Source: Stutzerimonas stutzeri | GTDB lineage: Bacteria > Pseudomonadota > Gammaproteobacteria > Pseudomonadales > Pseudomonadaceae | DNA length: 64,000 nucleotides | Assembly: GCF_002909485.1 (NCBI RefSeq) | Contig: NZ_PPXG01000005.1 | Location: 248,001 to 312,000, forward strand | Reading direction: 5' to 3' | In this document: in pieces, positions 1 through 64,000 of the stretch | Position numbering within the stretch: position 1 is the first letter of the stretch | Layout of the letters: each line of letters opens with the position of its first letter | The notes under the pieces: generated by a model | Databases searched by the model: none | Told to the model about the DNA's origin: nothing | Seen by the model: the letters and a program-made list of their open reading frames with translations, nothing else | Program-made: the position numbers and the translations under genes

Positions 1-1
1 G

Positions 2-1903
2 CTTGAGGCTCAGTCCTACACCAGCGTTATCGATGCGATGAAGAACGTCCCAGGCGTTTACGTTTCCGGCGGTGGAAACCAGCAGGACATCACCATCCGC
101 GGCATGGGCAGCGAGTACACCCTGGTACTGGTGGATGGGCGCCCGATTTCCGCCGGGCGTCAGACGCAAACCAACGGTACATCGGGTGGCAAACAGCAGC
201 TGGCATTGCCGCCGCTTGCCATGATCGAGCGTATCGAAGTGATTCGGGGGCCGATGTCTTCGCTTTACGGCTCCGAAGCCATGGGCGGTGTGATCAACAT
301 CATCACTCGCCAGTCTTCCGGCGAGTGGGCGGGTACTGTTCGCGCTCAGAAGATGTTCTCCCAGAACGACTACAACGAAGACGAATATCACACCGAGCTT
401 TTCGCCGGCGGCGCGCTGATTCCCGGGCTGGTGGGATTGCAGTTGAGCGGTGCCTATACCCACACCTACGAAAGCGACTACGTCGGCGGCGAAGCCTTCA
501 ATTCGGGTGAAAGCAAGCCGGAGGCCCGCGAAAGCAACGTCGGCGCGGACCTGTTCCTGACGCCGACCGACGCCGACCGGTTCACTCTGGGTTACCGAGA
601 AGTCACGCAGAAATCCCGCCATACCGCCGGTAAGAGTTCGCCGGTGACGACAAGCCTGCCCGAGGGAGAGGCAACGACGAACCGTTTCGAAAAAGAGGTT
701 TGGACGCTGTCGCACGAAGGCAACTATGGCGACTGGCTGGTCAACAGCTATTTGCAGCGGGACGTGTCCGAGCGTGTGCAGGACCTGTCGATGAAAGAAA
801 CGGTCAACCTGTTCAACACTCAGGGTACGTATTTCTGGGGGGCGCACACGATCACCCTCGGCGCTCAGTACAAGGACGAGGAATTCGTCAACGGCCAAAA
901 CGTGCTGTTCAACGATGGCATTGCCGGTGGGGTGCACGAAGCCGACCGCTGGCTGGCGGCGGTTTACGGGGAAGTGGAGTGGGGCATCACCGATGACTTC
1001 GCACTGACTACCGGGCTGCGCTACAACGATGACGAATTCTTTGGCGGACATTTGTCCCCACGCATCTATGGCGTCTACAGCCTGAGCCCCCTCTTGACCC
1101 TGAAGGGCGGCGTTTCGACCGGCTACAAGCAGCCGACTCTCAGCCAGGCTACAGAGGGCTTCGGTGGCCGTACCGGCGGCGGTGGGTCGCCGAATGTCGG
1201 TTCCAATGGCCAGGCATTGCCGCGCGCGTTGAGTATCGGTAACGCTGATCTGGATCCCGAAACCAGCACCAGCTATGAAGTCGGATTTGTCTTCGACGAC
1301 CCATCGATCGGCCTGGGAACCAGCGTGATGCTGTTCCATACGATCTACAAGGACAAGATCGCAGAGGATCGCTTCTGCACCAGCCCGAATGCTGCCAACA
1401 ACAATGATGTCGCCAACTATGCGTGCAACTTCGGCGGCAACAACTTCTACTTCCTCAGCACCACTCGCAACATCGATGAAGCGGTCATTCAGGGCGTCGA
1501 GTTCACCCTCGACTACGACATTACCGATGCCCTGAGCTGGATGACCAGCTACACCTTCACCGACTCGGAGCAGAAGAGCGGGGAGTTCAAAGGTGAGCCG
1601 CTCAATAAGCAACCCCGGCACATGTTCAACAGCCATTTGGACTGGCGAATGACGGACAAGCTCAACCTCTGGTCGCAATACAACTACCGCAGCCGTACCT
1701 CCGATTACCTGAGCCGTACCAGCATGAGCGAAGGCACGCCGGGTTACGGGTTCGTCGATATTGGTGCGGTGTACGGACTGACCAGAAACGTCGATCTAAC
1801 CGCCGGGTTGTACAACGTCGCTAACAAGGAAGTGACCAATGATGACTATGCGGTCGTGCTCGATGGCCGCCGCCTGGTCGTAGGGATGACTGTCGACTTT
1901 TAA
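2..1903 (+). CDS. TonB-dependent outer-membrane receptor (5' truncated by window)
   Basis: The reading frame is open from the first bases, so the signal peptide, TonB box and start of the plug lie outside the window; 633 residues remain. The visible plug has PGVYVSGGG, the RGMGSEYTLVLVDGRP stretch and IERIEVIRGPMSSLYG...GGVINIITR, typical of CirA/FepA-class receptors for ferric siderophores. The rest is a beta-barrel of alternating aromatic strands ending in a C-terminal Phe (VVGMTVDF), the usual outer-membrane insertion signal. A hairpin terminator follows, and then a three-gene operon of iron-associated membrane proteins, which supports a role in iron or siderophore import. The ligand cannot be read from the sequence. 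Confidence 0.9.
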   Translation, partial: LEAQSYTSVIDAMKNVPGVYVSGGGNQQDITIRGMGSEYTLVLVDGRPISAGRQTQTNGTSGGKQQLALPPLAMIERIEVIRGPMSSLYGSEAMGGVINIITRQSSGEWAGTVRAQKMFSQNDYNEDEYHTELFAGGALIPGLVGLQLSGAYTHTYESDYVGGEAFNSGESKPEARESNVGADLFLTPTDADRFTLGYREVTQKSRHTAGKSSPVTTSLPEGEATTNRFEKEVWTLSHEGNYGDWLVNSYLQRDVSERVQDLSMKETVNLFNTQGTYFWGAHTITLGAQYKDEEFVNGQNVLFNDGIAGGVHEADRWLAAVYGEVEWGITDDFALTTGLRYNDDEFFGGHLSPRIYGVYSLSPLLTLKGGVSTGYKQPTLSQATEGFGGRTGGGGSPNVGSNGQALPRALSIGNADLDPETSTSYEVGFVFDDPSIGLGTSVMLFHTIYKDKIAEDRFCTSPNAANNNDVANYACNFGGNNFYFLSTTRNIDEAVIQGVEFTLDYDITDALSWMTSYTFTDSEQKSGEFKGEPLNKQPRHMFNSHLDWRMTDKLNLWSQYNYRSRTSDYLSRTSMSEGTPGYGFVDIGAVYGLTRNVDLTAGLYNVANKEVTNDDYAVVLDGRRLVVGMTVDF

Positions 1904-1959
1904 AAAGTCAGACGCGAGTGGCGTGGTCAGAAAGCCCGCGAAACCGCATCGAACCCACT

Positions 1960-1994
1960 GCCCGACCGGCCGAAAAGCCAGTGTCGGGCGTTTT
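1960..1994 (+). terminator. Rho-independent terminator after the TonB receptor
   Basis: The arms GCCCGAC (1960-1966) and GTCGGGC (1983-1989) pair around a 16-nt loop and are followed by GTTTTC. It sits 57 bases after the receptor stop and just before the DUF3649 gene. Confidence 0.6.
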
Positions 1995-2030
1995 CGTATG
2001 ACTTCAGCCGTTTCCCACCCGGAGCCTGTC

Positions 2031-2333
2031 GTGACCCGTTCCGTACCCCAATCGAAAAGTGCATGGCGCGATATCGCCATGCGAACTGTTCTGGCCATTC
2101 TGGGTGGCTATGCATTCACCTACGCGTTCACTGCCGCCCTGGCAAGGCTGCTACCGCTGGCACCGGTTGATGCCCTGATCGTCGCGACACTGCCGTCTTA
2201 TCTCGTTTACACCGCCGCAATTCTTTGGGCGTTTGCCGCTCGCAGTTTGCGGCACGTGTGGTACGGCGCGCTGTTGGCGCTACCGTTGGCCCTGATCGGC
2301 TTCTGGCCGCAACTGGTGGAGCGCATCGGATGA
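2031..2333 (+). CDS. DUF3649 family small membrane protein
   Basis: About 100 residues with two or three hydrophobic helices (TVLAILGGYAFTYAFTAALA, DALIVATLPSYLVYTAAILWAFA, WYGALLALPLALIGFW). The GTG at 2031 was chosen as start because GGAG lies 6 bases upstream; an in-frame ATG at 1998 has no Shine-Dalgarno site and abuts a terminator hairpin. The stop overlaps the start of the PepSY gene (ATGA). DUF3649, PepSY and DUF3325 proteins commonly occur together beside siderophore receptors in pseudomonads. The biochemical role is unknown; a part in siderophore or heme reduction or export at the inner membrane is only an inference. Confidence 0.75.
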   Translation: MTRSVPQSKSAWRDIAMRTVLAILGGYAFTYAFTAALARLLPLAPVDALIVATLPSYLVYTAAILWAFAARSLRHVWYGALLALPLALIGFWPQLVERIG

Positions 2334-4009
2334 AGAAGCAGAGCTTCACGCAATCGATGTCCTGGCTGCATACCTGGGGCGGCCTGCTGCTGGGCTGGCT
2401 GCTGTTCGCCATCTTTCTGACCGGCACCCTGGCGGTGTTCGACAAGGAAATCGATGGTTGGATGCGCCCTGAGGTGCCGGCCTATACGGGCAGCCAACAG
2501 GAGGCGCTGCAGCGCGCGGTCGACTTCCTGCAGGCACGGCACCCCGATGCGCCAAGCTGGAACATCAATCTGCCGACAGAGCGTTCGTCCAACCTCAGCG
2601 TATCGACGGGCGAGCAACGTCGCGGTGGCGGGCAGCTGCTTGACGCGGCAACTGGGGAGCCGATCACGGCTCGTGAAACGGCAGGCGGCGGCTTCTTCTT
2701 CCGCTTCCACTTCTCGCTGAACATGCCACGCAACATCGGCATCTGGCTGGTGGGGCTAGCAGCCATGGCGATGTTGGTGGCGCTGATCAGCGGGATCGTC
2801 ATCCACAAGAAGATATTCAAGGACTTCTTCACTTTCCGCCCCGGCAAGGGGCAGCGCTCTTGGCTCGACGCGCATAACGCCAGCGGCGTGCTGTTGCTGC
2901 CGTTTCACCTGATGATCACTTACACCGGGCTGGTGATCTTCTTCCTGCTCTATATGCCTGCCGCGGTGGATGCGCTTTACGCTGGCGACCGCGAGGCGGC
3001 CATCCGCGAACTGCGTGGCGGTGCGGCGGAGCAACAGGTTGAGCGAGCAGCCGAGCAGCGTGGTGAAGCCCGACAGCAAGGCAGAAATGGCGAGCGTGCC
3101 CAGAGTCGAAACCGCGACGCCGGCCAAGATCAGCAAGGCCGCGCAGAAGCGGCGACTCGGCCAATGGCGACGGTTCCTGCTGCGCCCCTCGCGCCCCTCG
3201 CGCCGCTCGGGCCGATCCTGGCGCAGGCTGAAGCGGCCATGGGACCGGTGGGCGGGCTTTCCATCCAGAACCCGGGGCGACCCGATGCGCGCATCGAAGT
3301 ACGCCCCGTGCTTGGCAACCGAATCGAGCTGACGAAGGGCCGCAACATGCAGTTCGACGGTACCAGTGGCGCTGTGCTGCGCATGCCTGCTGAAAGTCGA
3401 CCGAGTCTGCTCACGCAAAGGGTTCTGGTCGGGTTGCACTTCGCCCAGTTCGGAGGCTACCCGATGCGCTGGCTTTACTGGCTGTGCGGGATGGTCAGCT
3501 GCGCCATGATCGCCACCGGACTGGTGCATTTCTGCATCAAGCGCCGACGCAAGTACGCCGAACAGAGTCCGGGGTCCCGGCGTTTCCATCGTCTTGTCGA
3601 ATCGCTCAATCTGGCGGCGGTAGCAGGGCTTTCGTTGGCCTGCATCGGACTGCTCTGGGCGAACCGCCTGCTACCGGTGCAGCTGGCGCAACGTAACGAC
3701 TGGGAGGTGCGAGTGTTCTTCCTCGTCTGGGTGGCGGGCTTGGTCCATGCCCTATGGCGTCCGACATTGCGTGGTTGGGCCGAACAATTGGCCTTGCTGG
3801 CGCTACTTTGCCTGACGTTGCCATTGCTCAATATGGCCACCGTTGGCGGGTTGCCTTGGGCGGATGCGCCGCGACTGTGGCTGGAACTGACTTGTGTGGC
3901 CATGGGCGCGATGCTCCTGTGGCTGGCGCGCAAGGTTGCGTTGCGTGCCGGCGACAGGTTGCCGGCGCCTCGCCGCGCCACCATGAAACTGAAGGAGATG
4001 CACCCATGA
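2330..4009 (+). CDS. PepSY-associated transmembrane protein
   Basis: 559 residues from the ATG that overlaps the DUF3649 stop; a longer open frame upstream is only the DUF3649 gene read in another frame. The N-terminal TM (SWLHTWGGLLLGWLLFAIFLTGTLAVF) with the WLHTWGG start, a second TM near 135-160, a histidine-bearing helix (LLLPFHLMITYTG, about 188-200) and several C-terminal TMs fit the PepSY_TM family (PF03929), which is linked to ferric-siderophore reduction. Residues about 231-277 form a low-complexity Gln/Glu/Arg/Ala stretch followed by a Pro/Ala/Leu repeat, an unusual insertion in the periplasmic PepSY region. The downstream gene overlaps it by 4 bases, so the three genes are probably co-translated. 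Confidence 0.85.
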   Translation: MKKQSFTQSMSWLHTWGGLLLGWLLFAIFLTGTLAVFDKEIDGWMRPEVPAYTGSQQEALQRAVDFLQARHPDAPSWNINLPTERSSNLSVSTGEQRRGGGQLLDAATGEPITARETAGGGFFFRFHFSLNMPRNIGIWLVGLAAMAMLVALISGIVIHKKIFKDFFTFRPGKGQRSWLDAHNASGVLLLPFHLMITYTGLVIFFLLYMPAAVDALYAGDREAAIRELRGGAAEQQVERAAEQRGEARQQGRNGERAQSRNRDAGQDQQGRAEAATRPMATVPAAPLAPLAPLGPILAQAEAAMGPVGGLSIQNPGRPDARIEVRPVLGNRIELTKGRNMQFDGTSGAVLRMPAESRPSLLTQRVLVGLHFAQFGGYPMRWLYWLCGMVSCAMIATGLVHFCIKRRRKYAEQSPGSRRFHRLVESLNLAAVAGLSLACIGLLWANRLLPVQLAQRNDWEVRVFFLVWVAGLVHALWRPTLRGWAEQLALLALLCLTLPLLNMATVGGLPWADAPRLWLELTCVAMGAMLLWLARKVALRAGDRLPAPRRATMKLKEMHP

Positions 4010-4344
4010 TGCTGCCGTTCGTGGCTGGCCTCTTGCTCGCCTATGGCGGCATGGTCGCGTTGTGTCAGGGCATGGAGCGCAACTTCAAGCTGGTCTGGCA
4101 GTGCGAGCCTTCGCCGCTGCTGCGCCGTGCCTTGCGATTGCTGGGCTGGGGCCTGTTGCTGGCAAGTTATGTCAGTTGCGTCTGGGCCTGGGGTTGGGCG
4201 ATGGGGCCGGTCGGCTGGTTCGGTGTTATTTCGCTGGCCGCGCTGGTGGTGGCGTGGCTGCTGCCGTATCAAGCGCGGATCGCCGTGATCTTTCCTGTCG
4301 CGGGCATTCCGCTGTGGCTGTTGGTCTGGGCAGTGGTCGGCTGA
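4006..4344 (+). CDS. DUF3325 family membrane protein
   Basis: 112 residues, MMLPFVAGLLLAYGGMVALCQGMERNF..., almost entirely hydrophobic with about three to four TM helices. The start ATG lies in the ATGA overlap with the PepSY gene, and GGAG (about 3993-3996) is correctly spaced. This is the third member of the DUF3649-PepSY-DUF3325 set. A terminator-like hairpin follows directly. The function is unknown; the iron-uptake link comes only from context. Confidence 0.8.
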   Translation: MMLPFVAGLLLAYGGMVALCQGMERNFKLVWQCEPSPLLRRALRLLGWGLLLASYVSCVWAWGWAMGPVGWFGVISLAALVVAWLLPYQARIAVIFPVAGIPLWLLVWAVVG

Positions 4345-4348
4345 GCTC

Positions 4349-4390
4349 AACACAGCAACAGGCTCGCAATTGCGGGCCTGTTGTGTTTGG
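4349..4390 (+). terminator. Terminator between convergent DUF3325 and flavin monooxygenase genes
   Basis: AACACA-GCA-ACAGGCTCGCA pairs with TGCGGGCCTGTTGTGTT, with a three-base bulge and one G-U pair, followed by a T-rich tail. The neighbouring genes converge here, so it may act in both directions. Confidence 0.5.
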
Positions 4391-4405
4391 CAGTCAAGGC
4401 GACTG

Positions 4406-6286
4406 TCAGCCCTGGTGATAGCTCGGCGCGAGCTTGTAGACCGAGGTATCCAGCCCCTCGAAGCGTGCCTTCAGTTGCAATGCCAGGTACAGCGAGTAGT
4501 GCCGCGACTGGTGCAGGTTGCCGCCGTGGAACCAAAGGTGCTGCTGCTGGGTGGGCTTCCACATGTTACGCAGTTCACCTTCGTACGGGCCCGGGTCCTT
4601 GGTGGTGCCGGAACCCAGCCCCCAGCAGCGGCCGACCTTGTCAGCGACTTCCTGGGAGATCAAGCGAGCCGCCCAACCGTTCATGGAGCCGTAGCCGGTG
4701 GCGTAGACGATCAGGTCGGCCGGCAGGCGGCTGCCATCGTTGAGTACCACGGCATCCGCCTCGATGTGATCGACGCCGAGCCCAGGCCCGCTCTTCAGCT
4801 TGATGGTGCCGTTGGCGATCAGCTCGCAGGCGCCGACGTCGATGTAGTAGCCAGAGCCGCGGCGCACGTACTTGAGGAACAGACCGGATTCATCATCGCC
4901 AAAATCGAGCATGAAGCCCGCTGCAGTCAGCCGGTCGTAGAAATCTTTATCCCGCTCTTTGACCTGCTCGAAAGCCTGGCGATGGAACTGCGGCAGTACC
5001 TTGTAGGGGATCGAGGCGAACAGCATGTCGGCCTTGTCGGTGGTCAGCCCGTTTTCGACGGCATCCTCGGAATAGAGCGGGCCGAAGACCACTTCCATCA
5101 ACGTATCGGAGCGCACGATATGGGTGCTGGAACGCTGCACCATGGTGACGTCCGCGCCGTTTTCCACCAGGTCCGCACAGATGTCATGGGCCGAGTTGTT
5201 GGCACCGATGACCACCGCGCGCTTGCCGCGCCAGGCATCGCCGCCAGGGTGCTGGCTGGAGTGGTGTTGCTGGCCGGCGAAGGTTTCCGCACCTGGGTAG
5301 ACCGGCACGTTGGGCACACCGGACATGCCGGTGGCGAGGATCAGCTGTGCGGGCTTGAGGGTCATCGGTTTGCCGTCGCGCAGCACCTCGACCGTCCAGC
5401 GGCCTTCGGCTTCATCGAAGCTCGCTTTCACACATTCGGTCTTGGCCCAGTAGTTGAGCTCCATGACCTTGGTGTACATCTCCAGCCAGTCGCCGATCTG
5501 ATCCTTGGGCGTGAAGACTGGCCAATGGTCGGGGAAAGGCAGGTAAGGCATATGGTCGTACCAGACCGGGTCGTGCAGGCACAGCGACTTGTAGCGCCCG
5601 CGCCATTGATCGCCGGGGCGCTCGGCCTTGTCGACGATCAGCGTCGGTACGCCGAGACGCTTGAGTCGCGCACCGAGGCCGAGGCCGCCCTGGCCGCCGC
5701 CGATGACCAGGCAGTAGGGCTGCTCGGTGATGCCTAGCGAGGCTTCCTCGTCGCGGCGCTTTTCCAGCCAGTTGCGCTTGTCGGCCAGGCCGTGGCCGTG
5801 TTCGGCGCCTAGTGGGCGACGACGACCGAGCGGTTCCTCGTGCCCCTTCAACTCGCGCATGGTGGTCAGCAGCGTCCAGCACAGGCCGTCCTTCAGGCGT
5901 ACATAACCCTTGCCGCGTGCGACGTTGGTCTCCAGGCTGATCCAGCCTTCGAGCACGCCGCCGGCGAGGCTCGCTTCACCTTCGAGCTTCCACTTGTCCG
6001 GCTGGGTGGCTTCGAGCTGGTTTTCCAGCATGTCGCGGATATCAGCCTTGCCCTCGAGGGTGACCAGGTTCCAGCTGAACAGCACCAGATCGCGCCAGTG
6101 GCAGTCGTCGGCGAATAGCTCCAGGGTGGCGTCGATATCACGCTGGGCCAGGCGCTGGCCAAGGCGTTCGACCCAGGCGGTCAGTTGTTCGGTGGGGGAG
6201 TGGGTGGCAGTGGCCTGGCTGTCGCCGCCTAGGTCGCTGCCGTTATCGGTTTTCAGATCGAAGGGGACGTCGTTGCTGGGACGCAT
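4406..6286 (-). CDS. NTF2-like domain / flavin-dependent monooxygenase fusion
   Basis: 626 residues. Residues about 30-150 resemble the SnoaL/NTF2 fold (LAQRDIDATLELFADDCHWRD). From about 190 the protein is a class B flavoprotein monooxygenase-like enzyme: FAD-binding VIGGGQGGLGLG (196-201), ILATGMSGVP (about 316-324), a second Rossmann motif VVIGANNSAHDIC (361-368) for NADPH, and VYATGYGSMNG near the C-terminus. The ATG at 6286 has AGGAGA correctly placed; an ATG six codons earlier lacks this. It is transcribed away from a sigma-54 activator and has a -24/-12 promoter, so expression is probably induced by a signal the activator senses. Related enzymes are often annotated as monooxygenases or putative indole-acetate-type oxidoreductases; the substrate is unknown. 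Confidence 0.85.
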   Translation of the reverse strand: MRPSNDVPFDLKTDNGSDLGGDSQATATHSPTEQLTAWVERLGQRLAQRDIDATLELFADDCHWRDLVLFSWNLVTLEGKADIRDMLENQLEATQPDKWKLEGEASLAGGVLEGWISLETNVARGKGYVRLKDGLCWTLLTTMRELKGHEEPLGRRRPLGAEHGHGLADKRNWLEKRRDEEASLGITEQPYCLVIGGGQGGLGLGARLKRLGVPTLIVDKAERPGDQWRGRYKSLCLHDPVWYDHMPYLPFPDHWPVFTPKDQIGDWLEMYTKVMELNYWAKTECVKASFDEAEGRWTVEVLRDGKPMTLKPAQLILATGMSGVPNVPVYPGAETFAGQQHHSSQHPGGDAWRGKRAVVIGANNSAHDICADLVENGADVTMVQRSSTHIVRSDTLMEVVFGPLYSEDAVENGLTTDKADMLFASIPYKVLPQFHRQAFEQVKERDKDFYDRLTAAGFMLDFGDDESGLFLKYVRRGSGYYIDVGACELIANGTIKLKSGPGLGVDHIEADAVVLNDGSRLPADLIVYATGYGSMNGWAARLISQEVADKVGRCWGLGSGTTKDPGPYEGELRNMWKPTQQQHLWFHGGNLHQSRHYSLYLALQLKARFEGLDTSVYKLAPSYHQG

Positions 6287-6340
6287 GGTGGTTCTCCTGG
6301 TCATTGTTGTTATTCACGGGAATACCGTGCTTGCAGCAGA

Positions 6341-6355
6341 GCAAGCAGTGGGCCA
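6341..6355 (-). promoter_or_regulatory. Sigma-54 (-24/-12) promoter for the flavin monooxygenase
   Basis: On the minus strand the sequence reads TGGCCCACTGCTTGC, with GG and GC separated by exactly ten bases. It matches the TGGCAC-N5-TTGC consensus except for one -24 base. The predicted start of transcription is about 43 bases before the ATG at 6286. Confidence 0.65.
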
Positions 6356-6421
6356 GGGAGCGTTGCACCGCATGGTGGCTGGGCTTGGGTCGTATCGAGA
6401 CTTATCGGTCGAGGCTGCGAT

Positions 6422-6451
6422 GTGTCATTTCGGGTACGGCGTGGGTGACAC
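6422..6451. promoter_or_regulatory. Possible enhancer (UAS) inverted repeat for the sigma-54 activator
   Basis: Perfect arms GTGTCA (6422-6427) and TGACAC (6446-6451) are separated by 18 bases. The repeat starts about 67 bases upstream of the -24 element, a typical distance for an enhancer bound by an AcoR/NtrC-type activator. Binding by the neighbouring regulator is inferred. Confidence 0.4.
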
Positions 6452-6544
6452 TCTGTACCAGCCATGGCACAGCATGCGGGGCCCAGGCATTTGGCCTATG
6501 CTGGGCGCAAACCCGCCTCGAAACACCCGCGGAGAACAACAAGA

Positions 6545-8431
<1,887 letters not shown>

Positions 8432-8462
8432 ACTGGCGGACGCGACGCCCGCCGTTAGTGGG

Positions 8463-9446
8463 TCAGAGCGCGGTGGACAGGGTGATCGAGCCGAACTGGT
8501 CGTGCTCCTGCTGGCCCTGGAATTCGCGGGTGCGCCATACGTTGGCGAACGCCAGCTGCCAGCGGCTCCAGGTCAGCGCCACGCCGACCTTGGCATCACC
8601 AACCCACTCGCGACGGTCCACCGAATGGCTGTCCTCGAAGGTGTTGCCGTCCAGCAGCATGTTGTGCGCCATGTAGCGGCCTTCGACATTGGCAAAGCCG
8701 TACCAGGCGAAGTCGCCGCCGGGGCGGAAGAACTGGCTGCCGCTTTGCGCCGGTGTCACCGCCGGGATGCTGAAGCTGCGCTGCAGGTTCTGCCCCAGGC
8801 GCAGGCCCAGCCCGGCCGAGCCGTAACTGTAGAGGTTACCGAGGGCAAAACCGAGGCTCGGGCCGTACTCCATTTCCAACCCGGCGAAGTGCTCCTGCAG
8901 CCACCAGCGATGCTGATAGCCCAGATTTACGAAGGGTTCGTTCTCCAGCTGGTTATCCCAGCCGTTGGGTTCGTCGCTGCTCGTGACCTTGTGCACGGCG
9001 CGCTGCAGGCGCTTGCCGCCAGCGGCCGGACCGACGATGCCGACATCCAGGTGCAGGCCCTGAGCCGCACGCCAGCCATCGTGCTGCGTATCGGAGAACA
9101 TCGACATGCCAGCGAACAGCAGGCCGGCATAGGGGCGGTCATCTTCGATCAGCCCTCGGGTTTCGATTTCCTCCGGCGTATAGATCTGATGGCCGAAGCG
9201 GTAGGCGACGTTGTCGACTGTGGCACCTGACCAGCCGGGGAGCAGATCGGCGAAGCGCCGCGTCCAGCTCTGGTTGTCCGGTTCGAAACCCCAGATCACC
9301 TCCAGCCCATTGCTGTAATGACCATCGCTGCCCCTGGCGATGATGTCGTTCTCAACCTTGATGGAGAGGATGTCGGCACGGCTGACGACGGGTGTGGCGA
9401 TGGTTGCGGCGAGCAGGCACGAGCACAGCAAAGAACGAGAATGCAT
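8463..9446 (-). CDS. LpxR-like lipid A deacylase (DUF2219 family outer-membrane protein)
   Basis: 327 residues with a Sec signal peptide (MHSRSLLCSCLLAATIATPVVSRA). The mature start, ILSIKVENDIIARGSDGHYSNG, carries the conserved Asn-Asp (N33, D34) and the D.HY(T/S)NG motif of LpxR, and DDRPYAGLLFAG is another family hallmark. The rest is beta-barrel-like with many aromatic residues. LpxR enzymes in Salmonella and Helicobacter remove the 3'-acyloxyacyl group of lipid A in the outer membrane. The gene ends 32 bases from the convergent activator stop. The next gene upstream on the same strand is the SGNH protein of the MBOAT cassette, 78 bases away, so joint envelope remodelling is possible but unproven. 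Confidence 0.85.
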   Translation of the reverse strand: MHSRSLLCSCLLAATIATPVVSRADILSIKVENDIIARGSDGHYSNGLEVIWGFEPDNQSWTRRFADLLPGWSGATVDNVAYRFGHQIYTPEEIETRGLIEDDRPYAGLLFAGMSMFSDTQHDGWRAAQGLHLDVGIVGPAAGGKRLQRAVHKVTSSDEPNGWDNQLENEPFVNLGYQHRWWLQEHFAGLEMEYGPSLGFALGNLYSYGSAGLGLRLGQNLQRSFSIPAVTPAQSGSQFFRPGGDFAWYGFANVEGRYMAHNMLLDGNTFEDSHSVDRREWVGDAKVGVALTWSRWQLAFANVWRTREFQGQQEHDQFGSITLSTAL

Positions 9447-9524
9447 GATCTGACTCCTGGCTTACGTTCTTGTTTGTATGTACTTGTTCTCGGACCGTCG
9501 CCGCTCCCGGCGGTTCGCTTGAGG

Positions 9525-10589
9525 TCAGGGCGTGTCGAATACGCCGCTGCCGGCCAGTGTCGATTCACCAAGCCTAGCCTGCTCCGCCTCGCGCAGTTGC
9601 TCGGCAAGCGCCTCGGAAAAGCCTTGCACGGCAGACCAGCGCAGGTGAATGGCGTCAACGAAGGCAGCAGGTGGGGCAACCCATTCCCGGTCGGCGTTCC
9701 AGTATTGCGCGCCCGTATTTCCGGCGATGACGGCATTCAGCTTGGCGTCGAAGCGGGTCAGAAAGCTGCCGTCGGCATCGACCTTCGCCTTCCACTGCGG
9801 GTGCAGCGGCGTGGAGACCACCAGCAACTGGCGCTGCTCGTCCTTCAGGCGTTTTGACAGCTTGCCCAACGCGGCGAAGCAGCTGTCATCCAGTGAATCG
9901 GGCTTGCCGTAGAACAGGCCGCGGTCGCCCCGTGGCTCCAGCGGCCCATCGCCGTGACGGGTGAATACCAGCGGGTCCCATTCGATCTCGTTGGCTCGTT
10001 GCGCCTTCACCGTCTTCGCGTTGCGCAGTAACGAGCGCGGCGAGAAATAGCGCATGTAATAACCCCAGCGTGAGGCCTGCTGATAAACGTAGTGATCGGC
10101 ATCCTCGCGGTCGAATACCGCATCCGGCACCTTCCAGCAGCCGGCAAAGTCCAGTGGGTCGACGATCATCACCACCTGGCGAACGGTGGGCTCGCGGTCC
10201 AGCAGCCAGTTGGCGACATAGGTCGACTGATTGGCGTGCAGGCCGCAGAACGCACCGTTGAGCGGACGCACACCCGGCGCCTGTTCGATCAGCACATCAC
10301 CGTCGACATGGCGCCAGGCGACCGAGGAGCCGACGATCAGAAGGTTTGGATCGGCGATGGGGTTGTGCCGCAGAAAGCGCAGCTTTTCGTCCACGCACAG
10401 GCTGTTGGAAAAAGCCGGTGGCGGCAGGTTGTCGGTGTGATTGAGCCAGGCAAGCAGGGCGGCAAAGCCGCCGAGCATCCCGAACAGCCCGGCGAACATG
10501 CCCAGCAGGTAGCCGGCACGGAACGGCCGCCGGTCTGCCTCGGCCCGGGCGGCATCGCCGCCCGGGCATGTATCGACGGATCTGGCCAT
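9525..10589 (-). CDS. Membrane-anchored SGNH-like acyltransferase/hydrolase of the MBOAT cassette
   Basis: 354 residues. One N-terminal TM (about 26-48) places the rest in the periplasm. LLIVGSSVAW (GSS at 87-89) fits the SGNH block I serine, and DAIHLRW (D312, H315) fits the C-terminal Asp-x-x-His pair, so a Ser-Asp-His triad appears present. This architecture (one TM, SGNH fold, DxxH) matches DltD and the AlgJ/AlgX-type partners of MBOAT proteins. The start is 3 bases beyond the ACP stop, and the gene is the last of a tightly packed four-gene cassette. Likely role: final transfer of an acyl group from the MBOAT channel to a periplasmic or cell-surface acceptor. The acceptor is unknown, and a named family could not be assigned. 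Confidence 0.7.
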   Translation of the reverse strand: MARSVDTCPGGDAARAEADRRPFRAGYLLGMFAGLFGMLGGFAALLAWLNHTDNLPPPAFSNSLCVDEKLRFLRHNPIADPNLLIVGSSVAWRHVDGDVLIEQAPGVRPLNGAFCGLHANQSTYVANWLLDREPTVRQVVMIVDPLDFAGCWKVPDAVFDREDADHYVYQQASRWGYYMRYFSPRSLLRNAKTVKAQRANEIEWDPLVFTRHGDGPLEPRGDRGLFYGKPDSLDDSCFAALGKLSKRLKDEQRQLLVVSTPLHPQWKAKVDADGSFLTRFDAKLNAVIAGNTGAQYWNADREWVAPPAAFVDAIHLRWSAVQGFSEALAEQLREAEQARLGESTLAGSGVFDTP

Positions 10590-10592
10590 GAC

Positions 10593-10841
10593 TCAACGCC
10601 CTCCGAGTTTGGTCTGGATCAGCTGGGCGAAGTGGCCAACGTTCTTCAGCGATTCCAGTTCGGCGGTGCGGAACTTGATGCCGAAGCGTTGCTCGGCGGC
10701 CACGATCAGCAACACATGGGTCTGACTGTCCCAGCCATCGATGTCGTCGGCGGTGGTTTCGGGCGTGAGGACGATATCGTCAGCATCGAACACGTCGTGG
10801 AAGATCTGGGTCAGCGCCTGGAGAATTTCCTTTTCGTTCAT
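10593..10841 (-). CDS. Acyl carrier protein of the FkbH/MBOAT cassette
   Basis: 82 residues, acidic, with the four-helix ACP pattern. DDIDGWDSQTHVLLIV contains the phosphopantetheine-attachment serine (S39) in the WDS context seen in ACPs that pair with FkbH-like proteins and in DltC. The start ATG overlaps the stop of the FkbH gene (ATGA), implying translational coupling and equal expression. It probably carries the acyl or glyceryl thioester made by FkbH to the MBOAT protein at the inner face of the membrane. The residue after the serine is Gln rather than the usual Leu, which may reflect specialisation for its partners. Confidence 0.85.
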   Translation of the reverse strand: MNEKEILQALTQIFHDVFDADDIVLTPETTADDIDGWDSQTHVLLIVAAEQRFGIKFRTAELESLKNVGHFAQLIQTKLGGR

Positions 10842-12739
10842 GCTTGCACCTGGATGTGATGGTGGATGGAAGCGCGCGAGGCCAGCTCGTAGCGCCAGAA
10901 ACTTGCATCGGCGATTGCGTTTGCAGGGGCGGGGCGCTGCTCGAAGCCCAGCCGCGGATAGTGCTCGGCGACCATGCCGTTGCGTTCGGTGGGGCGATAT
11001 TCGCCAACCAAGGCGCCCCAGCCCGCAGCGGTTGCCGCGTCGACCAGCACCTCAAGCACCGCCGCTTCGACCTGGCGACCCAGTACGCGGCAGCTCATCA
11101 GCCAGCTGTCGATCAGCAGCTCATCGGCTCCGAGAGCTGCATCGGGTCTTGCCAGCATCACGCTGATCAGGCCGTTGTCACCGAACTTGTCCTCCAGCCG
11201 CAGGGCCAGGGCGATGGCTCGTGGATCGCTGGCCATGCGCTCGACTTCGGCTTCGGTATAGCGGCGGGTGGTCAGGTTGAACTGGTTGGTCTTGTTGATC
11301 AGCTGGGTGGCGCGGGCCAGTTCGGTGGCGCCGATGTTGCTGACGCGCAGGACCATCTGCAGCCCGCGCAGGTAGCCCTCCATGTCCGTGGCCTGGCCCT
11401 GCGCGGCCTTGCGCTCGGCGTTAAGCGCATAGCTGCGACCGCGCGCGGCGTCATCGAAGGTAAAGGACACGGCTTCAAAATAGCCGGCCGCGGCGATGCA
11501 TGCGGGGTAGTCGGCGACATCGTCGGGCAGTTCTGGAACGGCGACTTCCGGCAGCTCGCGGCGCACGATGTCGCGCTCGGCCGGGTTGTCGTCGACGAAG
11601 ACGAGGCTGTCCAGACCGATATCCAGCATGCTCGCGATGCGCCGCAGATTGCCGGCCTTGTCTTCCCAGTTGGCAACAAAGGCTGCGATATCGCTGCGTT
11701 TGAGTGCCATTTCCGGGTGCGCGAATGCCGCTTCGGCGACGTGCAGGTCGTTCTTGCTGCACACCGCCAGAATCACCCCGCGACAGGCCAGTTGAGCGGC
11801 GTAGTGCTGGAAGGCCAGATATGCCTCGCCGCTGGCGCTGCCCTGGCCGAGGTGGATGCCGTCGATGCCGTCATCACCGATCACACCGCCCCAGAGGGTG
11901 TTGTCCAGATCGAGTACCAGGCATTTGCGTGACAGTCCGGCGGTGGCCGCTGCGATGCGCGCCAGCTGCTCGCCGTAAAGCGGTGCCAGCGTCGGGCTGA
12001 CCAGCTGCTTGGCCTGGTGCCAGCGCACCGGCTCGGCCAGGCCATCGCCATACGCGGTTGCCTGCCAGGCCAAGTCGAGCAGCAGCACGCCATCCTCGCG
12101 GGCAGCGGCTCGGATAGCAGTGTTCAATCGTTCGATGACTGCCCGTGGCGAAGCCGGCACCAAAGCTTCGTAAGAGCCGAACAGCGACGGTGCGACCGGC
12201 ACCAGGGTTTGCTGCACCACCTGCGCGGCATAGCGTTCGCGGGCCCGGCGCCAGAGCATGCGCAGCTCATCGACGCGTTCCGCCACGGCGGCATCCACCT
12301 CCGCCTGGCCTGCCTGCAAGGGCAGTTGCAGCGGCGCGTCATGGGCGTCCAGCGCCAGCAGCACCAATTGCGGGGCAAAGGCGTTCAGCGCCGGGTCATC
12401 AGCAAGCAGGGCCTGGCGGTACATGCCGTAGGGCGCCACGTGCAGCGAAAGCGCCAGCCGCCGCTGCAACCCGGCCACGCGGATGGCCGGCAGCAGGTGA
12501 TCGACCGTATGCGAGGACAGCAATGCCAGCCGCAGCGGCGTCAGTCGTGCCGCCGCGGCGTGCTGTTCGATGCCGGCGGCGGCCAGCTTGTCCTGGCGTG
12601 CCGTCAGGGTGAAATCTCGCTGAAAATTGGCCAGCCGTGCGGCCTCGCACAGCCGCTGCAGCGGATCGTCGATGCGCTTGGCTTGGCTGATCGCGCCGGA
12701 TAGATCCGGGTGCGTCGGCAGCCAGGGGAGTTGTGCCAT
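10838..12739 (-). CDS. Three-domain FkbH-like protein (SGNH-like, HAD-IIIC, GNAT-like)
   Basis: 633 residues. Residues 1 to about 265 form a weak SGNH-like domain (LALLSSHTVDHLLPAIR near 71-87). Residues about 271-450 are a HAD-IIIC phosphatase domain with VLDLDNTLWGGVIGDDG (nucleophile D277, D279), VCSKND and FVDDNPAERD. The C-terminal part (about 455-620) resembles a GNAT domain (INKTNQFNLTTRRYTEAEV, SCRVLGRQVEAAVL). FkbH proteins such as those in FK520 and tetronate pathways load a D-3-phosphoglycerate-derived glyceryl unit onto an ACP as a thioester. With an ACP overlapping downstream and an MBOAT gene upstream, this protein probably supplies the acyl-ACP. The actual acyl group is not readable from sequence. 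Confidence 0.85.
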   Translation of the reverse strand: MAQLPWLPTHPDLSGAISQAKRIDDPLQRLCEAARLANFQRDFTLTARQDKLAAAGIEQHAAAARLTPLRLALLSSHTVDHLLPAIRVAGLQRRLALSLHVAPYGMYRQALLADDPALNAFAPQLVLLALDAHDAPLQLPLQAGQAEVDAAVAERVDELRMLWRRARERYAAQVVQQTLVPVAPSLFGSYEALVPASPRAVIERLNTAIRAAAREDGVLLLDLAWQATAYGDGLAEPVRWHQAKQLVSPTLAPLYGEQLARIAAATAGLSRKCLVLDLDNTLWGGVIGDDGIDGIHLGQGSASGEAYLAFQHYAAQLACRGVILAVCSKNDLHVAEAAFAHPEMALKRSDIAAFVANWEDKAGNLRRIASMLDIGLDSLVFVDDNPAERDIVRRELPEVAVPELPDDVADYPACIAAAGYFEAVSFTFDDAARGRSYALNAERKAAQGQATDMEGYLRGLQMVLRVSNIGATELARATQLINKTNQFNLTTRRYTEAEVERMASDPRAIALALRLEDKFGDNGLISVMLARPDAALGADELLIDSWLMSCRVLGRQVEAAVLEVLVDAATAAGWGALVGEYRPTERNGMVAEHYPRLGFEQRPAPANAIADASFWRYELASRASIHHHIQVQA

Positions 12740-12760
12740 GCCTGTGACTCCTTGTCGTGG

Positions 12761-14299
12761 TCAGAACTGGAAATAGAGGAATTCGGTCGGCGCCATGGAA
12801 AAGGCGATCGCCAAGGCAAAGAAACCGAGCACACCCACCGCCAGGCCGTGAATTGCCGTCGGGCGCCAGGCGCTGGCCGGCAGCAATCGTTCGGTCCAGT
12901 GCGGCTGGGCCTTGTAGTTGAGTGCGGTACGGAAGTGGCCCATCCACTGCTGCACGTTCGGCATGCCCCAGACGAACACCAGCAGCGCGGCGATATAGAC
13001 GAAATCGGAGCGATCCATCGCCGCGCTGGTCGGGCTCAGGCCGAGCATGCCGGCGAGGATTGCCATGGCCGTAGGCACGTCACTGGCGCGGAAGAACACC
13101 ATCGCCACGACGACGCAGCCAAAGGTCAGGGCGACTGCTGGTGCCTTGTGCCACCAGATATCGCTGTCCAGCTTCCAACCCTGACGCGCCTTCCAGGCAC
13201 GCCAGCCGTGGGCCAGCACCAGGTACAGGCCATGTAGCAGGCCGAATGCGACGAAATGCCAGCCGGCGCCATGCCAGATACCGGAAATGAACATGGTGAA
13301 CACGGTGGGGTAGGCGACCAGAGCGAAGAAGGTGCCGGCGGTCATCTTGCCGCGCCGTGGCTGTGGCTTGCCGGCGGCCATGCGGGCGCGGGTCACGCGC
13401 AGCACGATGGGGTTGTAGATGTAGGCGGTGAGAAAGCGTGTCAGCGTCATGTGCCAGCGCGACCAGTAGTCGATAACGTTGCGCGCCTTGAACGGGCTGT
13501 TGAAGTTGGCTGGCAGGCTGATACCGAACAGCAACGCCAGGCCGATGGCCATGTCGCTGTAGCCGGAGAAGTCGAAGTAAATCTGCAGCGTGTAGGTCAG
13601 CGCGCCGGTCCAGGCGTCGTAAAACGCCGGGATGGTGCCGTCGGCGGCCAGGCTGAACACCGGCGTGGCTTTCAGCGCGAGGGTGTCGGCGATCACCACC
13701 TTCTTGAACAGGCCGAGCAGAAACACCGTGGCGCCCAGCGACAGGTTGTCGATGCGCGCGCGGAAGCTGTCGCGGTCGTTGAACTGCGCAAGCATCTCAC
13801 CGTGGTGGGTGATCGGCCCGGCGATCAGCTGCGGGAAGAAGCTGATGAACAGGCAGTAGTTGGCGAAGTCGTGCTCTTCCACCACACCATCGTTGGCATC
13901 GACCAGATAGGCGATCTGCTGGAAAGTGAAGAAGGAGATCGCCAGCGGCAGGATGATGTCTTCGACGCGCCAACCGAGATCCAGTGCTGCATCCAGCGTG
14001 CCGAGCAGGAAGCCGGTGTACTTGTAGTAGACCAGTAGCAGCACGTTGGCCGTGACCGCCAGCCCGAGTGCCAGGCGTGAGGGGTGCCGGCGCAGGTAGC
14101 CACCGAGCAGATAGTTGACCAGCATGCTGCCGACCAGCAGCGGTACATAGACCGGGTTCCACCAGCCGTAGAACACCAACGAGACGACGGTCAGCCAGAT
14201 CACCGCGAGCCGCTGTCGGCCCGATCCGGTCAGCACGAAGAATCCAATCAACACCACCGGAAGAAAGCCGGCGATGAACTCCAATGAATTGAAAAGCAT
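12761..14299 (-). CDS. MBOAT family O-acyltransferase (AlgI/DltB-like)
   Basis: 512 residues with about ten to twelve TM helices. Family landmarks are LQIYFDFSGYSDMAIGLA (about 238-255), NFNSPFKARNVIDYWSRWHMTL with His283, and SGIWHGAGWHF with the catalytic His343. AlgI and DltB share these and move acyl groups across the inner membrane to an external polymer. The gene opens the four-gene cassette and is 21 bases upstream of FkbH. A GGGAAG ribosome site precedes the ATG. AlgF/AlgJ/AlgX partners are absent, and the donor is more likely the cassette's own ACP, as in Dlt systems, so it is probably not alginate acetylation. Confidence 0.9.
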   Translation of the reverse strand: MLFNSLEFIAGFLPVVLIGFFVLTGSGRQRLAVIWLTVVSLVFYGWWNPVYVPLLVGSMLVNYLLGGYLRRHPSRLALGLAVTANVLLLVYYKYTGFLLGTLDAALDLGWRVEDIILPLAISFFTFQQIAYLVDANDGVVEEHDFANYCLFISFFPQLIAGPITHHGEMLAQFNDRDSFRARIDNLSLGATVFLLGLFKKVVIADTLALKATPVFSLAADGTIPAFYDAWTGALTYTLQIYFDFSGYSDMAIGLALLFGISLPANFNSPFKARNVIDYWSRWHMTLTRFLTAYIYNPIVLRVTRARMAAGKPQPRRGKMTAGTFFALVAYPTVFTMFISGIWHGAGWHFVAFGLLHGLYLVLAHGWRAWKARQGWKLDSDIWWHKAPAVALTFGCVVVAMVFFRASDVPTAMAILAGMLGLSPTSAAMDRSDFVYIAALLVFVWGMPNVQQWMGHFRTALNYKAQPHWTERLLPASAWRPTAIHGLAVGVLGFFALAIAFSMAPTEFLYFQF

Positions 14300-14661
14300 C
14301 TTCCCTATCCCTGCTCAGCGTACGTGCATCGCTGCTCAGGCCGCTGGTGAGGCGGGGCGAGTCATCCATTCAGTCCTAGCGTCACGCTGCCGGCAACCCA
14401 TCCTGGTCGGCGTTGCGACATCCTCGGTCCATCATTGGGTGCTCGCTCGGGCTAAGGCCATCTTGGCCGCCTTCCCCTGAGCTCCTATGGCTCCGACTGG
14501 AAGATGTAAAAAAAAGTTTCAGTTTCGTACGGTGCCGTCGGGCGCCTTGTTAAATCAGGTCAATCAGCCCCCGGCTGGCAAGGGCTGCAGGCCATTTCCG
14601 TCGGTCGGCAAAGTTCCTTTGCCTGGTTGGAAAGGTGTCAAGGAGGGCAAATCACGAGCGT
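14300..14661. other. Long leader/intergenic region upstream of the MBOAT cassette
   Basis: About 360 bases without a convincing gene. Read on the minus strand, the roughly 200 bases before the MBOAT start hold ten GGA triplets (for example AGGACT and ATGGATGA) and several small stem-loops such as GGCC-AAGAT-GGCC. A sigma-E-like promoter motif lies at 14492-14520. No known riboswitch consensus could be matched by eye. Confidence 0.4.
14492..14520 (-). promoter_or_regulatory. Possible AlgU/sigma-E-type promoter for the MBOAT cassette
   Basis: The minus strand reads GAAACTT, a T-rich 16-base spacer, then GTCGGA. This resembles the envelope-stress sigma factor pattern GAACTT-N16-TCTGA with mismatches in both boxes. 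It would give a leader of about 185 bases before the ATG at 14299. Confidence 0.3.
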
Positions 14662-14706
14662 AAAAAAGGCCGACTTTGACGGGTGACCCATCTTTGAATC
14701 GGCCTT
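14662..14706 (-). terminator. Rho-independent terminator for the small membrane protein gene
   Basis: AAGGCCGA (14666-14673) and TCGGCCTT (14699-14706) pair. On the minus strand the hairpin is followed by a run of T (six A on the plus strand at 14662-14667). It lies 20 bases downstream of the 14726-14962 stop. Confidence 0.75.
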
Positions 14707-14725
14707 GTATCCAGCTCGCAATAAC

Positions 14726-14962
14726 TTAGCGAGCAGTACTCAACCCCACGCTTGGAGTGCGCACTCGCTGAGACGGTTTCGGCCTCGCGGTCGGAGGCTC
14801 GATCTTGCTTTGCAAATGCCTGACCGTACGCTTGAGGCGCATCACCTTGTCTTCCAATTGAAAGACCTTGCGGTTGTTGTAGAACATGCCCAGCACGAAC
14901 CCCACCGAAGTGAAGACCAGGCCATAAATGAGTGCGGCTTCATAGAGATAGCTGGAAAACAT
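14726..14962 (-). CDS. Small membrane protein with C-terminal coiled coil, unknown function
   Basis: 78 residues from the ATG at 14962, which has GAGGATGACAGG upstream; an earlier ATG 11 codons before lacks this. One TM (YEAALIYGLVFTSVGFVLGMFY, about 6-27) is followed by a basic heptad-like helix (FQLEDKVMRLKRTVRHLQSK) and a Pro/Arg-rich tail. It is a single-gene unit with its own terminator. I do not recognise the family. It could be an inner-membrane scaffold or cell-envelope accessory protein, but nothing in the sequence decides this. Confidence 0.6.
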   Translation of the reverse strand: MFSSYLYEAALIYGLVFTSVGFVLGMFYNNRKVFQLEDKVMRLKRTVRHLQSKIEPPTARPKPSQRVRTPSVGLSTAR

Positions 14963-15099
14963 CCTGTCATCCTCTGCGGGTAATGGCTGTATCACGTTGC
15001 GTAATGCAGCCCAGAACGGCCTGATGCCAATCTGCCCCTATGTGACATGGCGCACATTAAAAACGTTCCCGACTGGTGCGCACTCCGGGGATGCCAATC

Positions 15100-15768
15100 T
15101 CAGCGGGCGGACGCGGACATTGCGATGGCGGCGGCGGCCGTTCGCGTCTCAACGCCGAGTTTCACGTAGACATGTTCCAGATGCTTGTTCACCGTCCGCG
15201 GGCTAAGCCCGAGGATATCGCCGATATCGCGGTTGGTTTTGCCGCAGGATACCCAGTGCAGAACTTCAACTTCTCGCCCGGTTAATTGATAGCGCTGGGT
15301 TAGCATGGCCTGAATCTGCCTGTTATCTGCGGGGGGCGTCTGAGTTGAGATAAGGCGAGCGTTCTGCAAGGCGCGGGCAGTGCGTAGGTGTGCAGCCACT
15401 CGGGCCAGGACCTGTTCCGGGTGGATAGGCTTGGTCACGTAGTCGATGCCGCCCGCCTCGAAGCCGGCAAGCACATGCTCGCTTTCGGTCAGGGCAGTCA
15501 TGAACAGCACCGGCACGTCTTCCAGCTCGGTCTGCGCCTTGATCCGGCGGCAGGTATCGAAACCGTCCAGCCCGGGCATCATGGCGTCGAGCAGAACGAT
15601 ATCCGGCTTCAGCCGCTGCATTCGCTCCAGCGCGCTGAGGCCGTCCAACGCCACCAGCACCATGTAGCCGGCCTGATCCAGTGCGCCGGAGAGCAGGGCG
15701 AGGTTGTCGGGCACGTCATCGACGATCATCACGATGCCCTGATTCTGCGGATGATCAGCTGGATGCAT
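15100..15768 (-). CDS. LuxR/NarL-type response regulator of the amide/urea regulon
   Basis: 222 residues. The receiver domain has VMIVDDVPDN, phosphoacceptor Asp61 in IVLLDAMMPGLDG, the T in FMTAL and Lys in YVTKPIHPEQ. The C-terminal LuxR helix-turn-helix is LTGREVEVLHWVSCGKTNRDIGDILGLSPRTVNKHL. The start lies inside the last codons of the hybrid kinase (14-base overlap), so the two are translated together and very likely form a phosphorelay. It is the best candidate to bind the TACGT-N6-ACGTA palindromes found upstream of urtA and fmdA. The effector that starts the relay is probably an amide or urea sensed by the kinase's transporter domain, which is an inference. Confidence 0.85.
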   Translation of the reverse strand: MHPADHPQNQGIVMIVDDVPDNLALLSGALDQAGYMVLVALDGLSALERMQRLKPDIVLLDAMMPGLDGFDTCRRIKAQTELEDVPVLFMTALTESEHVLAGFEAGGIDYVTKPIHPEQVLARVAAHLRTARALQNARLISTQTPPADNRQIQAMLTQRYQLTGREVEVLHWVSCGKTNRDIGDILGLSPRTVNKHLEHVYVKLGVETRTAAAAIAMSASAR

Positions 15769-18700
15769 GGGTGTTCTCCATGGTCGTCTGAATCTCGTTG
15801 GTCATGGCCTGATCCAGGCGCTGGCCCAGTTCGTTCAGCTGGAAACGTCTGGCCAGTTGGCGCAGTTCCTGGAGTTGCGCGGCGGCGGCCGGCAGGTCGT
15901 GTTCGAGCTGGTCGAGCAGTTCGAGCACGCCGCGTACATATCCGAGCGAGGTCTGTTGCTGCAGCGCGTGCAGTGCATCGAGCGGCAGGGCAGCGGCCAT
16001 CGAAGCGGAGGCGTCCGCATCGCGTCTGAGCCATTCCAGCGCCAGCTGCTGGCGAATCTTGTCCAGCAGCACCGGGGCATGCACCGGCTTGGGCAGGTAG
16101 TCACTGCAATCGGCGGCGACACTCGCTCCGTCGACGAAGGCATTGGCGGAAATGACGATGATCGGCGCCGTCGAACCCACCGAGCGGCGAATCAGCCTGG
16201 CGGTCTGCCAGCCGTCGAGCTGCGGCATGGAAAGGTCCATCAGGATCAGATCAGGGTTGTGCAGCGATACCTGGCTGAGCGCTTCCTGGCCGTTGCTGGC
16301 CATGAGTATTTCGAAGCCCAATGGCTCGAGCATGCCGGCCAGCACCTTGCGGTGTTCGATGTGGTCGTCGACCACCAGCACTCGGCGGCGCGGGCCGTGG
16401 TAGCCGATGATGTCGTGTTCGACATGGACCACCGCCTGCGGCACGCGCACTTCGGAGAGGAACAGGCGCAGCTGGAAGACGCTGCCGCGACCTTGCTCGC
16501 TCTTCATCGACAGCTCGCCGCCCATCAACGCGGTGAGCATGCGGGTGATGGTCAGGCCGAGGCCCAGGCCGCTGTCCTGGCGCAACGGATTGCCTCGCTC
16601 GAACGGCTGGAACAGTCGCTCCACCTGCTCGGGGGCGATGCCGATGCCGGTGTCGGCGATCTCGAAGGTCGCCGTTTCGCGCAGGTAGCTGGCGCGCAGG
16701 GTGATGCTGCCGGCGTCCGTGTAGCGCACCGCGTTGCCGAGTAGGTTGATGAGGATCTGCCGCACACGTTTCTCATCACCACGCACCACGGCCGGGATGC
16801 GGCCCTGGGTTTCGAAGTGGAAGCGCAGACCTTTTTCCTCGGCCTGCGGCGCGATCATCTGCCGTACCTGCAGGAGAAATTCGGGAAAGGCGATCTCGGA
16901 GGGCTCCAGATTGAGTTTTCCGGCCTCGATCCTGGCCACGTCGAGCAACCCGTCGATCAGCGAGAGCAGGTGAGCGCCGCTGCGATGGATGGTGCCCAGC
17001 GCTTCCTTGTGTCGCGTCGGCAGCTCGCCATCGCGCAACAGGATCTGCGCATAGCCGAGGATGCTGTTGAGCGGGGTGCGCAGCTCATGGGACAGGCCGG
17101 TCACATAGCGGCTCTTGGCGGCATTGGCTGCCTCGGACGCCTCCTTGGCCTTCTGCAGCTGTTCGTCGGTCTTGCGGTGGGCTTCGATTTCCTGCATCAG
17201 CAGGTGGGTCTGGCGATCCGATTCCTGCTGGGCGACGTGGCGGCTTTCGCGGGTAAGCACCACCCACCAGGCGAGAATGCCGGCGAACAACGAGAGCACC
17301 AGGAACGCCTTGAGAAACGCCTGATAAAGGGTTTCTCCCGCCTCCTGCGAGCTGGCCACGACACTCGGCGAGACCTGGCTGTAAATCAGCCAGAGCGCCA
17401 GCGAAAGCAGGCCGATGATCAGGCCGAGCACACCGAGGTAGTGCGCCAGGCGGGTGTGTAGCCGCGGGATGGACACCTGTGGGAAGGCCCAGCGAACGAA
17501 GTTGTCCCACTGCGCCGAAAGCCGGGCGTGCGGCTTGCACAGGTCGCCGCATCGGGCGTCTAGCGAGCAGCACAGCGAGCAGATCGGCGCACCGTAGGCG
17601 GGGCAGAAGGCGGTGTCCGGCTCCTCGAAGGCATTGCTGCACAGCACGCAGGCGATCTTGCCGCGCTCGGTATAGGGGTAGAGCAGCTCTGGCTGGCGTT
17701 TACGGGCGATATAGAAGCGCCCGCCGGTGAGCCAGGCGATCAGCGGTGCGCAGACCAGCGCGGTGCCCAGCGCGATCATCGGTGAGGCTGCCTGGACCAG
17801 TGCACCGAGCGCGCCGCTGTGGGCGAGGATCGCTAGAAACGAGGCGATCAGCATGGCGCCGACGCCCACAGGGTTGATGTCGTAGAGGTGCGCGCGCTTG
17901 AATTCGATCTGCCGCGGCGACAGGCCCAGCGGCTTGTTGATCACCAGGTCCGCGACTAGCGCGCCGATCCAGGCGATTGCGACGTTGGCGTACAGTCCGA
18001 GCACCTGCTCGATGGCCTCGAACACGCCCAGCTCCATCAGCATCAGCGCGATCGAGACGTTGAATACCAGCCAGACCACCCGCCCCGGATGGCTGTGGGT
18101 GACGCGCGCGAAGAAGTTCGACCAGGCCAGGGAGCCGGCATAGGCGTTGGTCACGTTGATCTTCACCTGCGAGACGATGACGAACAGCACCATTGCGCCC
18201 AGCGCCCATTCCGGCGAGGCGAACACGTAGCTGAAGGCCACCAGATACATCTGCGTCGGTTCGGCCGCCTTGTCCACCGGGATTTCGTGCTGCAGTGCGA
18301 GAAAGGCAAGAAAGGCGCCGGCGAGCATCTTCAGCGCGCCGGGGATGATCCAGCCGGGGCCGGCGGCTAGCATCGCCAGCCACCAGCGGACGCGGTTCTG
18401 TCGGGTCTTCTCGGGCAGGAAGCGCAGGTAGTCGACCTGCTCGCCGATCTGCGTGATCAGTGCCAGCGCCACGGTGCAGGCGGCGCCGAAGGACAGTAGG
18501 TTGAACGAGCCGCCGTCGCCTTCGCGGCCGGCGAAACTGGTCAGATCGCTCAGCGCTTCTGGGTTCTTGGCGATGACGAAGATGTAGGGCAGCAACAAAA
18601 GGATCAGCCAGACCGGTTGCGTCCAGAGCTGCAGGCGGTTGATCAGGGTGATGCCGTAGGTCACCAGCGGCACGATGATGATCGAGCAGATCACGTAGGC

Positions 18701-19159
18701 CAGCGCCAGCGGGATGCCGAAGTACAGCTCCAGCGCCAGCGCCATGATCGCCGCTTCGAGGGCGAAGAACAGGAAGGTGAAGCTGGCGTAGATCAGCGAG
18801 GTGATGGTCGAGCCGATGTAGCCGAAGCCGGCGCCGCGGGTCAGCAGGTCCATGTCCACGCCGTAGCGCGCCGCGTAGTAACTGATCGGCAACCCGGTGA
18901 GGAAAATCACCAGCGCCACCGCGAGGATTGCCCAGAGCGTATTGGTGAAACCGTAGGAAAGGGCCAGCGTGCCGCCGATGGCTTCCAGGGCAAGGAACGA
19001 AACCGCACCGAGCGCGGTGTTGGCGATACGAAATTCCGACCACTTGCGAAACGACTTGGGAGTGAAACGCAGGGCGTAGTCTTCCAGCGTCTCGTCGGCG
19101 ACCCAGCTGTTGTAGTCGCGGCGGATCTTGACGATGCGCTGTGTGCCTGTGATCTGCAC
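15755..19159 (-). CDS. Transporter-linked hybrid histidine kinase (NCS1 permease / Cys-rich / HisKA / receiver)
   Basis: About 1134 residues if started at the GTG at 19159, which has GGGG 9 bases upstream. The open frame extends to 19345, but that part would overlap the regulatory palindromes' flank and looks non-coding. Residues about 20-500 form an NCS1 cytosine/purine-permease-like domain with about twelve TMs. Next is a cysteine-rich module (CVLCSNAF...CPAY...CSLCC...CGDLC), two TMs, a coiled linker, HisKA with SHELRTPLNS (His691), an HATPase (NLLGNAVRYTDAG, DTGIGI, GLGLGLTITRM) and a receiver with Asp975 in LILMDLSMPQ. The design recalls CbrA, where an SLC5 transporter is fused to a kinase. 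It overlaps the response regulator gene and is divergent from urtA. Confidence 0.85.
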   Translation of the reverse strand: MQITGTQRIVKIRRDYNSWVADETLEDYALRFTPKSFRKWSEFRIANTALGAVSFLALEAIGGTLALSYGFTNTLWAILAVALVIFLTGLPISYYAARYGVDMDLLTRGAGFGYIGSTITSLIYASFTFLFFALEAAIMALALELYFGIPLALAYVICSIIIVPLVTYGITLINRLQLWTQPVWLILLLLPYIFVIAKNPEALSDLTSFAGREGDGGSFNLLSFGAACTVALALITQIGEQVDYLRFLPEKTRQNRVRWWLAMLAAGPGWIIPGALKMLAGAFLAFLALQHEIPVDKAAEPTQMYLVAFSYVFASPEWALGAMVLFVIVSQVKINVTNAYAGSLAWSNFFARVTHSHPGRVVWLVFNVSIALMLMELGVFEAIEQVLGLYANVAIAWIGALVADLVINKPLGLSPRQIEFKRAHLYDINPVGVGAMLIASFLAILAHSGALGALVQAASPMIALGTALVCAPLIAWLTGGRFYIARKRQPELLYPYTERGKIACVLCSNAFEEPDTAFCPAYGAPICSLCCSLDARCGDLCKPHARLSAQWDNFVRWAFPQVSIPRLHTRLAHYLGVLGLIIGLLSLALWLIYSQVSPSVVASSQEAGETLYQAFLKAFLVLSLFAGILAWWVVLTRESRHVAQQESDRQTHLLMQEIEAHRKTDEQLQKAKEASEAANAAKSRYVTGLSHELRTPLNSILGYAQILLRDGELPTRHKEALGTIHRSGAHLLSLIDGLLDVARIEAGKLNLEPSEIAFPEFLLQVRQMIAPQAEEKGLRFHFETQGRIPAVVRGDEKRVRQILINLLGNAVRYTDAGSITLRASYLRETATFEIADTGIGIAPEQVERLFQPFERGNPLRQDSGLGLGLTITRMLTALMGGELSMKSEQGRGSVFQLRLFLSEVRVPQAVVHVEHDIIGYHGPRRRVLVVDDHIEHRKVLAGMLEPLGFEILMASNGQEALSQVSLHNPDLILMDLSMPQLDGWQTARLIRRSVGSTAPIIVISANAFVDGASVAADCSDYLPKPVHAPVLLDKIRQQLALEWLRRDADASASMAAALPLDALHALQQQTSLGYVRGVLELLDQLEHDLPAAAAQLQELRQLARRFQLNELGQRLDQAMTNEIQTTMENTHASS

Positions 19160-19355
19160 GCTGGCGGCCCCGGCTGGTTGTCGTTTCCCTGGTTTGAGCA
19201 ACTTCCGTGCCCCCGTTCGGCACTGCTGATGACTCGCGGCGAAGCACGGAACGCATGCCGGCGCAGCGCTGCCGTGATCGGCAGGGGTGAGGGTTGCCGC
19301 TGCTGCCGTGCTCCATACCGGCGCAAGGATGCACCAGCAGTGCACCTGCTACGGA

Positions 19356-19371
19356 TACGTCAGATGACGTA
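19356..19371. promoter_or_regulatory. Operator-like palindrome 1 (TACGT-N6-ACGTA) upstream of urtA
   Basis: The sequence TACGTCAGATGACGTA is an inverted repeat with perfect 7-base arms around GA. It lies 131 bases before the urtA start and 6 bases from palindrome 2. A dimeric LuxR-type response regulator would bind such a site; the neighbouring regulator is the obvious candidate. Confidence 0.6.
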
Positions 19372-19377
19372 CCCGCT

Positions 19378-19395
19378 TACGTCATCCTGCGTATA
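19378..19395. promoter_or_regulatory. Operator-like palindrome 2 upstream of urtA
   Basis: TACGTCATCCTGCGTATA, with one mismatch in the right half of TACGT-N6-ACGTA. The first ten bases are identical to the fmdA-upstream copy, so the match extends beyond the palindrome arms. Confidence 0.6.
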
Positions 19396-19501
19396 CCCCG
19401 CCCAGACCGCCGAGCCCATTCTTGCTCCCGACCCGATGCCGGCCCGCAGCAGCAATGTTGCAGCAAGCCAAGCACGGCCCACCGAGACAGGAGCAATCAT
19501 C

Positions 19502-20743
19502 ATGGATTCAAAACTGACGGGTTCGTCACGCCGCCTTCCCCGCCGGCTTGCGCAGGGGGCTGCGGCACTCTCGATGCTGGCAATGAGCATCTTCGCCTCA
19601 AGCGCCAGCGCCGAGGTCAACACCACCGGCTTGGCGGTCACCGATACGGAAGTGGTGGTCGGGCAGCTGCATTCGGCGACGGGCACCATGGCCATCTCCG
19701 AGACCGGCTCGATCCAGGCCGAGCGACTGGCCATTGAGCAGATCAACGCGGCAGGCGGCATCCTCGGCCGGCAGATCAAGGTGGTACAGGAAGACGGTGC
19801 GTCCGACTGGCCGACCTTCGCCGAAAAGGCCAAGAAGCTGCTGGAGCGCGACAAGGTCGCCGCAGTGTTCGGCTGCTGGACCTCGGCCTCGCGCAAGGCG
19901 GTGCTGCCGATCTTCGAGCGGGAGAACGGGCTGCTCTACTACCCGACCTTCTATGAAGGCCTGGAGCAGTCGAAGAACGTCGTCTACACCGGCCAGGAGG
20001 CCACCCAGCAGATCCTCGCCGGCCTCGACTGGGTCGCCAAGGAGAAGGGTGCCAAGACCTTCTACCTGCTTGGCTCCGACTACATCTGGCCGCGCACCTC
20101 AATGAAGATTGCCCGCAAGCACATCGAGAACGTGCTCGGCGGCAAGGTGGTGGGCGAGGAGTACTACCCGCTGGGCAACACCCAGTTCGGCTCGCTGACC
20201 AACAAGATCAAGCTGAAGAAGCCTGACGTGATCTTCGCCGCCGTGGTCGGTGGTTCCAACGTCGCCTTCTACAAGCAACTCAAGGCCGCCGGCATCACCG
20301 CGGACAAGCAGACCCTGCTGACTCTCTCGGTCACCGAGGACGAACTGCTCGGCATCGGCGGCGAGAACATGGCCGGCTTCTACGCCTCGATGAAGTATTT
20401 CCAAAGCCTGGACAACCCGAACAACGCCGAATTCGTCAAGGCGTTCAAGGCCAAGTACGGCAGCGACGCGGTGATCGGTGACGTCACCCAGGCCGCCTAT
20501 CTCGGCCCCTGGCTGTGGAAGGCCGCGGTCGAGAAGGCTGGCAGCTTCGACGTCGACAAGGTGGTCGCCGCCTCAGCCGGGCTGGAGCTGAACACCGCGC
20601 CGGAAGGCTACGTGAAGGTGCATGAGAACCAGCACCTGTGGAGCAAGACGCGCATCGGCCAGGTGCAGGCCGACGGTCAGTTCCAGGTGGTCTTCGAGTC
20701 CGACCTGATCGAGCCGAACCCCTTCCCGAAAGGCTACCAGTAA
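19502..20743 (+). CDS. urtA: Urea/short-chain-amide ABC transporter, substrate-binding protein
   Basis: 413 residues; ATG at 19502 with AGGAG 8-9 bases upstream. The signal peptide has a twin-arginine-like start (SRRLPRRLA), a hydrophobic core and an ASA cleavage site near residue 37. The mature protein is a Leu/Ile/Val-type periplasmic binding protein (Peripla_BP_5/6): VVVGQLHSATGTMAISE, VQEDGASDWPTFAEKAKKLL, FGCWTSASRKAVLPIFE, all close to UrtA/FmdD. It is the first gene of urtABCDE. Because the downstream genes are formamidase, FmdB and aliphatic amidase rather than urease, the cargo may be formamide, acetamide and urea, as described for FmdDEF of Methylophilus. Confidence 0.9.
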   Translation: MDSKLTGSSRRLPRRLAQGAAALSMLAMSIFASSASAEVNTTGLAVTDTEVVVGQLHSATGTMAISETGSIQAERLAIEQINAAGGILGRQIKVVQEDGASDWPTFAEKAKKLLERDKVAAVFGCWTSASRKAVLPIFERENGLLYYPTFYEGLEQSKNVVYTGQEATQQILAGLDWVAKEKGAKTFYLLGSDYIWPRTSMKIARKHIENVLGGKVVGEEYYPLGNTQFGSLTNKIKLKKPDVIFAAVVGGSNVAFYKQLKAAGITADKQTLLTLSVTEDELLGIGGENMAGFYASMKYFQSLDNPNNAEFVKAFKAKYGSDAVIGDVTQAAYLGPWLWKAAVEKAGSFDVDKVVAASAGLELNTAPEGYVKVHENQHLWSKTRIGQVQADGQFQVVFESDLIEPNPFPKGYQ

Positions 20744-20806
20744 CCCTCTCTGCGCCGCGTGCCGGCAGGCCCGCGGCGATCTCTTTTGCCATCAGGAGAC
20801 ATCATC

Positions 20807-21724
20807 ATGGAATGGCTATCGGAGTTTGGTGCCATCGCGGCCATGCAGGGTTTCAACGGCTTGTCGGTGTTCTGCGTGCTGCTGCTGATGGCTCTGGGTC
20901 TGGCGATCATCTTTGGCCAGATGGGCGTGATCAACATGGCCCATGGCGAGTTCCTCACCGTGGGTGCCTACACCACCTACCTGGTTTCGGTGCTGACGCT
21001 CAAGTACCTGCCTGAGCTGCAGCCCTACTATTTCTTCGTCGCCATCGCGCTGTCATTCGTGATCGCCGGTGCGCTTGGCTGGCTCGCCGAATGGGCGCTG
21101 ATCAGCAAGCTCTATCACCGCCCGTTAGACACGCTGCTGGCGACCTGGGGGCTGTCGCTGGTGATGCAGCAGGCGTTCCGTTCGATCTTCGGCGCACGTG
21201 AGGTCAGCGCCACGCTGCCGGACTGGCTGATGGGGTCCTGGATGCCCACTGACACCATCGACATTCCGCTCAACGGGCTGTTCGTGATGGCGCTGACACT
21301 GCTGCTCACCACGGCGATCTTCGTCCTCATGTACCGCTCGCGCTGGGGCCTGCAGGTGCGCGCCACGGTGCAGAACCGGGTGATGGCACGTTCGGTGGGC
21401 ATCAACACCAAGAAGGTCGACCGCACGACCTTCGCCCTGGGCTGCGGCGTGGCCGGGGTCGCCGGCGCGGCGTTCACCACCATCGGTTCGACGGGCCCGA
21501 CCTCGGGTTCGCTGTACATCGTCGACACCTTCCTGGTGGTGGTCTTCGGCGGCGCGGCCAGTCTGTTCGGCACCATCGCCTCGGCGTTCTCCATCGCCCA
21601 GACGCAATCGATGGCCGAGTTCTTCATCAGCGGCTCGATGGCCAAGGTGCTGACCCTTTCTGCGGTGATCCTGATCCTCATGCTGCGTCCGCAGGGGCTG
21701 TTCACGGCCAAGGTGCGCAAATGA
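20807..21724 (+). CDS. urtB: Urea/amide ABC transporter permease UrtB
   Basis: 305 residues from the ATG at 20807, preceded by AGGAGA. It is a LivH-type permease with about eight TMs (GLSVFCVLLLMALGLAIIFG, MGVINMAHGEFLTVGAYTTY, FLVVVFGGAASLFGTI). It lacks the long periplasmic N-terminal extension found in many UrtB proteins of urease clusters, so its size is nearer the compact amide-type (FmdE-like) permease. It lies 63 bases after urtA and 46 bases before urtC, in the same operon. It forms the membrane channel with UrtC. Confidence 0.9.
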   Translation: MEWLSEFGAIAAMQGFNGLSVFCVLLLMALGLAIIFGQMGVINMAHGEFLTVGAYTTYLVSVLTLKYLPELQPYYFFVAIALSFVIAGALGWLAEWALISKLYHRPLDTLLATWGLSLVMQQAFRSIFGAREVSATLPDWLMGSWMPTDTIDIPLNGLFVMALTLLLTTAIFVLMYRSRWGLQVRATVQNRVMARSVGINTKKVDRTTFALGCGVAGVAGAAFTTIGSTGPTSGSLYIVDTFLVVVFGGAASLFGTIASAFSIAQTQSMAEFFISGSMAKVLTLSAVILILMLRPQGLFTAKVRK

Positions 21725-21770
21725 TGAACAGTTTTTTGGTGGCGATGGCAAACGACGTGAGGGCCAAGGC

Positions 21771-22967
21771 ATGAACTCGACACTCGATAAATTCTTCGGC
21801 GGAAAGCAGGGCGGCATCGGTCTGCTGATCCTCGCGGCGCTGCTCCTGCTGGTGTTTCCGCTGCTGCTCGACAGCTTCCGCCTGAACATGGTGGGCAAGT
21901 ACCTGACCTACGCCTTCGTCGCCGTTGGACTGGTGCTCTGCTGGGGCTACGGCGGCATTCTCAGCCTGGGGCAGGGGATCTTCTTCGGCCTCGGCGGCTA
22001 CTGCATGGCGATGTTCCTCAAGCTCGAGGCATCCGATCCGGAAAGCACCAGGATCCAGTCCACGCCCGGCATCCCGGACTTCATGGACTGGAACCAGATC
22101 ACCGAACTGCCGTTGTTCTGGCAGCCCTTCCAGAGTTTCGGCTTCACCCTGCTCGCCGTGGTCGCGGTGCCGGCGATTCTCGCGCTGATCATCGGTGTGG
22201 CGATGTTCAAGCGCCGGGTGGGTGACGTGTACTTCTCCATCGTCACCCAGGCCATCGCGGCGATCCTGACCATCCTGATCATCGGCCAGCAGGGCCTGAC
22301 CGGCGGGGTGAACGGCATCACCGACCTGAAGACGCTGCTCGGCTGGGACATTCGCACTGACGAGGCGAAGACCATCCTCTACTTCGTGAACGCGGCGCTG
22401 CTCATCGGCTGCATCCTGATCGGGCGCTTCATCCTCGCCTCGAAGCTCGGGCGCCTGCTGATGGCCATGCGTGACAAGGAAGAGCGAGTGCGCTTCTCCG
22501 GTTACGACGTGGCCAGCTTCAAGATCTTCGTGTTCTGCGTGGCGGCGAGCTTCTCGGCCATCGGCGGGGCGATGTTCACCCTGCAGGTGGGCTTCATGTC
22601 GCCGAGCTTCGTCGGCATCGTGCCGTCGATCGAGATGGTCATCTTCGCCGCCGTGGGCGGGCGCATGTCGCTGCTCGGTGCGGTGTACGGCGCGCTGCTG
22701 GTCAACTACGGCAAGACGGTGTTCTCCGAGAGCTTCCCCGAACTCTGGCTGTACTTCATGGGTGGCCTGTTCATCGCTGTGGTCATGTATTTCCCCAACG
22801 GTCTGGCAGGCCTCTGGCAGAGCCATGCCCGCCCCTGGCTGGCGCGTGTGCGGCTGCCGGATCGGCGTCAGCCATCGATGAAGCCCAAGCCGCCGGCGGA
22901 GCAGCCGGGGGTGGGCGGTACGACGATCGATGCGGTTCCCGCCAAGCAACTGGAGAGCACGCCATGA
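21771..22967 (+). CDS. urtC: Urea/amide ABC transporter permease UrtC
   Basis: 398 residues, a LivM-type permease with about ten TMs. Typical parts are GLVLCWGYGGILSLGQGIFFGLGGYCMAMFL, ITDLKTLLGWDI, RFSGYDVASFKIFVFCVAASFSAIGGAMF and the C-terminal FPNGLAGLW. A basic/Pro-rich cytoplasmic tail (about 365-398) is extra. Its stop overlaps the urtD start by 4 bases, so the two are co-translated. It pairs with UrtB and is powered by UrtD/UrtE. Confidence 0.9.
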   Translation: MNSTLDKFFGGKQGGIGLLILAALLLLVFPLLLDSFRLNMVGKYLTYAFVAVGLVLCWGYGGILSLGQGIFFGLGGYCMAMFLKLEASDPESTRIQSTPGIPDFMDWNQITELPLFWQPFQSFGFTLLAVVAVPAILALIIGVAMFKRRVGDVYFSIVTQAIAAILTILIIGQQGLTGGVNGITDLKTLLGWDIRTDEAKTILYFVNAALLIGCILIGRFILASKLGRLLMAMRDKEERVRFSGYDVASFKIFVFCVAASFSAIGGAMFTLQVGFMSPSFVGIVPSIEMVIFAAVGGRMSLLGAVYGALLVNYGKTVFSESFPELWLYFMGGLFIAVVMYFPNGLAGLWQSHARPWLARVRLPDRRQPSMKPKPPAEQPGVGGTTIDAVPAKQLESTP

Positions 22968-23716
22968 GTGGATTTCAGATGCCCAAACCGGTGCTGGCCA
23001 TCGAGGGCCTGACCGTTTCCTTCGATGGTTTCAAGGCTGTCGATGACCTGAACCTCTACTTGGACCGCAACGAGGTACGCGTGGTGATCGGCCCCAATGG
23101 CGCCGGCAAGACCACGGTGCTCGACCTGATCTGCGGGAAGACCCGCGCCACCGGCGGCTCGATCCAGTTCGACGGACGCGAGCTGACGAAGATGAAGGAG
23201 TTCGACATCGTTCGCGCCGGGGTGGGGCGCAAGTTCCAGAACCCGTCGATCTACGAAAACCTCAGCGTGTTCGAGAACCTGGAAATGTCCTATCCGGCCG
23301 GGCGCAAAGTGTTCGGCGCGCTGTTCTTCAAGCGCAGTGCCGAGGTCGTCGCCCGGGTGGAGGAGATCGCGGCGGAAATCGGCCTCACCGGGCAGCTGTA
23401 CAGCGAGGCGGGCCTGCTCTCCCACGGCCAGAAACAATGGCTGGAGATCGGCATGCTGCTGATGCAGGACCCGGAGTTGCTGATGCTCGACGAGCCGGTG
23501 GCCGGCATGAGCGTCAGCGAGCGGGCACAGACCGCCGAGCTGCTCAAACGCATCAGCCAGGGCCGCTCGGTGCTGGTGATCGAGCACGACATGGAGTTCG
23601 TCAAGAGCATCGCCCACAAGGTCACCGTACTGCATCAGGGCAAGGTGCTGGCCGAGGGCAGCATGGAAGCGGTGCAGAGCAATCCCAAGGTCATCGAGGT
23701 TTATCTGGGGCATTGA
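22964..23716 (+). CDS. urtD: Urea/amide ABC transporter ATP-binding protein UrtD
   Basis: 250 residues, a LivG-type ATPase. Walker A is GPNGAGKTTVLD, the signature LLSHGQKQWLEIGMLL, Walker B LLMLDEPVAGM with the switch His in VIEHDMEF. The start overlaps the urtC stop (ATGA). A REP-like inverted repeat lies between this gene and urtE. Confidence 0.9.
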   Translation: MSGFQMPKPVLAIEGLTVSFDGFKAVDDLNLYLDRNEVRVVIGPNGAGKTTVLDLICGKTRATGGSIQFDGRELTKMKEFDIVRAGVGRKFQNPSIYENLSVFENLEMSYPAGRKVFGALFFKRSAEVVARVEEIAAEIGLTGQLYSEAGLLSHGQKQWLEIGMLLMQDPELLMLDEPVAGMSVSERAQTAELLKRISQGRSVLVIEHDMEFVKSIAHKVTVLHQGKVLAEGSMEAVQSNPKVIEVYLGH

Positions 23717-23732
23717 GGCGGTGCGGGCCCTG

Positions 23733-23826
23733 GCACGCGTGGATAACGCTTCGCGGTTATCCACCCTACGCCGACGGCTGGTCCGCGCACCGTAGGGTGG
23801 ACATCGCCGCAGGCATGTCCACGCGT
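23733..23826. repeat. REP-like inverted doublet between urtD and urtE
   Basis: Two stem-loops in opposite orientation. The left has GGATAAC/GTTATCC (23741-23762), the right GGACAT/ATGTCC (23799-23820). Their flanks are also inverted copies: ACGCGTGGA against TCCACGCGT outside, and CCACCCTACG against CGTAGGGTGG inside. Such units are dispersed in P. stutzeri-type genomes. The element splits an operon without a terminator-like T run and could tune urtD/urtE mRNA ratios. Confidence 0.7.
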
Positions 23827-23859
23827 GTCGCACCCAACAGATACAAAAAGGAGTTCAGC

Positions 23860-24549
23860 ATGTTCCAGATCAGCAGCCTCGCCTCGGGCTACGGCCAGAG
23901 TCAGATCCTTCACGACCTCAATCTCAAGGTCGAAAAACAGGAAATCGTCGCGGTCATGGGCCGCAACGGCATGGGCAAGACCACACTGTTCAAGACGCTG
24001 ATGGGCATCGTCCCGCAGACCGCAGGCAGCGTGCAGGTGGACGGGCAGGAAGTCGCCGGGCTGGAGACCCATCAGCGGGTCGCCAGCGGTGTGGCCTACG
24101 TGCCCCAGGGGCGGATGATATTCCCCAGCATGACGGTGCTGGAGAACATCCAGACCGGTCTGCCTGCAGCCGCTAGCGGCAAGGTGCCGGATGATCTCTA
24201 CGCGCTGTTCCCGGTGCTGCACGACATGCGCAAACGCAAGGGTGGCAACCTGTCCGGCGGCCAGCAACAGCAGCTGGCAATCGCCCGGGCACTGGCGACC
24301 AATCCCAAGGTGCTGCTGCTGGACGAGCCGACCGAGGGCATCCAGCCGTCGATCATCAAGGACATCGCGCGCACGCTGAAGGAGATCCGCTCGCTTCGCG
24401 ATCTCACCATCGTGGTTTCCGAGCAGGTGCTGTCGTTCACCATGGAAATCGCCGACCGCTTTCTGGTCATCGAGAAGGGCCGCTTCGTGCTGGAGGAAAG
24501 CGCGGCCAATGCCGACGAGGCGACCATCAGCCGTTACCTCTCGGTGTAA
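23860..24549 (+). CDS. urtE: Urea/amide ABC transporter ATP-binding protein UrtE
   Basis: 229 residues from the ATG at 23860 (AAAAAGGAG 6-7 bases upstream); an open frame upstream of this is a shadow of urtD. It is a LivF-type ATPase: Walker A GRNGMGKTTLFK, Q-loop VAYVPQGRMIFPSMTV, signature LSGGQQQQLAIAR, Walker B VLLLDEPTEGIQPS. It completes the five-part importer. A gap of 295 bases with its own operator-like site separates it from fmdA. Confidence 0.9.
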   Translation: MFQISSLASGYGQSQILHDLNLKVEKQEIVAVMGRNGMGKTTLFKTLMGIVPQTAGSVQVDGQEVAGLETHQRVASGVAYVPQGRMIFPSMTVLENIQTGLPAAASGKVPDDLYALFPVLHDMRKRKGGNLSGGQQQQLAIARALATNPKVLLLDEPTEGIQPSIIKDIARTLKEIRSLRDLTIVVSEQVLSFTMEIADRFLVIEKGRFVLEESAANADEATISRYLSV

Positions 24550-24844
24550 GCGCGCTAGTTCGTGGGGCGCCCCTGGGCGCGAACCGTGCAGGCTGGTTCG
24601 CGCGCCAAGGGCCTTTCACGGAGCGATGGGGCGACGCAATTCTTCTCTTTTTCCTGATCCTCAGGCCGGTGTGCATCTCCCTGCACGCCGGCCTTCACCT
24701 GCCTGCCCGAAAGACCTGCAAGCCTCGCATTTGCTGGCTCCGCGCATACGTCATCCAACGTATTTCGGAAAAGCTGGCGACGGAAAAGACTAGCCCCGTG
24801 TTCAGCGCAACGCTGATGTCCTTCCAACGCAAAGGAGCTTCGTC
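24550..24844. other. Intergenic region between urtE and fmdA
   Basis: It contains two strong hairpins: GGCGCGAACC with GGTTCGCGCGCC (24576-24606), and AGGCCGGTGTGCA with TGCACGCCGGCCT (24663-24694, 13 bp with one G-U). Neither has a T run, so they may attenuate or process the transcript rather than stop it cleanly. The third operator-like palindrome is at 24747-24762. Confidence 0.5.
24747..24762. promoter_or_regulatory. Operator-like palindrome 3 (TACGT-N6-ACGTA) upstream of fmdA
   Basis: TACGTCATCCAACGTA, 83 bases before the fmdA start. It shares TACGTCATCC with the second urtA copy and has perfect 5-base arms. It suggests a second promoter of the same regulon, for fmdA-fmdB-amiE. Confidence 0.6.
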
Positions 24845-26074
24845 ATGACCGATACTCTGATCAAGGTCGACTTGAATCAGCCTGCCACCGAGAACGAGCA
24901 GATCCACAACCGCTGGCATCCGGACATTCCGATGGCTTGCTGGGTCAAGCCGGGTGACGACTTCATTCTCGAGACCTACGACTGGACCGCTGGCGCGATC
25001 AAGAACGACGATGATGCATCCGACGTGCGCGACGTCGACCTGACCACCGTGCACTACCTGTCCGGCCCGGTCGGGGTCGAGGGCGCCGAGCCGGGCGACC
25101 TGCTGGTGGTGGACCTGCTCGACATCGGTGCCAAGCAGGACTCGCTGTGGGGCTTCAATGGCTTCTTCTCGCAGCAGAACGGCGGCGGCTTCCTGACCGA
25201 CCACTTCCCTCACGCGCAGAAATCCATCTGGGATTTCCAGGGCCTGTTCACCAGCTCCAGGCACATCCCGGGCGTGCGTTTCGCCGGGCAGATCCATCCC
25301 GGCCTGATCGGCTGCCTGCCGGACCACAAAATGCTGGCGACCTGGAACGAGCGCGAGCAGGGCCTGATCGACACCAATCCCAACCGCGTCCCGCCGCTGG
25401 CCAATCCGACATTCGCCGCTACCGCACACATGGGCAAGCTCACCGGCGAGGCGCGTGACAAGGCCGCGGCCCAGGGCGCGCGTACCGTGCCGCCCCGCGA
25501 GCATGGCGGCAACTGCGACATCAAGGACCTTTCGCGCGGCTCGAAGATCTTCTTCCCGGTCTATGTCGATGGCGCCGGGCTCTCGGTCGGCGACCTGCAC
25601 TTCAGTCAGGGTGACGGCGAGATCACCTTCTGCGGCGCCATCGAGATGGCCGGCTGGGTGCACATGAAGGTCGAGCTGATCAAGGGCGGCATGGCCAAGT
25701 ACGGCATCAAGAACCCGATCTTCAAGCCCAGCCCCATCGTGCCGACCTACAAGGACTACCTGATCTTCGAAGGCATCTCGGTCGACGAGAGCGGCCAGCA
25801 GCACTATCTGGACGTCAACATCGCCTACAAGCAGGCCTGTCTGAACGCCATCAACTACCTGACCAAGTTCGGCTACTCGCCGGCGCAGGGTTACTCGCTG
25901 CTCGGTTCGGCGCCAGTGCAGGGCCATATCAGCGGTGTGGTTGACATCCCCAATGCCTGCGCAACGCTTTGGCTGCCGACCGAGATCTTCGAGTTCGACA
26001 TCCACCCGAACGCGTCGGGGCCGACCCGGTTCCTCGACGGCAGCATCGACCTGCCGATCGCCTACGACAAATGA
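24845..26074 (+). CDS. fmdA: Formamidase
   Basis: 409 residues, matching the FmdA_AmdA family (PF03069): MTDTLIKVDLNQPATENEQIHNRWHPDIP, GPVGVEGAEPGDLLVVDLLDI, SSRHIPGVRFAGQIHPGLIGC and GDGEITFCGAIEMAGW. The enzyme, known from Methylophilus, hydrolyses formamide to formate and ammonia in the cytoplasm. ATG at 24845 follows AAAGGAG. It is followed by fmdB, amiE and amiB. With the urt transporter upstream, it forms an amide uptake and hydrolysis pathway that supplies nitrogen. Confidence 0.92.
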   Translation: MTDTLIKVDLNQPATENEQIHNRWHPDIPMACWVKPGDDFILETYDWTAGAIKNDDDASDVRDVDLTTVHYLSGPVGVEGAEPGDLLVVDLLDIGAKQDSLWGFNGFFSQQNGGGFLTDHFPHAQKSIWDFQGLFTSSRHIPGVRFAGQIHPGLIGCLPDHKMLATWNEREQGLIDTNPNRVPPLANPTFAATAHMGKLTGEARDKAAAQGARTVPPREHGGNCDIKDLSRGSKIFFPVYVDGAGLSVGDLHFSQGDGEITFCGAIEMAGWVHMKVELIKGGMAKYGIKNPIFKPSPIVPTYKDYLIFEGISVDESGQQHYLDVNIAYKQACLNAINYLTKFGYSPAQGYSLLGSAPVQGHISGVVDIPNACATLWLPTEIFEFDIHPNASGPTRFLDGSIDLPIAYDK

Positions 26075-26152
26075 GTTCGTTCATCCGGGCGGGGCAGGTG
26101 CTCTGGACGGCGGCCTGGCCCGCCCGGATGGAGGGACACGGAGGATGATGCG

Positions 26153-26500
26153 ATGCCAATCTATGAATACGACTGCGACGCCTGCGGTGATTTCACCGCG
26201 CTGCGCCCGATGAGCGTGCGTAGCGAACCCTGTGATTGCCCGGCCTGCGGCACACCCAGCCCGCGGGTGATTCGCACCTCTCCAGGGTTGGCAACCATGG
26301 CCGGCAGCACCCGGGCGGCGCACGAGACCAATGAGCGCGCCAGCCACGCGCCCAAGACAGTCGCCGAGTACGCCGCCAGCAAGCACCACCCGGCTGGCTG
26401 CAGCTGCTGCGGCCCGACCAAGCCGGTGGTGCCGACCAAGGCCAATCCCCATGCCCTCAAGGCCAACCCATCGAATCGCCCGTGGATGATCAGCCACTGA
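26153..26500 (+). CDS. fmdB: FmdB-like zinc-ribbon regulatory protein
   Basis: 115 residues. The start MPIYEYDCDACGDFTALRPM carries CxxC (Cys8, Cys11), and CDCPACGTPSPRVIRTSP carries the second pair, as in the FmdB/CxxC_CxxC_SSSS family. The middle holds an Ala/His-rich stretch, and a CSCC motif lies near residues 82-86. FmdB was first described as a formamidase-expression regulator in Methylophilus, and its placement after fmdA fits. Its mode of action is not established. Confidence 0.85.
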   Translation: MPIYEYDCDACGDFTALRPMSVRSEPCDCPACGTPSPRVIRTSPGLATMAGSTRAAHETNERASHAPKTVAEYAASKHHPAGCSCCGPTKPVVPTKANPHALKANPSNRPWMISH

Positions 26501-26519
26501 GGCGTCACTTACCCCGTGG

Positions 26520-26573
26520 AGGGCCTCGGCTGCAGCGCCGGAGCAATGCGGCAAAAGCCGCTCCCACGAAGCA
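26520..26573. repeat. REP-like stem-loop region between fmdB and amiE
   Basis: GCGGCAAAAGCCGC (26548-26561) is a perfect hairpin inside a longer GC-rich unit with flanking CTCCCACGAA. Reverse-complemented, it reads as the widespread pseudomonad gtgggagcggcttttgccgc motif. Confidence 0.45.
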
Positions 26574-26601
26574 CTGACTCGATAATCAAGGGGAGGCACC
26601 C

Positions 26602-27642
26602 ATGCGTCACGGTGATATTTCCAGCAGTCCCGATACCGTCGGCGTAGCCGTCGTCAACTACAAGATGCCGCGCCTGCACACCCGCGCCGAGGTGCTCGAC
26701 AACGCGCGCAAGATCGCCGAGATGATCAAGGGTATGAAGCTCGGCCTGCCGGGCATGGACCTGGTGGTGTTCCCCGAGTACAGCACCATGGGGATCATGT
26801 ACGACCCCGGCGAGATGGTGGACACCGCCACCACCATTCCCGGCGAGGAAACCGCGATCTTCTCTGCTGCCTGTCGCGAGGCACGGACCTGGGGCATCTT
26901 CTCGCTCACTGGCGAGCGCAACGAAGACCCGGGCAAGGCGCCTTACAACACGCTGGTGCTGATCGACGATCAAGGCGAGATCGTGCAGAAGTACCGCAAG
27001 TGTATCCCCTGGTGCCCGATCGAGGGCTGGTATCCGGGTGACCGCACCTACGTCAGCGATGGCCCCAAGGGCATGAAGATCAGCCTGATCATTTGCGACG
27101 ACGGCAACTATCCCGAGATCTGGCGCGACTGTGCGATGAAGGGCGCCGAACTGATCGTGCGCTGCCAGGGCTATATGTACCCGGCCAAGGAGCAGCAGGT
27201 GCTGATGTCCAAGACCATGGCTTGGGCCAACAACTGCTACGTAGCGGTGGCCAACGCCGCTGGCTTCGACGGCGTCTACAGTTACTTTGGCCACTCGGCG
27301 ATCATCGGCTTCGACGGCCGCACCCTGGGCGAGTGCGGCGAGGAGGAAATGGGTATTCAGTACGCCCAGCTGTCCATCTCGCAGATCCGCGACGCCCGGG
27401 CCAACGACCAGTCGCAGAACCACCTGTTCAAGCTGCTGCACCGCGGCTACACCGGCGTCTACAACTCCGGTGACGGCGACAAGGGCGTGGCCGACTGTCC
27501 GTTCGAGTTCTACCGCACCTGGGTGCTGGATGCGCAGAAGGCGCAGGAAAACGTAGAGGCCATGACCCGCACCACTGTCGGCGTCGCCGACTGCCCCGTG
27601 TACGAGCTGCCGCACACGGGGCGGGAGCGGACGCTGGGTTGA
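26602..27642 (+). CDS. amiE: Aliphatic amidase AmiE
   Basis: 346 residues and very close to P. aeruginosa AmiE (start MRHGDISSS). The nitrilase triad is present: Glu59 in VVFPEYS, Lys133 in KYRKCIPW and Cys165 in [11 protein letters not shown]. One residue is missing before the lysine relative to the P. aeruginosa enzyme. It hydrolyses short aliphatic amides such as acetamide and propionamide to the acid and ammonia in the cytoplasm, as a hexamer in the known homologue. GGGGAGG precedes the ATG. amiB follows by 33 bases, as in the P. aeruginosa amiEB order, but amiC/amiR/amiS are not seen here. Confidence 0.95.
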
Positions 27643-27675
27643 GGGGCGCACGTTCAATACTCTGCACCGGGGCCC

Positions 27676-28713
27676 ATGCCGTTCGTGAATGAACTGATCG
27701 ATCACAACCGTACCCAGATCGCGCAAGCCGGTGATCGGGCGAGCCACGGGCCGATGCGGACGTCACGCTTCCTGTTCGAGGTCGAGACCGTCATGGCACT
27801 GCTGCGCAGCCGCATCATCGGCCAGGACCCTGTGCTGGACGAGATCGAAGCCATGCTTCGCGTGATCAAGGCCGGGATCAGCGATCCCGAACGGCCGTTG
27901 ACCGTCAATCTGTTCCTCGGCCCGACCGGGGTCGGCAAGACGGAGATCGTGCGCCTACTGGCCCAGGCCATTCATGGCAAGCCGGATGCGTTCTGCCGCA
28001 TCGACATGAATACCCTGGCGCAGGAGCATTATGCTGCCGCGCTCACAGGGGCTCCCCCCGGTTACGTAGGCAGCAAGGAAGGCACGACGTTGTTCGATGC
28101 CGAGGCCATCGCCGGTAGTTTCAGTCGGCCCGGTATCGTGCTGTTCGACGAACTGGAGAAGGCCAGCCGGGAAGTCGTACGCAGCCTGCTAAACGTGCTG
28201 GATAGTGGAAGACTGACGCTCGCTGCCGGCAGCCGAACCCTGGATTTCCGCAACGCGCTGGTGTTCATGACCAGCAATATCGGCTCACGGCAGGCTGCAC
28301 GGTGGGAGCGCTGGCCGATACCGCCCATGGGCCGTGCCGCCTTGCGAAGCCGCAGCTTCGGGCAAGCGCTGCATCGGCAGTTCGATCCGGAGTTCCTCAA
28401 TCGCCTCGACCGCACGCTGCAGTTCGAGAGCATCCAGGGCGACCGGCTGCTGGCGGTGCTTGATGTCGAGCTGGGCAAGCTGGCACAGCGCCTGGCCCGG
28501 CAGGGCGTACAGCTGCAAGTCGATGACGCCGTAAAACGCGCCATCTGCCGCGGTCACGACTCGCGCTTCGGCGCGCGCGACCTCAGTCGGAGAGTGCGCG
28601 CGCGCCTCGAGCCAGCATTGGCGGAAGCCCTGCTGCGCGATCCCGTCGGGAGGGGATGGCGAGCGGTGCTGCACGAAGGCTCGATCCGCGTAGAGCCGCT
28701 CGCGAGCGACTAG
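27676..28713 (+). CDS. amiB: AmiB-like Clp-family AAA+ ATPase
   Basis: 345 residues, a single ClpB/ClpA D2-type AAA+ module: SRIIGQDPVLDEIEAMLR, Walker A LGPTGVGKTEIVRLL, GAPPGYVGSKEG pore loop, Walker B IVLFDELEKAS, sensor 1 VFMTSNIGS, arginine finger and sensor 2 FGARDLSRRVR. The size and position right after amiE match AmiB of P. aeruginosa, proposed to be an energy-coupling or chaperone factor of the amidase operon. The ATG at 27676 has a poor ribosome site, and translation from a later ATG (27754, MRTSRF) is possible. Confidence 0.85.
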   Translation: MPFVNELIDHNRTQIAQAGDRASHGPMRTSRFLFEVETVMALLRSRIIGQDPVLDEIEAMLRVIKAGISDPERPLTVNLFLGPTGVGKTEIVRLLAQAIHGKPDAFCRIDMNTLAQEHYAAALTGAPPGYVGSKEGTTLFDAEAIAGSFSRPGIVLFDELEKASREVVRSLLNVLDSGRLTLAAGSRTLDFRNALVFMTSNIGSRQAARWERWPIPPMGRAALRSRSFGQALHRQFDPEFLNRLDRTLQFESIQGDRLLAVLDVELGKLAQRLARQGVQLQVDDAVKRAICRGHDSRFGARDLSRRVRARLEPALAEALLRDPVGRGWRAVLHEGSIRVEPLASD

Positions 28714-28783
28714 CAGCGAACTCTCCAGCAGAGCGGTCGTCCCATTTTCTAGACCGCACATTCACCGACTGGGGAAAATACCA

Positions 28784-29659
28784 ATGGCCATGCTGGACAC
28801 CCGCGGCATCGGGGCCTTCACCTTGTTAAAGCGCACCGTCAAGGAATTTGGCGACGACGACATGTCGACCTATGCCTCGGCGCTGGCGTATCGCGCCTTG
28901 TTTGCAATGTTTCCGTTCATGGTGTTTTTGATTGCCCTGCTGGGATTTCTCGACCTGCAGGAGTTCTTCGATTGGTTGCGCTTGCAGGCCGAGCTGGCAC
29001 TGCCTCCGATGGCCATGGAGCAGATTAATCCGGTGATTGAGCAACTGCAGGAGCAACAGGCCGGGTTGTTGTCCTTCGGTATTCTGGTGGCATTGTGGAC
29101 CGCATCCATCGGTTTCCGCTCGCTGATGATCGCCATGAACAAGGCCTACGATGTCGAGGAGGGGCGACCGAGCTGGAAGCTGATCCTGCTGTCGCTGGGC
29201 TACACCGTGGGCGTGGCAATATTGCTGCTGTTCACCGCCGGACTGATGATTATCGGTCCGCAGGCCATGGAGTGGCTGGCGGGGCAAGTCGGCATGCGTG
29301 ATGTGGTAGTGGTGCTTTGGACCTGGCTGCGTTGGCCGGTGATTGTGCTGATGCTGATGCTGGTCGTGGCGCTGCTGTATTACGTCACGCCGGACGTGGA
29401 GCAGGACTTCCGCTTTATCACACCCGGTTCGGTGATGGCCGTGCTGGTGTGGATCATGGCCTCGATCGGCTTTGGTATCTACGTGCAGAACTTTGCGGAT
29501 TACAACGCAACCTACGGCAGCATCGGGGCCATTATCGTGCTGTTGCTCTATCTCTATATTTCCGCTGCCGTGTTGCTGTTTGGTGCCGAGCTCAACGCGG
29601 TCATCGAGCATGCTTCGGTGGAAGGCAAGGACGAGGGCGACAAGCAGCTCGACCGCTGA
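28784..29659 (+). CDS. YihY/BrkB family inner-membrane protein
   Basis: 291 residues with six TMs. It shows the family features ALAYRALFAMFPFMVFLIALLGFL, SIGFRSLMIAMNKAYDVEEGRPSW and the C-terminal NYNATYGS-like stretch (YNATYGSIGAIIVLLLYLY). The family was once called ribonuclease BN and virulence factor BrkB; its true function is not settled and may involve transport or envelope integrity. It lies 70 bases after amiB and 155 bases before the glycosyltransferase, both on the same strand. Confidence 0.85.
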   Translation: MAMLDTRGIGAFTLLKRTVKEFGDDDMSTYASALAYRALFAMFPFMVFLIALLGFLDLQEFFDWLRLQAELALPPMAMEQINPVIEQLQEQQAGLLSFGILVALWTASIGFRSLMIAMNKAYDVEEGRPSWKLILLSLGYTVGVAILLLFTAGLMIIGPQAMEWLAGQVGMRDVVVVLWTWLRWPVIVLMLMLVVALLYYVTPDVEQDFRFITPGSVMAVLVWIMASIGFGIYVQNFADYNATYGSIGAIIVLLLYLYISAAVLLFGAELNAVIEHASVEGKDEGDKQLDR

Positions 29660-29814
29660 GGCGCCGTCTAGCGCTCTGCGGCGAACAACCCTTGTACGTA
29701 ACGGTCATCTATTTCATTACAGAATTATTCCGCAAGGATGCGGAGCAGGCCGCCATTGGGCGGCGTGGCCGGCGGTAGACCGGGTTCTGCAACGGAACGG
29801 ACCGGAGAAGTACC

Positions 29815-30930
29815 TTGCATATCGCGGATGTGACCATGTTTTACGCGCCCGCTAGTGGTGGCGTGCGCACGTACCTCGAGGCCAAGCATCGCAGGTTGCA
29901 GCTCTATTCGGGCGTGCGCCATAGCATTCTGGTACCGGGCGATGACTACCACCATAACGATGGCATCTATCAGGTGCCGGCGCCCATTCTGCCGTTCGGC
30001 AAGGGCTATCGCTTTCCGATCAGACGTGCGCCATGGCGCAACCTGTTGCGGTCTTTGCGACCTGATCTTATCGAGGTGGGTGACCCTTACATGACGGCCT
30101 GGGCGGCGCTGGACGCCGGGCGTCGACTGAATATTCCGGTGATTGGTTTCTATCATTCCGATCTGCCGCTGTTGGTCAGCAACCGCATCGGCGGCTGGCT
30201 GGGGCCCAATTTCAACGGGTACGTCTCGCGGCTGTACGGCAGCTTCGACCGGGTGCTTGCGCCCAGCGAAGTGATGGCTGACAAGCTGATTCACCTAGGC
30301 GTCAAGAATGTATTCGTACAGCAGTTGGGGGTCGATCTGGATACCTTCTGCCCCGAGCGTCGTGATCCGAACCTGCGCCGCGAACTGGGATTGGCCGACG
30401 ACACCCGGTTGATGATGTTTGCCGGCCGCGGTTCGCGGGAGAAAAACCTGCATATCTTGCTAGAAACCGCGCGCCAGCTTGGCAAGCCGTACCACCTGTT
30501 GCTGGTGGGTTCGAGCATGCCGCAGCGCGTGCCGGACAACGTCACGGTGATCGACCGCTTCTGTTCCGCCAGCGAGGTGGCGCGCTATATGGCTAGCTGT
30601 GACGTGCTGCTACACGCCGGCAATCAGGAAACCTTTGGCCTGGTGGTTCTGGAGGCTATGGCGTCGGGCATTCCAGTGGTGGCTGCGCGGGCCGGAGCGC
30701 TGCCGGAGCTCGTGCCTTTCTACAGTGGGCGACTGTGTCGACCGCTCGACTCCAGGGCAATGGCGCATACCGTGCGCGAGTTGTTCGAAGACGATCCGCG
30801 ACTGCTCGGGCAACAGGCCCGTCAGCATGTCGAGGCGCACCATGCCTGGGATGCCGTAGTGGCCGGGCTGCTTGCCCACTACCATGCAGTGCTGGGCACT
30901 GCAGATCTGCCGGTGGCCGTACATGGGTGA
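29815..30930 (+). CDS. GT4-type glycosyltransferase (TTG start)
   Basis: 371 residues of GT-B fold. The N-terminus has MFYAPASGGVRTYLEAKH with the glycine loop, and the C-terminal donor site has GRGSREKNLHILLET and GNQETFGLVVLEAMASGIPVVA with the E-x7-E motif. TTG at 29815 is the start: GGAGAA lies 7 bases upstream, while the next ATG (29836) has no ribosome site. Its stop overlaps the following DUF2334 gene by 8 bases. It probably transfers a hexose or hexosamine to a lipid or diacylglycerol-type acceptor, but the sugar and acceptor are unknown. Confidence 0.88.
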   Translation: MHIADVTMFYAPASGGVRTYLEAKHRRLQLYSGVRHSILVPGDDYHHNDGIYQVPAPILPFGKGYRFPIRRAPWRNLLRSLRPDLIEVGDPYMTAWAALDAGRRLNIPVIGFYHSDLPLLVSNRIGGWLGPNFNGYVSRLYGSFDRVLAPSEVMADKLIHLGVKNVFVQQLGVDLDTFCPERRDPNLRRELGLADDTRLMMFAGRGSREKNLHILLETARQLGKPYHLLLVGSSMPQRVPDNVTVIDRFCSASEVARYMASCDVLLHAGNQETFGLVVLEAMASGIPVVAARAGALPELVPFYSGRLCRPLDSRAMAHTVRELFEDDPRLLGQQARQHVEAHHAWDAVVAGLLAHYHAVLGTADLPVAVHG

Positions 30931-31684
30931 GGCTGCTCTGACGCTGGTGCTGCACGATGTAGCCGCGGAAACCTGGCCCGATTACCAGCCCTTCGTCGAG
31001 GCGGTGGACGCCATCGGTGGTGTGCCGATCACTTGGTTGGTAGTTCCGGATTTTCACCAACGCAATCCGCTGGAGCAGCAGCCGGACTTCCGTCGTGTGC
31101 TGGACGAGCGCGTGCAGCGCGGCGACGAGCTGGTGTTGCATGGTTGCTACCACGCCGATCTTGAGTCCGCGCCGAAGACGCCGAAGGACTGGTTCATGCG
31201 CCGGGTCTATACCCATGAGGGTGAATTCTATGGCCTTGATGAACAGTCCGCCGACGAGCGCCTGGAACGAGGAATGGATCTGTTCAGGCGCCATCGCTGG
31301 CCGCTGCATGGATTCGTCGCACCCGCCTGGCTGATGAGCGAGGGCACCCGCCGAGCACTGGCCCGCAGCGGATTGGTCTACACCAGCGATCCAGGTCATC
31401 TTTATCTGCTGCCCGATTTCTCCGCAATCACCGCTCCCGGGCTTGTCTGGAGTGCTCGCAGCCCTTGGCGGCGTGGGGTGTCCTGGCTGGTCAGTGAACG
31501 CCAGCTGCGCCAGAGTCGCAGCGCGCCATTGCTGCGCCTGGGTTTGCATCCGGTGGATATGCGCCATGAATTCTCCCGTCGTTACTGGTTCGATGTGCTC
31601 GAGCGCTTGTTGGAGGACGGGAGGCGACCGATGACCAAGATCGATTGGCTGCGCCAGTACCGGTCGATGAGCGCAGTGGCATGA
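30923..31684 (+). CDS. DUF2334 polysaccharide-deacetylase-like protein
   Basis: 253 residues from the ATG at 30923, inside the end of the glycosyltransferase gene. LTLVLHDVAAETWPDY carries the Asp after the metal-binding His, ELVLHGCYHAD carries the H-x3-H metal site, and FVAPAWLMSEG and GLHPVDMRH are other carbohydrate esterase 4-like blocks. There is no obvious signal peptide, so it probably acts on a cytoplasmic-face glycolipid intermediate, perhaps an N-acetylhexosamine added by the neighbouring glycosyltransferase. The stop overlaps the next gene by 4 bases. Confidence 0.85.
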   Translation: MGEAALTLVLHDVAAETWPDYQPFVEAVDAIGGVPITWLVVPDFHQRNPLEQQPDFRRVLDERVQRGDELVLHGCYHADLESAPKTPKDWFMRRVYTHEGEFYGLDEQSADERLERGMDLFRRHRWPLHGFVAPAWLMSEGTRRALARSGLVYTSDPGHLYLLPDFSAITAPGLVWSARSPWRRGVSWLVSERQLRQSRSAPLLRLGLHPVDMRHEFSRRYWFDVLERLLEDGRRPMTKIDWLRQYRSMSAVA

Positions 31685-32673
31685 ACCGTCGTTGGTGGAT
31701 TTTGGGCGGCGCGTTGCTCGGCGCGGCCATGGTGCCGCTGTTGCTTGGCGGTACCGGCCTGTTCGAGCGGCTACGAAATTTTCCAGGCAGCTTGCTGGCG
31801 ATCATGCTCGGCATGGTGATCGTCGGCTGGAATCTCAATGCGCTGCGCTTGCGCTTGCTTCTGGGGTGCTGGCAACTGGGCCAGCGCCGCGCATTCGGCA
31901 TCGTAGTTGCGACCGAGTTTGCCATTTGCGCCACACCCGGCGGCGCCGGCGGTCCGCTGACGCTTATGGCACTGTTGATGCGCCAGGGCGTGGCGCCGGC
32001 CAAGAGTACGGCGACCTACGCGGTCGAGCAGTTGAGTGATTTGCTGTTTTTCGCCTGCGCATTGGTCGGCGTGCTGTTCTATGCACTGACTCATAAGTTG
32101 AATGCGCATATCGCCAGCCTGCTGGGTTTCAGCGTAGCGCTACTGATCGGTGTGATGGTGCTGCTGGCGCTGCTGGGGCGCTTTCATCGGCGAGTTTTCT
32201 TGCTCAACGGTTGGCTGGTCAGTCGGCTGGGTATGAAGGAATCGCGCAAGCGCCGTTGGGCCCGCAAGGTGTTGGGGTTCCGCAATGCGCTGATCGATTG
32301 TTTTCGCTTGCCACGTCGCGTCTTGTTGGCGGTGTTTGGCCTGACCACGCTGCACTGGCTGCTGCGTTTCAGTGTGCTTTACCTGACCCTGCAGGGGCTG
32401 GGTAGCGAACTCGCCTGGGCGTGGACCTTCCTCGTGCAACTGCTCGCATTGACTGCCGGCCAGCTCAGCCTGTTGCCGGGTGGGGCGGGTAGTGCAGAGT
32501 TGGCCTCGGCGGCGCTGCTGACGCCGATGGTGGGCAAGTCGACAACCGCGGCGGCGATTCTGATCTGGCGCTTCGTGACCTATTACTTTTATCTCATCGT
32601 AGGTGCGCCGGTATTTCTGCACTTGGCCGGGCGCCCGCTGCTGCGCCGATTGATGCCGTCGCGTCATGCCTGA
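31681..32673 (+). CDS. UPF0104/LPG-synthase TM family membrane protein (putative flippase)
   Basis: 330 residues with about eight TMs, GC-rich, with the family's NALRLRLLLGCWQLGQRRAF, FAICATPGGAGGPLTLMALL and QLSLLPGGAGSAELASAALL motifs (AglD/MprF-like lipid-flipping domain). ATG at 31681 overlaps the deacetylase stop. With the glycosyltransferase and deacetylase it makes a three-gene operon that could build a deacetylated glycolipid and move it across the inner membrane. The MprF catalytic GNAT domain is absent. Confidence 0.85.
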   Translation: MNRRWWILGGALLGAAMVPLLLGGTGLFERLRNFPGSLLAIMLGMVIVGWNLNALRLRLLLGCWQLGQRRAFGIVVATEFAICATPGGAGGPLTLMALLMRQGVAPAKSTATYAVEQLSDLLFFACALVGVLFYALTHKLNAHIASLLGFSVALLIGVMVLLALLGRFHRRVFLLNGWLVSRLGMKESRKRRWARKVLGFRNALIDCFRLPRRVLLAVFGLTTLHWLLRFSVLYLTLQGLGSELAWAWTFLVQLLALTAGQLSLLPGGAGSAELASAALLTPMVGKSTTAAAILIWRFVTYYFYLIVGAPVFLHLAGRPLLRRLMPSRHA

Positions 32674-32696
32674 GTCGCTCTGGCCCGATGGCCGGG

Positions 32697-32725
32697 GGAA
32701 ACTATCGCTTCGTTTGGGCGGTCAA
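32697..32725 (+). promoter_or_regulatory. Possible AlgU/sigma-E-type promoter for csbD
   Basis: GGAAACT, a spacer of 17 bases, then GTCAA resembles the envelope-stress sigma pattern, with the predicted start about 30 bases before the ATG. A CsbD-like gene of P. aeruginosa is known to belong to the AlgU response, which fits but does not prove this site. Confidence 0.4.
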
Positions 32726-32761
32726 CCCTATGTCACCCAATGAATAAGCTAGGAGTCCGCC

Positions 32762-32953
32762 ATGAGCAGTACCGAAGACAAGATCAAGGGCAACACTAAC
32801 GAAGCCGTTGGCAAGATTAAGCAAGGCGTAGGCGAAGCGACTGATAACGAGCGCATGAAAGGCGAAGGCCAGCGCCAGGAGATCAAGGGCGAAGCCCAGC
32901 AGGTCAAGGGTGATGTGAAAGACACCCTGAAAAAAGGCATCGACAAGGCCTGA
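32762..32953 (+). CDS. CsbD family stress-response protein
   Basis: 63 residues, highly hydrophilic, with the family's KIKGNTNEAVGKIKQGVGEATDNERMKGEGQ and a second KGEAQQVKGDVKDTLKK repeat. AGGAG lies 6 bases before the ATG. Members are induced by general or osmotic stress; the molecular role is unknown. It sits between the flippase and a strong bidirectional terminator shared with fdxA. Confidence 0.9.
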   Translation: MSSTEDKIKGNTNEAVGKIKQGVGEATDNERMKGEGQRQEIKGEAQQVKGDVKDTLKKGIDKA

Positions 32954-32981
32954 CCTGTCGCTGCTTAGGCAGCCACACATG

Positions 32982-33012
32982 AAAATGCCCGCATCGCTGC
33001 GGGCATTTTTTT
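32982..33012. terminator. Strong bidirectional terminator between csbD and fdxA
   Basis: The 11-bp stem AAAATGCCCGC/GCGGGCATTTT with an ATCGCT loop has a T run on both strands, ending csbD from the left and fdxA from the right. Confidence 0.9.
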
Positions 33013-33030
33013 GTCCTGATACGCTTGGTA

Positions 33031-33354
33031 TCAGCGCTCCAGGTGCTGCAGTTTATCCTTCACGCCATCCCACTCTTCGGCATCCGCCAGCGCATCTTTC
33101 TTCTCGGTGATGTTCGGCCAGACTTCCGCCAGGTCGGCATTGAGCTCGATGAACTCCTGCTGATCCTCCGGTACCTCGTCTTCGGAGAAGATTGCCTGGG
33201 CCGGGCATTCGGGCTCGCACAGGGCACAGTCGATGCACTCGTCCGGATGGATCACCAGAAAGTTCGGGCCTTCGTAGAAGCAGTCCACCGGGCAGACTTC
33301 CACGCAATCGGTGTATTTGCACTTGATGCAGTTGTCGGTGACGACGAAGGTCAT
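33031..33354 (-). CDS. fdxA: 7Fe ferredoxin FdxA
   Basis: 107 residues, the Azotobacter FdI type. The first cluster motif is [18 protein letters not shown] and the second [12 protein letters not shown], which supports a [3Fe-4S] plus [4Fe-4S] pair. The acidic C-terminal extension ([16 protein letters not shown]...) fits the family. It is a soluble electron carrier. In P. aeruginosa, fdxA lies between mutS and rpoS; here mutS is in the same relative place, but rpoS and rsmZ are not next to it. Confidence 0.93.
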
Positions 33355-33475
33355 GTCTTGCTATCTCCTCAGGCGTGTCAGGTAGGCGTTACGGTGACGC
33401 CCCTGTGAGTAGGCGGCACAGGCAAATGCCGCTTATCAAAAAAATGCGCGCGATTCTAGCAGCTTTCGCGGCGTA

Positions 33476-36055
33476 TCAAATGCGTGATTTCAAGCTGTAT
33501 AGCAGTTCCAGCGCCTGGCGCGGCGTTACATCATCGGGATTGATCCGTCCCAATTCCTCGAGCACCGGGTGTGGCAGGCTGGCGAACAGGTCGCTCTGCA
33601 TCGGTGGCGCTGGCTGGCCGGGCGCTATTCTCGGCGCTTCATGGGCCAGGCTGGTGGTTTCCAGGCGCGACAGATGGTCGCGTGCACGCTGGATGACTTC
33701 GCCCGGCACGCCGGCCAGCTGTGCCACCGCCAGTCCGTAGCTCTGGCTCGCCGGTCCCGGTAGCACGTGATGCAGAAAGACGATGCGCTCGTTGTGCTCG
33801 GTGGCCGAGAGATGCACGTTGGCCACCACCGGCTCGCTTTCAGGCAGCACGGTCAATTCGAAGTAGTGGGTGGCGAACAGGGTAAACGCGCGCAGCTTGG
33901 CTAGGTGCTCGGCGGCTGCCCAGGCCAGTGAAAGACCATCGAAGGTACTGGTGCCACGGCCCACTTCGTCCATCAACACCAGGCTGCGATCACTGGCATT
34001 GTGCAGGATGTTGGCGGTTTCGCTCATTTCCACCATGAAGGTGGAGCGGCCACCGGCCAGATCGTCCGAGGAGCCGATGCGGGTAAATATCCGGTCTACC
34101 AGCGACAGCTCGCACGCTGCCGCAGGAACGAAGCTACCAATCTGTGCCAGCAGCACGATCAGCGCGGTCTGGCGCATATAGGTCGACTTACCACCCATGT
34201 TCGGCCCGGTGATGACCAACATGCGGGTTGCATCGTCGAGGCCCAGGTCGTTGGCGACGAAGGGCGTCTCCAGTACCTGCTCGACCACCGGATGGCGGCC
34301 CTGCTCGATGCGCATGCACGGCTGATCGACGAAGCGCGGACGATTGAGGTCGAGGTTCAGCGCTCGCTCGGCGAGGTTGCTCAGGACGTCCAGCTCGGCC
34401 AGCGCGCCGGCGCTTTCCTGCAGCGGCGCCAGGTGGCCAATGAGCATTTCCAGCAGCTCGTCGTAGAGCAGCTTCTCGCGGGCCAGGGCGCGGCTCTTGG
34501 CCGACAGTGCCTTGTCTTCGAACTCCTTGAGCTCGGGCGTGATGAAGCGCTCGGCGCCCTTGAGCGTCTGTCGGCGGATGTAATCAGCCGGAGCGGATTC
34601 GGCCTGTTTGCTCGGCAGTTCGATGAAATAGCCATGCACACGGTTATAGCCGACCTTGAGGTTGGCCAGGCCGGTACGGGCCTTCTCGCGGGTTTCCAGA
34701 TCCATCAGGTACTGGCCGGCGTTCTCCGAAAGGGACTGAAGTTCGTCCAGCTCGGCGTCGTAGCCGGTCTTGAGCACACCACCGTCGCGGATCACCGCTG
34801 GCGGGTTGTCGATGATGGCGCGGGCCAGCAGCTCGGCCAGCTCCGGATAGGTGCTGATGCTCTTCGCCAGCTCGAGCAGATGCGGTGCCACCAGGTCCTG
34901 CATGCCGGTTTGCAGCTGCGGCAGCGCGGCGAGGGCGTCGCGCAGGCGCGCCAGATCACGCGGGCGGGCGTTGCGCAGGCCGATGCGGGCGAGGATGCGC
35001 TCCAGATCGCCGATATCCTTGAGTTGCGGCTGCAGCTGCTCGAAGCGGTAATGCTCCAGCAGACAGGTGATCGAGTCCTGGCGCGCTTCGAGAATCTCGC
35101 GGTTGCGCAGCGGGCGGTTCAGCCAGCGGGTCAAGAGGCGCGAGCCCATGGCGGTCTGGCAGCGGTCCATGACCGACTGCAGGGTGTTGTCACGACCGCC
35201 GGAAAGGTTGACGTCCAGCTCCAGGTTGCGGCGGGTGGCGCCATCGAGAATCACCGTGTCGTCGAGCCGCTCGTGGCGCAGGCTGCGCAGATGGGGCAGG
35301 GCGGTGCGCTGGGTTTCCTTGGCATAGCTCAGCAGGCAACCGGCGGCGCCGATGGCCAAGGTCAGGTTCTCGCAACCGAAGCCCTTGAGATCCTGGGTGG
35401 TGAACTGCTGGCATAGGCTCTTGAATGCCGAGTCGCGATCAAAATCCCAGGGCGCGCGCCGGCGCACGCCACGCCGTTTCTCCAGCGGAAGACCTTGCGG
35501 CCAGTCGTCTGGGATCAAGAGTTCAGCCGGGCTCAGGCGCTCCAACTCGGCGAGCAGGGTTTCCCAGCCCTTGAGTTCCTGCACGCTGAAGCGGCCGCTG
35601 GCGATGTCCAGCACCGACAGACCGAACAGGCGCTCATCGCCGACTACTGCGGCCAGCAGGTTGTCGCGGCGCTCGTCGAGTAGCGCCTCGTCGCTCACCG
35701 TGCCGGGCGTGATGATGCGCACCACTTGGCGTTCCACCGGCCCTTTGCTGGTGGCCGGGTCGCCGATCTGTTCGCAGATCACCACCGACTCGCCGAGCTT
35801 CACCAGTCGCGCCAGGTAACCTTCGGCGGAATGGAAGGGAATGCCCGCCATTGGAATCGCGGTGCCGGCCGACTGACCGCGCGCGGTGAGGGTGATGTCC
35901 AGCAGCGCGGCGGCCTTCTTGGCGTCGTCGTAGAACAGCTCGTAGAAGTCGCCCATGCGATAGAACATCAGCTGGTCTGGATGCTCGCGCTTGAGCCTCC
36001 AGTATTGCTGCATCATCGGGGTGTGTGCGGAAAGGTCGGCGTTAGGCTTGGTCAT
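33476..36055 (-). CDS. mutS: DNA mismatch repair ATPase MutS
   Basis: 859 residues, full length. The N-terminal mismatch-reading domain has [28 protein letters not shown] with the Phe-x-Glu contact. The ATPase core has Walker [16 protein letters not shown], the signature [15 protein letters not shown] and FATHYFEL. It recognises mismatches and starts repair with MutL. The gene is transcribed toward fdxA, with 121 bases between. Confidence 0.96.
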
Positions 36056-36544
36056 CGGCTTGCGGTGCGGCTCGTTGATGGGCGAAAGAACCCCAGGGGT
36101 GCGGTCAGGAAACGGCGTTTCGGGGCCGTCTGACGAATAGAGGGTTCCCGCTGAAAGCCGGCAAGGTTAACACGGGGTCGTAGCGATCAGCAGGTCGCAC
36201 GATGCGTCGTACGCATGGAATGAGCCCAGTGTCATCTGTCGCCCCAGCCGAGGAATGCGTTGACAAGCGAACCGCTGCTGTCGATAACTCTGGCCTGTCG
36301 ACAGGCTGCCGGTACGCCAAGAGCGTAACTTGCGTTCTACCTCCCGATTCCTCCGATCAATCAAGTGCCCAGGGCCATTCGGCAACTGTTGCGGTAGCTT
36401 GCCTGATCATCGTTCTTGCCTCGTCACCGTTCGGTCTGTTCCGCCAGTCGCCGATGGTCAGCGAGCCGTGTGTTTCCCCTCTCGCGTCAGTTCCCTGCAG
36501 TAACTCTGGCGACTTCCCCTTTCTGGCCAAAGTGAGCAGAAGAC
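36056..36544. other. Intergenic region between mutS and the acyltransferase
   Basis: 489 bases without a supported gene; the short open frames inside have no ribosome site or family match. It holds two palindromes, ATGCGTCGTACGCAT (36202-36216) and GCCTGTCGACAGGC (36293-36306), of unknown role. Local GC content looks lower than in the flanking genes. It presumably contains promoters for both divergent genes. Confidence 0.5.
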
Positions 36545-37657
36545 ATGTCCCGACTACTCGGACTCGATGCCCTGCGTGGCGTGGCGGCATTGTGTGTCGC
36601 CTATTCCCATCTGATCGCAAAAATGAAGCGCGACGGCCATTTCGACGAAATGACCAGTCACCTATTTCTTATCAGCAAGGAGGTATTGGATGTTGGCAAG
36701 ACCAGCGTGTTGGTGCTGTTTGCGCTGAGCGGCTACTTCGTCGTGGCGGCACTTCACAAGAGCCGCCATCGCTACGAGCGGCCTATCGCGGCCTTCGTCT
36801 ATCAGCGCTTCTTCAGACTGTTTCCCCTATATTGGTTGTCACTGTTTCTTGGGGTGATGTTCCCTTGGGACGATCCGTCTAAGGTATTTGCTCCGCTCGT
36901 CATCGCTATCAACGCGACGATGCTGCAAGGCTTCGTGCTTGTCGAAAACGTGATTGGGCTTTACTGGACGCTGCAGATCGAGCTCACTTTCTACATTGTC
37001 TGCATTGCAATGTTTGCGCTGCGGCTAGGCGGCTCGGCCAAACGCGATCTGCTCTTTCTACTCGCCCAGTACGTTTTTACCCTGCTGCTCGCCTTCGTGC
37101 GCTACAAGCTGGAGATGAAGTTGCCCGTGGCCCTGCCATTGATGCTGAGCGTTTGTTTTCTCGGCGCGCTGTGGAAAACCACGGACAACGGCCGTGCAGC
37201 CGATACAGGGCATTACGCGCGCATCGCGGTAGGGCTGTTCTATTTGTTCCTGCTGCCAATCTGCTTACTTGCCTACTCGCGCGACACGGGTTTCGGCGAA
37301 ACGTGGTACCGCTACTTCGTTAGCTACGCGGTAGGCGTTGCCGTCTTCATTGCCGCGACGCGTACTAGCGCCAAGGGGTTGGGCTGGATCGCACCGCTTG
37401 GCGGGATCGGCTACATCGTCTTCCTGTCTCATCCGTCGGTATTCGCGATTGCCGAGCGCCTTGGTTTCGGCGCTGGCGATGTGGATATTTCGGGCCCGCT
37501 GTATATCGTGGCCATGCTGATTCTGCTGACGCTGTTCGGGTTCTTCGTGAAGCGAACCCTTGCAGACCCCATCCAGCGCTATGGCGACGCCGTGGTCGCT
37601 CGTCACGGGCGGCGCGTTAGCGATCGCGGCGTTCTGCCGGTTCGCCAGGATGCCTGA
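36545..37657 (+). CDS. Acyltransferase-3 family membrane protein (OafA/YrhL-like)
   Basis: 370 residues with ten TMs. The start MSRLLGLDALRGVAALCVAYSHL contains the R-G-x-A-A and His of acyltransferase family 3, and FALSGYFVVAALHKSRHRYER and QRFFRLFPLYWLSLFL are other hallmarks. Such proteins O-acetylate surface polysaccharides or other glycans using a periplasm-facing acyl group. It lies in the otherwise conserved mutS-cinA-recA region and has a lower-GC feel than its neighbours, which suggests later insertion. The target glycan is unknown; the ribosome site is weak. Confidence 0.85.
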   Translation: MSRLLGLDALRGVAALCVAYSHLIAKMKRDGHFDEMTSHLFLISKEVLDVGKTSVLVLFALSGYFVVAALHKSRHRYERPIAAFVYQRFFRLFPLYWLSLFLGVMFPWDDPSKVFAPLVIAINATMLQGFVLVENVIGLYWTLQIELTFYIVCIAMFALRLGGSAKRDLLFLLAQYVFTLLLAFVRYKLEMKLPVALPLMLSVCFLGALWKTTDNGRAADTGHYARIAVGLFYLFLLPICLLAYSRDTGFGETWYRYFVSYAVGVAVFIAATRTSAKGLGWIAPLGGIGYIVFLSHPSVFAIAERLGFGAGDVDISGPLYIVAMLILLTLFGFFVKRTLADPIQRYGDAVVARHGRRVSDRGVLPVRQDA

Positions 37658-37760
37658 AGGGGCTGGTGCCGCTCGGCCAGTCATGATCGAGGCCGGCTGA
37701 ACTCGACGAGCTGCTGGTGTAGGGTATTGGCCACCTTCTTTCAGATCGTGCGGGGCACTG

Positions 37761-38258
37761 ATGAATCTCACTGAACTGGCGGCGCAGTTAGGCGACGGGC
37801 TACAAAAGCTGGGTGCTCAGGTCAGCACTGCCGAATCCTGTACCGGTGGCGGGATTGCCGAGGCCATCACGCGAGTAGCCGGCAGTTCGTCCTGGTTCGA
37901 GGCGGGTTACATCACCTATTCCAACGTGCAGAAGACCCGCCAGCTTGGGGTGCCTGCCGAGTTGTTCGAACAGGTTGGCGCGGTCAGCTCGGAAGTCGTC
38001 CAGGCCATGGCCCGCGGTGCGCAGCGCAACAGTGAAGCGCGCTTTGCGGTAGCCGTCAGCGGAGTGGCCGGTCCCGCTGGCGGTACGGCTGAGAAGCCGG
38101 TGGGCACGGTCTGGATCGCCTGGGCCGATGGCGCTCAGGTATATGCGCGGCGTCACTTGTTCAGCGGTGATCGGCAGGCCGTGCGCGAGCAGACGGTAGC
38201 GGCGGCGCTGCAAGGGCTGATCGCACTGACCGCAGGAGAAAAACCAGTTCGGGGCTAG
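37761..38258 (+). CDS. pncC: CinA C-terminal-type nicotinamide-nucleotide amidase (PncC)
   Basis: 165 residues covering only the C-terminal domain of CinA. STAESCTGGGIAEAITRVAGSSSWFEAGYITYSN and AVSGVAGPAGGTAEKPVGTVWIAW are the conserved blocks. The enzyme deamidates nicotinamide mononucleotide in pyridine nucleotide salvage. It is 83 bases upstream of recA, the common cinA-recA arrangement. Confidence 0.92.
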   Translation: MNLTELAAQLGDGLQKLGAQVSTAESCTGGGIAEAITRVAGSSSWFEAGYITYSNVQKTRQLGVPAELFEQVGAVSSEVVQAMARGAQRNSEARFAVAVSGVAGPAGGTAEKPVGTVWIAWADGAQVYARRHLFSGDRQAVREQTVAAALQGLIALTAGEKPVRG

Positions 38259-38283
38259 GCGAGCAAATTTGGCTATGTTCTAA

Positions 38284-38303
38284 TACTGGCTACTTATACA
38301 GTT
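38284..38303 (+). promoter_or_regulatory. LexA box upstream of recA
   Basis: TACTGGCTACTTATACAGTT fits CTG-N10-CAG (38286-38301) and is centred about 49 bases before the recA start. It departs from the ideal CTGT half on the left side. SOS control of recA is established in pseudomonads. Confidence 0.85.
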
Positions 38304-38341
38304 GTTGTGGCCTCCGGCCCTCTTGATCAAGTGAGGATTTG

Positions 38342-39385
38342 ATGGACGAGAACAAGAAGCGCGCCTTGGCTGCAGCCCTGGGCCAGATCGAAAAGCAGTT
38401 CGGCAAGGGTGCAGTGATGCGCATGGGCGATCACGATCGCCAAGCTATGCCGGCCATTTCCACCGGGTCTCTGGGCCTGGACATCGCGCTTGGTATAGGC
38501 GGTTTGCCGAAGGGTCGTATCGTCGAGATCTACGGTCCGGAATCGTCCGGTAAGACCACGCTCACGCTCTCGGTGATCGCCGAAGCTCAGAAGTTGGGTG
38601 CCACCTGCGCCTTCGTCGACGCCGAGCACGCGCTGGACCCGGATTACGCTGGCAAGCTGGGCGTCAATGTCGATGATCTACTGGTTTCGCAGCCGGATAC
38701 CGGTGAGCAAGCGCTGGAAATCACCGACATGCTGGTGCGTTCCAATGCGGTTGACGTGATCATTGTCGACTCCGTCGCGGCTCTGGTGCCCAAGGCTGAG
38801 ATCGAAGGCGAGATGGGCGATACGCACGTCGGCCTGCAAGCGCGCCTGATGTCCCAGGCACTGCGCAAGATCACCGGTAACATCAAGAATGCCAATTGCC
38901 TGGTCATTTTCATCAACCAGATCCGCATGAAGATCGGTGTGATGTTCGGCAGCCCTGAAACCACCACCGGTGGTAATGCGCTCAAGTTCTACGCGTCGGT
39001 TCGTCTGGACATCCGCCGTACTGGCGCGGTTAAGGAAGGCGACGAAGTCGTCGGCAGCGAAACCCGCGTCAAGGTGGTGAAGAACAAGGTGGCCCCGCCC
39101 TTCCGTCAGGCCGAATTCCAGATCCTCTATGGCAAAGGTATCTATCGCAATGGCGAGGTCATCGATCTCGGCGTGCAGCAGGGGCTGGTCGAGAAGTCGG
39201 GTGCCTGGTATGCCTACAAGGGCAACAAGATCGGTCAGGGCAAGGCAAATGCCGCCAAATATCTGGAAGACAATCCGGAAATCGGCCGCGAGATCGAGCA
39301 GCAGATTCGTGACAAGTTGCTCATGGCCGCCGGTGGTAGCAAGGCGAACGTGGTCAGCGAAGAGCTGGTTGACGCTGACCTCTGA
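38342..39385 (+). CDS. recA: Recombinase RecA
   Basis: 347 residues starting [23 protein letters not shown] at the ATG (38342) with GTGAGGA upstream; a TTG just before it is not the start. Walker A is GPESSGKTT, Walker [15 protein letters not shown]1/L2 loops around [20 protein letters not shown] and [20 protein letters not shown]. It forms the filament for homologous recombination and LexA self-cleavage. recX follows by 5 bases, so they are co-transcribed. Confidence 0.97.
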
Positions 39386-39390
39386 TCCAT

Positions 39391-39858
39391 ATGGTTGCCG
39401 TGCTCGATAATCCCGTCGCGGTGCGGCGGGCAGCCATGGATCTGTTGGCTCGACGCGAACATGGTCGCGTCGAGCTGACTCGCAAGTTGCGTCAGCGTGG
39501 CGCTCCGCCTGACCTAATCGAACCTGCTCTGGATCGCCTCTGCGAACAGGGCCTTTTGTCCGAATCGCGCTATCTCGAAAGCTATGTCAGAAGCCGCGCT
39601 AACGCGGGCTATGGTCCCTTGCGTATCCGTGAAGAACTTGCCCAACGCGGGTTGCCTAGAGCGGATATCGAGCAGGCGCTGCGCGACAGTGGGTTCGACT
39701 GGACAGAGCAATTGCGTGATCTCTGGCAGCGCAAATTTGCCGGCCAACTGCCCGCAGATGCTCGGGAACGGGCGAAGCAGGGGCGTTTTCTCAGTTATCG
39801 GGGTTACTCACTGGAATTGATCAGCCGGTTGTTACGCAGCGGCGGCTCAGACGACTGA
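39391..39858 (+). CDS. recX: RecA regulator RecX
   Basis: 155 residues of three-helix repeats; [64 protein letters not shown] and [20 protein letters not shown] are standard RecX blocks. It binds RecA filaments and limits their activity. It is in the recA transcription unit. Confidence 0.93.
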
Positions 39859-39940
39859 AGTCATACATGTCGCGTCGTTTCCGTCGGCGCAAAATAACAC
39901 CGGCCTGTGCATATGCAACGGCCGTCATTTGATCAGGACA

Positions 39941-41032
39941 TCAATCCTCACTTGCCAACGGTCTTGCCCAGTTCGCCGCCTCATTGACATAGTCGGTGAG
40001 CTCCCTCAGGCGACCGTGGTCACGACCATTGAACACGAAGCTCAGTCGTGGAAGGCGCTGTAACTCAGGTTCATCGAGCTCCGACTCGCAGCAGCTTTGC
40101 TGCTCGAATACTCCTTTCAGACAGAGGTCGGTGAACTCCGCGTTCAGATACTCCATCGCTTGCCCATTCAGCGCATGGTTCATGCGCAGGACGAAACGAT
40201 CCTTTAGCCAACGGCTGGAGTGGAAATTGCGATAGAAGTTGGCAATCTCCTTAGCGGCCTCATCGGCGTTATCCACCAGGCGCATCAGACGCATGTCGCT
40301 GGGCAGGATGTAGCGGTTCTCCTCCAGCTGGCCACGCATGAATTGCAGCGCGTCTTTCCAGTAGCTGCCACCGGGTTCGTCGAGCAGAACAACCGGAACC
40401 AGCGGACTCTTCCCTGTCTGGATCAAGGTCAATACTTCCAGCGCTTCGTCCAGGGTGCCGAAGCCGCCGGGGCATAACACCAACGCATCCGCTTCTTTGA
40501 TGAAGAACAGTTTGCGGACGAAGAAGAAGTGGAACGACAGCAGGTTGTCAGTACCCCCGACGGTCGGGTTGGGGTGCTGCTCGAAGGGGAGCGTGATGTT
40601 CAATCCCAGGCTGTTGTCGCGTCCCGCTCCTTCATGAGCAGCCGCCATGATTCCGCCACCGGCGCCGGTGATGACCATGAAGTTGTAGTGTGCAAGCGTG
40701 GCGCCGAGTTCGCGGGCCAGGGCATACAGCGGGTGTTCGATCGGCGTGCGAGCTGAGCCGAACACGGTGACCTTGCGGCGCCGCTTGAACTGGTCGAGGC
40801 GGCTGAAGGCATGCTCCATTTCACGCATGGTCTGTAGCAGGATCTTCGCGTCCCAGCGGCTGCGGTCGGCCTGGGCCATACGCAGAACGGTTACCAACAT
40901 CTCGCGGTAAAGCGGCAGATTAGGGCTGGTCTCGGGGACGACCATGGCGGCAAGCTCGTCGATCTTGCTTTCCAGCTCGGCGCCGCTGGTTTTGAAGTGC
41001 CGCGACAGGTAGTCATCCGAATCAAAGGACAT
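39941..41032 (-). CDS. LOG family protein (TIGR00730-like, possible nucleotide nucleosidase)
   Basis: 363 residues. The Rossmann-like core has the LOG signature LCPGGFGTLDEALEVLTLIQTGK and ITGAGGGIMAAAHEGAGRDNSLGLNI. LOG proteins hydrolyse 5'-nucleotide monophosphates or cytokinin nucleotides (the bacterial PpnN class releases nucleobases). The N- and C-terminal extensions make it longer than the minimal plant LOG and closer to bacterial PpnN-type proteins. Its substrate is unproven. It converges with recX; the 82-base gap holds a small hairpin. Confidence 0.85.
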   Translation of the reverse strand: MSFDSDDYLSRHFKTSGAELESKIDELAAMVVPETSPNLPLYREMLVTVLRMAQADRSRWDAKILLQTMREMEHAFSRLDQFKRRRKVTVFGSARTPIEHPLYALARELGATLAHYNFMVITGAGGGIMAAAHEGAGRDNSLGLNITLPFEQHPNPTVGGTDNLLSFHFFFVRKLFFIKEADALVLCPGGFGTLDEALEVLTLIQTGKSPLVPVVLLDEPGGSYWKDALQFMRGQLEENRYILPSDMRLMRLVDNADEAAKEIANFYRNFHSSRWLKDRFVLRMNHALNGQAMEYLNAEFTDLCLKGVFEQQSCCESELDEPELQRLPRLSFVFNGRDHGRLRELTDYVNEAANWARPLASED

Positions 41033-41116
41033 ACAACATCTCCATGTATGGGCGTCGCGTTCAGGCTATAGGCTGAGGCCAGTGCGCTCAAGCCGGATCA
41101 AGGACGAGGGTGACGG

Positions 41117-41138
41117 CCGAAGCCCTGAAGGGCTTCGG
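41117..41138. terminator. Hairpin between the LOG and beta-CASP genes
   Basis: CCGAAGCCC-TGAA-GGGCTTCGG, a perfect 9-bp stem with a tetraloop, 11 bases beyond the beta-CASP stop. There is no T run, so it may be a processing or weak termination signal. Confidence 0.45.
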
Positions 41139-41148
41139 TTGTGCACAT

Positions 41149-42558
41149 TCACAGGGCGATTCGATCACCCGCCTCGGGTATATGGGCTTCCCAGTTGAGG
41201 CGGTCGCGCAGCGCTTGTTGCAGCACTCGCATCTTTTCAACCTCACCGTGAACCAGGTAAAGCTCGGGGCGATTTTCGAAGTTGCTCACCCAGTCGATCA
41301 ACTGGGATTGTCCGGCGTGCGCGGAGAAGCCGCCCAGAGTATGCACCTTTGCATTCACGGCAATACGCTGGTGCAGCAGCTTGACGCTGTCGGCGCCGTC
41401 GACGATGGCGCGGCCAAGTGTGCCGCGGGCCTGGAAGCCGGGGATTACCAGGTGGCACTCCTCGCGCCAGAGGTTGTGCTTGAAGTGGTGCAGAATTCGT
41501 CCGCCAGTGCACATACCACTGCCGGCGATGATGATCACGCCGCTTTTGAAACGGTTGATCGCCATTGATTCTTCAGGTGTCGGCGTGGATTTGAGGATCG
41601 GCAGCCAGCGTTCGGCATACAGCTTACCGCTGGTCGCGCTCAGTGCCGGATCGATGCCGTCGAGATCCAGTTGGTCTTTGTAGTGCGAATAGACGGCGTT
41701 GGCGCGGATGGCCATCGGGCTGTCGAGGAACACCGCCTGTTGCGGGAGACGGCCCTCACGATAGAAGCGTCCGAGGTAGTAGATCAGGTCTTGGGTACGT
41801 CCGACGGCGAAGGACGGCATCAGCACGTTTCCGCCATCGCGGTGCGCCTGCTGCAAGATGCCAGCGAGCTCCTCGATGGTGTCCTCGTGGCTGCGATGAT
41901 CGCGGTCCCCGTAGGTGGATTCCATGAGCACTACGTCGGCCTCTTTGAGTACCGCCGGCGGGTGCATCAACGGTGAGCAGTCGTTGCCCAGGTCACCCGA
42001 GAAAACCACGCGGCGGGTTCTGCCATGGTCGTGCACGTCCAGCTGTACGATGGACGAGCCGAGGATGTGGCCTGCGTCGTGGAAGCTCACGGCCACACCC
42101 GGAGCTACGTCGAATGTCTCACCATAGGGGTGAGGGGCTCGCTGGCTCAGCATGCGTTCGGCGTCGACGCGCGTATAGAGTGGCTGGATCATCGGTTTGC
42201 CGATACGCGCGCGCCACTTGTTCTCCCATTCAGCATCCTTTTCCTGGATGTTCGCCGAGTCCAGCAGCATGAGTTCGAGCAGCTCGGCGGTCGCTTCGGT
42301 GCAGTGCACCTTGCCGCGGTAGCCCTGCGCGACCAGGCGCGGCAGCAGGCCGCTGTGGTCGATATGTGCATGGGACAAAACCACCGCGTCCAGCGTTTTT
42401 GGATCAAAAGGGAATGTGCCGCGGTTTCCGCTTTCCTCCTCTCGGCGACCCTGATGCATGCCGCATTCAAGCAGAACCCTTACGCCATCATGGGTCTCAA
42501 TCAGGTAGCAAGATCCTGTTACCTGCTGAATGGCGCCGAGAAAACTGAGCAAAGCCAT
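41149..42558 (-). CDS. Metallo-beta-lactamase/beta-CASP RNA-processing-type hydrolase
   Basis: 469 residues. MBL motif HAHIDHSG sits near residue 62-69, and the beta-CASP part shows DSPMAIRANAVY, GSGMCTGGRILHHFKHN and FSAHAGQSQLIDW. The class includes CPSF-like RNA endonucleases and exonucleases and gives Zn-dependent phosphodiesterase activity in the cytoplasm. Homologues lie next to the LOG gene in other pseudomonads. Target RNA is unknown. Confidence 0.88.
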   Translation of the reverse strand: MALLSFLGAIQQVTGSCYLIETHDGVRVLLECGMHQGRREEESGNRGTFPFDPKTLDAVVLSHAHIDHSGLLPRLVAQGYRGKVHCTEATAELLELMLLDSANIQEKDAEWENKWRARIGKPMIQPLYTRVDAERMLSQRAPHPYGETFDVAPGVAVSFHDAGHILGSSIVQLDVHDHGRTRRVVFSGDLGNDCSPLMHPPAVLKEADVVLMESTYGDRDHRSHEDTIEELAGILQQAHRDGGNVLMPSFAVGRTQDLIYYLGRFYREGRLPQQAVFLDSPMAIRANAVYSHYKDQLDLDGIDPALSATSGKLYAERWLPILKSTPTPEESMAINRFKSGVIIIAGSGMCTGGRILHHFKHNLWREECHLVIPGFQARGTLGRAIVDGADSVKLLHQRIAVNAKVHTLGGFSAHAGQSQLIDWVSNFENRPELYLVHGEVEKMRVLQQALRDRLNWEAHIPEAGDRIAL

Positions 42559-42690
42559 ATTGCCTTCCTGTCTGTACGATGATGTCTACATTGCCTGCTC
42601 GGCTGTCACGACGTCTTGATACATATCAGAGATAGCAACCCGAGCCCTGCCTAGACTACCGCACAACCCGCTTACCTACGGAGTGATCCC

Positions 42691-45105
42691 ATGAGTCAGC
42701 TATTGCCCAGCCTTGTCGAGCTGGATCAACACGCGCAAGCCGAACCGGAATTTGCCACCTGGCGTGGTGGTTTCGGGCCATTCGAGCATGCGCTGGAGAC
42801 CCAGGCGGCGGTGTTCCGTCTGGCCCATCAGCTGGTACAAGCAGGTCATCAGCCGGATCTGGCGAGTGTGTACCGACTGCTGCAAGCGGTCGACCGCGTT
42901 GCCAGCGCCGGCCTCTGGCTGGTCGTTCACATGACCTATGCGCGGCAGGTGCATTTGGATGGTGCTCCGCTGGCGGCGGACGACTTCAAGCGCAATCCTG
43001 AAGGGCATACCGGTGGGGCGCTGAACATGGTGCCGGCCTATGCGGGTTACCTGGCCCTCAATGCCTTGACTGGCCGCACTCGTGCCTGGTTGATGGGGCA
43101 GGGCCACTGTGTGGCCGCCGTCGACGCGCTCAATCTGCTGACTGGCAATCTGCACCCGGAGCAGGCGCAGGCTTACGGCGGCGGCGAGGCGGGCATGAAT
43201 CGCCTGTTACAGGACTTCTATGGCTACCAACAGGCCGCCGATGGCAGCCCGCTTGCGCCACTGGGCAGCCACGTCAACCCGCACACCGCCGGTGGCATCG
43301 CCGAGGGCGGCTATCTGGGTTTCGCCGAGCTGCAATATGCACATATGCCGCTGCCGGGCGAAACGCTGGTGGCGTTTCTTTCCGATGGCGCTGCCGAGGA
43401 GCAGCGCGGCAGCGACTGGGTACCGCGCTGGTGGCGTGCCGAAGATTGCGGTGTAGCGCTTCCGGTGATGATCGCCAACGGGCGACGTATCGAACAGCGC
43501 ACCGCGCTCGGGACAGAGCAGGGGCTTGAGGACTTCCGTCAACATTTGAGTCAGTGCGGTTTCGATCCGATGCCGTTCGATGGCCGCGATCCCGCTGCTT
43601 TCGTCACTACGCTGTGGGAGATGGAACTGCGTCTTGAGCGCCGAGTGGAGGAAAAGGCGCGCGGCATTCTCAACTACCCGCTGCCGATGCCCTACGGCAT
43701 TGCCGAGACGGTCAAGGGCTTCGGCTTCTATGGGGCAGGCAGCAACGCTGCGCATAACCTGCCGCTGCCCGGAAATCCGAGCCTGGATGAAGAGTCGCGC
43801 AACCTGTTCAACGAGCATGCGTTGCGTCTGTTCGTGCCGCAGCAGGAGCTGGATGCCTCGCTGGAACTGTTCGCGCGCAGCCGTCAAGGACGACTGCTTG
43901 AACGGGATAATCCGCTGGCGTTGCGCCGACCGCCAGCACCGGCCATGCCGAAGTTGAATTATCGCGACGACGTCTGCTCGCCGATGGCTGCGGTCGATCG
44001 TTTCTTTGTCGAGCTGACCGAGGCCAATCCCTCGCTGCGGCCGCGGGTGGGCAACCCGGATGAACTGGCCAGCAACCGGCTGGGCGGCGTACTCAAGGCG
44101 CTCAAGCATCGCGTGATCGAGCCGGAAAGCGAACTGGAGGCGGTGGATGGCGCCATCATCACTGCGCTTAACGAGGAGGCCGTTGTGTCCGCCTGTCTCG
44201 CCAATCAGGGCGGGTTGAATCTGGTGGCCAGCTACGAGGCCTTCTGCGTGAAGATGCTTGGCGTGGTACGCCAGAGCATCATTTTCTCCCGCCAGCAGAA
44301 AGAAATTGGTAGACCGGCCGGCTGGCTCGGCTGGCCGCTGATCGCCACATCGCACACCTGGGAGAACGGCAAGAACCAGCAGTCCCATCAGGACACTACG
44401 TTCTGCGAGGCGCTGCTCGGTGAGATGAACGATATGGTTCGGGTGTTATTCCCGGCCGACCACAACAGCACCTTGGCACTGTTGCCATCGATCTATCAGG
44501 CGCGTGGCGAACTTGCTTGCCTGGTCATGCCCAAACGAGATCGGCCATGCTATTTCGATCGGGCCCAAGCTGAGCAGTTGGCACGGGACGGCGCCATCGT
44601 GGTCGAGGAGCAGCCGGGCAATGAGCCATTGCTGTTGATCGCCAACGGTAGTTATCAGCTGGGTGAGATGCTCCGTGCTGCCAAGCGGCTCAAGGAGGCC
44701 GAGTGCGCCTATCGGCTGGTTTATCTCCAGGAGCCGGGCCGTTTCCGCGGGCCGCGCGATCACTGGGAAGTCGAAGCGCGCGCCAGTGAAGGCGTCGCCG
44801 AGAGGTTGTTCCCGGATTCGATGGATATGCGCGTGTTGCTCACGCACATGCGTCCCGAGGTGGCTCGCGGCCATCTCTGGCCAATCCTGCCGGACGCCCG
44901 CAAATGTTCGGCGCTCGGCTATCGCAACCGTGGAGGTACGCTGGATGAGTTCGGTATGCAGTTTGCCAATCGCGCTAGCTGGGCCAACGTGCTTGCGGCC
45001 TGCGCTCGCTTGCGCAATGTGCCGCGTACGGCCTTGCTGACTCGGGACGAAGCGGCTGCGGTGGCGGGTAAGGGTGATCCGCAGATACTGCGAGCTAACG
45101 ATTAA
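42691..45105 (+). CDS. Phosphoketolase-family TPP-dependent enzyme (PA3613-like)
   Basis: 804 residues across the two halves of the phosphoketolase/transketolase fold. HTGGALNMVPAYAGYL and MGQGHCVAAVDAL match the N-terminal part. Where phosphoketolases have a DGExETG diphosphate-binding motif, this protein has SDGAAEEQRGSD, an altered form. The C-terminal part keeps SYEAFCVKM with the Glu contacting TPP and HTWENGKNQQSHQDTTF. Related P. aeruginosa proteins are sometimes called xylulose-5-phosphate 3-epimerase, a weakly supported name. The reaction should be considered open: phosphoketolase, epimerase or another TPP chemistry. Confidence 0.8.
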   Translation: MSQLLPSLVELDQHAQAEPEFATWRGGFGPFEHALETQAAVFRLAHQLVQAGHQPDLASVYRLLQAVDRVASAGLWLVVHMTYARQVHLDGAPLAADDFKRNPEGHTGGALNMVPAYAGYLALNALTGRTRAWLMGQGHCVAAVDALNLLTGNLHPEQAQAYGGGEAGMNRLLQDFYGYQQAADGSPLAPLGSHVNPHTAGGIAEGGYLGFAELQYAHMPLPGETLVAFLSDGAAEEQRGSDWVPRWWRAEDCGVALPVMIANGRRIEQRTALGTEQGLEDFRQHLSQCGFDPMPFDGRDPAAFVTTLWEMELRLERRVEEKARGILNYPLPMPYGIAETVKGFGFYGAGSNAAHNLPLPGNPSLDEESRNLFNEHALRLFVPQQELDASLELFARSRQGRLLERDNPLALRRPPAPAMPKLNYRDDVCSPMAAVDRFFVELTEANPSLRPRVGNPDELASNRLGGVLKALKHRVIEPESELEAVDGAIITALNEEAVVSACLANQGGLNLVASYEAFCVKMLGVVRQSIIFSRQQKEIGRPAGWLGWPLIATSHTWENGKNQQSHQDTTFCEALLGEMNDMVRVLFPADHNSTLALLPSIYQARGELACLVMPKRDRPCYFDRAQAEQLARDGAIVVEEQPGNEPLLLIANGSYQLGEMLRAAKRLKEAECAYRLVYLQEPGRFRGPRDHWEVEARASEGVAERLFPDSMDMRVLLTHMRPEVARGHLWPILPDARKCSALGYRNRGGTLDEFGMQFANRASWANVLAACARLRNVPRTALLTRDEAAAVAGKGDPQILRAND

Positions 45106-45110
45106 GAGAT

Positions 45111-45156
45111 AAGCCCGGCGGGAGTCCGGATAGCCGTCCGCTCCCGCCCGCTTGTT
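45111..45156. terminator. Terminator between the phosphoketolase-like and PA3611-like genes
   Basis: GGCGGGAG (45117-45124) and CTCCCGCC (45141-45148) pair, with AAGC/GCTT outside and a short T-rich tail. The two genes converge, so it may work for both. Confidence 0.55.
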
Positions 45157-45159
45157 TGC

Positions 45160-45558
45160 CTACAGACCGCAGTCAGAAGCCTTGTAGCGCTCGCTGGCAA
45201 TAGGCTTGTTGCTCTGATATTCGCTGAAGTCGTAACGCAGTACGGCGCCTTGGCTCATCAGCTTGCGTAGACCTTCATTGCCGCAAACACTGACGGTGAG
45301 CTGGCTGCGTACGTCGCCGGGGTTGTCGCGCATCTGTGCCGCATGGCGGGGCTGCACGCTGAGGTGGTTGACCAGCTGGTTGTTCTCAACGGTATAGCCC
45401 TGGTCAAGGATGTCTTCGTTGATCGCACGGGGCGTCCCGACACTGCTTTCACGAGCGACCTGATCGAGCAGTTGGCCCAGCTGCTGCTCTTGTAGCGAGG
45501 CGGCGTGGGCTACGGGTAAGGCAAGGCTCAAAGCGAGCAGGGTAGTCAGACGATACAT
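45160..45558 (-). CDS. PA3611-like secreted/periplasmic protein
   Basis: 132 residues from the ATG at 45558, which has AGGAG at 6 bases; longer frames upstream overlap the divergent DTW gene. A Sec signal peptide (MYRLTTLLALSLALPVAHA) is followed by a small domain with two cysteines (VSVCGNEG and the C-terminal SDCGL), which may form a disulfide. It resembles the PA3611 family, described as quorum-regulated in P. aeruginosa. No enzymatic motif is visible. Confidence 0.75.
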   Translation of the reverse strand: MYRLTTLLALSLALPVAHAASLQEQQLGQLLDQVARESSVGTPRAINEDILDQGYTVENNQLVNHLSVQPRHAAQMRDNPGDVRSQLTVSVCGNEGLRKLMSQGAVLRYDFSEYQSNKPIASERYKASDCGL

Positions 45559-45685
45559 GGCGGTCTCCTTATGGCTGCGCTTGTTCGACCGGCAGCCTGG
45601 GGCACGGTTCATTTGCCAGGGCTTCGCCGTACTCAGGCGTGCGCTGGTAGACTGCCGCGCTTCGTCGTCATCCTCGAGTCGATCC

Positions 45686-46402
45686 ATGCCCCACGCGGTA
45701 GCCCGTCTGCGCAATGAGCGCCTGGCGAAAAGCCTGAAACCCTTCGTCGCCCGTGGCTCCCGTGCCCCTCGGTGCGTGCGCTGTAGGGTGCCGTTCAGTC
45801 ACTGCCTTTGTCCGTGGCAACCAAAGGTGGACAGCGAGTGTGGCGTTTGCCTGTTGATGCACGATATCGAACCGTTGAAGCCGAGCAACACCGGGTGGCT
45901 GATTGCCGATGTGATACCGCGTACCTTCGCCTTCACTTGGCAGCGCACTGGCGTCGATCCGCGCCTGCTGGCGCTACTGGCCGATCCGCAGTGGCAGCCG
46001 ATGGTGATATTTCCTGGCGAATATGCCGCGCCGCAGCGGGTGACTGAGCAAGTCGAGCGACAGCCTGGCAAGCGCCCGCTGTTCATTTTGCTTGATGCGA
46101 CATGGACCGAGGCGCGCAAGATGTTTCGCAAAAGCCCCTACCTGGATGGCTTGCCGGTGCTGAGCCTACAGCCCGAAGCGCTTTCCCGTTATCGACTGCG
46201 TCGTTCTACCCGTAGCGATCACCTGTGTACCGCCGAAGTCGCTGCGTTGTGTCTGGAGCTGGCCGGGGACTCGGTTGCAGCGAGTACGTTGGATGTCTGG
46301 CTCGACGTGTTCACCGAGCATTATCTGGGTGCCAAGTACCATCGCCAGCCGGATCTGTGCAACGCTGCGCACCTGGCACTGCAGGCGCAACCCGCTTCCT
46401 GA
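45686..46402 (+). CDS. DTW-domain protein (TapT/TuaA-like tRNA aminocarboxypropyltransferase)
   Basis: 238 residues from the ATG at 45686. CVRCRVPFSHCLCPW is a zinc-ribbon-like Cys set; LMHDIEPLKPSNTGWLIADV and LLDATWTEARKMFRKSPYL include the DxTW motif that names the family; SDHLCTAEVAAL matches the later STxEA block. Characterised members add acp3 to U47 of tRNAs using S-adenosylmethionine. It is divergent from the PA3611-like gene. Confidence 0.85.
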   Translation: MPHAVARLRNERLAKSLKPFVARGSRAPRCVRCRVPFSHCLCPWQPKVDSECGVCLLMHDIEPLKPSNTGWLIADVIPRTFAFTWQRTGVDPRLLALLADPQWQPMVIFPGEYAAPQRVTEQVERQPGKRPLFILLDATWTEARKMFRKSPYLDGLPVLSLQPEALSRYRLRRSTRSDHLCTAEVAALCLELAGDSVAASTLDVWLDVFTEHYLGAKYHRQPDLCNAAHLALQAQPAS

Positions 46403-46414
46403 GCCGTTAGCGCC

Positions 46415-47326
46415 TCAGGCCTTGGCTGGGGCGCCGCCGACCAGCAGTTCTGGTTTGCGAGGCCACAATTGTGCGGCCAGCATGCCGATAAACATCAGCA
46501 CGCAGCCCATATAGCCGCGCACAGATAAGCTTTCATCAAGAAACAGCGCACCAGCGATGGCCGCGAATACCGCCTCCAGCGATAGAATGATCGCCGCGTG
46601 GGAAGCAATCGCATGCTTTTGCGCAACAACCTGCAGCGTATAGCCGACCGCAACCGCGAACATCCCGCCATAGATAAGCGCGGGGCCGGCGAGCCAGATA
46701 CTTGCTGGATTGATCTCTTCGAATATTACAGCCAGCACCAGGCTGACTACCGCACAGGTCGCGAACTGCAAAAAAGCCAGTCGAATGGCGTCATGCCGAC
46801 TGACGAAGAAGCTGACCAGCAACACGTGAACACCCCAGACGAATGCCCCGGCCAGCTGAATCCAGTCGCCGGATGCCACGGTGAAGTCTTCGCCTATGCT
46901 AAGCAGCGCCATGCCGGCAACGGCGAGTAAAGCGCCGACCCAGGTCCCAGGCCCGGTTTTTTGACCAATGATCAACCCCAGTAGCGGAACCACGATCACA
47001 TAGAGGCCGGTAATGAAACCGGAGTTGGTAACGCTGGTGAATAGCAGGCCGACTTGCTGAAGATTGATACCCAAAGTCAGTGCGAGTCCCATGCCCAGGC
47101 CGCCTAGCAAAAGGCCGCGTTGCAGGAATGGTTCGTGGCGAGCTTTGGTGCGGCCCTGATAGACCACCAATGGCAGCAGGGCCATCGCGCCAAGCGCGAA
47201 GCGCAGGCCGGTGAAAAGAAACGGACCGGTATTATCCATGCCAATGCGCTGCGCGACGAAGGCTGTGCCCCAGATCATCGCGGTGATCAACATCAGAAAG
47301 TCGGCGCGGAGGGCTTGGCTACGCAT
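46415..47326 (-). CDS. EamA/DMT-family transporter
   Basis: 303 residues from the ATG at 47326 with ten TMs and the two EamA repeats (LMLITAMIWGTAFVAQRIGM and AGAFVWGVHVLLVSFFVSR). The C-terminus has the GALFLDESLSVRGYMGCVLMFIGMLAAQL block. It probably exports small metabolites such as amino acids; substrate unknown. The gene ends 12 bases from the DTW gene (convergent). Start choice is based on fit to the family; the ribosome site is weak. Confidence 0.85.
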   Translation of the reverse strand: MRSQALRADFLMLITAMIWGTAFVAQRIGMDNTGPFLFTGLRFALGAMALLPLVVYQGRTKARHEPFLQRGLLLGGLGMGLALTLGINLQQVGLLFTSVTNSGFITGLYVIVVPLLGLIIGQKTGPGTWVGALLAVAGMALLSIGEDFTVASGDWIQLAGAFVWGVHVLLVSFFVSRHDAIRLAFLQFATCAVVSLVLAVIFEEINPASIWLAGPALIYGGMFAVAVGYTLQVVAQKHAIASHAAIILSLEAVFAAIAGALFLDESLSVRGYMGCVLMFIGMLAAQLWPRKPELLVGGAPAKA

Positions 47327-47572
47327 GTTTCGGCTCGTTCGGGAAAAGTCGCAAACTTTGCAACAAAGCGTCGTGCTTGACCACTTATTCATCGGTGGGC
47401 ATGCTTGCGCCGCTTGATTTGTTGTGGCGGGCGACCGATATTCGGTCTGGCCCGCCGAAATTTCCACATCGGACCATCCCTAAGGCAGCTTCTTGGGGAT
47501 TTTTGCCGTCATCTTGTCGGCATCGGCTGCTCAAGCCGATGAAAAGCGCCAATAAAAACTACAGGTCTGCCA

Positions 47573-48223
47573 ATGGCTGCTTACGAAATAATCATTGCCG
47601 ATGATCACCCGCTTTTTCGCAGTGCACTTCAACAAGCGCTCACCATGGGACTTGGGGAGAACGTGCGTCTGGTGGAGGCGGCCAGCATCGCCGAGCTGGA
47701 AGGCTTTCTGAACCAGGGCGCCGACTGGGATCTGGTTCTGCTGGATCTGAACATGCCGGGAGCCTATGGGTTTTCCGGTTTGGTGCTGCTGAGGGGGCAG
47801 TACCCGCATCTGCCGGTGGTGATGATCTCCGCCCAGGAAGACGCTGCGGTCGTCGCGCGGTCGCGCGAGTTCGGTGCCAGTGGTTTCATTCCCAAGTCCA
47901 GCTCTCTGGAAACCATTCAGGAAGCGGTGCGCGCAGTGCTGGACGGTGACGTCTGGTGGCCAACCAACATTCAAGACGTAGCCAACGTCAGTGACGAAGC
48001 GAAGGCTGCCAGTGCCGGTCTGGCCAGTCTGACGCCGCAGCAGTTTCGCGTCCTGACGATGGTTTGCGATGGGCTGCTGAACAAGCAGATTGCCTACGAA
48101 CTTAGCGTGTCGGAGGCAACCATCAAGGCACACGTGACCGCCATCTTTCGCAAGTTGGGTGTACGCACGCGCACCCAGGCAGCGTTACTGCTGCAACAGA
48201 TGGGATCCATTCCGACCAGTTGA
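47573..48223 (+). CDS. erdR: LuxR-type response regulator, ErdR/CrbR-like
   Basis: 216 residues. Receiver with EIIIADDHPLFRSAL, Asp58 in LVLLDLNMPG, and FIPKSSS; the LuxR helix-turn-helix is LTPQQFRVLTMVCDGLLNKQIAYELSVSEATIKAHV. The close agreement with ErdR of P. aeruginosa suggests it governs acetate/ethanol-related carbon use, usually with an MxtR/CrbS-type transporter-kinase that is not in this window. It is a single gene, convergent with finR. The name is assigned by resemblance. Confidence 0.8.
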   Translation: MAAYEIIIADDHPLFRSALQQALTMGLGENVRLVEAASIAELEGFLNQGADWDLVLLDLNMPGAYGFSGLVLLRGQYPHLPVVMISAQEDAAVVARSREFGASGFIPKSSSLETIQEAVRAVLDGDVWWPTNIQDVANVSDEAKAASAGLASLTPQQFRVLTMVCDGLLNKQIAYELSVSEATIKAHVTAIFRKLGVRTRTQAALLLQQMGSIPTS

Positions 48224-48227
48224 ATGG

Positions 48228-48251
48228 ATGCCGCGTCGCGAGGCGCGGCAT
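48228..48251. terminator. Hairpin between convergent erdR-like and finR-like genes
   Basis: ATGCCGCG and CGCGGCAT form a perfect 8-bp stem around TCGCGAGG, immediately after the erdR-like stop. There is no T run. Confidence 0.45.
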
Positions 48252-49178
48252 TCAGGCGATAGATGGCAGTTGAATCTGATCGCTGCGACGCACGCCTGAG
48301 GTCAGCGCCCGGCATTGCTCGACGAACTCGAGCATGGCGGCCGTCTGGTACTTGTGCGAGTGCCAGATGAAATAGAACTGGCGGCGCAGATCCAGCTCCG
48401 GTGTTGCTACCGGCACCAGGCTGCCGCGTCGAAACGCGTCGCGCAGTGCCAATCGGGAAATACAGCCAATACCAAGCCCGGATTCTACCGCGCGCTTGAT
48501 GGCTTCGGTGTGTTCCAGCTCCAGCCGCACGTTCAGCTTGCCCGGCCTATGTCGCACGGCCTGTTCGAAGGTCATGCGCGTGCCGGAGCCCTGCTCACGA
48601 AGAATCCAGGCTTCATTGGTTAGCTCTTCCAAGTCCACCGCCTCGCGCCCCGCCAGCGGATGTTGCGGCGCGCAGAATACTACCAGCTCGTCCTCGATCC
48701 ACGGTTGGACTTCTAGATCCGGGTGTTGGCAATCGCCTTCGATCAAACCCAGATCAAGTTCATGCTGTGCGATCTGATGCACGATGTGCGCAGTGTTGTG
48801 AACGTGAAGCTTCACCCGGCACTCCGGGTGGCGCTGCATGAAGCTGCCAATCAGCAGCGTCGCGAGGTAGTTGCCGATGGTAAGCGTCGCGCCCACCGCT
48901 AGCGAACCAAAGCCGCTTTTGCCGTTTAGCAGGTCCTCTATAGCCCTCGCTTGATCGAGCAGAGCGACCGCTTGTGGCAGCAATTGCTGCCCGAGTGAAT
49001 TCAGGCTGAGTCGTTTGCCGGCACGGTCGAAGAGCTGGCATCCGGACTGGCGCTCCAGTTCAGCGAGTGAGGTGCTGGTGGCGGATTGGGACAGCGACAG
49101 GCTTTCGGCGGCGCGAGACACACTTTCCTGGCGGGCAACGGCAGCGAATACTTCGATCTGGCGGAGAGTGAAATGCAT
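48252..49178 (-). CDS. finR: LysR-type regulator FinR
   Basis: 308 residues. N-terminal winged helix HFTLRQIEVFAAVARQESVSRAAESLSLSQSATSTSLAELERQ and a LysR effector domain (SFMQRHPECRVKLHVHN, ELDLGLIEG). It is divergent from fpr, the arrangement of finR and fprA in Pseudomonas, where FinR activates the reductase in response to superoxide or low reduced-ferredoxin states. The intergenic sites are listed separately. The assignment rests on gene context plus LysR features. Confidence 0.88.
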   Translation of the reverse strand: MHFTLRQIEVFAAVARQESVSRAAESLSLSQSATSTSLAELERQSGCQLFDRAGKRLSLNSLGQQLLPQAVALLDQARAIEDLLNGKSGFGSLAVGATLTIGNYLATLLIGSFMQRHPECRVKLHVHNTAHIVHQIAQHELDLGLIEGDCQHPDLEVQPWIEDELVVFCAPQHPLAGREAVDLEELTNEAWILREQGSGTRMTFEQAVRHRPGKLNVRLELEHTEAIKRAVESGLGIGCISRLALRDAFRRGSLVPVATPELDLRRQFYFIWHSHKYQTAAMLEFVEQCRALTSGVRRSDQIQLPSIA

Positions 49179-49190
49179 ATCTATATAACC

Positions 49191-49226
49191 GATAACCTAT
49201 ATCTTTATTATCCAGTTAACGAATAA
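49191..49226. promoter_or_regulatory. Candidate FinR-binding region upstream of fpr
   Basis: GATAA-N12-TTATC (49191-49212) and the overlapping TTAT-N11-ATAA (49208-49226) are AT-rich inverted repeats; the second fits the LysR T-N11-A box. They lie about 65-100 bases before fpr and right before the finR start. Confidence 0.5.
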
Positions 49227-49290
49227 AGCAGCTATCGCTAGACTGCCGAAACGAAACGACATCCGTCGCAGATCATGAGGAATTCGTAGC

Positions 49291-50067
49291 ATGAGCAACC
49301 TGAACGTAGAGCGCGTTCTCAGTGTGCACCATTGGAACGACACGCTGTTCAGCTTCAAGACCACCCGCAATGCAGGGCTGCGATTCGAGAACGGTCAGTT
49401 CGTCATGATAGGTCTGGAGGTCGAGGGGCGGCCACTCATGCGCGCCTATAGCATCGCCAGCCCGAACTACGAAGAGTATCTGGAGTTCTTCAGCATCAAA
49501 GTGCAGAACGGCCCGCTCACCTCCCGACTGCAGCACCTGCAGGAAGGCGATCAGATCATGGTCAGCCGCAAGCCCACCGGAACACTGGTGCTTGACGACC
49601 TGTTGCCAGGCAAACACTTATATCTGCTGAGCACCGGCACTGGCCTGGCGCCTTTCATGAGTGTTATCCAGGATCCGGAAACCTACGAGCGTTTCGAAAA
49701 GATCGTGCTTGTGCATGGTGTCCGCTACGTCAACGAGGTTGCTTACCGCGAGTTCATCACCGAACACCTTCCGCAGAATGAATTCTTTGGCGAGGCGGTA
49801 AAAGAAAAACTGATCTACTACCCGACCGTGACGCGCGAACCCTTCGAGAATCAGGGGCGCCTGACCGAGCTGATGCGCAGCGGCAAGCTGTTTCGGGACA
49901 TCGGCCTGCCGCCACTCAATCCTCAGGATGACCGCGCGATGATCTGTGGCAGTCCTAGCATGTTGGATGAAACCAGTCAGGTGCTGGACACCTTTGGTCT
50001 CAGCGTGTCGCCACGCATGGGCGACCCGGGGCACTACCTGATCGAGCGGGCATTCGTCGAAAAGTAA
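49291..50067 (+). CDS. fpr: Ferredoxin/flavodoxin-NADP+ reductase
   Basis: 258 residues. FAD-binding RAYSIASPNYEEYLEFFSIKV and GPLTSRLQHLQEGD, NADP-binding LLSTGTGLAPFMSVIQDP and MICGSPSMLDE, and a C-terminal aromatic-free VEK tail as in the bacterial subclass I Fpr. It moves electrons between NADPH and ferredoxin or flavodoxin, for example FdxA encoded at 33031. AGGAATTC precedes the ATG. Confidence 0.94.
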   Translation: MSNLNVERVLSVHHWNDTLFSFKTTRNAGLRFENGQFVMIGLEVEGRPLMRAYSIASPNYEEYLEFFSIKVQNGPLTSRLQHLQEGDQIMVSRKPTGTLVLDDLLPGKHLYLLSTGTGLAPFMSVIQDPETYERFEKIVLVHGVRYVNEVAYREFITEHLPQNEFFGEAVKEKLIYYPTVTREPFENQGRLTELMRSGKLFRDIGLPPLNPQDDRAMICGSPSMLDETSQVLDTFGLSVSPRMGDPGHYLIERAFVEK

Positions 50068-50083
50068 GGTTTCGCAGGCACTG

Positions 50084-50103
50084 CCGCGGCGCCACGGCCG
50101 CGG
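50084..50103. terminator. GC-rich hairpin between convergent fpr and the YchJ-like gene
   Basis: CCGCGGC-GCCACG-GCCGCGG, a 7-bp perfect stem, 17 bases after the fpr stop; no T run. Confidence 0.35.
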
Positions 50104-50127
50104 TTATCGCTGTTTGAGATCGCTGTA

Positions 50128-50613
50128 TCAGACATAGGCGGCGCAACATCTCTTGAACTTCGAGCCGCTTCCGCAAGGGCAGGGGTCGTTACGCCCCGCT
50201 TTGAGCGGTACCGTCGGGTCGATGAAATACCATCGGCCATCACGTTGAACAAAGGCGGAGCGCTCCTGATGGGTGTGCTCGCCTGCCTGGTCGTGCCAGC
50301 GTGCAGTGAAGGTTACCAGTGCATGCTCGGGCTTACCGCCAAGTACCGTGCTTTCGTTCACCTCCAGCCCTAGCCAGGTGCTGTCCAGACTCCAGCGCCG
50401 CATCTCTTCTACGTCCAGCGCTGCCTGTTGCGTCGGCAGCGTCGTTGCCTGCAGATAATCGACCAGACCCAAAACGTAGGCGCTGTAGCGTGAGCGCATC
50501 AGTAGTTCGGCGCTGGGAGCGGGCGTACCCGCATGATAACGACCGCAGCACTGACCAAGTGCATTACCGCTGCCGCAAGGGCAATTGAGCTCGAGTGGTT
50601 GTTGTTCGTTCAT
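50128..50613 (-). CDS. YchJ family (UPF0225) SEC-C motif protein
   Basis: 161 residues. It carries SEC-C zinc-binding motifs at both ends: [19 protein letters not shown] and [16 protein letters not shown]. Between is an NTF2-like domain ([21 protein letters not shown]...). YchJ proteins have no established function. The gene starts 1 base after the preceding DUF6231-type gene's stop, so they are one operon. Confidence 0.9.
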
Positions 50614-50614
50614 G

Positions 50615-51112
50615 TCACCACCAGTACTTGCCGAACATCTCGGGGTTTGCCCAGAACCTTGCGTTCAACCAGTCTGGAACCTGCTTGTATTGGAGCAGGT
50701 CGTAGGTGAAGAGCGTCAAGGTCTGTCCGTCGCGCTGAAAGCGTTCGCTGACTTGTAGCGCCAGTGCGTAAAACTCGGTGGTTTGCCATTCGCTCGCGTC
50801 GAGATCCACGAGTACAGCCATGCGGCTGGCATTCAGATTTCGAACGCTGCCAAGCAGTTCCAGAGCCTCACGTTTGGGCAAATGCTCCAGACAGTCGACG
50901 AACAGGGCCAAATCGTAGCGTTGCGAGGCCAGCTTTTCCGGCAGAGGTGCTGCATCGGCGCGATCAAGCTGGTACTCCGGATGACATTCGGCGTAAGCAG
51001 CCAGAGCAGGTTGGTCACTGCGCCCCACGTGCAGAATATGCTGCGGGGCATAGTGTTCCAGCATCGCCGCTAGCGCTTGCTGCGGTGTATGCAGTGCAGG
51101 GTTTTCAGTCAA
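50615..51112 (-). CDS. DUF6231-like, methyltransferase-like protein (TTG start)
   Basis: 165 residues. The start is a TTG at 51112 with GAGGA about 8 bases upstream. [29 protein letters not shown] and [28 protein letters not shown] resemble a degenerate class I SAM methyltransferase fold, but the glycine-rich SAM motif is weak. The function is unknown; it may be a pseudo-enzyme or partner of YchJ. No other family was recognised. Confidence 0.65.
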
Positions 51113-51242
51113 TCGAGAATCCTCGTTTCAAAGGTGAAGACTAGCGCGGTGCCGTTTGTCGGCCTAGTCTGAGAGTAACCGGAGCCGCCCCGATTCCCAT
51201 ACGGGGCGCTTTGGCTGAATTTCACACTGGAGGTTTTGATCG

Positions 51243-51881
51243 ATGAGTACCTTACGGACAGCAGTACCCGTTATTGTCATGACCACGTTCCTGGCGGGTT
51301 GTGCAGGCGTGCAGAAGCAGGATTGGCCGACATGTGCGGCGGTGGGTGGTGTGACCGGTGCCGCGCTTGGCGCCATTGAAAGCAGCTCCTACGCTGGTTG
51401 GGGCGCGCTGATCGGTGGCGGTGTAGCAGCCGCCTATTGTTGGGCCAATGGAACAGAGGAAGAAACCGTCGCGATGGTCGAAACCGTCGAGCCCATGCCT
51501 CAGTCTCAGCCGGAACCCGAGCCTGCCGCGGAGGCGGTGCGCGTCGAGCTGGATGTTAAATTCGACTTTGATCGCGACGTAGTCAAGCAGGACAGCTACG
51601 GTGACATCCAGAACCTGGCCGACTTCATGAAGGAATACCGCCAGACTACAACCGTACTTGAAGGCCACACCGACTCGGTGGGTACGGATGCTTATAACCA
51701 GCGTCTTTCCGAGCGTCGCGCCAATGCGGTTCGCAATGTATTGGTCGATCAGTACGGCGTTGAGAGCGGTCGGGTGAATGCGGTTGGCTACGGGGAATCT
51801 CGCCCGGTGGCCGATAACGCCACAGAAGAAGGTCGCGCTATCAACCGTCGCGTAGAGGCCGAAGTCGAAGCTCGTCCTTAA
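51243..51881 (+). CDS. OmpA-family outer-membrane lipoprotein
   Basis: 212 residues. Lipoprotein signal MSTLRTAVPVIVMTTFLAGC with the lipobox Cys20. Next is a glycine-zipper-like part (GGVTGAALGAIESSSYAGWGALIGGGVAAAY), a Pro/Glu-rich linker, and a C-terminal OmpA domain binding peptidoglycan (VKFDFDRDVV, LEGHTDSVGTDAYNQRLSERRANAVRNVL). It likely tethers the outer membrane to peptidoglycan. GGAGG precedes the ATG. A terminator follows. Confidence 0.92.
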   Translation: MSTLRTAVPVIVMTTFLAGCAGVQKQDWPTCAAVGGVTGAALGAIESSSYAGWGALIGGGVAAAYCWANGTEEETVAMVETVEPMPQSQPEPEPAAEAVRVELDVKFDFDRDVVKQDSYGDIQNLADFMKEYRQTTTVLEGHTDSVGTDAYNQRLSERRANAVRNVLVDQYGVESGRVNAVGYGESRPVADNATEEGRAINRRVEAEVEARP

Positions 51882-51898
51882 GCAGCGGCGAGTAGCAC

Positions 51899-51930
51899 CA
51901 AGCCGGGCCTCGTGCCCGGCTGTTTCATTT
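51899..51930 (+). terminator. Terminator after the OmpA-like lipoprotein
   Basis: AGCCGGGC-CTCGT-GCCCGGCT followed by GTTTCATTT. Confidence 0.75.
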
Positions 51931-51939
51931 CAAGGCCAT

Positions 51940-52404
51940 TCAAAACAGCGGGCGCGCGCTGGCCAAACCAACCACCAGCAGGCCCAGCAGCAGATTGACG
52001 CCCACCAACTGGCGAATTTTCCCCAGCACTGCACCACCATCCGGCCATTGCTCAGCAGCCACGGCACGCTTGAGTACAGGCAATTGCAGTAGCTGAATGC
52101 GTAGAAATAGCGCCAGCATCACCAGATACAGGCCGGTCATGATATGGACGTAGCGTGGTGCGCTTTCCAGTACGCCGAATTTCATATGCCACATACCGAC
52201 CCCGCTCAGCGGCAGTATCAGCACTGCAATCCAAACCCAGACGAAAAAGCGGCCAAACACATCCGTCCAGAGCTTTAGTCGCTCCGGCGGTTGAAGCATT
52301 GCCACAGCTGCCGGGCGCAGGACCATCCAGGCGAAGAACATGCCGCCGACCCAGATCGTCGCGGCGAGAACGTGCAACGCATAAAGCAAGGCGAAGGGCG
52401 TCAT
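51940..52404 (-). CDS. CopD-like membrane protein
   Basis: 154 residues from the ATG at 52404 with GGAGA upstream. Four TMs; the start MTPFALLYALHVLAATIWVGGMFFAWMVLRP has the His in TM1 typical of the CopD domain (PF05425), and GVGMWHMKFGVLESAPRYVHIMTGLYL has more. It may act in copper uptake or as a haem-binding membrane protein. It is divergent from dinG. Confidence 0.85.
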   Translation of the reverse strand: MTPFALLYALHVLAATIWVGGMFFAWMVLRPAAVAMLQPPERLKLWTDVFGRFFVWVWIAVLILPLSGVGMWHMKFGVLESAPRYVHIMTGLYLVMLALFLRIQLLQLPVLKRAVAAEQWPDGGAVLGKIRQLVGVNLLLGLLVVGLASARPLF

Positions 52405-52490
52405 GGGCAAATCTCCGGTGGCGGTTGAGCGAACGCGCGCTATCATAGCCGCCCCATTGAAATACTGAAAATATATACAGCTCCGCGCCC

Positions 52491-54635
52491 ATGCTCAGCA
52501 CCGAACTTAAGTCCCAGATCCAGGGCGCCTACACTCGCTTCCTCGAAGCCAAAGGGCTCAGGGCTCGCTATGGCCAGCGCCTGATGATCGCCGAGGTGGC
52601 CAAGGTGCTGGGCACTATCAAGACCGACGATGAAGGGCGCCGCGATAGCGAACCAGCCGTGGTCGCGGTCGAGGCCGGTACTGGTACCGGTAAGACCGTC
52701 GCTTACAGCCTTGCTGCAATTCCTACGGCCAAGGCAGCCGGCAAGCGCCTGGTTATCGCCACGGCGACCGTCGCCTTGCAGGAACAGATTGTGTACAAGG
52801 ACCTGCCGGACCTGATGCGCAATAGCGGCCTGAATTTCAGTTTCGCCTTGGCCAAGGGGCGCGGCCGCTACCTGTGTCTGTCCAAGCTGGACCTGTTGTT
52901 GCAAGAAGGCCAGGCGCAAAGCGCCACCGCACAGTTATTCGAAGAAGAAGGTTTTCGCATCGAGGTCGATGAGCGCAGCCAGAAGCTGTTCACCAGCATG
53001 ATCGAGAAGTTGGCTGGTAATCGCTGGGATGGTGATCGCGACAGCTGGCCCGAGGAATTGGGAGACACCGACTGGTCCCAACTGACCACCGATCATAGTC
53101 AGTGCACGGGCCGGCACTGCCCCAATTTTCAGCAGTGCGCATTCTATAAAGCGCGTGAGGGCATGACCAAGGTCGACGTTATCGTCACCAACCATGACAT
53201 GGTGCTGGCCGACCTTGCGCTCGGCGGGGGAGCCGTACTGCCCGATCCGCGTGACACGATTTACGTTTTCGACGAAGGCCATCATCTGCCGGACAAGGCT
53301 ATCGGGCATTTCGCGCATTTCACGCGGCTGCGTTCCACGGCGGACTGGCTCGGGCAGGTCGAAAAGAACCTGACCAAGCTGCTTGCCCAGCACCCATTAC
53401 CTGGCGAGCTCGGCCGACTGGTCGAAGGCATTCCCGAACTCGCACGCGATCTGCGTACCCAGCAGCAATTCATGTTCAGCGCTTGCGAGCAGTTGGCTGA
53501 CTTCAAAGCAGGCGAAGACATGGAGGGTCGTGAGCGGCCGCGCCATCGCTTCGTGGGCGGTGTGGTGCCCGAGCACCTGATCGAGTTGGGCACCGAGCTG
53601 AAGAAGGGCTTTTCCAAGCTGACCGACCTGTTCAGCCGTATCGCCGAGCTGCTCAAGGAAGCGATGGATGGGGAAACTGGCGGCGGGATCGCCAGCCATC
53701 AGGCTGAAGAGTGGTACCCACTGTTTGGTAGTCTGCTGACTCGCTCGCAGGGCAACTGGGACTTGTGGACCGCGTTTACTGTTGAGGATCCGGAAGACAG
53801 TCCACCAATGGCACGTTGGCTGACGTTGGCAGAGGGTGGCGCGCTGTTCGATATCGAGGTCAATGCCAGCCCTATCCTTGCGGCGGAAACACTGCGGCGC
53901 AACCTTTGGAACGTTGCTTTCGGGGCGCTGGTAACCTCGGCGACGCTTACTGCACTGAACAGCTTTGACCGTTACCGGATGCGCGCCGGCTTGCCCAAGG
54001 CTGCGGTCACCGCCGTGGTACCGAGCCCGTTTCACCATGCTGATGCCGGTGTGCTCAGGGTTCCGGATTTGAAGGCTGATCCGCGCGATGCCGCCGCACA
54101 TACGGCCGCCATCATCCGGGAGTTGCCGGCCCTGGTCGAGGGTTCGCGAGGAACACTGGTGTTGTTTTCCTCACGCAAACAGATGCAGGACGTATTCGAT
54201 GGGCTCGAGCGTGACTGGCGGCGCAGGGTGCTCATTCAGGGCAATCTATCCAAGCAGGAAACCCTGAACAAGCACAAGGCGAGGGTGGATGATGGTGAGT
54301 CGAGTGTGCTGTTCGGGCTGGCCAGCTTCGCAGAAGGCGTCGATCTGCCAGGGGCATACTGCGAACATGTGGTGATTGCCAAGATTCCATTCGCCGTGCC
54401 GGACGACCCGGTGGAAGCGGCGTTGGCGGAATGGATCGAAGCGCGCGGTGGCAATCCCTTCATGGAAATCTCGGTGCCGGATGCGTCGCTTCGCCTGGTG
54501 CAGGCTTGTGGCCGACTGCTACGCACCGAGGAGGATAGGGGAACCATCACATTGCTTGATCGGCGGGTGGTGACCCAGCGATATGGCAAGGCGATTCTCA
54601 ATGCCCTGCCGCCGTTTCGGCGTGAAATAGGCTAG
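52491..54635 (+). CDS. dinG: ATP-dependent DNA helicase DinG
   Basis: 714 residues, XPD-like superfamily 2. Walker A VEAGTGTGKTVAYSLAAIPTA, four cysteines that fit the [4Fe-4S] cluster (RYLCLSK and QCTGRHCPNFQQC), DEGH box (VFDEGHHLPDKA), and C-terminal LVLFSSRKQM, FGLASFAEGVDLPG, QACGRLLRTEEDRG. It unwinds D-loops, R-loops and RNA-DNA hybrids. No clear LexA box was seen upstream. Confidence 0.94.
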   Translation: MLSTELKSQIQGAYTRFLEAKGLRARYGQRLMIAEVAKVLGTIKTDDEGRRDSEPAVVAVEAGTGTGKTVAYSLAAIPTAKAAGKRLVIATATVALQEQIVYKDLPDLMRNSGLNFSFALAKGRGRYLCLSKLDLLLQEGQAQSATAQLFEEEGFRIEVDERSQKLFTSMIEKLAGNRWDGDRDSWPEELGDTDWSQLTTDHSQCTGRHCPNFQQCAFYKAREGMTKVDVIVTNHDMVLADLALGGGAVLPDPRDTIYVFDEGHHLPDKAIGHFAHFTRLRSTADWLGQVEKNLTKLLAQHPLPGELGRLVEGIPELARDLRTQQQFMFSACEQLADFKAGEDMEGRERPRHRFVGGVVPEHLIELGTELKKGFSKLTDLFSRIAELLKEAMDGETGGGIASHQAEEWYPLFGSLLTRSQGNWDLWTAFTVEDPEDSPPMARWLTLAEGGALFDIEVNASPILAAETLRRNLWNVAFGALVTSATLTALNSFDRYRMRAGLPKAAVTAVVPSPFHHADAGVLRVPDLKADPRDAAAHTAAIIRELPALVEGSRGTLVLFSSRKQMQDVFDGLERDWRRRVLIQGNLSKQETLNKHKARVDDGESSVLFGLASFAEGVDLPGAYCEHVVIAKIPFAVPDDPVEAALAEWIEARGGNPFMEISVPDASLRLVQACGRLLRTEEDRGTITLLDRRVVTQRYGKAILNALPPFRREIG

Positions 54636-54747
54636 TTGGCGCCGCCATCATTGAGTGCGATTAGCATCCATCAGCGCGTCGCTTAGCGGTTTCTTTGGCT
54701 GGCGGCGATTGCGAGAATGGCCGATACCGAATTCGAGGGGTGACAGC

Positions 54748-55896
54748 GTGCAGGTTCAGGGATTTTTCGATCTTCGCTTTGAAGCGGTTCGCGACGCGTT
54801 CAGCATACTGTTCGACGGAACTCAACAGCGCGGTGCTGCACTCTGCGTTCAGATCGGTGGCGAGACGGTCGTTGATCTCTGGGCAGGTGTTGCAGACAAC
54901 CAAGGCGAGCACCTCTGGCAAAGCGACACGCTGGTCAATTTGTTTTCCTGCACCAAGACCTTCACCGCGTTAGCAGCGCTGCAGCTGGTGGAGGAGGGGA
55001 AGTTGCAGCTGGATGAGCCCATCGCACGTATCTGGCCGGAGTTCGCAGTTAACGGCAAAGCAGCAATCACCCTTCGACATTTGCTGTGCCACCGAGCCGG
55101 GTTGCCCGCGATACGCCAGTCGCTGGATGCGGAGGCGCTGTACGACTGGGCGAGCATGACCGATGCGCTGGCGGCAGAGCAGCCCTGGTGGGAGCCGGGG
55201 GCAGATCAGGGCTACGGCGCGATGACCTACGGCTGGCTGGTCGGAGAGCTGCTTCGCCGTCTCGATGGCTGCGATGCTGGAGCGTCGATCGTTCGACGCA
55301 CGGCAGCGCCGCTCGGGTTGGACTTTCATATCGGTTTGGATGATAGCCAAGCCCACCGCGTCGCTTACCTTACTCGGACCAAGAACGACTTCGGCGATGC
55401 GTCTGCGCAGCGCCTGTTCAAAGCGCTGATGAGCGAGCCGGACTCCATTAGTGCCAGGGCTTTCAACAACCCGCCGTCCATCATGAGTAGCGGCAACAAG
55501 CCCGAATGGCGACGAATGGCGCAGCCGGCTGCCAACGGCCACGGTAATGCTCGCTCGATGGCAGGTTTCTATATGGGGCTATTGCAAGGCAAACTGCTGG
55601 ATAAGGTCTTGTTAGGGGAAATGACGCGCGAACAAAGCGCTGGTGAAGATCGTACGCTGTTGGCCTCTACCCGCTTCGGACTGGGATGTTGGCTGGATCA
55701 GCCGGACGTGGCCAACGCCACCTTTGGCATAGGAGAGCGGACGTTCGGCCATCCCGGTGCTGGCGGCAGTATCGGTTTTGCTGATCCTGATCGAGAGCTG
55801 GCATTCGGCTTTGTGACCAATACCCTTGGCCCGTACGTGTTAATGGATCCGCGTGCGCAATCGTTGGCCCGTTGCGTTGCCGCATGCCTGCGTTGA
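54748..55896 (+). CDS. Serine hydrolase, class C beta-lactamase/EstB-like
   Basis: 382 residues from the GTG at 54748 with GAGGGG upstream. The S-x-x-K nucleophile is SCTKTF (VNLFSCTKTFTALAALQLVEEGKL), the Y-x-N position is shared by YGAMTYGWLVGELL, and the C-terminal FGHPGAGGSIGFADP carries an HxG motif. Members are esterases or peptidases rather than true beta-lactamases; the cytosolic form is likely, as no signal peptide is seen. Substrate unknown. Confidence 0.88.
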   Translation: MQVQGFFDLRFEAVRDAFSILFDGTQQRGAALCVQIGGETVVDLWAGVADNQGEHLWQSDTLVNLFSCTKTFTALAALQLVEEGKLQLDEPIARIWPEFAVNGKAAITLRHLLCHRAGLPAIRQSLDAEALYDWASMTDALAAEQPWWEPGADQGYGAMTYGWLVGELLRRLDGCDAGASIVRRTAAPLGLDFHIGLDDSQAHRVAYLTRTKNDFGDASAQRLFKALMSEPDSISARAFNNPPSIMSSGNKPEWRRMAQPAANGHGNARSMAGFYMGLLQGKLLDKVLLGEMTREQSAGEDRTLLASTRFGLGCWLDQPDVANATFGIGERTFGHPGAGGSIGFADPDRELAFGFVTNTLGPYVLMDPRAQSLARCVAACLR

Positions 55897-56033
55897 ACCA
55901 CTCGTCACTTCTGGGCGCACAGGCTTTTCAAAAGAAGGACTTGCGTCCACAATTTCAACTCGAACTCAATAGTGGCCCATCACCTTGATGGTCGCACCCT
56001 CCTAGAATGCTTCTGGTTGACGGAACCTTGCTC

Positions 56034-56660
56034 ATGAACCTGCTGAAGAGCGCCTCCCTGATTTTCTGCATGATGGTCGTTGCCGGCTGTAGCTCGAAGA
56101 GCGAGAAGCCGAGTGAGGTGGCAGCCCCGACTGCGGTCAAGGTTGATTCTGCCTGGCTTGATGAGTATGAACCGCAACTGCGCGATGCCCTCGTGGGTAG
56201 TCGTTTCGAAGTGGAGCGTCGTGACAGCGTGCTTGTCGTGACAGCTCCGGTGGACTCTTCCTTCAATCCGGATCGTCCTGGCATGCTGCTGCCGGTCACC
56301 CTTGGGCCGATCACTCGTGTAGCCAAGCTGGTCGAAAAGGATGACAAGACTGCAGTGGTCGTGCTCGGTCATGCCGATAGTACCGGCCCTGAAGACAACA
56401 ATCGCACCATCAGTCGCGAACGCGCCGGTGCGGTGGCGGCCATTTTCCGTCTCAGTGGCCTCAAGCACGACCGCTTGCGTATTCGCGGCCTGGGCTCCGA
56501 CATGCCACGTGCGGCGAATGACAGCGTGGAAGGCCGTGCGCTCAATCGCCGGGTCGAGATGGTGCTTGCGCCGCAAACGACGATGTTGGCGCTGATTGCC
56601 AAATATGAGCAGCCTGCACCGCCAGCAACTCAGGTAGCGCAAGCTGAAGTTGCCAAGTAG
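56034..56660 (+). CDS. OmpA-domain lipoprotein
   Basis: 208 residues. The ATG at 56034 starts a lipoprotein signal (MNLLKSASLIFCMMVVAGCSS, lipobox Cys19). The C-terminal half is a peptidoglycan-binding OmpA domain (VVVLGHADSTGPEDNNRTISRERAGAVAAIFRLSGL, RALNRRVEMVL). It may work beside the other OmpA-type lipoprotein in the window. A strong terminator follows. Confidence 0.88.
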   Translation: MNLLKSASLIFCMMVVAGCSSKSEKPSEVAAPTAVKVDSAWLDEYEPQLRDALVGSRFEVERRDSVLVVTAPVDSSFNPDRPGMLLPVTLGPITRVAKLVEKDDKTAVVVLGHADSTGPEDNNRTISRERAGAVAAIFRLSGLKHDRLRIRGLGSDMPRAANDSVEGRALNRRVEMVLAPQTTMLALIAKYEQPAPPATQVAQAEVAK

Positions 56661-56679
56661 CCCGCTGGGCGCGACACAG

Positions 56680-56705
56680 ACAGGCCCGCATGCGGGCCTG
56701 TTTTC
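56680..56705 (+). terminator. Terminator after the OmpA-domain lipoprotein
   Basis: The near-perfect palindrome CAGGCCCGCATGCGGGCCTG is followed by TTTTC. Confidence 0.8.
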
Positions 56706-56843
56706 GTTGAGCATGGTTGCCTTGAATCAAGCGCAACGAGCGTGAACGCAGCTACTCTTTGCCTCCGCAGGTCTGCTCGGCGCCCTGTTGCGAGGCGCTT
56801 GGCAAGCTGAAGGCCTGCCTATTCCATGACGAGGAGCCATGCG

Positions 56844-57491
56844 ATGATCCAGACTCTGGCCGATATGCGCCGTGATTACACCCGTGACGGCCTCAGTGAG
56901 GCCAATGCTCCCACTGAGCCGTTCGGTCTGTTCCATCAGTGGTTCACTGAGGCGACTAAGACAGAACAGGCACCTGTGGAGCCTAATGCGATGACCCTGG
57001 CGACGGTTGACGCAGAGGGTCGTCCCCATTGCCGAGTCCTTCTGCTCAAGGCGCTGGACGAGCGTGGCTTTACCTTCTTCACCAACTACGACAGTGCCAA
57101 GGGCGAGCAACTCGAGGGAACACCGTATGCGGCCATGACATTTTTCTGGCCGACGCTTGAGCGCCAGGTGCGTATCGAAGGGCGTGTGGAGAAGGTGACG
57201 CAGGGTGAGTCGGATGCCTATTTCCAGGTGCGTCCGTTAGGGAGTCGCCTTGGTGCCTGGGCATCACCACAAAGCCGAGTGATTCGGGACAGGGCAGAGT
57301 TGGAGCGTTTGCTCGCAGAAACGGAGCAGCGATTCCTCGACAAAGCACCACACTGCCCACCGCACTGGGGGGGCTATCGCTTGCTACCGGAACGCATCGA
57401 GTTCTGGCAAGGGCGGGCCAGCCGTCTGCATGATCGACTCGACTATCGCCTGGTTGCCAACAGCTGGCAGCGAGAGCGCCTCGCGCCCTAA
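56844..57491 (+). CDS. pdxH: Pyridoxamine 5'-phosphate oxidase PdxH
   Basis: 215 residues from the ATG at 56844 with GAGGAG 7 bases upstream. FMN-binding core [43 protein letters not shown], and the C-terminal [28 protein letters not shown] are family signatures. It makes pyridoxal 5'-phosphate, the last step of vitamin B6 synthesis and salvage. Confidence 0.96.
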
Positions 57492-57726
57492 CCAAGTGCC
57501 GTCCTATGGCCGGGGTAGTGTCGCTCGTTCGGCGGTTCGCTCCCCGGCGCCTAAACGCTCGTTTCGGGTTCGATTGGATGCGGGTTGATCCGCCTCAAAG
57601 GTCGGTACGAGTCAGCGATCTGCTGTAACCTGCAGCCGTAGGTAGCGACCTAGCGATGGCTGTTTTAGCGTCCTTATAGTCAAGGCAGGCATTAATGCGC
57701 CAAGACGACTGATGAGCACAGGAGCG

Positions 57727-57963
57727 TCACCCTTCCGGGTAATTCTGTACCTGTTGTTCCAGCCAGCCCTGCAGATCTTGGCGTTTTATTTTCCGCGCTT
57801 TCGCCTCGGCAAGCCGTTGTAACATCCAGCTACGTCTGTCTGGGTCGCTGCCGGCAATGGACAATGCAAGATCCCGATCACCCCAGCGTCGGATGCGTAT
57901 GATCAGCCAAGCGTGAAAAGCAAGGCCTGCCACGGTGGTGACGACTATGATGAAGTAATCCAT
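57727..57963 (-). CDS. Small membrane protein, unknown function
   Basis: 78 residues from the ATG at 57963. One N-terminal TM (FIIVVTTVAGLAFHAWLIIRI) and a charged C-terminal helix (RRSWMLQRLAEAKARKIKRQDLQGWLEQQV). The start has GCGAGG upstream. The 235 bases to pdxH on the left hold no visible gene. No family recognised; it may be an inner-membrane accessory protein. Confidence 0.55.
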   Translation of the reverse strand: MDYFIIVVTTVAGLAFHAWLIIRIRRWGDRDLALSIAGSDPDRRSWMLQRLAEAKARKIKRQDLQGWLEQQVQNYPEG

Positions 57964-58129
57964 GGTTAGCCTCGCTGCAAGGAACCCGGGACGCCAGGTT
58001 CGACTCGCATATGTATGCTTCGGGGATGGTAAATGCTGAGTCAGGACAGCGAAGTTGCCAAGCGCTATTTCGTCGCTGGTGCTCGGCACCATCCACCCGA
58101 ATGAAACAGTTGTCTCCAGGAGAATTTCA

Positions 58130-58591
58130 ATGCGTAAGTCCATTTTTGTCGCATCCTTCACTGCCCTGGCGCTGACCTTGGGCGGCTGCGCCTCAAGTCT
58201 GACCGGAGATACCTACTCCAGAGATGAAGCGCGTGCTGTTCAAACCGTGCGGTATGGCACCATCGAGTCCCTTCGTCCGGTGAAGATCGAGGGAACCAAG
58301 ACCCCGATCGGTACCGGTGCAGGCGCGGTTGTGGGCGGAGTGGCTGGCAGTGGCGTCGGCGGGGGGCGCGGTAGTGCGGTTGCCGCAGTCATCGGAGCGG
58401 TGGCCGGCGGGATGCTGGGCGCGGCGGCCGAGGAGGGGATCACCCGCACTCAGGGCGTAGAGATCACGGTGCGCGAGGACGACGGCAACATGCGCGCTTA
58501 TGTGCAAGCGGTTGAGCCTAACCAGGTCTTCCGGGTTGGTCAGCGGGTTCGTATCATGACTGTCAGTGGCACCAGTCGCGTGGCGCCTTGA
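58130..58591 (+). CDS. Glycine-zipper 2TM lipoprotein (SlyB/Pcp-like)
   Basis: 153 residues. Lipoprotein signal MRKSIFVASFTALALTLGGC (Cys20). The middle is a glycine-zipper (GTGAGAVVGGVAGSGVGGGRGSAVAAVIGAVAGGMLGAAAEE) as in SlyB, and the C-terminus is VRVGQRVRIMT-like. Outer-membrane anchored; involved in envelope stability in homologues. GGAG precedes the ATG. Confidence 0.9.
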   Translation: MRKSIFVASFTALALTLGGCASSLTGDTYSRDEARAVQTVRYGTIESLRPVKIEGTKTPIGTGAGAVVGGVAGSGVGGGRGSAVAAVIGAVAGGMLGAAAEEGITRTQGVEITVREDDGNMRAYVQAVEPNQVFRVGQRVRIMTVSGTSRVAP

Positions 58592-58622
58592 TCATCGCCG
58601 TAGCTATCGCACACTGAAGTCA

Positions 58623-58676
58623 AGGCGCTGCCATCCGTTCCTATAAGGGTGCGGAGGCAGCGCCTTTTTGTTTTTG
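58623..58676 (+). terminator. Terminator after the SlyB-like gene
   Basis: AGGCGCTGCC (58623-58632) and GGCAGCGCCT (58656-58665) pair as a 10-bp stem with a T-rich tail TTTTGTTTTT. Confidence 0.85.
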
Positions 58677-58808
58677 AAATACATGAATTCATGACGCCGG
58701 CATCATCCATATGGATAATCGGGCGCACATTTGTGTGCTGTTTCAGGCAGTTGCTGTGCCTGCAGGGATAAAAATGCCTCCGACTAGGTGGCCTAAGGGG
58801 TCTTGTTC

Positions 58809-61601
58809 ATGGCGCTCGCGCTGATCATCGCTTTGCCATTTCTGGGCATCTTTCTGCCCTTGTTGCTCGAGCGCTTTGGTCGTTCGGCCTGCGCATTTGG
58901 CGCCGGGGTAGCGCCATTAACGGCGCTGGTTCTATTGCTCTCCAAGCGCGCCGAGGTCTTCGCCGGTGAGACGGAGATCATCCACTACAGCTGGTTGCCA
59001 GAGTTGGGGTTGAATATCAGCCTGCGTCTCGATGGCTTAGGCTTCCTGTTCGCTCTGTTGATCCTCGGCATTGGCCTGCTGGTCATTCTCTACGCGCGCT
59101 ATTACCTGTCGAAGAAAGACCCGATGGGGCGCTTCTTCGGATTCTTCCTGTTGTTCATGGGCGCCATGCTAGGCGTAGTGCTATCCGAGAACCTGCTGCT
59201 GATGCTGATGTTCTGGGAGCTGACGAGTCTGTCGTCATTCCTGCTAATCGGCTATTGGAACCATCGGGCAGATGCTCGGCAGGGTGCTCGAATGGCGCTA
59301 GCCATCACCGGTGGCGGTGGTCTGGCGCTGCTTGCGGGAATTCTGTTGATCGGTCATATCGTCGGCAGCTTCGAGCTTACGGCAGTGCTGGCTTCGGGCG
59401 ACCTGATTCGCGCCAACGCCCTATATCCGTTGACGTTGATTCTTGTGCTGCTTGGCGTGTTCACCAAGTCTGCGCAGTTTCCATTCCACTTCTGGTTGCC
59501 GCAGGCGATGGCCGCTCCCACGCCTGTGTCGGCGTTTCTGCATTCGGCGACCATGGTCAAGGCAGGAGTATTCCTGTTGGCTCGTCTGTATCCGGCGTTG
59601 GCGGATTCAGAGTGGTGGTTCTATCTGGTCAGCATCACTGGCTTGACCACCTTGCTGTTGGGCGCTGTGATGGCGTTGTTCCAGCACGATCTCAAAGGCC
59701 TGCTGGCCTATTCGACGATCAGTCACCTGGGATTGATCACTCTGCTGTTCGGGCTGGACTCTCGTTTGGCGGCCGTGGCAGCGATCTTTCACATCATCAA
59801 TCATGCGACCTTCAAGGCCTCGTTGTTCATGGCCGCCGGGATCATCGATCACGAGACCGGGACTCGCGACATGCGGCGAATCAATGGCATGTGGAAGTAC
59901 ATGCCACACACCGCGGCGCTTGCCATGGTGGCATCCCTGGCAATGGCCGGTGTGCCACTGCTTAACGGTTTCCTGAGTAAGGAAATGTTCTTCGCCGAAA
60001 CTCTCGATCAGCATCTGTTAGGCAGTTTCTACTGGACGATCCCGGCGGTGGCTACGCTTGCAAGCGCGTTCTCCGTGGCTTACTCGCTGCGCTTCGTGCA
60101 CGACGTGTTCTTCAACGGCGAGCCAGTCGATCTACCCAAGTACCCGCCGCACGAACCGGCGCGCTACATGAAGATACCGGTAGAAATCCTCGTGCTGCTT
60201 TGTCTGCTGGTGGGCATGCTGCCCGCGCTTACAGTGGGGCCGTTGCTCGCGGCGGCAGTTTCCGGAACGCTGAATGGCAACGTGCCCGAATACAGCCTGG
60301 CTATCTGGCATGGTTTCAACCTGCCGCTGGCCATGAGTTTGGTGGCGCTGGTCGGTGGCATCTTGATTTACTCGATGCGCAAGTGGGCGTTCCGCTGGTA
60401 CGAGGGTTTGCCTTCAGTTGATTCGCTGGAGGTGTTCGAGCGGATCATGGGCGGCCTTACTCTTGGGGCACGCTACATTACTGGGATGCTGGAAAACGGT
60501 TCGTTGCAACGCTACATCGCGTTGATGCTCATCAGCACGCTAGTGCTGGTGGTTTATGCGCTGACGCCGCTGGAAACCCTGCATGGCCCCGTGGCGCTGA
60601 CACCACTGGACGGTATCACCGTTGCCGGCATGGCGATTCTCGCACTGACGTCGCTGCTTACCGTGCTGTTCCATCGTCGGCGTCTGGTGGCGCTTATCGT
60701 ACTCAGCGTGGTCGGTTTGATGGTCGCGCTGGCATTCGCCCGCTATTCGGCCCCTGATCTAGCGCTGACCCAGCTATCGGTGGAGGTCGTGACGATCATC
60801 CTGCTGATCCTCGCGCTGTTCTTCATGCCCGACCGCACGCCGGCTGAGTCGAGCAGTTTGCGGGGTTTCCGTGATTTCCTGCTTGCCGGAGGGTGCGGCA
60901 CCATGGTGGCGTTGCTCGCCTATACGGTGCTCACCCGCCCATATGACAGCATCGCCACGTACTTCCTTGAGAACAGCGTCTCTGGCGGCGGTGGCACTAA
61001 CGTCGTGAACGTGATCCTGGTGGACTTCCGCGGATTCGATACCCTGGGTGAAATCGCGGTGCTGGCCATCGCTGGCGTAGGCATCTACGGGTTGCTCAAC
61101 GGCCTGCGACTGCCTCACCCAATCCGGGACCCCGGCGGGCGGCTCTGGTCCGTAGACAAGCACCCGATGGTGCTGGATGCGCTAGCGCGCGCATTGCTGC
61201 CGATGGCGTTGCTGATATCTGCGTTCATTTTCCTTCGTGGGCACAACCTGCCAGGCGGTGGCTTCATCGCCGGCCTTATTACCGCCGTCGCGCTGATTCT
61301 TCAGTACATCGCGCACGGGGTCAGCTGGGCTCAGGCGCGCCAGCCACTGAGTTATCACTCCTTGTGCGGTGCCGGCTTACTGATTGCGGGAGCGACCGGG
61401 CTGGGTAGTTTGCTGTTCGGTCACCCGTTCCTCACGTCCGCATTCGACCATTTCCATTTGCCGCTCATTGGTGAGTTCGAGCTGGCCACTGCAATGCTGT
61501 TCGATCTGGGCGTTTATCTGGTGGTTGTGGGGGCGACGTTGCTGATCCTTTCCAATATCGGCCAGGTCCGGCAGGACGATTCCAACATGGAGGTGCTGTA
61601 A
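58809..61601 (+). CDS. mrpA: Mrp-type Na+(K+)/H+ antiporter, fused subunits A and B
   Basis: 930 residues from the ATG at 58809, GGGG 8-9 bases upstream. The first 500 residues match NuoL-like MrpA ([70 protein letters not shown]). The C-terminus from about 790 holds the MrpB domain ([31 protein letters not shown]), so no separate mrpB gene exists, as in Pha/Sha operons of pseudomonads. The complex expels Na+ or K+ in exchange for protons for pH and salt tolerance. The stop overlaps the mrpC start (TAATG). Confidence 0.94.
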
Positions 61602-61930
61602 TGGAGGCCGTATTTGCGGTTACGCTCGGGATCATGACGGCCAGCGGCGTCTATCTGCTTTTGCGCGCTCGGATCTTCCCGGTAGTGATGGGACTGACGC
61701 TGATCTCCTATGCAGTCAACTTGTTTATCTTTTCCATGGGGCGATTGGCTACAGGCGTTCCGGCGGTAATCGGCAAGAGCACTGAATATGGCGATCCGCT
61801 GCCCCAGGCTCTGGTGCTCACGGCTATCGTCATCGGCTTCGCAATGACCGCATTCGTGGTGGTATTGGCGTTGCGTAGCATTGGTGAGCTACGTACCGAC
61901 CATGTAGATGGGCAGGAGCCGCGTATATGA
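61601..61930 (+). CDS. mrpC: Mrp antiporter subunit C
   Basis: 109 residues, NuoK-like, three TMs; ASGVYLLLRARIFPVVMGLTLISYAVNLFIFSMGR and DPLPQALVLTAIVIGFAMTAFVVVLALRS are the conserved parts. Overlaps mrpA and mrpD. Confidence 0.94.
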   Translation: MEAVFAVTLGIMTASGVYLLLRARIFPVVMGLTLISYAVNLFIFSMGRLATGVPAVIGKSTEYGDPLPQALVLTAIVIGFAMTAFVVVLALRSIGELRTDHVDGQEPRI

Positions 61931-63426
61931 ACCATGCGTTGATCCTTCCCCTATTGCTGCCCTTGTTCGTGGGCGCGCTGCTGCTGCTTGGTCACCGGAT
62001 GGGCAAACCAACCAAGCGCGTACTGTCGCTAGCGGCTACATGGTCGCTGGTCCCGATTGCAGCATGCCTGGTTCTGCTTGCTGATGATGGCCAGCTGCGT
62101 ATCTACGCTCTGGGCAGCTGGCAGCCACCATTCGGCATCATCCTCATGCTCGATCGGTTGAGTGCGCTCATGCTGCTGGTGACGGCGGTGCTGGCAGGAT
62201 TCGCGGCGTTGTACGCCTGTCGAGGTGATGATGAGCGTGGTCCTAATTTCCACGCGCTCTATCAGTTTCAGCTGCTCGGTATTAACGGTGCCTTTCTCAC
62301 TGGCGATCTGTTCAACCTGTTTGTTTTCTTCGAGATCCTGCTGATTTCCTCATACGCCTTACTGCTGCATGGACATGGGCAGAGACGGGTGCGTTCGGGC
62401 ATGCACTATGTGGTGTTGAACCTGCTTGGCTCATCGCTGTTCCTGATCGGTGTCAGCATGCTGTACGGCCTGTTGGGTACGTTGAATATTGCTGATATGG
62501 CGGCTCGGGTAAGCGCCGCCGACCCGGCTGATGCGCCGTTGCTCGCCGCCGCGGGCTACCTGCTGTTGGTCGTCTTTGCTTTGAAGGGCGCGATCCTGCC
62601 GCTTTACTTCTGGCTGCCTCGGGCCTACGCATCGGCCACGGCCCCGGTTGCCGCGCTGTTCGCGATCATGACCAAGGTCGGGCTGTACGCAATCATCCGG
62701 GTATTTACGCTGGTGTTTGGCAGCGAGGCGGGGGAGCTGAGCCACATGGTTGAGTTCTGGCTATGGCCGCTGGCGTTGCTAACGCTGGGCGCCGCTGTAG
62801 TAGGTGCCCTGGCTGCGCGTAACTTGCAGGTGCTGCTGGCGTACCTGGTTGTGGTTTCAGTGGGCACGCTGCTGGCGGGCGTAGCGCTAGGCACCGAGGT
62901 AGGCCTGGCAGCAGCGCTGTATTACTTGGTGCACAGTACGCTGGTTGCAGGTGGACTTTTCCTGCTGGCGGATCTGATCGCGCGCCAGCGTGGCGATCTA
63001 GGGACCGATCTGATATCTGCACCCGCATTGCGGCAGCCGTTAATGCTCGGATCGCTGTTCTTCGTTGGGGCGATTTCCGTCGCCGGCTTACCGCCGTTCT
63101 CTGGTTTTCTTGGCAAGGTAATGCTGTTGCGTGCCATCGAACTGGGCCCTGAAGCGATTGCGCTGTGGGCTGTGGTTTTGGTTGGTGGGTTGGGCATGCT
63201 GATCGCATTGAGTCGCGCCGGCAGCTTGGTATTCTGGCGTTCCTCCTCGGAGGCGACCGGGCGGGTGGCCGATCCGATTCGTGTCATCGCAACAGTCGGC
63301 CTGCTTCTCGGTAGCGTGGTCCTGGTGGCTGCGGCTGGGCCTTTGCAGGAGTTCATGCAGGCTACTGCTGCGCAGTTGCTGGATGTCGCACCCTATCTGC
63401 AGATTATTCAGGGAGGTGCGGCATGA
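61927..63426 (+). CDS. mrpD: Mrp antiporter subunit D
   Basis: 499 residues, NuoN/M-like with about fourteen TMs. Blocks NLFVFFEILLISSYALLLHGHG, GAILPLYFWLPRAYASATAPVAALFAIMTKVGLYAIIRVF and LPPFSGFLGKVMLLRAIE are characteristic. Overlaps mrpC and mrpE by 4 bases. Confidence 0.94.
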   Translation: MNHALILPLLLPLFVGALLLLGHRMGKPTKRVLSLAATWSLVPIAACLVLLADDGQLRIYALGSWQPPFGIILMLDRLSALMLLVTAVLAGFAALYACRGDDERGPNFHALYQFQLLGINGAFLTGDLFNLFVFFEILLISSYALLLHGHGQRRVRSGMHYVVLNLLGSSLFLIGVSMLYGLLGTLNIADMAARVSAADPADAPLLAAAGYLLLVVFALKGAILPLYFWLPRAYASATAPVAALFAIMTKVGLYAIIRVFTLVFGSEAGELSHMVEFWLWPLALLTLGAAVVGALAARNLQVLLAYLVVVSVGTLLAGVALGTEVGLAAALYYLVHSTLVAGGLFLLADLIARQRGDLGTDLISAPALRQPLMLGSLFFVGAISVAGLPPFSGFLGKVMLLRAIELGPEAIALWAVVLVGGLGMLIALSRAGSLVFWRSSSEATGRVADPIRVIATVGLLLGSVVLVAAAGPLQEFMQATAAQLLDVAPYLQIIQGGAA

Positions 63427-63923
63427 GGGCGCGTTGGTTACCAAGTCCTGCGCTGACAGTGTTCCTGGCGCTGCTTTGGCTGTTGCTTCATAACACGCTC
63501 AGTTTCGGACAGGTTCTGCTCGGGCTTTTCCTTGGCTGGGGCATTCCGCTTCTTGTTCGCGGCTTCCTCATCGAGGTACCGCGCATACGTAAGCCGCTTA
63601 AGCTCTGCCTGTTCACGCTCAAAGTGATCTATGACATCGTCGTGGCTAATGTGCAGGTCGCCAAGCTGGTGCTTGGGCCTAAGAAGAGCCTGCGGCCAGC
63701 GTTCATCGAGGTGCCCATGGCGATCGAGAACGAGTTTGCTCTGGCGACTCTCACAAGCATCATCTCGCTGACGCCTGGCACGGTGTCGGCCTGCCTGAGT
63801 CAGGATCGCCGAATGCTGATGGTGCATGCGCTGGATGCGCCAGATGTTGATGCGCTGATCGCTGACGTCAAACGTAATTATGAAGCGCCGCTGTTGGAGA
63901 TCTTCGAATGCTCGCCTACGTGA
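63423..63923 (+). CDS. mrpE: Mrp antiporter subunit E
   Basis: 166 residues. Two to three TMs (ALTVFLALLWLLLHNTLSFGQVLLGLFLGWGIPLL) and the MrpE domain VIYDIVVANVQVAKLVLGPK, FALATLTSIISLTPGTVSA. The mrpF start is inside its last codons. Confidence 0.93.
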   Translation: MRARWLPSPALTVFLALLWLLLHNTLSFGQVLLGLFLGWGIPLLVRGFLIEVPRIRKPLKLCLFTLKVIYDIVVANVQVAKLVLGPKKSLRPAFIEVPMAIENEFALATLTSIISLTPGTVSACLSQDRRMLMVHALDAPDVDALIADVKRNYEAPLLEIFECSPT

Positions 63924-64000
63924 TTCCGCTCTGCATGGCCGTGCTCGGGTTGGCGGCTGTGTTGAACGTGGTGCGCCTGGTCCAGGGACCGGACATGCCT
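63908..64000 (+). CDS. mrpF: Mrp antiporter subunit F (3' truncated by window)
   Basis: The last bases give MLAYVIPLCMAVLGLAAVL and NVVRLVQGPDMP, the usual MrpF start, whose RxxxGPxxxDR motif begins here. The ATG overlaps mrpE. mrpG would be expected beyond the window. Confidence 0.85.
   Translation, partial: MLAYVIPLCMAVLGLAAVLNVVRLVQGPDMP

Follow-up and report, generated by a model that had tools for sequence, protein, structure and literature searches.

The window, that is, the whole 64,000-nucleotide stretch of DNA that was analysed, carries on its minus strand, at positions 9525..14299, the genes for an MBOAT, a three-domain FkbH protein, an acyl carrier protein (ACP) and an SGNH protein. 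This cassette is probably a self-contained machine which esterifies an extracytoplasmic glycan, the acyl group passing from the ACP to Tyr509 of the MBOAT and from there to a serine of the SGNH protein. Each part resembles a known component and the combination appears to be new, since no description of an FkbH protein working with an MBOAT-SGNH pair in envelope modification was found in the open-licence PMC literature. The tight packing of the four genes given in a preliminary description of this DNA (overlaps of 4 bases or gaps of 3-21 bases) was confirmed from the sequence. The features are as follows:

12761..14299, minus strand: MBOAT transmembrane acyltransferase, 512 aa, with His283 and His343 (PF03062)
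12764..12781, minus strand: codons for F507-L-Y509-F-Q-F512, the motif at the C-terminus of the MBOAT (putative acyl shuttle through Tyr509; alignment)
10838..12739, minus strand: FkbH-type loader, 633 aa (TIGR01686, 288 bits; match to 3slr; predicted model)
10593..10841, minus strand: acyl carrier protein, 82 aa, phosphopantetheine site Ser39 in GWDSQ (family match)
9525..10589, minus strand: SGNH acyltransferase, 354 aa, with one N-terminal helix (motifs, fold)
8463..9446, minus strand: LpxR-family outer-membrane lipid A deacylase (PF09982, E=6e-103)

The closest solved structure to the MBOAT is DltB (E=2e-32). The two histidines pointed out in the preliminary description, His283 and His343, are both present in 31/31 aligned sequences, and the same 31 sequences show invariant F507, Y509 and F512 of a C-terminal motif which that description had missed. 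PMC12148441, in excerpt, demonstrates an acyl-Tyr shuttle motif in PatA and describes one in DltX. The pattern FxYxxF is found in 53 of the 54 MBOAT tree rows with FkbH. Two FkbH-linked MBOAT ORFs are devoid of the motif (L058 and L147); in L147 it stands at the end of another, overlapping frame. On the tree, the FkbH-linked MBOATs show 2 label changes, so a single clade is unsupported. Alginate- or cellulose-type acetylation was set aside, the window MBOAT being the sole MBOAT found in the genome; the ALGX search gave no match in the genome and none in the controls either.

The identification of the second protein as a three-domain FkbH-like HAD-IIIC protein also held. Its TIGR01686 score of 288 bits exceeds the cut-off of 147, the HAD motif DxDxT is kept, and in the predicted model an SGNH-like domain (~67-270) is followed by a HAD-IIIC domain (~264-424) and a GNAT-like domain (~461-621). 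In rows taken from loci also holding an MBOAT, some genomes being counted twice, D277 and D279 are conserved in 87/87 and C550 in 84/84 of those longer than 600 aa. C327 of the CSKN motif is replaced by Ser or Ala in 6/87 rows, and C550 is thus the better candidate for the thioester site of the enzyme. The assigned role of FkbH-like proteins is to make glyceryl-ACP out of 1,3-bisphosphoglycerate (PMC7489565, in excerpt).

The ACP has the predicted serine of a WDS motif (Ser39), and a single PPTase match (PF01648) exists in the whole genome. The SGNH protein bears the expected GSS and DxxH motifs (G87-S88-S89, D312 and H315), along with invariant C151 and C237. Its one N-terminal helix is presumably a membrane anchor, with the protein facing the periplasm. 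DltD was sought by family scan and by fold: no Pfam DltD match was obtained at E<=0.001, and DltD came first in the Foldseek list for the model, with a TM of ~0.4. Another architecture (A4) has an SGNH-like protein upstream; its homology to the window SGNH group was dropped, as the hhalign comparison was not significant (E=0.11) and the two have just motifs in common.

The closest named relatives of the cassette belong to Stutzerimonas. Within the genus, the SGNH gene is found in 49/56 genomes and the MBOAT is at full or nearly full length in 32/37. Among the best 80 of at least 573 FkbH loci, 69 have an MBOAT on the same strand within 5 kb, a proportion too high to stand for FkbH in general because these named loci are the best-ranked and 21/80 come from the Stutzerimonas branch (L071-L090 and L112, some titled Pseudomonas). 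The ACP is present in 67 of these 69 loci and the other two, L088 and L112, are close to the end of their contigs. An SGNH protein is recognised in 49/69 by HMM and in 60/69 by HMM or motif; as a control, the motif rule fired in 0/224 genes located more than 5 kb away. Four of the nine loci with no recognised SGNH protein are flagged near a contig end (L088, L112, L139 and L147), L140 has two ALGX proteins, and in L133, L142, L143 and L146 the neighbours do not pass the motif rule. In a class sample outside the genus, 20 FkbH matches were obtained; four, in frames of 1294-4609 aa, were left out, and 16 regions from 14 genomes were read, two of them in stretches shorter than 5 kb. The MBOAT adjoins FkbH in 2/16, both from one genome. 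Genes not conserved together, named as a refutation in the preliminary description, were not the outcome among the best relatives, although in the class sample most FkbH regions have no adjoining MBOAT.

The LpxR gene lies 78 b downstream of the SGNH gene and its membership of the unit is uncertain. In 11 of the 19 named Stutzerimonas-branch loci holding the SGNH gene, LpxR is found within 80 b of it, and in the other eight it is not beside the cassette. Further afield, in loci L055-L070 and L090-L150, an HMM grown from the window LpxR found no match. A constant fifth gene was thus ruled out. The other neighbours in Stutzerimonas are an FMO, a DhaR-like regulator, homogentisate genes, a thiolase and an SCFA transporter; being unrelated, they give no pointer to the acceptor. 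A DRL-type oxidoreductase gene is located near some of the Stutzerimonas copies. The promoter scan showed no promoter-like site, and terminator-like sites numbered 7 against 4.9 (sd 2.1) in shuffles. A phage or defence origin was rejected, with one weak ACP match in PHROGs and none in PADLOC.

Several of the distant copies whose neighbours were scanned are placed by capsule, exopolysaccharide or nucleotide-sugar genes. For instance, Epimerase_2, GT2 and NfrA_C genes accompany the two ALGX proteins of L140, whereas L117 has a GT4, an ABC transporter, a SIS/CBS isomerase and a capsule-synthesis match below the cut-off. K-antigen-type genes are located 9-13 kb from the set on pSymB of S. meliloti, and nucleotide-sugar genes are near the cassette in several alphaproteobacteria, where each cluster was scanned in one representative. 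In distant genomes MaoC, MaoC and SDR, or VOC genes are found beside FkbH-ACP-MBOAT, which suggests a change of the acyl group in these genomes, so that glyceryl need not be universal.

By analogy with proven homologues, AcpS would convert the ACP to its holo form at Ser39. As in the FkbH family, the loader would then take the acyl phosphate of 1,3-bisphosphoglycerate as an enzyme thioester and hand the ACP the three-carbon group, and its HAD domain would remove the 3-phosphate and leave D-glyceryl-S-ACP; an ATP-dependent DltA-like ligase would be unnecessary for such loading. The next steps again follow proven homologues. The MBOAT would collect the ACP-borne group on the cytoplasmic face of its His283/His343 funnel and place it on its own C-terminal Tyr509, and the tyrosine peptide would pass it to the active-site serine of the SGNH protein anchored alongside in the periplasm, probably Ser89, to judge from the GDS motif. 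Finally, as the contexts in other species suggest, the SGNH protein may use the group to esterify a glycan hydroxyl at the cell surface, on exopolysaccharide, capsule or LPS. The proposed relay from ACP to MBOAT to SGNH is well supported by homology, and from the known chemistry of FkbH we infer the acyl group to be glyceryl.

The strongest competitor keeps this relay with a different group, either because enzymes encoded outside the cassette turn the glyceryl into lactyl, hydroxymalonyl or an epimer, or because this branch of FkbH draws on another acyl phosphate. The MaoC, SDR and VOC genes of distant genomes speak for it; on the contrary, none of them is in the window cassette and no such cluster adjoins the four genes in the Stutzerimonas and Pseudomonas loci laid out, so that we regard it as unlikely, yet worth keeping in mind. 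It is less probable again that the acceptor is lipid A or the core of LPS with LpxR in the same envelope-remodelling unit, as the proximity of LpxR in the 11 loci would indicate, given the eight loci where it is missing beside the cassette and the blank HMM search in distant ones.

An ordinary O-acetylation of polysaccharide or peptidoglycan of PatAB/AlgIJ type, with ACP and FkbH as accessories, would agree with an MBOAT that has a fused FxYxxF and an SGNH partner, as in PatA/PatB. We consider it very unlikely, because FkbH and ACP accompany the MBOAT in 67 of the 69 named MBOAT loci and 12 of the 13 compared MBOATs without FkbH form their own supported clade, in a small sample of the same order and genus. 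There is hardly any chance that FkbH and ACP work for a secreted PKS/NRPS-like metabolite which the MBOAT acylates. Clusters of that kind typically contain FkbH, and an FkbH domain and an MBOAT occur together in suomilide clusters (PMC13122637, in excerpt), but no PKS or NRPS was found among the ten window genes scanned (4406-19345), and the cassette includes an SGNH protein with a putative membrane anchor.

The esterification of an extracytoplasmic glycan by the four genes is preferred. A wider proposal, which we hold tentatively and at somewhat less than even chances, is that Gram-negative surface glycans receive glycerate through a widespread but patchy pathway powered by glycolytic 1,3-bisphosphoglycerate and not by ATP or acyl-CoA, with accessory enzymes retuning the group elsewhere. 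If so, envelope chemistry would be tied to glycolytic flux, MaoC/SDR or VOC enzymes of other lineages would retune the group before export (to lactyl or an inverted stereocentre), and one ACP-fed MBOAT-SGNH platform would write several C3 hydroxyacyl marks. Glycerate esters on bacterial glycans, made with no adenylating ligase, are the prediction. Glycerate substituents occur in some bacterial polysaccharides, e.g., gellan, and to our knowledge are without assigned enzymes; the cassette genes are candidates for this substitution, and a search of the open-licence PMC literature on gellan gave nothing useful. The proposal would also provide a label for genes now annotated as "HAD-IIIC family phosphatase", "MBOAT family protein" and "hypothetical protein".

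FkbH and MBOAT are known together from cyanobacterial suomilide/aeruginosin clusters, where, in excerpts of PMC10143770 and PMC13122637, an NRPS receives glycerate from the FkbH domain and sugar acylation is the proposed role of the MBOAT. Carrier proteins and glycerate go unmentioned in the excerpts of PMC9487903. The Bacteroides FkbH-like protein BF1531 (PDB 3slr), of which the N-terminal part alone is solved, is named "uncharacterized protein" in its entry. FkbH/OzmB-type glyceryl-ACP formation, in methoxymalonyl-ACP and tetronate glycerate-utilisation operons, has FkbH and a stand-alone ACP in common with the cassette, which differs in having no oxidising, methylating or ketosynthase partners and in that its group is apparently exported via MBOAT and SGNH.

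The Dlt system (DltABCD and DltX), which D-alanylates teichoic acid, shares the carrier-protein gene inside the unit (its use as donor being putative here), the MBOAT, the acyl-Tyr motif and the SGNH partner with one N-terminal helix. The Gram-negative host has no teichoic acid, unlike the hosts of Dlt. FkbH stands where Dlt has the ATP-using DltA, as had been proposed: no DltA is in the cassette and the best genome match to TIGR01734 reaches 105 bits against a cut-off of 560. The Dlt-like character claimed earlier stood for the carrier gene and for the pairing of an MBOAT with an SGNH protein, and did not hold for the DltB equivalog TIGR04091 (191 bits against a cut-off of 375) or for the tyrosine motif, which sits on the C-terminus of the MBOAT itself as in PatA; plain Dlt membership was ruled out on these grounds. 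Similarly, the O-acetylation systems PatA/PatB, AlgI/J/X and WssH/I have in common a Gram-negative MBOAT with a fused C-terminal FxYxxF, conserved histidines (31/31 in our alignment) and an SGNH partner with Ser and DxxH. They have no carrier-protein gene, whereas here ACP and loader are built into a conserved unit. In excerpts of PMC12148441, MBOAT-SGNH pathways are divided into Dlt, with a carrier protein and DltX, and the others, with acyl-CoA and a fused tyrosine motif. The cassette crosses this divide. Since its MBOAT ends in a PatA/DltX-type motif, it is by analogy a hybrid, which takes its putative carrier-protein donor from the Dlt plan and its fused tyrosine shuttle from that of PatA, and has FkbH where Dlt has DltA.

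The four cassette genes are packed on the minus strand, and the arrangement of MBOAT, FkbH, ACP and SGNH genes proposed in the preliminary description is borne out as real, with spacings of 21 b (MBOAT/FkbH), -4 b (FkbH/ACP) and 3 b (ACP/SGNH). The genes and their neighbors are as follows.

14299-12761, minus strand, MBOAT gene, first in the cassette order
12739-10838, minus strand, FkbH gene, second
10841-10593, minus strand, ACP gene, third
10589-9525, minus strand, SGNH gene, fourth
8463-9446, minus strand, gene of an LpxR-family lipid A deacylase, immediately following SGNH
15755-19345, minus strand, gene of a 1196-aa protein with histidine kinase and receiver domains (Pfam)

The N-terminal 500 residues of the 1196-aa protein presumably resemble an NCS1-like permease, and its gene adjoins one which we take to be UrtA-like. 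In the host genome (4.80 Mb), FkbH is single-copy and a genome-wide search found one MBOAT only.

The best 80 of 573 FkbH relatives were taken as named loci. Among these, 69 carry an MBOAT gene within 5 kb and on the same strand as FkbH; an ACP is found in 67 of the 69, and an SGNH protein in 49 by HMM or in 60 by HMM or motif, the motif rule having fired on none of 224 genes located >5 kb away. The hosts of these best 80 include Stutzerimonas, which provides the closest named relatives, Pseudomonas, Halopseudomonas, Azomonas, Roseomonas, Belnapia, Sphingomonas, Paracoccus and Paraburkholderia, with further MAGs of Acidobacteria, Gemmatimonadales and one cyanobacterium. Gene order varies with lineage, being MBOAT-FkbH-ACP-SGNH, SGNH-like-FkbH-ACP-MBOAT or FkbH-ACP-MBOAT-SGNH. 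The dN/dS ratio was 0.045-0.35 in 22 of 24 gene comparisons, the other two not being computable. The four-gene set is real and conserved.

Within the genus, searches of 56 Stutzerimonas genomes located the SGNH gene in 49 and FkbH in 35. The SGNH gene is present with FkbH unmatched in 14 genomes; at the loci read for three of them (L032, L034, L035 and L037), the stretch between MBOAT and ACP, where FkbH is expected, consists of N. A full or nearly full MBOAT occurs in 32 of 37 same-genus genomes of the relatives search (73-100% identity). Two genomes (G001 and G022) have two full MBOAT copies each, with all four genes at each of the four loci and differing flanks. The FkbH proteins of these loci (L027/L028 and L025/L026, respectively) are ~92-93% identical to that of the window, and in each genome one copy adjoins LpxR and the other does not. 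SGNH genes of two Stutzerimonas genomes (G426:C21 and G443:C12) contain an in-frame stop.

In the class sample, FkbH was detected in 19 of 370 genomes, the host included (E<=1e-40). MBOAT adjoins FkbH in two of 16 regions outside the genus (16 of 20 matches fetched), both in genome G413, and the cassette is therefore patchy beyond its own branch. A Niveispirillum plasmid (L152:8983-13463) carries FkbH-ACP followed by a putative WcbI-family acetyltransferase and an SDR gene; MBOAT was not found in this stretch.

The neighbors in Stutzerimonas are unrelated, for instance, FMO and a DhaR-like regulator in the window, and homogentisate genes, a chemoreceptor, a thiolase and an SCFA transporter at L035. 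LpxR lies downstream of the cassette in 11 of 19 named Stutzerimonas-branch loci (best 80 of 573). Outside the genus, scanned neighbors are often glycan-related. In Alcaligenaceae CAII-52 (L140:2-14233), FkbH-ACP-MBOAT is preceded by genes of an Epimerase_2, a GT2 synthase, one NfrA_C and two ALGX proteins, and a VOC gene is also present; this is apparently a secreted-polysaccharide locus. A Leptolyngbyaceae MAG (L117) encodes GT4, an ABC transporter and an SIS/CBS isomerase, and a capsule-synthesis match there falls just short of its cut-off. Clusters of nucleotidyltransferase and RmlC-type epimerase (assigned by scanned representatives) are found in a Polaromonas MAG (L094) and four alphaproteobacteria (L102, L106, L110 and L128), four of these five also having an epimerase/dehydratase cluster. 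In a Rhodobacteraceae plasmid the set is near sulfotransferase genes. Scanned neighbors at L092 (exchanger), L109 (ApbE), L120 (kinase) and L115 (regulator) are not glycan-related.

On pSymB of S. meliloti (L154:11625-16659), the order is VOC-MBOAT-409 aa protein-ACP-FkbH. Capsular biosynthesis, RkpR and KpsF genes are 9-13 kb away, with recombinase and transposase genes intervening, and AI-2 uptake genes flank the other side. The MBOAT ends in FLYQGF. On visual inspection, the 409 aa SGNH-like protein, which is annotated as a TonB-dependent receptor, contains GGS and DPGH, but it fails the stricter motif rule.

According to PMC12148441, PatA acetylates a tyrosine within its own C-terminal FXYXXF motif, and an acetylated peptide of this type is usable by PatB. 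The motif is present in 53 of the 54 FkbH-linked MBOATs of a 67-sequence tree; among FkbH-linked ORFs with a readable end, L058 is without it, and the L147 motif lies in a second frame which overlaps the first. It also occurs in 12 of the 13 MBOATs without FkbH and is thus not specific to the FkbH-linked set. Twelve of these 13 form a supported clade, the other (L049) having a very long branch. A single clade of the 54 was not supported (two changes), and some group loosely with the FkbH-less clade.

PMC7489565, citing earlier work, assigns FkbH-like proteins that occur with stand-alone ACPs to glyceryl-ACP formation from 1,3-bisphosphoglycerate. Combining this assignment with an acyl-tyrosine relay, we propose that FkbH would form glyceryl-ACP from 1,3-bisphosphoglycerate, the glyceryl group then passing to Tyr509 of MBOAT, to Ser89 of SGNH and to a glycan hydroxyl. 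The relay is predicted from proven homologues, glyceryl would be the acyl group by FkbH family function, and a glycan is the candidate acceptor class from context in other species only. Enzymes potentially acting on acyl thioesters recur beside FkbH-ACP-MBOAT (some members scanned), namely, MaoC with SDR in L116, L117, L125 (scanned), L127 and L144, MaoC in L057, L058, L128 and L132 (scanned member L059), and VOC in L140, L153 and L154. This suggests that the glyceryl group is modified in other lineages, perhaps before export; that it becomes lactyl or the opposite stereoisomer is speculation.

In the open-licence papers searched, the gene set is undescribed and unnamed as far as we found. It is a variant within the MBOAT-SGNH kind of acyl transfer and not a separate kind. 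The window MBOAT ends in FLYFQF, yet is encoded together with an ACP and a presumed loader, and the cassette thus joins the donor type of Dlt, a carrier protein, to the fused C-terminal tyrosine shuttle motif of PatA.
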